A DNA stretch of 64,000 nt from Salvelinus alpinus. Lineage: Eukaryota > Chordata > Actinopteri > Salmoniformes > Salmonidae. This document shows, in pieces, positions 1 to 64,000 of this stretch. The notes beneath the pieces are model-generated. The model was not told the DNA's origin and searched no databases. It saw only the letters and a program-made list of their open reading frames with translations. A program made the translations under genes and the position numbers. Position 1 is the first letter of the stretch; each line of letters opens with the position of its first letter. The stretch is taken from contig NC_092098.1 of NCBI RefSeq assembly GCF_045679555.1, positions 21,606,038 to 21,670,037 of the forward strand. The letters run 5' to 3'.

Positions 1-1135
1 ATGCTAAAAAAAAAGAAGTATACACAACTGGCCGAAACTGGCAAGAGGCTACGTGTATTTATTAATAGTATGTACAATGTATACCATCATAAAGTTGACA
101 TAATATATTGACAAAGTCAAAGTATGAATATTGCCCCTGCTTATTTGAGAGTTGTCTCTTGATAATCCATTTTTTTCTCATCTTATGAATCTCTCATTTT
201 ATTGATTTCATTTAGTTTAATTTCATTATTCTCTATTAATTATCCTTAAAGTGTATCTGAGGCACACAGGGAAAACATGAATAAAATAAGCGTAAAAAAA
301 AAAAAAAATTAATACAACAAAAACATCAAAACTATCATTTACTTATGTGGGTGTACATATCTATAAAAACAGTAACTACATGATAGCATTTTGTTTGAGC
401 CAGGAGAAACTTTAAGAATTGATGATTTATCTTGATTTTCCTTGAACAGTGTCACTGTGGAAAGTCGGTTCTCTATCTCCCTGTCTGTAGTCTCTTGAGT
501 GTTAATGGATTCACTTATTCTCTTGCTTTTCCAGCCCATCACTCTATTCCCTCTACTGTCACTTTTTTCACCCTGTCACAGAGACACACAAATCTACTGT
601 AGCACAGAAAATCCATTTTAGGGATATTTGGGACTTCTGAGTAAACAAACCAAAAACAGAATTGTCCAATAACTACCTCTCCCCCATTTAGCTCAAGGGA
701 TAGTTTCTCTCAGAAATAAACATGTACTGTATATGTGTGTGTGTGTTTTAGTTTAGCAGATGTGAGGATTTTATTGAATTTGGTCACGTCTTTTACGGTG
801 GTTCCAATGACATATGGTACTCGAGTGTGTGCTGTGTACATATCAGTTGTGGGTAGTGTTGGCATTTGTTTGTAATTCTGGTGGACTCTTCCTGCATACA
901 ATGGGATTGGTAACATGTCAAATTGCAAGTGGCGTGTGTGTCTGTGTAAACTCATACCTAATTGGCGTTATATATATATTATGTACAATGTTTCAATGTG
1001 TATGTGTACATCTTTACGTACAGTGTGAATACAGTGTGCAAACTATGTGTACCAAAATGTGAGATGTGAATACTTTGTATGATCAATAGTGTGTGTGTGT
1101 GTGTGTGTGCGTGCACGCATGGCTCAGGTAACTTG
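1..1135. other. 3' flank of gnb2, no gene seen
   Basis: AT-rich sequence below the gnb2 stop codon. The part nearest the stop is the likely gnb2 3' UTR on the minus strand and includes short GT runs around 735-746 and 1090-1110. I see no conserved protein, RNA gene or recognisable transposon in the rest. Confidence 0.6.
770..775 (-). promoter_or_regulatory. gnb2: candidate gnb2 polyadenylation signal
   Basis: The minus strand reads AATAAA here, about 360 bases past the gnb2 stop codon. It is the first canonical hexamer I found downstream of the stop. Actual use is inferred. Confidence 0.45.
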
Positions 1136-6771
<5,636 letters not shown>

Positions 6772-7884
6772 TTTGGATCCCTGGCCTCGTCGATATCCTC
6801 TGTCACTCAAACAGTCACCTGGTGGGAACAAAGGATGGAAAACAGGATGAGAAGTGAAACTTAAAACCGTCCAAGAGAAGAAACGTCAAAATAGAATGAT
6901 GGACAGTGCCTGCGTCAGAACAAACCAATCATCCCGCTTGTAATGTAATATGTGCTATGTTTGGTCATGACATAGCATGCGTATCAGGTTGAATAATTTG
7001 ATTGCAGTGTTATCATGGTGAGTAATTGACTCAAACTACATCAGAGGTCTTGTGGTCCTCTGCTGGTCTCAACCTGATCAATGGGTGTGATCTGATCATA
7101 ATCATTTTGGCATATTTCACCCGGAGGATAGTTGTTTTACACCATCACAAACATGGCTGCAGAGCGGCAGCTAGATTGAGTAAATTGGGTATATAAACTG
7201 TAAAATAATACTTAATTCAGTATTTTAAGCGCATGGTTTACCAACATAGCACATGTAAAATATGGAAAGCTTGTAATCTGTATGTTTATGGTTGTACAGC
7301 CTTGTCTGGTTTAACAGTGGAGAATAATCTCTAATCTGGTATAATCTGAGAAAGCGCTTCATCATTTAATGGGCTCTCTTTGATATCCACAAATGACTTA
7401 ACGCACAGAAACAAGATTAGGATTACTGCATGCAGCATTTATTATTTATTACAGACACATTGAACAAAATGTGTGTGTTTGTTGTGTTCTTAAAGCAGTT
7501 TTGAATCTCTATTTAGCATAGCTATCATTCAAGGAATTTGGCAGTGGAATATTTCCATAATTACCATGTTATTGCCTGTTTCTTACTATATTTTTACAAC
7601 GACTTGTTAATGATTCAACATTCCAACGATTATGGTCGATTCTGGTAGACACAAAATGTCAATTTGTTCAATCTGCCGTATCAAAACTAATGTTTCTCTC
7701 TTTAATAGCCTCACGTACTAGTGATCTATGTTGTTCACACATTACATTTACAAAATGAAGGCATACTGTGCTCTGAAAACTATTTTACAGCAGGATCTGG
7801 ATCACCTAGTGAAATATCCTCTTGAAAATGGCTGATACTAGCATTATAACATACTACATTTCCAAATTACTACATTTTTCCCCC

Positions 7885-7978
7885 GTTAGACACGCGTTTC
7901 CAAAACTCGGTCCTGGGGACCCCAAGGGGTGCACGTTCTGGTTGTTATCCTAGCACTACACAGCGTCACAGGATCGCG
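7885..7978. repeat. fragment of a dispersed repeat
   Basis: The block containing CTCGGTCCTGGGGACCCC and GGGGTGCACGTTCTGG resembles a common teleost repeat, recognised from memory. It is a fragment that ends near the Tc1 copy beginning at 8004. Confidence 0.4.
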
Positions 7979-8003
7979 TTTGGGAAAAACTGCAATAGAC
8001 CAG

Positions 8004-9561
<1,558 letters not shown>

Positions 9562-9711
9562 TATATTGTTACCATCACATTGTTACCATTACTGTCATAT
9601 GTATATACTGTGTTCTAGTCAAGGCTCATCCTATATAACTACTGCTGTACACGTCTTTTCTATTCATATACGGTCCATACTCTCTACAGTACACACCATT
9701 ATATACATATA
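9562..9711. repeat. RSg-like LINE 3' region, left fragment
   Basis: The sequence around GTCAAGGCTCATCCTATAT resembles the 3' region of the salmonid RSg-1 retroposon (from memory). It appears to continue at 12521-12692, where the tail with GCATTTCGCTACAC and AATTTGATTT is found. Two Tc1 insertions lie between the fragments. Confidence 0.55.
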
Positions 9712-11205
9712 CAGTACCAGTCAAATGTTTGAGCTCTCATTCAAGGTCTTTTAAAAATATTTTCTACATTGTAGAATAATAGTGAAGACATCAAAACTAT
9801 GAAATAACACATATGGAATCATGTAGTAACCAAAACTGTTAAACAAATCAAAATATATTTGAGATTTTAGATCCTTCAAAGTAGCCACCCTTTGCCTTGA
9901 CATCTTGCACACTCTGGGCATTCTCTCAACCACCTTCCTAAGGAATGTTTTTCCAACAGTCTTGAAGGAGTTGCCACAAATGCTGAGCACTTGTTGGCTG
10001 CTTTTTCTTCACTCTGCGATCCAATTCATCTCAAACCATCTCAATTGGGTTGAGGTCGGGTGATTGTGGAGGCCAGGTTATCTGATGCAGCACTCCATCG
10101 CTCTTCTTCTTGGTCAAATAGCCCTTACACAGCCTGGAGGTGTGTTTTGGGTCATTGTCCTGTTGAAAACAAATGATAGTCCCACTAAGCACAAACCAGA
10201 TGGGATGGCATATTGCTGCAGAATGCTGTGGTAGCCATGCTGGTTAAGTGTGCCTTGAATTCAAAATAAATCACACACAGTGTCACCAGCAAAGCACCCC
10301 CACACCATCTCCTCCATGCTTCACGGTAGGAACTACACGTGGAGATCATCCGTTCACCTGACTCATCAGACCAAAAGGACAGATTTCCACCGGTCTAATG
10401 TCCATTGCTCGTGTTTCTTGGCACAAGCAAGTCTCTTCTTCTTATTGGTGTCATTTAGTAGTGGTTTCTTTGCAGCAATTAGACCATGAAGGCCTGATTC
10501 ACGCAGTCTCCTCTGAACAGTTGATGTTGAGATGTCTGTTACTTGAACTCTGAAGCATTTATTTGGGCTGCATTTTCTAGTTAACTCTAATGAACTTTTT
10601 CCTATGCAGGAGAGTCCGAGTCAGGGTCTTCCTTTCCTGTGGCGGTCCTCATGAGAGCCAGTTTCATTATTGGGCTTGATGGTTTTTGCGACTGCAATTG
10701 AAGAAACTTTAAAAGTTCTTGACATTTTCCGGATTGACTGACCTTCATGTCTTAAAGTAATGATGGACTGTCGTTTCTCATTGCTTATTTGAGCTGTTCT
10801 TGCCATAATATGGACTTGGTCTTTTACCAAATAGGGCTATCTTCTGTATGCCACCTCTACCTTGTCACAACAAAACTGATTGGCTCAAATTCATTAAGAG
10901 GGAAATAAATTCCACAAAGTAACTTTTAAAAAGGCACACCTGTTAATTGAAATCCATTCCAGGTGACTACCTCATGAAGCTGGTTGAGAGAATGCCAAGA
11001 GTGTACAAAGCTGTCATCATGGCATATGGAATCTCAAATATAAAATATATTTTAATTTGTTTAACACTTTTTTGGTTACTACATGGTTCCATGTGTGTTA
11101 TTTCATAGTTTTGATGTCTTCACTATTATTATACAATGTAAAAAATAGTAAAAAATAAAGAAAAACCCTTGAATGATTAGGTGTCCAAAATGTTGACTGG
11201 TGCTG
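9712..11205 (-). mobile_element. Tc1-like element, CAGTACCAGTC family
   Basis: Ends read CAGTACCAGTCAAATGTTTG and GTTGACTGGTGCTG. The minus strand carries the start of a transposase at 10621-10830. MARTAQISNEKRQSI and IRKMSRTFKVS form the first helix-turn-helix of the paired domain. Downstream frames are broken. The plus strand shows mirrored Tc1 motifs such as CCTGATTCACGCAG. It is followed almost directly by another Tc1 at 11214. Confidence 0.88.
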
Positions 11206-11213
11206 TATATATA

Positions 11214-12520
11214 CACTATATATACAAAAGTATGTGTTGTATGTGTTGACCCCCTTCAAATTAGCCACACCCGTTACTGACAGGTGTATACAATCAAGCA
11301 CACAGCCATGCAATCTCCATAGACAAACATTGGCAGTAGAATGGCCTTACTGAAGAGCTCAGTGACTTTCAACGTGGCACCATCATAGCATTCCACCTTT
11401 CCTACAAATCAGTTCGGCACATTTCTACCCTGCTAGAGCTGCCCCGGCCAACTGTAAGTGCTGTTATTGTGAAGTGGAAATGTCTAGGAGCAACAATGGC
11501 TCAGCCGCAAAGTGGTAGGCCACACAAGCTCACAGAACCGTCAAGTGCTGAAGTGTGTAAAAATCATCTGTCCTCGGTTGCAACACTCACTACCGAGTTC
11601 CAAACTGCCTCTAGAAGCAACGTCAGCACAAGAGCTGTCAGCAGGGAGCTTCATGAAATGGGGTTCCATGGCTGAGCAGCCGCACACAAGCCTAATTTCA
11701 TCCATGCGCAATGTCAAGCGTTGGCTGGAGTGGTGTAAAGCTCGCCGCCATTGGACTCTGGAGCAGTGGAAATGCGTTCTCTGGAGTGATGAATCACGCT
11801 TCACCATCTGGCAGTCCGACAGACTAATCTGGGTTTGGCAGATGACAGGAGAATGCTACCTGCCCAAATGCATAGTGACAACTGTAAAGTTTGGTGGAGG
11901 AGAAAAGGGAAAGGATGCATTCAACTGAAATGTGTCTTCCACATTTGACCCAACCCCTCTGATTCAGAGAGGTGCTGCCTTAATCGCCATCCATGTCTTC
12001 GGCGCCCGGGGATAATGGTCTGGGGCTGTTATTATGGTTTGGCCTGGGCCCCTTAGTTCCAGTGAAGGGAAATCTTAACACTACAGCATACAATGTCATT
12101 CTAGACGATTCTATGCTTTCAACTTTGTGGCAACAGTTTGGGAAAAGCACGTTCATGTTTCAGCATGACAATGCCCCTGTGCACAAAGCGAAGTCCATAT
12201 GGAAATGGTTTGTCGAGATCGGTGTGAAAGAACTTGACTGGGCTGTACAGAACCCTGACCTAAACCCCATTGAACGTATTTGGGATGAATTGGAACGCCG
12301 ACTCTGAGCCAGGCCTAATCGCCCAACATCAATGGCCGACCTCACTAATGCTCTTGTGGCTGAATGGAAGCAAGTCGCCACAGCAATGTTCCAACATCTA
12401 CTGGAAAGCCTTCCCAGAAGAGTGGAGGCTGTTTTAGCAGCAAAGGGGGGAGCAAATGCCCATGATTTTGGAACGAGATGTTCGACAAGCAGGTGTCCAC
12501 ATACATTTGGTCATGTAGCG
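11214..12520 (+). mobile_element. Tc1-like element with an internal insertion
   Basis: Ends are CACTATATATACAAAAGTAT and its degenerate complement, flanked by TA. Transposase pieces on the plus strand include [19 protein letters not shown], with the first catalytic Asp, at about 11745-11810. A later piece, FQHDNAPVHK then NPDLNPIERIWDELERRL, lies at about 12155-12305 with the second Asp and the Glu. Around 11904-12009 about 105 bases of unrelated sequence interrupt the gene and end GGCGCCCGGGG. I know this as part of another salmonid dispersed repeat. Confidence 0.9.
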
Positions 12521-12692
12521 TATTAATATTCTAGACTCCAACATTGCTTGTTCTGATATTTCTTAATTTCTTTATTTTTGGGATTTGTGTGTATTGTTTT
12601 GTTAGGTATAATGCACTGTTGGAAATAAATACATAAGCATTTCGCTACACCTGCAAAATAAAGCCCACGCGACCAATACAATTTGATTTTCA
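12521..12692. repeat. RSg-like LINE 3' tail, right fragment
   Basis: Contains AACATTGCTTGTTCTGATAT, GCATTTCGCTACACC and a terminal ACAATTTGATTTT. It continues the fragment at 9562-9711 and resembles the tail at 31707-31888. RSg-1 assignment is from memory. Confidence 0.55.
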
Positions 12693-12904
12693 CAGTTGAA
12701 TGTGACTGACAATAATATGGTAGGCCTATTTGTATTATATTTTGTGTGCAGCACTACTTTAAATTCACCAAAACAGTATTTGCTGTACCATGCACTTCCA
12801 TATCAACATGCTTAGCACTATAGGTGTGTTTTTGATCACATGCACAAGGAATTAGAAATTGGACCCAGGGGTAATAAGTAATCCTCCCATCTACATCCAA
12901 CCCA

Positions 12905-12937
12905 GAGAGAGAGAGCGAGAGCGAGAGCGAGAGAGGT
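12905..12937. repeat. GA/CGAG microsatellite
   Basis: Repeats of GAGAGA and GCGAGA over about 33 bases. Confidence 0.8.
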
Positions 12938-13144
12938 TTCACATTCAAATTCTATCCCAAATTGGGCACTAGTATTTACATGAGTTGGTGGGCCTATTCA
13001 AATCCGTTAGACACCGATGAAATACCTCTGACCATTCTACTCTGTTTTGCACATTAGATTTGCATCACTGTCAATACCATACCTCTGTCGGTGGCGGTGC
13101 AACGGTACTTGGAAAACACAGATATTAACAAAGAAAATGCCTTC

Positions 13145-13630
13145 ACAGACAGGTAGACTGCCTGTATCAGGTAGTATCACAAGTAGACTGTAGACTGCCT
13201 GTATCAGGTAGTATCACAAGTAGACTGTAGACTGCATGTATCAGGTAGTATCACAAGTAGACTGTAGACTGCATGTATCAGGTAGTATCACAAGTAGACT
13301 GTAGACTGCATGTATCAGGTAGTATCACAAGTAGACTGTAGACTGCATGTATCAGGTAGTATCACAAGTAGACTGTACACTGCATGTATCAGGTAGTATC
13401 ACAAGTAGACTGTAGACTGCATGTATCAGGTAGTATCACAAGTAGACTGTAGACTGCATGTATCAGGTAGTATCACAAGTAGACTGTACACTGCATGTAT
13501 CAGGTAGTATCACAAGTAGACTGTAGACTGCATGTATCAGGTAGTATCACAAGTAGACTGTAGACTGCATGTATCAGGTAGTATCACAAGTAGACTGTAG
13601 ACTGCATGTATCAGGTAGTATCACAGGTAG
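13145..13630. repeat. 37-base minisatellite, about 13 copies
   Basis: Tandem copies of a 37-base unit containing GTATCAGGTAGTATCAC and AAGTAGACTG. I count 13 occurrences of the core. The first two copies have GACTGCCTG and the later ones GACTGCATG. A variant, GTACACTG in place of GTAGACTG, occurs at 13375 and again 111 bases later at 13486, exactly three units on. This suggests a three-unit higher-order step. Copies are otherwise almost identical. Confidence 0.97.
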
Positions 13631-16017
13631 TGTTCACATTTTGCATATATTCCTCTAATCCCAGTGCGTCAAAGTTAGTTAGCATTACCTAACACTCACA
13701 TCACATGTTCCATGTTTGTTATTAAAGGCTTCCAACTTCACATGCACAAACAACCAGAAACATCCACATCATCACCATCTACTAGGCTAGGGAGACGAGC
13801 AATTAGCTGGGTCATTGTTCCCTGGGGGAAACCTCCAACCAGATGGATCACACAGCACTAATGGAAGGCGACAGGAGGAAATTAGTGGGTCCCAGTCTCC
13901 TGGCACAGCTGCTCATTTAGCCAATAAAGCACTAAAGGGGGTGGTGGTGGTGCATCATCACCAGAGACCAGGGTGGGAGAGGAGAGGAGTGGGCATCATG
14001 AAAAGTGATGAGACGCAATCGCCCATTGACATCATCAAATTTCTTGGACTTTGTTATCACAATGCAATTCACCTCATCAGGTAGTAACCAAACCAATCCC
14101 ATGTTGTCTGGACACAAATTCCTGTTCCTAACCCTTCCGCAAGAAAATCACTGTATGAGAGGATTTCTGGTAGAATTTAAGTGTTTGTCCACTGTTAAAA
14201 TCATTTAGAAAGCTGTATAAAAGGACACAAAACACAGAGCACGGCTGGATGAAATGTTCCTTATTGAATACAACTGGTTGTGGACCTCTACTCAGGTGTG
14301 GGGGGATACAGGGGTGCACAGGTTGTTCTTGATACTGTAGACTGAAGGCATAATTTACATAAATAAGTGTTGTAGGCCTATTGCAGATGTACAACAATTG
14401 TAAAATACACAGCAGACAAGATATTAAAGTGCCCCATCTAGGCCAGGATGTGTTCCACACAGTTCCTCTAATGAATTCTCTGGGAATGGAATGCTATATT
14501 TTAACGCTCACTTTAATCTGTATATGTAATAATTGTTAAAATGGTGCTGCTGTAGCCAATCTTATTCCAATCCACATGTGCGCAGGGCCCTGTACGCCCA
14601 TCACAAAGAGACAGATTGTTACAGAAGGCCTGATGATGGAACACTGCTGAATAGTGATGATGATATATTGTACCGAACAACCCACGTGTCCAGTGCTTAG
14701 AATATGTGGGCTAAAATGTAACCATAATAGCTCTTTAAGCCTTTTCTCAAAGACAAGAGATAACCAATGATAATTGACCTAAACTATGGGTCAAAGACAT
14801 GCTTCTGATTTAGAAGAATTATGCAAAATGACAATGTGGCCACACCCCTTATGTTCATGCACAGTAAATGATAGGCCTACTGGTCTATTCGGTTGATATT
14901 TCACAGAGAACCACGACTGGTAAACTCATATTAAGCACATTATATTAGCGTTATTGGATTGATGTTCGGTATAATTTTCTAGAATTCTAAACAAATTCCT
15001 TGCATTGAATGTGAAATCCATTTTAAGGTCAGATAGCAGCATAGACACTGTAACACAGCCCTCCCTGATCAACAAATAGGTTGCCTACATCGGCCTTGCG
15101 GCGCAACTCAGACGGCTACTCCCTCACTGCAAGCAACAGTAGCCTAGGCTACCCACAAATGTATAGAGCTACTTGACATATGTAGCAGTTACTTGATGAA
15201 TTTAAGGCCATAATTCGATTATTACAGCAGTGAGCCATGGGCATTCACGGTTAATGGCACTGACACCCTGGCAACCCTGGCATTTTTCCAAGCCGCTAAA
15301 TATGCAAACGCTTAAGGGGTTGTCTATTAATATAGGTTATCGTAATAATGTACAGCAAGTTATGCTATATGCAGATATAAAACAATTTGTACAGTGGGCA
15401 TGTTTGTCCATATGTATATATTTACCAAAAAATACAGATGAAAAACAATTTCATCGAAATGATGAGCATAGTCATGAATAGGCCCATCATCATCCAGCCA
15501 TCTTACATCCAAGACAATTCTGACAGCATTTTATAATGGATGGCTACCTGTTAGTTAATGCTTCCGATGAGGTTGCTGGTCTTTCTCGAAATAATATCTG
15601 GATGCAATGTTTCAAAAAGGCTGGGGGTGTTTATTGTCCCCTTTTTTCTTTAGAAAACGAAATAGGGACAAAAATATGTAGATATTTTCAATATCCTCTC
15701 TGCTCCTTTTCTTCTAGATTCTTGCTCAGAGTATCTCCAATGTAGGCTGTACAAATAAATATTAAAGATCGAAGTACAGAGACACCATATCTCCGTTTGA
15801 TTGGACCTCTTGAAAAGATGAGATCTGCTGTTGTGTTCCCGTTTCCTCTTCAGAATGGTTTGCCTTTCTACGCCCGAGACCTTCATAAACTCGAAAACAT
15901 CTTTGTTGGAGCGAGTTGAACACAATTGCCGTCTGTCCACGCATCAAAGAAAATGCACTGAACCTTATGAAATTAATAAATGGGTTTTCTATACTCCGCT
16001 TTTCTCTTGATTGTATT

Positions 16018-16110
16018 TTTCGTGATCCTCGCTTCCTTCCTCCCTTGCTAGTTCGCGGATCTCTTCCTCCTCCCTCTCTCCTCTCACTCCCTCGCTTCGT
16101 AATGACCGCC
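16018..16110. promoter_or_regulatory. tentative promoter-like CT-rich stretch
   Basis: The plus strand is strongly pyrimidine-rich with several CpGs, ending GACCGCCGCCTCCTCGTC. In the minus direction this resembles a purine-rich 5' UTR and could belong to the unplaced first exon of gnb2, about 9 kb upstream of its ATG. I found no convincing splice donor, so this is a guess. Confidence 0.2.
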
Positions 16111-17191
16111 GCCTCCTCGTCAAAAATGAATTATTAAATAAATTGCAAAACACAGGCTTAAGCTCTTGAGAGAAAAATATAAATACAATTTAAAAAGGGC
16201 TATCTTGCCGGAGGTACAGGAAACCCACCCATCGGTACACAAATAAATAAATAAAATAATAGCATGCAATAATATATATTCACATGAGGTGTTATTTTAT
16301 TTTTATCTCTAAATTGCAGAATTCTAATACATCTCACACAATAACGTAGTTTCAGATTAAATCTGCGCTTGCTAACGTTAGATCTCATAAACACGATTCA
16401 ACCACACCCATTTCGGGCTGTACCATTTTAGAACCCCCCTCTGGTGTCTTACTGGATACGGGTGGGAGGACTGTCAGAAGGTCCTCGGTCTACTGCAGAT
16501 TTAGATCATCACAGGGTCGCGTTTGTCTACTCTATGATAACTCTTTCGCGTCGTAGTTATTGACTAATCAGACTATCCCTCGGTGCAGTGTGCGCTTATA
16601 GCGTTAACTACTTCCACTAGCCTACAGGAAAATGACTGCCCACCCACCAAGAACCAAATAACTGTTGAAGTTGCTCCAATGGGCCTCAACTCATCACTCA
16701 GTATAGCAGATTTCTTACTTCTTCCCCTTCACTTTTTGATTAAACTACTTGTGTAATTAATACCTCAGAGTAACCTAATTACTCTGGAGATGTAACTAAG
16801 GGTTCCTTTAATTATTTTTATAATTAGCAGATGTGTGTCTGTGAGAGAGAAAGTGCAAGGCCATAAGCTGGTGAGAGCTGCTGGGGTTTTATCAAGCCAT
16901 GGTTTTATATTCATGATAGGGAGTAATCCGCTCATTTCGAAATCATCTGTCTGTCACATTTTTTTTTAAACTTTTGCTTTATTTACTGTCATTGACTGTG
17001 TGAACATTACAGTGCGATAGAGAGGTCAGAGGCCTGTGTGTACACACACACCACACAAATACACACAATACAGAATACACACGTCATTTGCATAATAATT
17101 ATATTCTTATAGGCTATATAATGCATTTTTAAACTGTCATTGAACTGTATACACTTTAGAGTATGATAGAGAGACAGAGAGGCGTGCACAT

Positions 17192-17308
<117 letters not shown>

Positions 17309-18492
17309 AAATATGCATAATCATTATATCCTTCTATTGTAATGCATTTGTAAGACAGGAGTAAACTAGAAACAAGCAGCTGGTTCTAAATGGCCATATA
17401 GGCCTGATAAATATATTCTATGGTTTAACTGGAGTAGACCATTGTTCAAAATTGGACCAAACAAACCAATAATTCTTATTTATAATAATGACCCTAGGGT
17501 AGGGGGAAACCTAGGCCTTCGATCAGTCAAAATTGCTGTTTCTTCAAAGAAAGACAACAACAAAAAAGATTGGATTTCCTGAGAGAATGCATTTTAATCA
17601 ACAAAACAATAACAAAAAAGCTCTCAATTTCTATATAAGTATGCTTACTCCCAGCTAAAACAATATTTTTTGGAGGTCTTACCCCAGAAACCCAGTGACT
17701 GGTTTTGGTTGAATTGGTGTCAGGACCTGCCATAGTCTGTGGATAGGTGAATGATCAACACACATCTAAAGGGAATGCATGATTTGCTTTATTTGACACT
17801 TTGTGTGTCAGTGCATTCCAAAAAGTCATTGGAAAAGCTGAAAGGTGTGCTTTGAAGTTCAACATAATACAGTAGACTACCTTCTTTGGGTCTGGTTGCA
17901 GTGCACTCAGTTTCAGACAAAGGGGTGATAGGGCTTGGACATGCAAGTTAGTGAAACAGCAAGGCAGCAATATTAGAGGCAGGGACGAGCCTCCTCCCCC
18001 TACACAAAGTAAGGCAATGGTACATCCCACCTGCCCTGTCCCTCTGCAGGCCCCATAAGGGACTGTAGTAAATGAGGATAGGTTGCCTAGCAACAGCAAG
18101 GGCTTGAGCAAAGAGATGGACACAAGGAGCCATATATCCACAGATTGAAAAGACGCATGCATGCACATATTATACGTGCCACTAAAAATGTCTTACTTCA
18201 ACTACTCAGAAGCATACATCGTCAGATTTTTTAGTTCCAATAGGGGTTCCCCTTAATCAGAGCAAAATCCACACATAGCCCTTTTCTGCAGTCAAATTAC
18301 CTTTAGTGTCCTCATGGGTGGAATGTCATTAATATTTTTCATAATTTCATAATGAATAAACATTTATTTATTTTTAATGCTAGAAATCCAGTGTTTCTAT
18401 GTCAAACAGTTTTGTTACATTTCAGTCTTCTGTGTTGTATATACAGTGTAATATTGGCATGCAAACTCAAAATTGAATATATTTCAACTCTG

Positions 18493-20056
18493 CAGTGCAT
18501 TCGGAAAGTATTCAGACCCCTTGACTTTTTCCACATTTTGGTACGTTACAGCCTTATTCTAAAATGGATGAAATATTTTTTCCCCTCATCAATCTACACC
18601 CCTCTGCCCCATAATGACAAAGCAAAAACAGGTTTTTTATTAAAAAGAAAAAACACAAATACCTTAATTACATAAGTATTCGAACCCTTTGCTATGAGAC
18701 TCGAAATTAACCTCAGGTGCATCCTGTTTCCATTGATCATCCTTGAGATGTTTCTACAACTTGATTGGAGTCCATCTGTGGTAAATTCAATTGATTGGAC
18801 ATGATTTGGAAAGGCACACACCTATCCCACAGGTAGGTCCCACAGTTGACAGTGCATGTCAGAGCAAAAACCAAGTCATGAGGTCAAAGATATTGTCCGT
18901 AGAGCTCTGAGACAGGATTGTGTCGAGGCACAGATCTGGGGAACGGTACCAAAACATTTCTGCAGCATTGAAGGTCCCCAAGAACACAGTGGTCTCCATC
19001 AATCTTAAATGGAAGAAGTTAGGAACCACCAGGACTCTTCCTAGAGCTGGCAGCCCGGCCAAACTGAGCAATCAGGGAAGAAGGGTCTTGGTCAAGGAGG
19101 GGACAAAGAACCTGCTGGTCACTCTGACAGAGCTCCAGAGTTTCTCTGTGGAGATGGGAGAACCTTCCAATCAGGTCTTTATGGTAGAGTGGCCAAACGG
19201 AAGCCACTCCTCAGTAAAAGGCACACGACAGTGCTCTTGGAATTTGCCAAAAGGCACCTAAAGGACTCTCAGACCATGAGAAACAAGATTCTCTGGTCTG
19301 TAGAAACCAACATTTAACTCTTTGGCCTGAATGCCAAGCGTCATGTTTGGAGGAAACCTGGCACCATCCCTACGGTGAAGCATGGTGGTTGCAGCATCAT
19401 GCTGTGGGGATGTTTTTCGGTGGCAGGGACTGGGAGACTAGTAAGGATTGAGGGAAAAATGAATGGAGCAAAGTACAGAGAGAAAATGAAAACCTTCTCC
19501 AGAGAGCTCAAGACCTCAGACTGGGGCGAAGGTTCACCTTCCAACAGGACAACGACCCTAAGCACACAGCCATGACAACGCAGGAGTGGCTTTGGGACAA
19601 GTCCCTAAATGTCTTTGATTGGCCCCACCAGAGCCTGGAGAGACCTGAAATAATCTCTGGAGAGACCTGAAAATAGCTGTGCAGCGAGGCTCCCCATCCA
19701 ACCTGACACAGCTTGATAGAATCTCCAGAGAAGAATGGGAGAAACTCCCCAAATGCAGGTGTGCCAAGCTTGTAGCATCATACCCAAGAAGACTCGAGGC
19801 TGTAATCGGTGCCAAAGGTGATTCAACAAAGTACTGAGTAAAGGGTCTGAATACTTATGTAAATGTGACATTTACGTTTTTTTATGTTTAATAGATTTGC
19901 AAAAATGTTGAAAAAACTGTTTTTGCTTTGTCATTATGGGGTATTGTGTGTAGATTGATGAGAAAGAAAAAACTATTTAATCAGTTTTAGAATAAGGCTG
20001 TAATGTAACAAAATGGGGCAAAAGTCAAGGGGTCTGAATACTTTTCGAATGCACTG
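18493..20056 (+). mobile_element. Tc1-like element, CAGTGCATTCGGAAAG family, copy 1
   Basis: Ends read CAGTGCATTCGGAAAGTATT and its near complement (TTTTCGAATGCACTG), with TA on the right. Plus-strand transposase fragments: the HTH region at 18920-19261 with RSGERYQNISAALKVPKNTV, then 19375-19575 with [15 protein letters not shown]. Stops and frameshifts separate the pieces, so it is inactive. The second copy, reversed, is at 58005-59628. Confidence 0.9.
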
Positions 20057-20561
20057 TATATGGTACAGGTGTCATCTTTTATTTTAAGCCCATAACCACG
20101 TGTGTGAGGTGTATACTTTTGTTTCAAAGTAGATTTGTTTGAGGCTACCAGGAAACACTCTGTGTTACCCTGATTTAGCCCACAACAGTAAATATGCTTT
20201 ACGTAAAAAGGCATGGTTAGCTGGAGTAAATTCCAAAACTGGGTGACTGCTCTTATCTTTTGACCATAAAGCTTTTCCTGATTAAACCTTTAGATAAACA
20301 CAATTGCGCATTTTGCGCTCTATTTTTGCATGCAAGAAATGTCCAAAGTCCAAGAGGCTGATTTGATGTTCAATTCTTTGCTTAAACAGTGGGTGGCAGT
20401 GGAACATTTAACAAAACATAGAGACCACAATTGTCCTAAAATATAATGTATTCCCATTTTAAGAGAATGTCACCTACTAGTCCCTGGAGACGTTGTTGGG
20501 TCACATCAATAGGAAGCTTTGTTCCCAAGGACACTGAATGCAAGAGTATGATAGGAATGGC

Positions 20562-21219
20562 CAGTGCCATGTATTTAGAAAGTCGGGCCAACTTTTAGAA
20601 TTTTGAATATTGTTCTAGTTCTAGACATTCAGTTTAATATCATTGATTAAATATTCCTCATGTGATGTTAATGGGGAGTTAACATGGCTTCCATACAGTG
20701 TTGAAGTGTCATGTGTTGGATTCGGGCTAAACTTTGAACATTGATATATTAAAGACATGAAAGATCAGACGCATAGTATATAAAGGAGAGATCTGTAGAA
20801 AGACAGAGTGGCTGTGGAATGTACTGGGTGGACGGGAGAAAGTCACGGGAGTGTGATAGGTGATACGAGAGGACATCTGTGGATTAGGCAAAGGAGGGGT
20901 TGAGGTCAGGAGGTCAGGTCAGATCCCCTGAAGGGAGAAATAATGGTTATATTATCATGTTACCCTCTTCCTGTGGAACCATAAGATGTAAGGATTGGAG
21001 AGAAGGAGGAGTGTCTAAACTGGAGTATATATACTTGTGATGATGGGAACATGTCTTTGTCTGAATTACAGCTGTAACGACCCTTTGGGAAGAATTAAAC
21101 TTGGTTAAGCTTTTCTAGTGTCTGTGAGTTATTTACTCTGAAAAATAAGAACCTAACACATGTAAATGTATCATATTGCAGAAACTGCATTGGCCCAGCT
21201 TTCTAAATACATGGCTCTG
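20562..21219. mobile_element. hAT-type MITE split by a solo LTR
   Basis: Ends CAGTGCCATGTATTTAGAAAG-like and CTTTCTAAATACATGGCTCTG-like are inverted copies. They are flanked by a perfect 8-base duplication, GGAATGGC, at 20554-20561 and 21220-21227. CAG/CTG ends with an 8-base duplication are the hAT hallmark. A solo LTR occupies 20714-21158, so the original element was only about 210 bases. Confidence 0.85.
20714..21158 (+). mobile_element. solo LTR fossil (445 bases)
   Basis: Begins TGTTGG and ends CTAACA, with a 4-base duplication CATG on both sides (20710-20713 and 21159-21162). It contains TATATAAAG-like and TATATATAC motifs. No internal region remains, which is consistent with recombination between two LTRs. 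The family is not named; a gypsy- or ERV-type origin fits the duplication size. It inserted into a hAT MITE and so is younger than that element. Confidence 0.8.
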
Positions 21220-21227
21220 GGAATGGC

Positions 21228-23195
21228 TAATTGCAGAACAAATGAACAGACTCATTATTGGCCTTTCGCACCTGGAGGGATTAAAAAACATGATATGACA
21301 GTGTCATAGTCCATCAAATAATGTCTCTATGTGATATTCGAGGAGCTAGCTAGTTATGTTAGATGCATTTGGGCTTTTTTGAAAAGATATAGAGAATCCC
21401 ACCTATCATCCTAGACCCGTAACATCTGACCTTCTGTCAGTACTAGACCTATACTATACTTTCCCCTATTTTAGCTGTCTCTCTATGCTGTTATGTAAGT
21501 AATGCTGGTTAAAATGACTGTATGGTCATTGCACGACATGGGGTCTGTCTGCCCTCTGCTAGAACTACAAAGCCCACAAAGCTCCTCCTCCACTGTACCT
21601 CGTTTGACTCCATAACTAAGCGACACACAAAAGTTGTTGCATGGTAAGGCGTGCCAAATACATCTCATTATTGTAATAATTATTTGAATATTCGATAAGG
21701 GTTGTTGACCTCAACCGCTTGTATTCAATGGAGAGAGTTGCTATGTTACTAGCCTCATTTCATAATATGCATAGCCATCTCGAGACAACTGTTATAAAGT
21801 GTTTTTTTCTCAAAGTTGCCCGGGATGACACGTGTCCTATTTATATCAGTACACTCTTAACAATAAAAAAAATTAGGACATTTCTATTTGATCAAATAAA
21901 TCTCACGTAGAAAATAGGGCTCCCGAGTGGTGCAGCGGTCTAAGGCACTGTATCTCAGTGCTAGAGGTGTCACTACCGACCCTGGTTCGACTCCAGGCTG
22001 TATCACAACCGGTCGTGATTGGGAGTCTCATAGTGCAGCGCACAATTGTCCGGGTTAGGGTTTGATCGGTGTAGGCCATCATTGTAAATAAGAATTTGTT
22101 CTTAACTGACTTGCCTAGTTAAATAAATGTTAAATAAAAAATGAATCCATAAATTTTTTTGTTGACCAAATTCGACACTCATTGACCTCCATACAAAAAC
22201 TCCTTGCTTGGAGGGAGAAACAACGAAAAACCGCCACCTGCTGGAGGGAGAGAGATCTTCCACCGAGTTGGGCGTCTCTCTTCCACTTTATCTCTGGGTG
22301 AGCAGGCAAACAAGAAGTCCAAGAAACAGGATATAATCACAGATACAACAATGAGCCAGATATTTCACCGGATGAAATATGTGAAACATCTGGTTGGCAT
22401 TTCAACTACCTACCAAATATGGTGATGAGAGGAAGCCCAGTGGCAAGCAGTGGGAGAAGATGTGGCGAAATGGGATTTTGGCGGACATTCTGCAAATTAA
22501 TTGATGAAACATTTGATCTACACACAGTTTTCTGTATCTAAAATTAGAATCTGTAAGGTAGACTTCACCCTTTGTTTGTAAAAATGGCATTGTTTAGAAG
22601 GAGCGCAAAGGCGAATTGAGTTATTGCACACGCGCACTTCACAGCGTAGACGTTCCCTAACGGAAATATGCAAATAAATGCTAGAACGCGCCAATAGGAC
22701 CTCGTTAGCTCGTGTTTGGCTCAGCCCACCGCCTTGCTTGTTCTGCCCACTATGATTAATTTGCTCCCATTTGAAACGACAGGCTCTGGTCAATTATAAA
22801 AATTGGGTTAGTTATAAAAAAATATAGACTTTGCTACGCTACTAGCCTCATCGACTGTGCCGTCGGGCTCCAGATTGATATAACATATGGTGTGGTTAGC
22901 TGATACTTAAATACATATTCAGGCATTGTAACATCTGGTATGCGTCAGCAACGCCTGGGAAGAGGAACGCGCCGATAATCTGCGCAGAAATGTTTTTGGG
23001 TTTCAGGAACGAACGGTTGAAACATTGCAGGGAATAGGCCTACTGGCCGCAAATGTTCCCTCTCCCAGGCCCCTGAGCCTGTGCAGGGATGTGATATCGA
23101 TCGGTATGTGACTGAAGGAGTGGGATGCGTTATTATTTATTTATTTGAGTTTTTTTCCTGAAATATTTTTTCCCACAGTTCACTACTCCGTACAG
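21228..23195. other. intergenic region upstream of the zinc-finger gene
   Basis: Apart from the SINE at 21917-22141 I see no gene or named repeat. The stretch near 22936-22975 (ATGCGTCAGCAACG) has an inverted relative near 6535-6575, so it is probably part of a dispersed repeat. Short open frames have no family features. Confidence 0.45.
21917..22141 (+). mobile_element. tRNA-derived SINE (SlmI-like)
   Basis: The head starts GGGCTCCCGAGTGG. An A-box-like TGGTGCAGCGG and a B-box GGTTCGACTCC follow. The tail reads TTGTTCTTAACTGACTTGCC then TAGTTAAATAAA, which is the tail shared with HpaI SINEs. The head resembles the tRNA-Leu-related salmonid family SlmI. The family name is from memory; the SINE call itself is firm. 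Confidence 0.85.
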
Positions 23196-23284
23196 TAGGT
23201 GGCGGAAATACAGTTTATAGTTGTGGACCACAATTTGTAGTCTGCATGGCTGTCATAAAACCTCAGAGAAGAAGAAGAAGAAAG
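23196..23284 (+). promoter_or_regulatory. candidate first exon/promoter repeat of the zinc-finger gene
   Basis: The stretch contains GTAGGTGGCGG, then ATAAAACC, then a GAAGAAGAAGAAG run ending AAAG|GTGAGC, a strong splice donor. This combination resembles a dispersed teleost element often found at transcription starts of zinc-finger and other genes (recollection). Splicing to an acceptor just before the ATG (CCCATCTAG at 23573-23581) would give a short 5' UTR. Start and splicing are inferred. Confidence 0.4.
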
Positions 23285-23593
23285 GTGAGCTAGCAAAACA
23301 TATAACACAAGTTATTACCACGTTTTTGAGTAAGAACATCCGAGAAACAAGTTGACTCAATGTATGAGTAATTTAGTTGTTTGATTTAAAAACTTTAAAA
23401 TGACTGTAACTCGTGTATCATGCCAGAGCGGCTAGCTAGATATTTAACGTTAGTTAGCTAAGTAGCGGAGTTACGTAGCTAACGCTACCTAGCTAGCTAC
23501 CTTGCTTACAAAACAAGGACTGAATCCTGAGCCTCTTGTTGTAGCTTGCTTATTAGAACTGTTGGGAAACGTCCCATCTAGCTAATCACTACC

Positions 23594-25065
23594 ATGAGTC
23601 TGACGATGGAGGCCAGTGTCTCTTTCCTCCAATATGAACTTGCATCGACCATCGAACGGGCAGTAAGGTGTGCAGTTGAAACCGTTTTAAAGGAAACTGC
23701 CAGAGTAGTCGGCATCAAAATGACCGCAGCTCGGACTGCTGCTGCTGAGTCTCATCGGGAAAACCAAAGTTTGAGAGAGAGACTTGAGCTATCAGAGGGT
23801 GAACTCAACGCTGTACGGTACTACATGACAGCAGCCGAGAACAACATCAAACAGTGTTTACTCCTTAATCCCAACCATCCTAGATCAGGTACATTAGGTC
23901 CTGGTACGGGGAGTCCATCCAGCATACTGAATAGGGGCACGACCCGTGTGCCCAAGTCGTTTCGAGCCTCATCCACAAGATCCCAGTTTTCGAAGTCACT
24001 CCCTAGTGTAGGTCTTTGCTTACCAACAGTGCAGCATGAATGGCCCAGGAGCAGCTCAAGCTTGAGAGGAATACGGACATCCTCCTCCACTGTCTCTTGC
24101 TCCAATCCTTCACAAACATCCAAAGCGCCACAAGTAGAGGTTGAAAGCTCACCTCAACACACTGAGGAGGATACAGAGGATCAATTCTACATCACGGATG
24201 ATGGAGTTGTAGAGAAAGGTAGGCTTACGCCGGACACATAGACATCAATACTTGCATGCACTCAATAAGTGAAAAGTATCCTGCTCACTGGTCATGATGA
24301 TGTCATTCATCTCTTTCAGAGTACAAAGTCAGTGCAAGTGGATCAGAGGACTCTAGAAGAATTCCACACGAGCAGGAGGGGGAAACAGTGGCAGCAGAGG
24401 TCCCTCACAGAACCTCTATTACCAACTTTGAGTTTGAGATGGGTCCGAGTCACCCAGCAGGCAATGTGAATGACCTGGGCCTGATCCAGGTGCTGGATGA
24501 GGTGCAAGAAGTCAAAGGAACAGTTAAAATTGAAAACGACCCTGAGTTACCTAGTATGCTGCAGTCACACCTCCCTGAATCATCACAACTGCCGCCACAG
24601 ATGCCAACTCACATCGATAACCATGATGGTGACAATGATGGTAACTTCATGGGCTTTGTCCCACCTATTGTAGGGGACCCTGTTCTTATTGGGGCTTTTG
24701 AAGTCAGAAGGGAGAGCTCAGATAAGGTGCATCGCTGCAACGTGTGTGGCCGGGGCTTCCGTCGCTTCTACTGTCTGAAGACACACCAGCGCATTCACAC
24801 GGGTGAGCGGCCATATCCCTGCAGGTATTGCGAGAAGCGTTTCCGCCACCTGGACAGTCTGCATAAGCACCAGCGCATCCACACTGGGGAGAGGCCCTAC
24901 CGCTGTGCCCAGTGTGGCTGCTGTTTCAGAGAGCTGGGCCAGCTCAAGAAGCACAGGCTGACCCACTCACCTTCCCCCACCACACCCCACCCGTCACTGT
25001 CTTTACTTCAAGCAGGGCCCTCATACACATGGCCACACCTCCACTCACAGTCCCCGGATTCCTGA
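23594..25065 (+). CDS. C2H2 zinc-finger protein, three fingers (456 aa)
   Basis: Probable sequence-specific DNA-binding nuclear protein. Coding exons are 23594-24218 and 24320-25065. The GT-AG intron of 101 bases interrupts a codon after its first base, and the total is 457 codons including the stop. The start has a good context (ACCATGAG). Residues about 8-95 are charged and probably helical (EYHRENQ-like stretch, ESHRENQSLRERLELSEGEL), like the N-terminal coiled coils of many fish zinc-finger proteins. A Ser/Pro-rich and acidic linker follows. Three adjacent fingers begin at about residues 348, 376 and 404 (CNVCGRGF, CRYCEKRF, CAQCGCCF), joined by HTGERPY linkers. No KRAB, SCAN or BTB domain is visible. 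I cannot name the orthologue. The gene is in the same direction as slc12a9, 4 kb upstream of it. Confidence 0.88.
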
Positions 25066-25621
25066 TCAGGGTGGATTTGGTACACATTCATACACACATT
25101 TGATAAATGTGATGGAGATATTATTTGTGTTAAGGTCATCCTAATCAGAAGTTAATATTATTAAATTGATAATGTAGACAAGCTGATTGTGTATAGAGTC
25201 ATATTTATTCTAATATATATTCTCTTTTCTACTTGTTCACAATTTTCTTCATTTGCATAAAAGGGTGTTCATTATGTTGTCATAGATATGAGAGGTTTGC
25301 AGATTCCACCTGGAAAGGTTTATACAGCCATTTGGCATCAAGGGTTGATTTCCATTTACTTTAAAAATATCATTTTTTGTATAAAATGGAAATACAGAAT
25401 ACTTGAGCTGAGTTGGGAGCACAAGGCAGAAATCATTGGTGTATTTTTGTTGGTATCACATCACCATTATCAACAGCTAAATGCCATAAATAGCCCATAT
25501 CAGGGAGGTGATATGTATTTTAAATTATTCTTCTGGTGTATTGTTTTTATATTGAACTGTGTGAGTTAGTCTGTTCAATTTGAACAGCAATGCATTTACA
25601 TTAAGTTTTTGACAATTTACC

Positions 25622-25627
25622 AATAAA
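25622..25627 (+). promoter_or_regulatory. candidate polyadenylation signal of the zinc-finger gene
   Basis: AATAAA lies about 560 bases after the stop codon, before the Tc1 insertion at 25785. Use is inferred. Confidence 0.5.
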
Positions 25628-25784
25628 AAGTGACACTTTCACAGTATTATTTGATTATTTTGTTTAACGTCTATGGGATCAGTGTTTCCCCCCTCCTGCG
25701 GGATGGTTGAGCTAACGTAGGCTAATGTGATTAGCATGAGGTTGTAAGTAAGTAACAAACAAAAAAAATCCCAGGACATAGACA

Positions 25785-27408
<1,624 letters not shown>

Positions 27409-28560
27409 TATCTGATATGGGCAGAAAGCTTAAATTCTTGTTAATCTTACTGCACTGTACAATTTACAGTAGCTATTACAGTGAAAGAATACCATGCAAT
27501 TGTTTGAGGAGAGTACACAATTATGAACTTTGAAAATGTATTAATAAACCAATTAGGCACAACATTTTGAACAGATATGCAATGGTTCATTGGATCAGTC
27601 TAAAATGTTGCACATACACTAGTGGCCAAAACCTAAATTGCGCCTGGGGTGGAATAATACATTAGGACCTTTCTCTTGCATTTCAAAGATGATGGTACAA
27701 GATCTTTTACCAGATCTAATGTGTTATATTCTCCAACATTAATTTCACATTTCCACAAATGTCAATGTGTTTCCTTTCAAATGGTATCAAGAATATGCAT
27801 ATCCTTGCTTCGGGTCCTGAGCTGCAGGCAGTTAGATTTGGGTATGACATTTTAGGTGAAAATTGGGGGGTAAAGGGTCGGATCCTTTTAACATTATTAC
27901 AGTAAAACAACTTCTGAAAGGGACCCAAGACACCAAGTTTATTCATAATCTTAAATATAGTTATTACAATATTTCATCTGGGGCCCTGTGTTTTGTACAA
28001 TCATAACTAAACACAGGGCCCCAGATGAGAATTACACCCAAAATGTAAGCAGTTGTCTATGGATGGTGGTGGACCATCTGACATAAGAAAAAGGGTACCG
28101 TGTGATTAATAAAAATAAAGGTTAAAATGCAAACATGTCACATGATTGCGCAAAACACAGGGCACTAATCATTCATGACATATATTTGTGGTATTTTCAC
28201 CCTCCCCTTTTTGGCAGTCACATGAACAGTTTCTACTGTCCCGTGACCTGCACAGAACAAATAGAGGCGGCAAGTAGACAGCATCATACCTGCAAACTGG
28301 TCAATGTCTATGGGCATATGGAGAATATATATGTACATTTGAATTACAGCTGTTTAGATTTAGGCATTTCTGTTTTATATCTTATGCGCTATTGGATCAT
28401 TTGTATGTCGCCTATGCTACCTATAGCCAGTAGTTTTCAAATCTACTAAGATCAACTATTAACTAACAAAACACGCATGTGTTAATGGTGTTAAATTACG
28501 TCATCATTTTGCTGTAAACTGATAAGCGGGCAATAAGCGAGCAGTCACCGAGCCAGAGGC
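27409..28560. other. intergenic region upstream of slc12a9
   Basis: No gene recognised. It contains one perfect 19-base hairpin, listed separately. The short open frames show no family features. Confidence 0.5.
27975..28027. repeat. perfect 19-base hairpin
   Basis: Arm CATCTGGGGCCCTGTGTTT at 27975-27993 and its exact reverse complement at 28009-28027, with a 15-base loop. It could be a remnant of a small palindromic element or a structured transcript. It lies about 600 bases upstream of the slc12a9 first exon. Confidence 0.9.
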
Positions 28561-28570
28561 CGACTGAGGA

Positions 28571-28622
28571 GGGTTTTTTAAAAGCGGAAGTGCGCGCGCT
28601 GATTCTTGCTGACGGAGTGTAG
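28571..28622 (+). promoter_or_regulatory. slc12a9: candidate slc12a9 promoter and noncoding first exon end
   Basis: TTTTTTAAAAG is followed by GCGGAAGTG (ETS/GABP-like site, 28584-28592), a CpG cluster, and GTGTAG|GTGAGT, a strong splice donor after 28622. The first coding exon has acceptor candidates upstream of the ATG (TTTAACAG ending 29090), so a noncoding first exon here is likely but not proven. Confidence 0.5.
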
Positions 28623-29144
28623 GTGAGTTTCTGTTTTCATCTGGCTATACCTACAATACGGCATTATCGCAAAGCAAACAACAATATAAACAAATGTTTT
28701 ATCATTAGTCAAACTACAATTTTACGGAATTGCGAGGTTGAATTGTAGAATGACCTCGCTGAGAACCGCTGTGTATCGCCGTTTCACTTCCCCTTTGTGG
28801 ATACATGAAATAAACATCAATTCAATATAATCGCGCAACTCTTAACGTTACTTGGTAACAAATTCTATGTTGATGTTGCATGACTTTGAAGCATCATGTT
28901 TATGTAGAATGTCTGATGCTTTTCTGGTGGCTCGTAGTTTTATTATTTAAAACCCTCCGCTCGCCCCTTCTATTTGCAAACCTGATTTTTTTGTTGTCGT
29001 TGTAAATATAAAGCCATACTGTGTTTTCAGGAACATGTCCTATTGTCAGCGTTGTTACGAACTTATACAAATAATGACTCCATTTAACAGGGTTACAAAA
29101 GGTTTAGGGGACGTCTGAACCATCTAAAAACTCTGCTGAAAGCC

Positions 29145-32100
29145 ATGTCTAATGAACACACACCCCTCCTCGCCCATGGGGTATGTGGTCTGTCAGCAGA
29201 CAATGCAGTGTGTGGCATAGGGGAGTCAGAGGGCACTGGGGAGGCCAGCACTCCTAATGCTGTACCTCGAAAGCTCAACACCTTCTTCGGGGTGATGGTG
29301 CCCACTGTCCTCTCCATGTTTAGCATTGTCCTCTTCCTCAGAACTGGTGAGTGCAGCATCTAGATGTCAGACAACTACAAATATAGGCTGTGAATGTGGA
29401 ATTTATTTACAGTGCGATGTACAGTGATGCTTGCTGATAGTCAGAAGCTGCTGTTGGCTTCAAGCTCTGCTATATTATTTTAAATGTTTGTGTGTGTAAC
29501 TGTGAATGCATTAGGTTAATATATTGTGGTCCTGTAACAAGACTAATACTGTGTAATGATGTCTCCTATAGGGTTTGTGGTTGGTCATGCGGGGCTCTTG
29601 CAGGGTCTTGTGATGCTGCTTGTAGCTTACACCATTATCTCCCTCACCATCTTGTCCATCTGTGCTATTTCCACCAACGGTGCTGTGCAGGGAGGTGGGG
29701 CCTATTGTATCCTTAACACCGGTTCGTTCTCATACCCCCCCAAAAGAAATATTTAGCAAGTGTGTTTGTATTCCTCTTAAGTATTAGTGCAGTTTAAAAC
29801 AGCTATGTTTTTACTATTCAATCTTGATGCCACAGTCTTTACAGTAATTCTAGCCCTTATCTTTAAAGGGAAATTTCACCACGTTTCAACATAATTTTCA
29901 TCATCTCCAGCACCAACCCAACATGGTGAAAACGGCGGGATTCTATGTTTTGTAGTCAAAAAGATAACTGTTTCTGATGACATCTGGATACGGTAAAGAC
30001 ATGGTGGACCCCAAGAAGAGTAGCTGCTGCATGTTCAACAGCTAATGGGGATCCTAATAAACTAAATAAAACATAATCTGATGCATCCAGGCCCAGATTA
30101 CCGAACAGGCACGCAGGGCACATGCCCCGAGGCCCCCGACCTCCAGGGGGCCCACAACAACAAAATAAAATTATGAACATGTCATAAGCAATGGCAAACT
30201 GTGTATAATTGCAGAACATTTGCTTTAAAACTGCTAAATGTTCTCTCAGCCTCATTACAAAATGTTTAGAATAGCATTATAAAACTGCACATTTTCTCTT
30301 TGCCCCATGGCAAAATGTGTTGAAATTCAGGAAGTTAGCTGTCCCCCTCCCCTTAAAAATGTGTTTTGGAGGTAGGTGCCCCGGCCCCGAAATGCATTAG
30401 TCCAGCCCTGTGTGCATCATATGATTTAACCAACTGAGCAGGTTGCAATGCTGACTTTTGCCTGCTCATAGTTTTAAAACCACATGATTCACTCCAGATC
30501 AGTGATATTTAACCCCTTGACCTAATGTCTGCCAGTCATGATCAGTCGATCTTTGGGCCCAGAGTTTGGAGGAAGCATTGGCCTCATGTTCTTCCTGGCC
30601 AAAGTGTGTGCATGTGGAGTGTATGTGCTTGGTCTGGTAGAGGCACTACTTGACATATTTGGTCAGGATCCAGGTTAGTTTTGACGTTCTATAATTAACA
30701 GCCCAATACCTTGTAATTCCTAGCATGCATGCCACGTTTTGTGGTACTGCTTTAAAAAATCTACTGAATATTTCTTAAAGGTTGGTGCCTCATGCATTCA
30801 AAGGAGTCATTCCACCATGTGTTTCATCCGACATCTTATCAACTTCTATGTCCCACTCCCACCTCAGTGTCCTCCTCTGCATTTCGAGTGCTTCCCCAGG
30901 GCTACTGGTACACAGTGCTGTACTCTTCCATAGTTCTCCTGCTGGTTCTGATGGTGTGCCTAGTGGGCGCCCACATCTTCGCCCGCACCTCCTTCCTCAT
31001 CCTGCTGGTGGTGACCATCTCCCTTCTGTCCATCTACATCAGCCCCCTGGCGCTGACCACGCCCCTAAAGTTCCTCATCACCCACCAGGGCCCTGGCAAC
31101 CAGACCCTCACCTACAACGCCAGCTACACAGGCTTCAACGGCACCACGCTGAAGGACAACCTGGGCTGTGAGTACTGGCTGCCTGGGGTCAAAGGTCGGG
31201 GGGACGGTGCGATAGTACTTAGGTACACTGTATAGGGAACAGGGTGCTATTTCAGATGCATTCTAGTTATAGTAAGCCTTGATAGGGAAGTTGAACTGGA
31301 TGTGTAAAAAGTCGTTAGTTTTATGGTTTGAGAGAGCTGTTGTAGAAATAGTGTTCTTCCTCTTTCTTCTCTTTAGCGGGCTACACTGTGGACTACAGCA
31401 CTGGTAAAGTCATGTCATTCGCCACCGTGTTCGCTGTCATGTTCACCAGCTGCACCGGAATCATGGCCGGAGCCAACATGTCAGGTACTGTCCACACACA
31501 TTAAAACTCATGCCCGCTGGTGGATATTACAACTACAAATAGTTGTCATTAACAACTTTCCATATGCATTCTGAATCAAGGTAATGGAATCTTTTAGTTC
31601 CAGGGCAAATCCACGGTAACCAATTATGCTGAGACTCCGATTTTGTTTTACTTTAAAATGTATGCTAAACAAAAACCATTGATTTCAAAGTTTACAACTC
31701 TACACACAATGACCACGTTTATATATGTACATATTCTTATTCATCCCTTTACATTTGTATGTATAAAGTAGTCATTGTGAATTTGTTAGATATTACTGCA
31801 TTGTCAAACTAGAAGCACAAGCATTTCGCTACACTCGCATTAACATCTGCTAACCATGTGTATGTGACCAATACAATTTGATTTGAACAATTTACACTGT
31901 TAAAAAAAAAACTTTTACTGGAAAAACTGTGCAGATGCAGAGTTTGTAAACAGAATTACAGTAAAATCTCCCTCTGTTTTATTCAGTTACCAAACTTTAT
32001 ATCTGCACAGTTGTACAATTTTCTATGGAAATTGTTAAAAGTAGTCTTGTGTTTTGTTCAACTTGGAAATCAATGTGTTTTTGTTTGGTATACATTTTAA

Positions 32101-35100
32101 AGTGAAAAATCTGAGTCTTAGCATAATTGTGTTACCATGGAATTGCCCTCCATTACTTAACATCTCATTAATCTTCACATAGACTCAAACTTGACATGTT
32201 CCACCATCTTCCCCTCAATCTGTTGTCTGTAGGAGAGCTGAAGAACCCCAGTGCTGCCATTCCCAAAGGCACCATTATTGCAGTCCTCTACACCTTCATA
32301 GTCTATGTCCTGCTCTTCATCCTGGCCAGCTCCACCTGTGAAAGGTCTGAATGGCTGGGCTGTTATTGAGGGTTGGAATTGTTGGAACTCTGTCACCTAT
32401 CTAATTTGCTCATAATTTAATGCCTGCATATTAATCATACTGAAACAATGTAGTTTAATACAGTCAACTAATTAATGTATTTTGTTTAGGACCCTGTTGG
32501 CTCAGGATTACGGGTTCTTCCAGCGTATAAACATCTGGCCTCCATTTGTCACCATCGGGATCTATTGTTCCGCCCTGTCAGCAGCCATGTGCTCTCTGAT
32601 TGGGGCGTCCCGGATCCTCCACGCCCTCGCACTGGACCAACTCTTTGGTAAGATGTTGTTGAACAAGTTTCACAATTAAAATACAGTCTATTTCTGCAAC
32701 AGAGTAAAGGACATGTTTTTGTTTAATATAAAATAAGGAGCATGCTTTGATGTTGTGTTACCCATAGGTTTTCCATTGGCTCCTGCTGCTATCACATCTA
32801 GCTCAGGCAACCCATGGGTGGCAGTGCTCTACACCTGGGGGTTGGCACAGGTGAGGGGAAGCGATGGGTGTATCGTATTGAGCTATGCAGTACTACTTTT
32901 GATATTCTACGGGCTCTGAGACTGTCTTTGGTGTGACTGTGTAGTGTGTGGTGTTTGCAGGCCAGCTTAATGCCATAGCTGGCCTGGTGACAGTATTCTA
33001 CCTGCTGGCCTATGCTGCTGTCGACCTGGCCTGTCTGGCTCTGGAGTGGGCATCGGCCCCCAACTTCAGGTAATCAGACATTAGTATCATGCTGTACAAT
33101 CTGTTATAAAAAAAAGAAGACATTGACTTTATTGTGTGATGATGATGTTGTCCTTAGTGAAGTAGTGTTTAACTAGAATACTTCTGACCATCAATGTCCA
33201 GTTTTCGCCTGTCTTTCACCTTTCACTTGTTTTACCTGTCTCCCTGTCTTCACCAGGCCCACTTTCCAGGTGTTCTCCTGGCACACGTGTCTGCTGGGCA
33301 TCCTGAGCTGTCTGGTGATGATGTTCGTCATTAACCCGGTCTACTCCTCAGCCAGCATCGTCCTCCTCTTACTGCTGTTGCTTTTCCTGCACTACAGATC
33401 ACCCACCAGCAGCTGGGGATACATCAGCCAGGCTCTCATCTTCCATCAGGTACCCACACCACACACACAGACTTGTACCAGTACATACAAACACACACTT
33501 ATGGGCCAGTTCCTGGTTCGTGTTCAGTAGAGAAAACATTTTGCAATGGGGAAGAACTACCTGAACTTGTCCAATTTAGAAAACAGATTTTAATTTTCTG
33601 ATGCAAAATGATTTTCTACGCTGTTTCCTACTTAACAGGGCCCTGGGGTGTGTCACTGCTGTCATACTTGATGCTTTGAATCTGGTTTCCACCCATTCCA
33701 CCTCTCCTGTAGGTGCGTAAGTATCTGCTGATGCTGGATGTGAGGAAGGACCATGTGAAATTCTGGAGGCCCCAGGTGTTGTTGATGGTGGCCAACCCTC
33801 GCTCCTCCTGCCAGCTCATCAACTTTGTCAACCAGCTGAAGAAGGGTGGGCTGTTTGTGCTGGGACACGTGAAGCTGGGAGATCTGGGTAATATTATATG
33901 GATGGTGACGGGAGTTCTGGTACCAGCGGAATCGTGATTAATTTACAATAAATGCTTGCCATGTTTATGACCACATGAAACCTAAAGCTTCTACTATTTG
34001 ATACAAAAATGAGTAATCTACAGTAAGTGTGATATTCCTAGAAATATGATGACATTTATATTCATAGACAATTCATAGAACATTTTATGGAAACTAGTCA
34101 GGCTCTTCTTTTGTTTGGGAATCAAGGCAGTCCAGTCACTCAGCCAGCCTCTCATCTGTGTTTCAGACACCCTGCCCTCTGACCCTGTCCAGCAGCAGTA
34201 TAACTTCTGGCTGAGTCTGGTGGATAAGCTGGGGGTGAAGGCCTTCGTGGACCTGACTCTGTCCTCCTCTGTGAGGCAGGGAACACAGCATCTGCTCCGT
34301 ATCACAGGCCTGGGTGAGTTACATATCCTCCTGCTTACCATTCTGGGTCGTTGTTTATTGTTTTCCTGTTGATTCCTCCTCTTCACACACAACGGTGTCG
34401 GAAAGAGTATTGACACGACATATTCATTATAATATTACTACTTTGGAAAATGGAACATAAAACAGCTTTACCCGTCAAGCAGTATACTTTTTAGTGCATT
34501 TCATTATCCTCCTCCACTCTAATCTCTTCAAGGCGGCATGAAGCCCAACACTCTGGTCTTGGGGTTCTACGACAGTTGCACCCCTGAGGACTACTTCCTC
34601 CAAGACCATGCCTTCTGTGAGTCAAAAGGGTCTGGAGGGGATGATTTTGGGGTGGATCTGCCCTCTCTGCAAGCCCACTTCCCCCCAGTCCGCCATGTGG
34701 AGAGCCCACGCTGGCTCACGTCAGAGGAGTATGTGGGAATCATCTCAGATGCCATCAAGATGAGTAAGAACGTGTGTCTGGGCCGCTATTTCTTCCAGCT
34801 GCAGGGAGAGGGCATGGGGACCAAGACGGACGGGGCCACGAGGATCATCGACGTGTGGCCCCTCAACCTGCTGCAGCCGAGCAGCACGTCTGCAGCCTCT
34901 GTGGACGTTTGCAGTCTCTTCCTGCTGCAGATGGCGTGTGTTCTCAACATGGCCAGCAGATGGCGCCATGCCAGAATGAGAATATTCCTGTGTGTGGAGG
35001 CAGAGTCCAGCGACCAGGGTTGGGTGGTTAAAGAGGAGACCTACCGGGAGCTGTTGAGGAAGCTGAGGATCAGGGCCTCCATCAAGATAGTGCCCTGGGA

Positions 35101-35383
35101 CTCTGTGGTGCAGCTCTACGGACAGAAACGGACACAGGACCCAGAGCTGGAGGGCCTGACGAAGCCGGCCCAGGCCCTTTCAGAGGACTTCCTGTCTGCA
35201 GTCAACAGGATGCTGATGGAGCACAGTGCTGAGGCTGCTGTCCGCTTCCTGTATTTACCACGCCCCCCTGCTCACTCCAGCCAATCACAAAAATATCTCA
35301 GTCAGCTGGAAGCTGTGACTTACGGTTTAGGCCCAACCCTCTTGATTCATGGTCTCACCCCTGTCACGTGCACTGAGCTTTGA
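29145..35383 (+). CDS. slc12a9: solute carrier family 12 member 9 (13 coding exons, 908 aa)
   Basis: Member of the cation-chloride cotransporter family, also called CIP1, a 12-span membrane protein that recent work places on lysosomes in ammonium/chloride handling. Coding exons: 29145-29346, 29572-29706, 30536-30673, 30868-31167, 31377-31484, 32233-32344, 32490-32647, 32768-32850, 32945-33069, 33257-33449, 33713-33887, 34167-34313, 34533-35383. All junctions are GT-AG, phases agree, and the total is 909 codons with stop (human 914 aa). TM1 is about residues 46-67 ([20 protein letters not shown]). Others include [30 protein letters not shown] and [15 protein letters not shown]. Exon 4 encodes the external loop with N-glycosylation sequons NQT, NAS and NGT. 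The large C-terminal cytosolic part has [20 protein letters not shown] and [14 protein letters not shown] and ends [11 protein letters not shown]. The N-terminus has EHTPLL, an acidic dileucine signal. The gene looks intact. Confidence 0.96.
29985..30066 (+). repeat. LINE-type 3' end fragment
   Basis: GGACCCCAAGAAGAGTAGC, then GCTAATGGGGATCCTAATAA, resembles a 3' end common to many salmonid LINE fragments (recollection). It lies in slc12a9 coding intron 2. Confidence 0.45.
30085..30415. repeat. unnamed dispersed repeat
   Basis: CATGGCAAAATGTGTTGAAA, followed by TTCAGGAAGTTAGCT, has a diverged relative near 4328-4372 in gnb2 intron 6 (TATGGCAAAATGTGTAGGAA). Two independent locations support a dispersed repeat. 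The family is unknown. Confidence 0.45.
31602..32149. mobile_element. palindromic miniature element in slc12a9 intron 5
   Basis: The first about 92 bases (AGGGCAAATCCACGGTAAC, then AATTATGCTGAGACTC) are matched, inverted, by the last about 92 (GAGTCTTAGCATAATT, then GTTACCATGGAATTGCCCT). A second pair of arms, ACTGTGCAGATGCAGAGTTTG and its relative, lies inside near 31928 and 31993. The element almost fills the intron. An RSg-like LINE tail (31707-31888) sits within it. This resembles palindromic miniature elements known in zebrafish; the family is unnamed. Confidence 0.75.
31707..31888 (+). repeat. RSg-like LINE 3' tail
   Basis: AGAAGCACAAGCATTTCGCT, then ACACTCGCATTAACATCTGC, then a terminal ACAATTTGATTTGA. 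It matches the tail at 12521-12692 and resembles salmonid RSg-1. It is inserted in the palindromic element 31602-32149. Confidence 0.65.
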
Positions 35384-37290
35384 GTGTGTCACTCTGTGTG
35401 TTTATGGGATCAAAATGTAATGTAATTAACTTAATCCTGAACATGATAGAGAGGGCAGTCTAAATGCTTACAATATGAGCTACTTTACATAACATACTTT
35501 TTAGTTAGAAAATAAACACACAGGCACACTACACAACGGGACCTATAAGTATAGCTCTGTTCCCTGGGCATGTAGTTTCACATCTTGTATTGTAACTCAT
35601 TGACACATCCACTCATTTCACAAATGAACACATTCAACATCTAGTCAGTCACAGTGGTACCTACCTACTTTCTGTAATATATTTATTTGTTAACTGTAAT
35701 TTAATGGAGTACTTGTCTCATGCCTTTGTGTTGGTTGGGTAATAATATAAATACATTTATGTTGTGCCTGATATAGCTGTGTACACAGATGTAGTTTTCA
35801 TAAAAAAACCTCCGCTATGGAATTGACCGTGTGGCCTGAGAGTGTCACTGATTCAGTGTGAGTGAATGTTACATGTCAGTAGATCAAATGGTCTGTTCTG
35901 CAGCACTGGACCAAAGAAGAATCATATGATAGGTTGAATGGTGATGGAGGGAAAATGGATTCTGAAATACAGAAAGGGCAACATATGCTAACTAGCTATG
36001 GAAACTAGAATTTTGTGTTCTTTAATTTGATGCTGGTACAATCGCTTTCCATTGACCCCTTTTCCCAGTGTCTTTGGACCAAATGATCTCTTAGGATTTT
36101 GGGTCACTCACCAATTGGTCGTGCTTGGAATGCTGCTTCTTCGGACTACTATGTGGTTCATGATGGAACATCAATTCAAACTTCCTGAAACCGCTCTGAA
36201 CTACATTAGTGCCTAATGCTTGACAATATTGTCATAATACACAAGCATTAAGCCACTGGCAGGCAGACTAAATATGGATTGCTCATTTATTTTGTCTAAT
36301 TTATAATGCATCACCCTTATGCCAAATGCTAAGGATCATGCCATTCATTTGTTACTTGGGGAAAGTATTATATTTTTATGCTGTTTTGCTATGCTTTTCT
36401 TATGTACAGATTTTGGAAACAGAATGTTACTGCAAGGAGTTTGGTATTTATGAAAACGATTTACTAATTTAGAGGCAGGTAGTTGACGATATATGAAAGA
36501 TTAAACATTTCACAACTTGTGGTGGGATGTTTGTGCTTAAGCAGAAATAGTTTCCTCTTTACAGTCCTATGAAGTTACTGTATATTTCTGACTCTGCTCA
36601 GAATCCATGTGCTGTTCTCAGGTTGTGCCACACAGACTGTTCTCTAGAGTCTGTGGACTGATCAGTGAGTGCCAGACAGGCTGCTTGTGAGTTAATCAGG
36701 ACTCTGTCCAAGCAAATTACTCAATAGAAAATGTCAAAAACCAAAGTAATTACATTAAACATGCGGTTTCCTCTACACATATGTTACTCAGTTACAACTA
36801 TTTGACAGTCATTTGTGAATGGGTTGGCAAAAGGCAATAAAATAAATAATAGTAATTGTCTTTATTTTTAAGAAAATAGAGATCACAATAATTGTGACAG
36901 TTGATACCAAAACTTGTACTATGTTAAAAGTCCAAATCAACCAGAAGATGTTCAGTTATGTTGTAGTCTATATCCCTAATATGTACTATAGAAGCCTGTT
37001 TGAGAGTTGCGTCTCCCACAGATCATACTCTGCTGCACTCAGGCTATATAGTTCCTGATGGATTTGGGGTCAGCTTGTTTACGTCACATCAACATTACAC
37101 AATCTCTTTCCTATTACCAATACCTTTAAATGGCAGTCAATGCAAAAACAGTAACATTGATAAATTAGTTCTCTACATATGAAGTAAAACACAAATTTCC
37201 AATATGACCTCTTTAAAGCACCACAAACGTTTCAGTAGCAACCTCCTTTGCACTCCTTAGTCCTCTTTGCTTGCAGAATGTTCTGTCATT
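35384..37290. other. convergent intergenic space between slc12a9 and the hsd17b3-like gene
   Basis: Contains the 3' ends of two tail-to-tail genes. I see no other gene or named repeat. A minus-strand AATAAA near 36860 is a candidate polyadenylation signal for the hsd17b3-like gene, about 430 bases past its stop. Confidence 0.5.
35511..35516 (+). promoter_or_regulatory. slc12a9: candidate slc12a9 polyadenylation signal
   Basis: AATAAA about 130 bases after the stop codon. Use is inferred. Confidence 0.5.
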
Positions 37291-47951
<10,661 letters not shown>

Positions 47952-47984
47952 GTCTGGGCAAATTTCACTCACACTTTAGCAGAC

Positions 47985-48110
47985 AGTTCTTCAAAAATAT
48001 GAACTTTGGCTGGTTTTATAGTAGAAATGAACATGCTTACTTAGACATACAACGTGCAACGCTCCGCCCAAGAATCTTAATCTAATCGGCGCATTGGTCA
48101 GGAATATTTC
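47985..48110 (-). promoter_or_regulatory. hsd17b3: core promoter of the hsd17b3-like gene
   Basis: Reading the minus strand toward the gene: CCAAT at 48093-48097, GGGCGG at 48064-48069 and TATAAAA at 48014-48020. The ATG follows about 63 bases after the TATA box, so the 5' UTR would be about 35-40 bases. The spacing (about -110, -80, -30) is that of a textbook TATA promoter. The hAT stack begins 280 bases further upstream. Confidence 0.75.
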
Positions 48111-48898
48111 CTGGTGCGTCATCTCAGCAAATCAATAGGCAAAAGCAGTATGACGCTTCCCCGCACGGTATTCATCGTCCCCCACAAGAGTAATACCAAA
48201 GAGGAAAATGCGACGCGAGAGGTTTTACTCTGGCCCCAAAATATAGATATTTATAGAGCTCTGGCTATACAAATACTACAGTTTATAGCTTCCTGTCCAA
48301 TGTTCCCGCCTCCTTCTACGCCACTTGAACCGTATAGAGAGTAATGATAATGGCGTTTTGTAAAGCCAATGGGAAAATCAGTGGTGGAAAAATTACTCAA
48401 TTACCATACTTGAGTAAAAGTAAAGATATCTTAATAGAAAGTCACTCAAGTAAGAATGAAGGTCACCCAGTAAAATATTACTTGAGTCTAAAAGTCTAAA
48501 AACACTTGTTTTTAAATATACTTAAGTATCAAAAGTAAATGTAACTGCAAAAATATACTTAAGTATCAAAAGTAAAAGTATAAATCATTTCAAATGTCTT
48601 ATTTTAAGTAAACCAAAAGGCACGATTTTCTTGTTTTTTTACTTTATAGATAGCCAGGGGCACACTCCAACAATCAGACATAATTGACAAGCGAAGCATT
48701 TGTGTTTAGTGAGTCCGCCAGATCAGAGCCAATAGGGATGACCAGGGATGTTATTTTGATAAATGCATGAATTGGACCATTTTCCTGTCCTGCTAAGCAT
48801 TCAAAATGTAAGGAGTAGGCTACTTTTGGTTGTCAGGGAAAATGTATGGAGTAAAAAGTACATTATTTTCTTTAGGAATGCAGTCAGGGTTGAGTAGG

Positions 48899-49262
48899 TG
48901 TCACGCCCTGACCTTAGAGATCCTTTTTATGTCTCTATTTTGGTTTGGTCAGGGCGTGAGTTTGGGTGGGCATTCTATGTTTTGTGTTCTATGTTTTCTA
49001 TTTCTGTGTTTGGCTGGGTGTGGTTCTCAATCAGAGGCAGCTGTCTATCGTTGTCTCTGATTGAGAACCATACTTAGGTAGTCTTTTCCCACCTGTGTTT
49101 GTGGGTAGTTGTTTTCTGTTTTTTTTGTGTGTCTGCAACAGACAGAACTGTTTCGGTCGTTCTCGTTGTTGGTTTTGTTATTCAGTGTTCAGTATTATTA
49201 ATAAATCATGAACACTTACCACGCTGCGCTTTGGTCACCTTCTTCTTCAGACGGCCGTTACA
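48899..49262 (+). mobile_element. solo LTR fossil (364 bases)
   Basis: Begins TGTCACGCCCTGACC and ends CCGTTACA, with a perfect 5-base duplication GTAGG at 48894-48898 and 49263-49267. The start resembles the LTRs at 61325 and 63454 read on the minus strand (TGTCACGCCCTGGCC), so they belong to related families. An AATAAATCA motif lies about 65 bases from the end. It inserted 14 bases inside the end of the inner hAT element. Confidence 0.85.
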
Positions 49263-49822
49263 GTAGGTTACTTTCTAAATGTAATCCGTTACAGTTACAA
49301 GTTAGCTGTCCAAAATTGTAATCAGTAACGTAACTTTTGGATGACCCAAACTCAGTAAATGAATTTGATTACATTTCATTACTTTTAGATTACTTTACTC
49401 TTAAGCGGCTTTAGAAGAAGACAAAAATGTATGTTACAAATTGAAATACATCTATTGCAGGATAAATCAATGTTAAAGTTTACATAGCTGGCCATACATG
49501 GATGTTAAAATGTACTTTATGGGTTGGTTATGTGGCTTCTTCTAACCCATCGCTTTCTACTACATATAATAATACGATTAAATTATATCTTTACATTAAA
49601 AACCAGTCTATCAGAATTCCAGTCATTCCAATAAATGTTATACCCCTTGATCTTCAAGAATAGGACTTGGAAATATGGAAGTATAGATTAGATTAATTGT
49701 TTTACTTGAGCATGACCCCAAAACTAAGGACTTTTTAGCTAGCCCTACTCTGTTGTTTATGATTTTGATGTCATGGAGGACTGATTGGGTTCATTGATTC
49801 GAGTTGAAAAATAAATGCTGCG

Positions 49823-50032
49823 AGTGTGCAAAGCTTTCATCAAGGCAAAGGGTGGCTACTTTGAAGAATCTAAAATATATTTTGTATGTTTAACACTTTT
49901 GGTTACTACATGATTCCATATGTGGTATTTCATAGTTTTGATGTCTTCAATATTATTCTACAATGTAGAAAATAGTAAAAATAAAGATAAACCCTTGAAT
50001 GAGTAGGTGTTCTAAAACTTTTGACCGGTAGT
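49823..50032 (+). mobile_element. Tc1-like 3' end remnant (CAGTACCAGTC family)
   Basis: AAAGGGTGGCTACTTTGAAG, then ATTCTACAATGTAGAAAATA, ending TTTTGACCGGTAGTG before TA, matches the inverted left end of the copy at 9712-11205. The rest of the element is missing. Confidence 0.8.
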
Positions 50033-51243
50033 GTATATATAATTTATAAGTCCAAAAATAAATGTAGCAACTACAGATTGCCAATTTAAGTCTATCAAAT
50101 GTGTGCAAGTTTGAGAATGTGTCCATTAGGCCTATGGATTTTTTTTTTATCAGCATGAATTAGGTTGAGCAATAAAAGCCCCGCTTTTATTCCATAGGCT
50201 TGGATCCGCAATATGCAGCTGTTGCAAGAGCGCATTTTTCACTGGCTGTCCACTGGTTTCAAAAACAATGATTAATAGGCAGCTTAAACTTTTTGAATTC
50301 AACCATTATTGGGTTCAAATACACATTTAGATTTGTGAAGAGCCATCCACAATCCGTAAGGCGCAAATAGCTAAATGAGAGAGCAGCAGTGTGATTCACA
50401 CCAATGCGCTAACGTTATGTAAATATCAATAAGTAAAATCCGTATCGTCGTAGACTACACCACTATTGTCATCCTTACCTCCAAGAAAGAGGGTTCATAT
50501 CTACTGTGTGAAAGGCACTCAATGCACGTAACTGACGTGAGGTTTATCTAGTCAATCGGCCATAGCAATGTTTTTTTTCTGTTGGCAGGGTTCACACAGG
50601 GTTCACACACACACACACACTAGCTGAATTTGCAGAGCTAGCACGCAAACTAAAGCAAACGTTAACCATCAAGCTAGCTAGTACCTATTCCATTTATGTG
50701 GCGTCGTCAAAGATGGAATCTTTGCTATCGTCAGTTTATTCCGAGATTAGCATGCAGCTGGAGTGCTTCAAAGTCCCCGTGATAAGGTTAGCGATAAACT
50801 GAAGTACAAACTGAACAGAACAGAACTACACTCTCTTCTACCATTGTCTTAAATATATTTAATGGTCTCGTTGCAAAAGCTAAATTGTCGCTAGTGAACT
50901 TTTTTATTTTTATTTCACCTTTATTTAACCAGGTAGCAAAGATTATAGCAAACACCACAGAAACGGAATTGGTGCTCGCTCGCTTTGCAAATTCAGCTAT
51001 TGTTGGAAGCCAGCCAATATGAAACAAACTATATTAAAATTACGAAAGGTTGCAGCATATGTTGTGTAAATGGTGAACTCATACAGCTGTCAACTCTAGT
51101 CACTGCAATCCGTTTCACATTTGCTAGCTACCTTTTAGATCGAAGCACATATAGAATGATAGAAGATAAGATGATAGAAGCCCATCTCCTACTGTAAATA
51201 ACCTACACAATGTGTGTGTGTAGCCAGCCAGCCAGGTAGAAAA

Positions 51244-53894
51244 ATGGCAGAAAAAAGACGGACATCAGAGTATTTTTCAGTACACCAAAACACAAAGTAA
51301 GAACCCTAGTAGCCTAATATCTCAAAGACTAGTTGATAAAATGTTCATAAGAAAGAAGTGAAATGCTAATGGAAATGTTTCACAATGATGTCATTAGGCA
51401 GAGCAGGCAACAGATGGCACACAGACAGCAGAGTTGGGGACAGATATGCAGGGACAGACTGGCAGAGACAGGGCGTCTCAGGTAAGTTTGTTGAGTCTTT
51501 GTTTGGCAACATTATGAAAGGTTCTCCATTTTTGTTTTTGTAAATAGGGACATAATTGGAAAATGCTATGGATACCCCCACTCTCAACTTAAACAAATCT
51601 TAGTTCAGTCACCAGTTTAAGGCAATGGTATTGCTGTTGTGATTAATTGTGTTGTTTTGGGTACCGGTAGTTATGAGTACGGCAAACACCTTATTTATTT
51701 TCTAGGAGACAGACTGTGAGTCATTGAGGGTGGTGAAAGGGAAAGAGCCAGGGAGAGAGACTTCAGAGAACAATGTCACAGCCACGGCAGGACCAGGTGT
51801 CACCCTTGTTGCCAGCAGCACCAGTATAGGGGACAGTGGCACAGCATTGTCCAGTTACCTCAGTGATGGCACAAAACTATATCAGCCACACCCACAATTT
51901 ATAGAACCGCAAACTCTTGCCAACAGAGTGTTGACGTTTCAAGAGAGATAGTTTCGCGATTTCCCCTGGCTACATTATAATCCATCAATAAAAGGAGTGT
52001 TGTGTTTTCACTGTAGCAAAGGGTTTTCAAGCCAGCCATCTTTTGGCCAAAGAGCAGATGCTGCCTTCATTAGTGCAGGATTTAGGAACTGGAGAAAAGC
52101 CATTGAAAAATTCACAGCACATCAAAACTGCCAAACCCACTGCCACTTTGTAATTGTAACAGCACACCAGCTAAATCCAATCAGTGTCCAGTTATCCAGC
52201 GCGTGGGGTAAACAGCAGGATGACGCAAGGCATTGCTTGATGAAAATTGTTAGTTCGGTGCGGCATGTAGTAAGACAGGTACAAGCCTTTAGAGGCCACA
52301 CGGATGACAGTGGGAATTTATACCAGCTTTTGAAACTTAGGGCAGAAGAGGATGATCCCATTTTACTGAAGTGGTTAACAGAGCGTACCACAATGTACAA
52401 AGGCCCCAAAGCACGGAATGAAATTCTGAACATCATGGCCAATACAGTCATTCGAGCCATTGCAGCTGAGATTAGGTCTCTTCCGATTGTACAATTTTCA
52501 GTAATTGTTGATGGTACTCAAGATGTCTCTGGTGCTGAACAGGAGAGTGTCTGTCTGCGTTATGTTGACCATGACCTTGTCCCTCACAAGGAGTTTATTG
52601 GGCTGTACAGGGTGTCGGAGACAACAGGCGAGGGCATTGCGGAAGTGGCAACTGATGTGTTGTTGAGGCTCAATTTGCCCATGTCTGGCTTACGTGGGCA
52701 GAGTTATGATAGTGCCTCAAACATGGCAGGAAAATACACAGGTGCACAGGAAATTGTGAGGAGGCAGCAGCCATTAGCCCTCTATGTACATTGTGGAGCA
52801 CACAGTAAATCTGATTACACGGGCTGGCTGCTCAGCCTCCCCACTGATCCGGGATTCCCTTTCTTGGGTCCATCAGTTAGGTGTCCTCTATGGCCAGTCA
52901 GGAAAGTTTAAGAGCATGTTTGAATCAATAGTCACGTCCAAAGATACAAATCTGACCACCCTGAAACCCCTATGTCCAACAAGGTGGACTGTGCGGAATA
53001 CTGCTATTAGAGCTGTGCTAGGGCAGTATGAGCGGGTACTAAGCAGCCTAGAGGAGATGGCAAAAACTGCATCCAAGACAGCTTCAACTGCCAGTGGCTT
53101 GTTCGAGCACTTCAGCAAAGGCAAGACTGTGTTGGGCCTCACACTTGCCTCTGCTGTTCTTGGAGAGCTTGAATGTCTAAACATTTCACTGCAGAAGAAA
53201 ACTCAGACTGTCTCTGGTATGCAGGCTGCAGTCGAGTGTGTGTGGTCATCTCTTAGGGGCAAGAGAAATGACGAAAGCTACCTTTGACTGTATGAGAAAG
53301 CAACAGCATTGATTGACTATTGAATCCATTGAGACGCACTCAAGACGATTTGCTGGCAAAGCAGTGGATCACTATAGGGCAGAATTCTTTTAAGTGTTGG
53401 ATTGTGTGGAGGTTCAGTTTGTCGACCGTTTTGACCAGGACAGTCTAAACGTCCTGCAAAAGTTGGAAAGAGCGCTTCTCACGGGGGAGTTGGATGAGTC
53501 TCTAGATCAGTACCCAGAGCTGAACATAGATTCTCTTTCAGTGCAGATCCCTCTCTTTCACAACAAATACCCCTGTAGCAGCAGTGGAGAGGCAGCAGAG
53601 GTCCTCAGGAGGCTTTCAGTGGAGGTGCGGGGGTTGTTTGACCAAGTTGAGGTGCTGATCAGAATTTTGTTTGTGGTGCCAGTGTCTTCATGTGAGGCTG
53701 AGAGGAGTTTCAGTGCACTCCGCAGGTTAAAGACTTGGCTACGGGCTAGCATGGGCCAAGAGATACTGAACGGCGTAGTTGTCTGTAATGTACATAAAGA
53801 CAGGCTGGACAGTCTCAAGAGGGAAAATATCTGCCAGCAATTTGTTGGATCCATTGAAACCCACAAACATATGTTCAGTTCTTTTGTTCAGTAG
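51244..53894 (+). pseudogene. hAT transposase remnant (TTF zinc finger, ZMYM1-like)
   Basis: A likely first exon reads MAEKRRTSEYFSVHQNT with a GTAAGA donor near 51296. Later frames: 51724-51948, then 51952-52800 with FRDFPWLHYNPSIKGVLCFH (TTF-type zinc-finger start) and a DUF4371-like region (SVIVDGTQDVSGAEQESVCL; GQSYDSASNMAGKYTGAQEI). Next, 52784-53284 has PLCPTRWTVRNTAI, and 53394-53894 ends in the hAT dimerisation region (SSCEAERSFSALRRLKTWLR). Breaks include an in-frame TAG at 51949, a frameshift near 52800, a stop at 53285 and a stop before 53394, so it is dead. The overall order matches BED/TTF-type hAT transposases often annotated as ZMYM1-like. Confidence 0.85.
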
Positions 53895-53903
53895 TGTGTA
53901 TAG

Positions 53904-54130
53904 CAGTGGTTCTCAACCTTTTTTGGGGTACTGGAACCCCTGCATATTTTGAGGCAAGGCAGGCAAGGTTTTGAGCGGTCCTCAGGGACCTCCACCCCCT
54001 CTATTATATGTAAAGTTACTGGAACCCTTGTGGTACTGAATACGTTCATTACACTTTTTTATTTCACGGACCCCTTTCAATTACACCAGGGACCCCTAGG
54101 GGTCCATGGACCCCTGTTTGAGAACCCCTG
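53904..54130. mobile_element. hAT-type MITE inside the inner hAT element
   Basis: Starts CAGTGGTTCTCAACC and ends GTTTGAGAACCCCTG. A perfect 8-base duplication GTGTATAG lies at 53896-53903 and 54131-54138. It sits just after the transposase stop codon. Confidence 0.9.
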
Positions 54131-55300
54131 GTGTATAGTATGATATTTGTTCTTTTGTTTAGTAGTTTTCAGTTTTTAGTACATGACAGTACACTTACTA
54201 ATTATTTAATGTTATTTTATTTAAAATTGCATACTTTGTGTGACATACTTGTACATAGCTGCTGTTTGAAGAGTTGAGACACTGACTGAAGGATATTTTG
54301 GTTGATTTAGTTGGGTTATTCATTGAAGTAGTTATTTTGCTTTTAGAACTGTACTTATTTGTATCTTTTTGTTCTTGTAAAACTATTGTAGTAGACTCAG
54401 GCCAGTGGAGACCAACTTTGTGATGGTTCTCAATGGAGATTATTTAAGACGAGATCACACCATGTTTATTGTATTTACGAAAACTGCACCCATACAGTGT
54501 ACAGTACCATTGCCACCTACTGGCCTTTCTTGGTATTGCTGGTTTTAAGTACAAATACCTGCATACATACTGGACTGATAAGCAACACTGCTATAACTAT
54601 TATTAGTAGTAGTATTATAATGATTTAAACATTTGAACAAGTTGGGACAACCCTTCAGTTAACTACTGTACCTATCAATTATCCAGTAGTAGTGATTATG
54701 GTTCCTCAATATACATTTTACATTTTACAACGTAGGCTATGTGTTACAGCACTACTTTTGGTGTCCCCCTCAGGAATTGCTCTTGAGAAAATGTCATGTA
54801 ATTGTCCCCTCCAAAGTTGATATCAGATTTTCGCCCCTGTGTAGCCTACAAAAGCCTACTCCTGCTCTTTTCCCGCGATCCATCAAACACATTTGGTGTG
54901 TCATCAGTGGTCTCTGATTTGTGGTCAGACTCGCTCAGGTGGAACAAACTTAAAGTTGCGCCTTTTTTCAATGCTGATTTGAATGTCTTTGAGAAAACAG
55001 AACTGTCAAATATTTTTTTTCAGAATTTAAAAGTAATCCACGAAGTAATCATCTAGTTTTTCCAAAATATCCGTTTTCTGATTACAATATTTTTGCTGCT
55101 AATGTAACAGATTACAGTTACCGTTTTTTGTAATCCCTTACATGTAACTTGTAATCCGTTACCCCCCCAACCCTGAATGTAGTGGACAAAAAGTAAAAGT
55201 TCTCAAAAATATAAATAGTAAAGTATAGATACCCCCAAAAACTACTTTAGTAGTACTTTAAACTATTTTTACTTAAATACTATACACCACTGGGGGAAAT

Positions 55301-57250
55301 GAATGGAGTTTTTATAGTGTTTTTGAATAAATGCTGAAAATAATGTCTGTGGTAAACACAGGCTTAAGATCTTATCTGTTTTGATCTATGAGATAATCTT
55401 AATCAACTAACTTCACTTTTATTTTTTTTATTTTAAGCATTTATGTAATAAAAAAAGGACATAAAGCACATAAAAGGCTTCATAATTCATAAAGTCCATG
55501 TTAACTGACTGATATTATCTCATAGAACAAAACGTATGATGTTTATTACAAAACCCTATTCTTTCCCCATTCCTTTTCCCCATATGAATGGCTGAATGAA
55601 CCAGAGGTAACTCATATCCGTTTTTTTGGACTTCAAGCTGGCGAGCTCTATTGGTATGACATCAATTACAATGTCATGTTCAAAGTTCACAATTTTACCT
55701 TTTGTAGGTGAGAGCAGAACTACTTTGAAATAGTTTTGACCGTGTTTAAAACTTGGGAACATACAACATGGGCTCTTTCACATCATCTACACATGTGGCA
55801 TTGCAGTCGTATCAATACAGTGTAACAAGCAATCAGTTATCTGTAAGTTGCGTGGCTCCATTGTAGAGGCTGTGCTTGTTATGTACTTTGTATCACTTGC
55901 TTGTCCCATGCAGATAAATGACCAAACGCAATAGTGGCAGATTAACTCATTGTGTGCGGTGATGTTTAAAAACAACATGTTTATGTTATGCTTATAGATA
56001 AGCTAAAAATGTGCATGAGTAAGTGTTCATTATCATAATTGAGAGTGTGACGTCTCTCCTCTGCTGTACATTCATCCCTGTGATAGCTTTAGGGCTTGTT
56101 CACTGTACAAACTGTGTGCTTCCCCTCCATGCAATCTCCATAGTTTTATAATAACCCCCATAGTCCTTGGTTTATGATAAGGTAATACACTTGTAGGCCT
56201 ACTAATATCATTGAGATGTTTCATATTCTTAAAACATGGATACCCTCTGCCCCCTGCAAAAGGTTGACATGAAACATTTGTTAAGCACTATATTTGAAAA
56301 AAAGAACGTTTGCACTCGGGTAAAGGTTAATGAAGAAGAATTAATAGGGACAGGATATTCAAGTTTTGGCAATGCTACTACTGGAGCCTATAGGTGCATG
56401 TTAGTGGAGCAGTTCATGTTGAGAGAGAGAATGTGATAGAATCTGATTGTACTGCCAGTCCCTCAAACAATCAGATGTCAATCCTATGGTTTGGATAGGG
56501 CTTTTACATAACATTCAAAGTGTTGTTGCAGTATGGAGTGTGTATTAATGTATGGAAATAGTGGAATGAAGAATGGAAGCTCTGTTCAGTCAAATTAATA
56601 CAGTACTGCACAATGCTATGTAGGCCTATTACTATAATAATCAAAGTTAGATCATTATGACGGTCAAAGATAAAAGTAAAAAATAAAGTCAATATAAAAA
56701 TAAAAACAGTTATGGAGGGAGAGTCGCTCTGAATGGGAGTCAAGTTAGATGACTGACTGTAATGTAAATGTTGAGCGGCTTCACTGCAGGTAGATTGTAT
56801 GTTTTAATATTCACAAAAAAAATCTAAACATCTGACCATATATGCTATATAACACTAGAGGGAGCCAGCAGAATTGCCTTTACTGGCACCTCAGTCAAGA
56901 AGCAGCCAACAGAGAGACTGATAGGGAGCCTACTGGCACCTAAACAGGTTGTTGAGGTGCCAGTAGTTGAGGTGTCAGAGATTGTCACAGTTGGGGATTC
57001 TTAATTTCATCACTCTGTTGTCACTATGATTTTATCTGAGCTTCAGGAAATTCAAATGAGCCTCGTGATTTACATAAATCCAGTGAAAACCTGCAGTTCT
57101 TTTTACTCTTTCTCTCTCGATTTAACGCTAAAGTACCAGACATAATAAATGTCCTACTACTGTAGGTCCTACTACTGCGACATTCAAATGTACAAAAATG
57201 TATCTGAAATGCGGCAATACACATCAACAACCATCATTTTATATAGCTTA
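55301..57250. other. intergenic region, no gene recognised
   Basis: AT-rich sequence with no open frame that shows a family feature. The largest, 66-68 codons, lack recognisable motifs. A small hairpin lies at 56930-56966. Confidence 0.5.
56930..56966. repeat. 12-base-arm hairpin and repeated CTGGCACCT
   Basis: CTACTGGCACCT at 56930-56941 and its exact complement at 56955-56966. The same TACTGGCACCT occurs again at 56881, and AGGTGTCAG follows at 56970. Confidence 0.7.
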
Positions 57251-57258
57251 ATAACACA

Positions 57259-57865
57259 CAGTGGAGTGAAGTAACTTAAGAAAAAATACTTTGAAGTACT
57301 ACTTCGTTTTCTGTATTTCACTTTACTATTTATATTTTTGACAGCCTTTACTTTTACTCCACTACACCCCCCCCAAAAAAAAATATGTACTTCTTACTTC
57401 CATACATTTTCCCTAGCACCCAAAAGTAGGCCTACAAGTTACATTTTGAATGTTCAGAAAGGACAGTAATATGGTCTAATTCACACACCTATCAGTATAA
57501 CGTGTTGTCATCCCTACTGCCTCTTATCTGGCAGACTCAGTAAACACAAATATTGCGTTTGTAAATGATGTCTGAGTGTTGCAGTGTGCCCCTGCTGTCC
57601 ATAAATACAATGTTTTTTTTAAACCAAAAATTGGGCGTTTGGTTTGCTTAATATAAGGAATTTGATTTATAGCATTTACTGTTACTTTTTCCGTTTTCCA
57701 CCACTGTACTTAACTACATTTAAATCCAGAGTACATTTAAAACCAGATATTTTTTTACTTTTACTCAAGTAGTATTTTACTGGGTGACTTTCACTTGAGT
57801 TATTTTATATCAGGTATCTTTACTTTTACTCAAGTATTAACAATTAAGTACTTTTCCCACCACTG
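57259..57865. mobile_element. complete hAT-type MITE, CAGTGGTG family
   Basis: CAGTGGAGTGAAGTAAC at the left and TTCCCACCACTG at the right, with a perfect 8-base duplication ATAACACA (57251-57258, 57866-57873). It is a 607-base full-length relative of the outer element at 48379-55292 in the opposite orientation. Confidence 0.9.
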
Positions 57866-58004
57866 ATAACACACAATATATATATATTGATCTCCACTAC
57901 AACATACAAGTGTATCCAAAATACAGCACCTAAATTATAGCCTACTATCGTCTATGAAAACTGATTTCCCTGTTTTTTTGACAGCATTAAGTTATTACGA
58001 GGTA

Positions 58005-59628
58005 CAGTGCATTCGGAAAGTATTTAGACCCCTTGACCTTTTCCACATTTTGTTACGTTATAGTCTTATTCTAAAATTGCTGAAATAGTTTTTTTTACTC
58101 ATCAATCTACACACAATACCCCATAATGACAAAGCAAAAACAGGTTTTTAGAAATGTTTGCTAATTTATTAAAAATCCAAAACTGAAATATCACATGTAC
58201 ATAAGTTAGACCCTTTACTCAGTGCTTTGTTGAAGCACCTTTGGCAGCGATTACAGCCTCGAGTCTTCCTGGTTATGATGCTACAAGCGTGATACACCTA
58301 TATTTGGGGAGTTCTTCTCATTCTTCTCTGCAGATCCTCTCAAGCTCTGTCAGGTTGGATGGGGAGCATTGCTGCACGGCTATTGTCAGGTCTCTCCAGA
58401 GATGTTCAATCGGGTTCAAGTCCGGTCTCTGGCTGGGCCACTCAAGGACATTCAAAGACTTGTCCCGAAGCCACTCCTGCGTTGTCTTGGCTGTGTGCTT
58501 AGGGTCATCCTGTCGGAAGGTGAATCTTCGCTCAGTCTGAGGTCCTGAGCGCTCTGGAGAAGGTTTTCATCAAGGAGCTCTGTATTTTGCTCCGTTCATC
58601 TTTACCTCAATCCTGACTAGTCTCCCAGTCCCTGCTGGTGAAAAACATCCCCACAGCATGATGCTGCCACCACCATGCTTCACCATAGGGATGGTGCCAG
58701 GTTTCCTCCAGACGTGATGCTTGGCATTCAGGCCAAGGAGTTCAATCTTAGTTTCATCAGACCAGAGAGTCTTGTTTCTCCTGGTCTGAGAGTCTTGGGG
58801 TGCCTTTTGGCAAACTCCAAGCAGCCTGTCATGTGCCTTTTACTGAGGAGTGGCCTCTGTCTGGCCACTCTACCATAAAGGCCTGATTGGTGGAATGCTG
58901 CAGAGATGGAAGTTTCTTGCTTCTGGAAGGTTCTCCCATCTCCACAAAGGAACTCTAGAGCTCTGTCAGAGTGACCATCGGGTTCTTGGTCACCTCCCTG
59001 ACCAAGGCCCTTCTCCCCCGATTGCTCAGTTTGGCCGGGCGACCAGCTCTAGGAAGAGTCTTGAGTGGTTCCAAACTTCCATTTAAGAATGATAGAGGCC
59101 AATGTGTTCTTTAAAAAAAACTGTTATTTAACTAGGCAAGTCAGTTAAGAACAAATTCTTATTTACAATGACAGCCTAGGAACAGTGGGTTAAACTGCCT
59201 TGTTCAGCAGCAGAACGACAGATTTTTACCTTGTCAGGTCAGGGATTCAATCTAGCAATCTTCCAGTTTCTAGCCCAACGCTCTAACCACTAGGCTACCT
59301 GCCGCCCTGTTCTTGGGGACCTTCAGTGCTGCAGAAATGTTTTGGTACCCTTCCCCAGATCTGTGCCTCGACACAATCCTGTCTCGGAGCCTTACGAACA
59401 ATTCCTTCGACCTCATGGCTTGGTGTTTGCTCTGACATGAACTGTCAACTGTGTTGACAAATGTATACATTTGCAAAATGTAAAAAAAACTGTTTCTGTT
59501 TTGTCATTATGGGGTATTGTGTGTAGATTGATGAGGACCTTATTTTATTTAATCCATTTTAGAATAAAGCTGTAACTTAACAAAATGTGGAAAAAGTCAA
59601 GGGGTCTGAATACTTTCCAGATGCACTG
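58005..59628 (-). mobile_element. Tc1-like element, CAGTGCATTCGGAAAG family, copy 2
   Basis: TA on both flanks; ends CAGTGCATTCGGAAAGTATT and near complement. The transposase is on the minus strand: RSGEGYQNISAALKVPKN at about 59300-59370, then more C-terminal landmarks toward 58260, all in broken frames. A SINE (59112-59307) interrupts the HTH-coding region. It ends 71 bases before the RING/IBR-type sequence. Confidence 0.9.
59112..59307 (-). mobile_element. HpaI-type SINE inserted in a Tc1 element
   Basis: On the minus strand it starts GGGCGGCAGGTAGCCTAGTG, then GTTAGAGCGTTGGG, then GACAAGGTAAAAATCTGTCG, and ends CTTGCCTAGTTAAATAACAG plus A-rich tail. A 7-base duplication TGTTCTT lies at 59105-59111 and 59308-59314, within the Tc1 sequence. 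Confidence 0.9.
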
Positions 59629-59699
59629 TAGATAACAGGTAATCTCACAGATAATGGTTTATGACATTGTATACCTCTCCCCTCCCCACTCCTCACCAG

Positions 59700-60171
59700 T
59701 CCATTCCTCCATCCCCACTGAAGTGCCCTTGCTGCCACCAGGCTGGGGCCAGAAAGGTCAAAGGTCAGCGTGCTGTGTGTCAACGCTGCCCCGAGGCCCT
59801 GCACCGTGTCTACCAGTTCTGCTGGGCCTGTGGGAGGGAGTGGCCTCAGGAGGAACCCTGGAGGGCCAAGGGAGCCATTCCTCCTGCCCTCTGCCAGGCT
59901 GTGCCCTCAGGACTGCCCTCCTCTCCCCAGAGGTCATAGCTGATCCCTGCAGTTCAGCCAAGGGATGCCCCTTCTTCAGGGCCTGTCCTGGCTGCAAGGC
60001 CCTCCTCACTCACACCGGAAAGGGATGTCCCAATATCATCTGTCCACACTGCCATAAAGTGTTCTGCTTCCGCTGCTTGAAGTGCTATTTTGAGTATGAT
60101 TATGTTTTTGAGTCCCATCTACAATGCACTGTGGTGGGTAACAGTCAGTCTCTCAGAGAGTTGGGAATGTA
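59700..60171 (+). pseudogene. RING/IBR-type zinc-binding sequence, frameshifted (E3 ligase-like)
   Basis: After a pyrimidine-rich acceptor (CTCACCAG ending 59699) one frame reads LKCPCCHQAGARKV, CQRCPEAL and YQFCWACGREWPQE. A second frame, starting near 59875, reads SSCPLPGCALRTALLSPEV, GCPFFRACPGCKALLTH and GCPNIICPHCHKVFCFRCLK. The paired Cys spacing and FCWACG/FCFRCLK resemble IBR-type domains of RBR ubiquitin ligases. The two halves are out of frame by one base near 59860-59880 and no intron fits cleanly, so this is probably a broken gene piece or a retained exon with an error. No start codon or RING1 exon is visible nearby, and the flank upstream is Tc1. Fish have lineage-specific RBR relatives; I cannot name this one. 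Confidence 0.55.
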
Positions 60172-61087
60172 GAGGCTATGGCACATGGTCTTTGGAACAT
60201 TAATTAATGCCTCATTCATTATCACTTGCAAAAGGAAACCATATTGATTGTAATTACTCCTGGAAATATAAATATATTGTACAAAGACAGTAAATTGCTA
60301 TGCTTCATTATTGTCCATTTTTCCTCAGTTGTCTGCATGCTACTCAAGTAAAAGATGAATAAATCCCAAAGTTATAATTTGTGTTCTGAGACCAGTCATG
60401 AGTTTCGGAATATCAGGGGGGAGGAGATTAACATGTTTTTGTGGCCTATGATGGGTTCAGGAATCATATCACAGACAGTCTATAATCAGGTGGCCATTTA
60501 TAAACGCTCCTCCCATCCACAGATGGTGGAACCTCCATTCCAGTCTTATTACATCTGACTAGTGTTCTGAGAGTGGTCATATTTTTGGCCTCTGACATGT
60601 CTATATACAGCCATGTTATAACTATCATACATAACTGACTCCTGGTGGTGGCACTTTAAATAGCCTATACATCTGAACTAACAGGACGTCGCCACTATTT
60701 TTAGCACAGGATTATTTGCTTCCTATGGATTTAAAGGTATCTACATTTAATCTGTACGCTTATTACTGCTAAATTCAATAAAAGATAATAATTAATTAAT
60801 TTTACACAAAAATAATGTAACAAATCTGTTGATATGGCACTGTGGATGTATTAGACTTCAGACTTCAGAATTAAAAGAGCATTCAAAATAAAAGTCCCCA
60901 TTGAAACTAATGCAAACAGATAAAAAAAAGTGGAAGCATGCCACAATTGGACTAGATAATGCATTTGTAGGTTGGAATGTTGTTGAATAAATTCAATAAA
61001 AGATAATTAATTTTACACAAAAATAATGTAACAAATCTGTTGATATGGCACTGTGGATTTATTAGACTTCAGAATTGCATTGGGTAC
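60172..61087. other. intergenic region with a local duplication
   Basis: No gene recognised. The only structure I see is the duplicated AT-rich segment at 60771-61076, listed next. Confidence 0.5.
60771..61076. repeat. short direct duplication
   Basis: 60771-60872 and 60989-61076 are near-identical direct copies (AAATTCAATAAAAGATAAT, TTACACAAAAATAATGTAAC, ATATGGCACTGTGGAT). They are separated by 116 bases and differ by small insertions. The second copy runs almost up to the LTR start at 61088. Confidence 0.9.
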
Positions 61088-61324
61088 TGTCACATCCTGA
61101 TCAGTTTCACCTGTAATGGTTATTGTCTCCACCCCCTTCAGGCGTTGCTTGTTATCCCTGGTGTATATATCCCCGTGTTTCCTGTCTCTCTGTGCCAGTT
61201 CGTCTTGTATGTTCCAAGTCAACCAGCGTGTTTTTCCCGTTCTCCTTCCTTTTCTATTCTGTTTTACTAGTTCTCCCGGTTTTGACCCTTGCCTGTTTTC
61301 TGGACTCTGTACCCACCTGCCTGA

Positions 61325-61782
61325 TGTCACGATCGTCTTGATGAGGAAGAGTGGACCAAGGCGCAGCGTGATATAAATACATCCTCTTTTTATTATACGA
61401 AGAAGATGAACATGAAACGAAACACTTTACAAACTAACAAAACAACAAACGACCGTGAAGCTACAAAACGAAAGTGCACACACAAGCTACTAACATTTAG
61501 ACATAGACGATTACCTACAACAGCCTAATGCCTATGGCTGCCTTAAATATGGTTCCCAATCAGAGACAACAATAAACAGCTGTCTCTGATTGAGAACCAA
61601 ACCAGGCAACCATAGACTTTCCTAAACACCATCACTGAACACAACCCCATACACTCTACAAAACCCCCTATACAATACAACCACCCAAGACGAGACAAAT
61701 ACACACAAACATCCCCCATGTCACACCCTGACCTAACTAAAATAATACAGAAAACAAAGATAACTAAGGCCAGGGCGTGACA
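61325..61782 (-). repeat. downstream LTR of the element 61325-63911
   Basis: 458 bases, almost identical to 63454-63911. It carries an inverted pair of AGAGACA blocks around AATAAACAGCTG that also occurs, diverged, in the solo LTR at 48899-49262. Confidence 0.9.
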
Positions 61783-61920
61783 GTACCCCCCCCCCCCCCC
61801 CCAAAGGTGCGGACTCCGGCCGCAAAACCTGACACAGAAGGGGAGGGTCCGGGTGGGCCTTCCTACGGCGGCGGCTCGGGTGCGGGACGTGGCCCCCACT
61901 CCACCATAGTCAATACCTGC

Positions 61921-62290
61921 TTTGGTGGCTCTGGCAGATCCTGGCTGACTGGCGGCTCTGGCAGATCCTGGCTGGCTGGCGGCTCTGGCAGATCCTGGCT
62001 GGCTGGCGGCTCTGGCAGATCCTGGCTGGCTGGCGGCTCTGGCAGATCCTGGCTGGCTGGCGGCTCTGGCAGATCCTGGCTGGCGGGCGGCTCCGGCTGC
62101 TCCTGGCTGGCGTGCGGCTCCGGCTGCTCCTGTCTGGCGGGCGGCTCCGGCTGCTCCTGTCTGGCGGGCGGCTCCGGCTGCTCCTGTCTGGCGGGTGGCT
62201 CTGGCTGCTCCTGTCTGGCGGGCGGCTCTGGCTGCCCCTGTCTGGCGGGCGGCTCTGGCTGCTCAGGACAGACGGGCGGCTTTGAAGGCT
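61921..62290 (-). repeat. 27-base coding tandem array, about 13 units
   Basis: A 27-base unit (plus strand GGCGGCTCTGGCAGATCCTG) encodes a nine-residue minus-strand repeat of the SQDLPEPPA/ARQEQPEPP type inside the LTR element's open frame. Toward 62100-62260 the unit changes from the SQDL form to the RQEQ form. Confidence 0.85.
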
Positions 62291-63453
62291 CAGGACAGAC
62301 GGGCGGCTTTGAAGGCTCAGGACAGACGGGCAGTTCAGGCGGCTCTGGGCAGACGGGCAGCGCTGGCAGCGCTTGGCAGACGGACAGCTCAGACGGCGTT
62401 GGGCAGGCGGGCAGCGCAGGCAACGCTGGGCAGACGGACAGCGCAGACGGCTCTGGGCAGGCAGGCAGCTCAGATAGCGCTGGGCAGACGGCAGACTCTG
62501 GCCGGCTGAGGCGCACAGTAGGCCTGGTGCGTGGTACCGGAACTGGAGGTACCGGGCTAAGGACACGCACCTCAAGGCTAGTGCGGGGAGCAGCAACAGG
62601 ACGCACAGGACTCTGGAGACGCACAGGAGGCTTGGTGCGTGGTGCCGGAACTGGTGGTACCGGGCTGGAGACACGCACCTTAGGGCGAGTGCGTGGAGGA
62701 GGAACAGGGCTCTGGAGACACACTGGAAGCCTGGTGCGTGGTGTTGGCACTGGTGGTACTGGGCTGGGGCGGGGAGGTGGCGCCGGATATACCGGACCGT
62801 GCAGGCGTACTGGCTCCCTTGTGCACTGAGCCTGCCCAACCTTACCTGGTTGAATGCTCCCCGTAGCCCGACCAGTGCGGGGAGGTGGAATAACCCGCAC
62901 TGGGCTGTGTTGGCGAAGCGGGGACACCATGCGTAAGGCAGGTCCCATGTATGCCGGCCCGAGGAGACGCACTGGAGACCAGACGCGTTGAGCCGGCTCC
63001 ATGGCACCTGGCTCAATGCCCAATCTAGCCCTGCCAGTGCGGGGAGGTGGAATAACCCGCACCGGGCTATGCACATGTACAGGAGACACCATGCGCTCTA
63101 CCGCATAACACGGTGTCTGCCCGTACTCTCGCTTCCCACGGTAAGCACGGAGAGTTGGCGCAGGTCTCCTACCTGACTTCGCCACACTCCGTTGTAGCCC
63201 TCCCCCCCCAAATTTTTTTGGGGCTGACTCACAGGCTTCCTACCACGTCGTCGTGCTGCCTCCATTCGCCGGTATCCCTCACACTGCGCCAGAGAATCCC
63301 AGGCGGGCTCCGGCATTTTCCCTGGGTCGATCGCCCACCTGTCGATCTCCTCCCACGTAGTGTAGTCCAGATTTTGCTCCCATTGCCATTCCTCCTTGCG
63401 CTGCTCCTGCTGCCGCTTATCACGCTGCTTGGTCCCGTTATGGTGGGTAATTC

Positions 63454-63911
63454 TGTCACAATCGTCTTGATGAGGAAGAGTGGACCAAGGCGCAGCGTGA
63501 TATAAATACATCCTCTTTTTATTATACGAAGAAGATGAACATGAAACGAAACACTTTACAAACTAACAAAACAACAAACGACCGTGAAGCTACAAAACAA
63601 AAGTGCACACACAAGCTACTAACGTTTAGACATAGACAATTACCCACAACAGCCTAATGCCTATGGCTGCCTTAAATATGGCTCCCAATCAGAGACAACA
63701 ATAAACAGCTGTCTCTGATTGAGAACCAAACCAGGCAACCATAGACTTTCCTAAACACCATCACTGAACACAACCCCATACACTCTACAAAACCCCCTAT
63801 ACAATACAACCACCCAAGACGAGACAAATACACACAAACATCCCCCATGTCACACCCTGACCTAACTAAAATAATACAGAAAACAAAGATAACTAAGGCC
63901 AGGGCGTGACA
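63454..63911 (-). repeat. upstream LTR of the element 61325-63911
   Basis: 458 bases, about 98-99% identical by eye to 61325-61782. In element orientation it is the 5' LTR, followed directly by the interior beginning AGAATTACCCACC. Confidence 0.9.
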
Positions 63912-64000
63912 CCTGACCATTCTGCCTGCCCTGACCTCGAGCCTGCCTGCCACACTGTACCTCCTGAGTATCAGCCTACTCAGTGCCAGATTACAATTGT

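Follow-up and report, generated by a model that had tools for sequence, protein, structure and literature searches.

An unusually readable pile of nested transposons upstream of a short-chain dehydrogenase gene in Salvelinus alpinus

The locus and its layers

The window, by which we mean the whole 64,000-nucleotide stretch of Salvelinus alpinus DNA that was analysed (C13:21606038-21670037, within a 2.37-Gb genome), contains a gene whose first and further exons all lie on the minus strand. Its protein belongs to the short-chain dehydrogenase superfamily, and the assignment goes no deeper; the label hsd17b3, given in a first-pass annotation of the same DNA, is plausible and is kept here as an assumption, orthology to this rather than another HSD17B being presumed. 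The repeat types are likewise presumed to be those of a salmonid. Literature on hsd17b3 in combination with transposons, promoters or duplication, judged by title and abstract, offered nothing on the present locus. The outermost transposon starts 282 bases from a putative CCAAT motif by direct reading, in agreement with the earlier figure of about 280 bases, and the stack does sit upstream of the gene, as had been proposed. The features are as follows.

47775..47951, minus strand: exon 1 of the neighbouring short-chain dehydrogenase gene (presumably hsd17b3-like)
48093-48097, minus strand: putative CCAAT motif (ATTGG on the plus strand) upstream of exon 1, by direct reading
48371..48378, no strand: left target copy of the outer MITE, GGGAAAAT; the C13 duplicate has the same left copy
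48379..48884, plus strand: left arm of the outer hAT MITE, including the left target copy of layer two (48877-48884); copies elsewhere start at 48379
48885..50476, plus strand: left part of the non-coding CAGGGTTG hAT, interrupted by an LTR; left end as in family copies, right boundary at 50476 from the duplicate
48894-48898 and 49263-49267: perfect GTAGG target copies of the solo LTR, by direct reading
48899..49262, plus strand: solo LTR (TG...CA), by direct reading and from the empty site in family copies
about 49822..50035, plus strand: 3' remnant of a Tc1-like element, whose right junction in the window recurs in the duplicate, L046 and L053
50477-50485: junction bases left of the 4.35-kb hAT
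50486..54839, plus strand: left-truncated 4.35-kb hAT of another family with a broken transposase, from 19 copies; absent from the C13 duplicate
51706..53894, plus strand: broken transposase pieces, searched separately (DUF4371, 3.5e-19; Dimer_Tnp_hAT, 8e-06)
53896-53903 and 54131-54138: perfect GTGTATAG target copies of the third MITE, by direct reading
53904..54130, plus strand: third hAT MITE, occupying one position throughout the 19 fetched carriers
54840..55175, plus strand: right part of the CAGGGTTG hAT; 16 of 40 scored family matches end exactly at 55175
55176..55292, plus strand: right arm of the outer hAT MITE, including the right target copy of layer two (55176-55183), from copies elsewhere
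55293..55300, no strand: right target copy of the outer MITE, GGGGAAAT

The pile of old transposons upstream of this steroid-enzyme-like gene does exist, but the first-pass annotation misread how it is layered and in what order its parts arrived, and there is one layer more than was then reported. All copy comparisons below are drawn from one genome. Elsewhere in the window, four long repeats (8004-9565, 25778-27411, 38038-39496 and 42051-43669) are about 90-93% alike; broken transposase-like frames, which we take to be of Tc1 type, can be read in the last two, both located between exons of the dehydrogenase gene.

The outer MITE and the non-coding element inside it

The outer element measures about 0.6 kb, carries CAGTGGTG at both ends and gave no transposase domain match. 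Its target copies agree at seven of eight positions, as the first-pass annotation had it. Its family yielded 2710 candidates, 40 of which were scored, and eight loci were retrieved: the window itself (L001), a duplicate on the same chromosome (L007), a partial match (L003), and L002, L004, L005, L006 and L008. These last five are all unbroken across the window's split point, past 48884, and all four copies assessed are flanked by 8-bp target copies, perfect in L004 and L008 and matching at seven of eight positions in L005 and L006. Shortness, high copy number, constant ends and these target copies together identify a hAT MITE. At the unsplit site L004, L005 and L006 read a single AATGTAGT, the empty site of layer two, and L002 and L008 are one base off it. 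A second, unbroken member of the family lies at 57259-57865 between perfect 8-bp target copies ATAACACA.

The element that splits this MITE has the ends CAGGGTTG...CAACCCTG and target copies that again agree at seven of eight positions (AATGCAGT at 48877-48884, AATGTAGT at 55176-55183); this part of the original description stands, and the empty sites elsewhere confirm it. The element is non-coding and about 1.6 kb long. Its right part, 54840-55175, comes from a very large family, with 4067 candidates and 40 of them scored; 20 of the 40, including the 16 that end exactly at 55175, end no more than 2 bases off, and 11 stop 13-43 bases short. Ten loci were read besides the window and the duplicate (L045-L054). 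The left end recurs in all five that reach it, four reading CAGGGTTG and one CAGGCTTG, with one mismatch, and target copies agree at seven of eight positions in two of three assessable loci, none being found in L049. Inverted ends, 8-bp target copies and recurring ends mark the element as a hAT, and the proposed end sequences recur as element ends elsewhere for both the outer MITE and the CAGGGTTG family. The right flanks of nine of the loci and of the window share no similarity with one another on the plus strand, so that these are independent insertions of the CAGGGTTG carrier. All ten loci hold a 67-bp stretch that is missing from the window (44 of the 67 bases being matched in L048), and the transposase element was absent from all ten, bar one 36-base reverse match in L045; we attribute this match, and others of 17-45 bases in other frames, to chance or to common repeats. 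The window's transposase is of a different family, and the CAGGGTTG element, having none of its own, is assumed to be non-autonomous.

Within its left part lies the solo LTR, recognizable by its TG...CA ends, its target copies, the missing internal region and an empty site: the five CAGGGTTG copies reaching the position all read GGGTAGGTTAC, with a single GTAGG, so that the LTR must have been inserted locally, as the first-pass annotation had also concluded. The start of the LTR recurs as an end at window position 61782, at about 63911, and in L003. Two 458-base direct repeats (61325-61782 and 63454-63911), 98.7% alike and about 2.1 kb apart, have ends like those of the solo LTR and are probably a short LTR element.

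The remnant at 49822-50035, which we take to be of the Tc1 family, presents a more complicated case. It retains one end only, lies in a TA-rich stretch and has several relatives elsewhere in the window. Its status could be read in six of the ten CAGGGTTG loci: it is present in L046 and L053, while L045, L049, L051 and L054 have about 400-500 bases of native sequence at the site. Left junctions differ, L046 retaining more of the Tc1 element and the window and duplicate having 26 bases fewer than L053, and the right flanks of L046 and L053 are unlike one another and unlike that of the window. The remnant is therefore likely to have been a passenger of the CAGGGTTG element, a reading that these copies support well, if less securely than the corresponding one for the third MITE; an independent Tc1 insertion at the right junction is conceivable, since the junction lies in a TA-rich stretch.

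The transposase-bearing element and its passenger

The first-pass annotation had described layer two as one autonomous 6.3-kb hAT (48885-55175) within the outer MITE, into which the LTR, the Tc1 element and the third MITE had each been inserted on the spot. Matching CAGGGTTG ends and target copies agreeing at seven of eight positions do enclose the whole 6.3 kb, the third MITE does lie between perfect target copies, and the part concerning the LTR is correct. The transposase part, however, proves to be a family separate from the outer part, each with its own ends. Its search returned 380 candidates, of which 40 were scored and 19 fetched besides the window (L020-L038); these are the best-scoring carriers, and others free of the MITE may exist. 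Contiguous matches of all 19 to the window are confined to 50486-54839, with a tolerance of up to 4 bases; L021, L025 and L037 in addition match the outer MITE or the LTR separately, in their flanks. The right end falls at 54839 in 17 of the 19, all closing in ...CGCCCCTG, and the exact end was not found in L025 and L030. Beyond the 17 listed right junctions the flanks differ, with the exception of L023 and L024, which share one. A family that matches contiguously only inside these limits, with a right end of its own, constitutes an extra layer, and the 6.3-kb unit is thus two elements, a CAGGGTTG element of about 1.6 kb and a separate hAT of 4.35 kb; the single-element version is almost certainly mistaken.

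To the left of 50486, 16 listed transposase copies have sequence in common that is missing from the window. Four extended copies reach the left end of the family; three of the four have perfect 8-bp target copies and measure 4.37-4.66 kb, and in the fourth (copy c1) a perfect left target copy was looked for and not found. Because the family extends left to its own end, the window copy falls short by about 250 bases there. It has hAT transposase domains, and its relatives have the 8-bp target duplication; lacking its own left end and left target copy, it owes its hAT membership to the family. Its longest open stretch is 319 codons, whereas the other 19 copies reach as many as 602. One internal deletion is common to nine of the 40 scored family copies; it joins query 1-1429 to 2617-2661, so that query 1430-2616, or window 52669-53856, is missing; this derivative has itself spread.

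The third MITE, a short element with inverted ends and perfect GTGTATAG target copies, lies 9 bases beyond the transposase stop codon. It occupies this one position in every one of the 19 carriers, some copies having internal losses and the L029 copy lacking a match to its last 35 bases, and so entered the carrier before the copies spread. By this comparison it was not inserted at the locus at all and arrived within the 4.35-kb hAT. What was said of the Tc1 remnant and the third MITE in the first-pass annotation consequently survives as to their presence and the perfect GTGTATAG copies, and fails as to local insertion for the third MITE, given all 19 carriers, and probably for the Tc1 remnant, given two of six CAGGGTTG copies. 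That the MITE was kept for some benefit to its carrier, for example as part of a 3' untranslated region, making the carrier a composite element, seems improbable to us.

The segmental duplicate and the order of events

A duplicate of the region lies 604 kb from the window, at C13:22258523-22264333. It aligns to the promoter (97%), to part of the outer MITE, with the same left target copy GGGAAAAT, to part of the CAGGGTTG element with its Tc1 remnant, and to parts of the right flank. The two were compared in twelve segments, of which eleven gave distances of 0.008-0.040 and one, close to a rearranged end, 0.075. In the 40 kb around it (C13:22240000-22279999; L007 and L009-L012) there are matches to exon 1 (first 46 residues) and to the final two exons; exons 2-6 were not found in this stretch, bar a weak match to exon 3 (39%, E 0.048), and the gene copy there is probably a fragment. 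At 48242-48248, some 150 bases from the CCAAT motif on its upstream side, the duplicate has about 105 extra bases, which either the window has lost or the duplicate has gained.

It is highly improbable that the duplicate stems from an assembly error in which an allele was misplaced, and so dates nothing: it does lie on the same contig, with a promoter stretch 97% alike, but the distances are in our judgement more than those of alleles, and the several rearrangements and the absence of exons 2-6 from the stretch searched speak against it as well.

At the site of the 4.35-kb element the duplicate is uninterrupted: it keeps the 67 bp native to the family and has TGTAGCCT once. Barring a precise loss of the element, this is the state before insertion, and the 4.35-kb hAT would then most likely have arrived after the duplication. 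We consider it unlikely that the element predates the duplication and was later cleanly lost from the duplicate. In favour of such a loss, the duplicate is missing other stretches, 48680-49419 and 55293-56250, its exons 2-6 were not found, and the two C13 copies lie about as far apart as the window's transposase copy does from the 19 others (0.028-0.046); against this, the 67 native bases and single TGTAGCCT would demand an exact loss, and the damaged left junction is the window's own. A late arrival of the 4.35-kb hAT is hence the reading followed below. As the loss of 48680-49419 takes the LTR site with it, the LTR may have come before or after the duplication.

The Ss4R whole-genome duplicate was sought with one flank only (window 47900-48378), as the first-pass annotation had recommended, and may have been missed. 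Apart from the window and its C13 counterpart, the sole genome-wide match was C1:42088490 (50 bp); it was rejected, since the 20 kb around it match the window in repeats and a short stretch only, with no convincing exon.

A block that begins 282 bases from a CCAAT motif could have altered the control of the neighbouring gene, by displacing distal elements or supplying putative new ones. We regard this as very unlikely: the stretch adjoining the block is 99% kept in the copy beside the apparent gene fragment, and the layers are members of high-copy families.

We think it very likely that four insertions occurred at the locus itself, two of them bringing a passenger, with a layer two of two elements and a late 4.35-kb hAT. 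A hAT MITE first inserted at GGGAAAAT upstream of the gene. The non-coding CAGGGTTG hAT, with the Tc1 remnant probably already aboard, then entered this MITE at AATGTAGT, and an LTR retrotransposon, before or after the next step, entered the CAGGGTTG element at GTAGG, later to be reduced to a solo LTR. Copies elsewhere in the genome demonstrate these three insertions, and also that layer two consists of two elements and that the third MITE was a passenger. In a fourth step the region would have been duplicated within the chromosome, after which a transposase-bearing hAT of about 4.6 kb, carrying the third MITE, would have landed at TGTAGCCT in this copy only, a timing that the duplicate supports well. 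A later deletion, perhaps between short CCTT matches, may have removed the left 250 or so bases of this hAT and 67 bp of host; this mechanism, like any absolute date, is inferred.

Arrival order cannot be read off in the manner the first-pass annotation had proposed, from the target duplications, given the two-element structure and the passengers: the third MITE and probably the Tc1 element came in carriers. Target duplications alone are insufficient for this purpose, because a carrier can bring a perfect duplication along with its passenger. Window and duplicate form a natural pair in which a site near a steroid-enzyme-like gene can be seen before and after a late insertion.

The elements themselves are of familiar kinds. 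The hAT MITEs of teleosts are the class with which the outer and third elements compare, both being short and without a transposase domain match, the outer one with 8-bp target copies around it; the only difference here is the nesting. The 4.35-kb element resembles the hAT superfamily with DUF4371 and a C-terminal dimerisation domain (PF14291, PF05699) in both Pfam domains, in its 8-bp target copies and in its short imperfect inverted ends, and differs in that the window copy is left-truncated and broken, with a MITE 9 bases past the transposase stop codon. The TG...CA ends, 5-bp LTR target copies and Tc1-like 3' end are those we take to be usual for solo LTRs and Tc1 remnants of salmonids, the Tc1 remnant differing here in having apparently been spread by a hAT carrier.

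The locus is therefore of an ordinary kind with an unusually readable history, and provides a well-resolved new case of nested salmonid transposons. A passage of de Boer et al. (2007; PMC2198921) equates the split between Salmo, Oncorhynchus and Salvelinus with a similarity of 94-95% and dates it to 14-23 million years ago; setting the window distances against that similarity suggests, as a rough estimate, that the duplication and the late insertion are younger than the split. Nested DNA transposons in salmonid loci have already been described in that study, which in the parts that concern us likewise presents transposons within transposons and family members a few percent apart. The families there are others, for example a copy in the DTSsa11 transposon, whereas at the present locus hAT elements carry passengers and a segmental duplicate gives the state before insertion.
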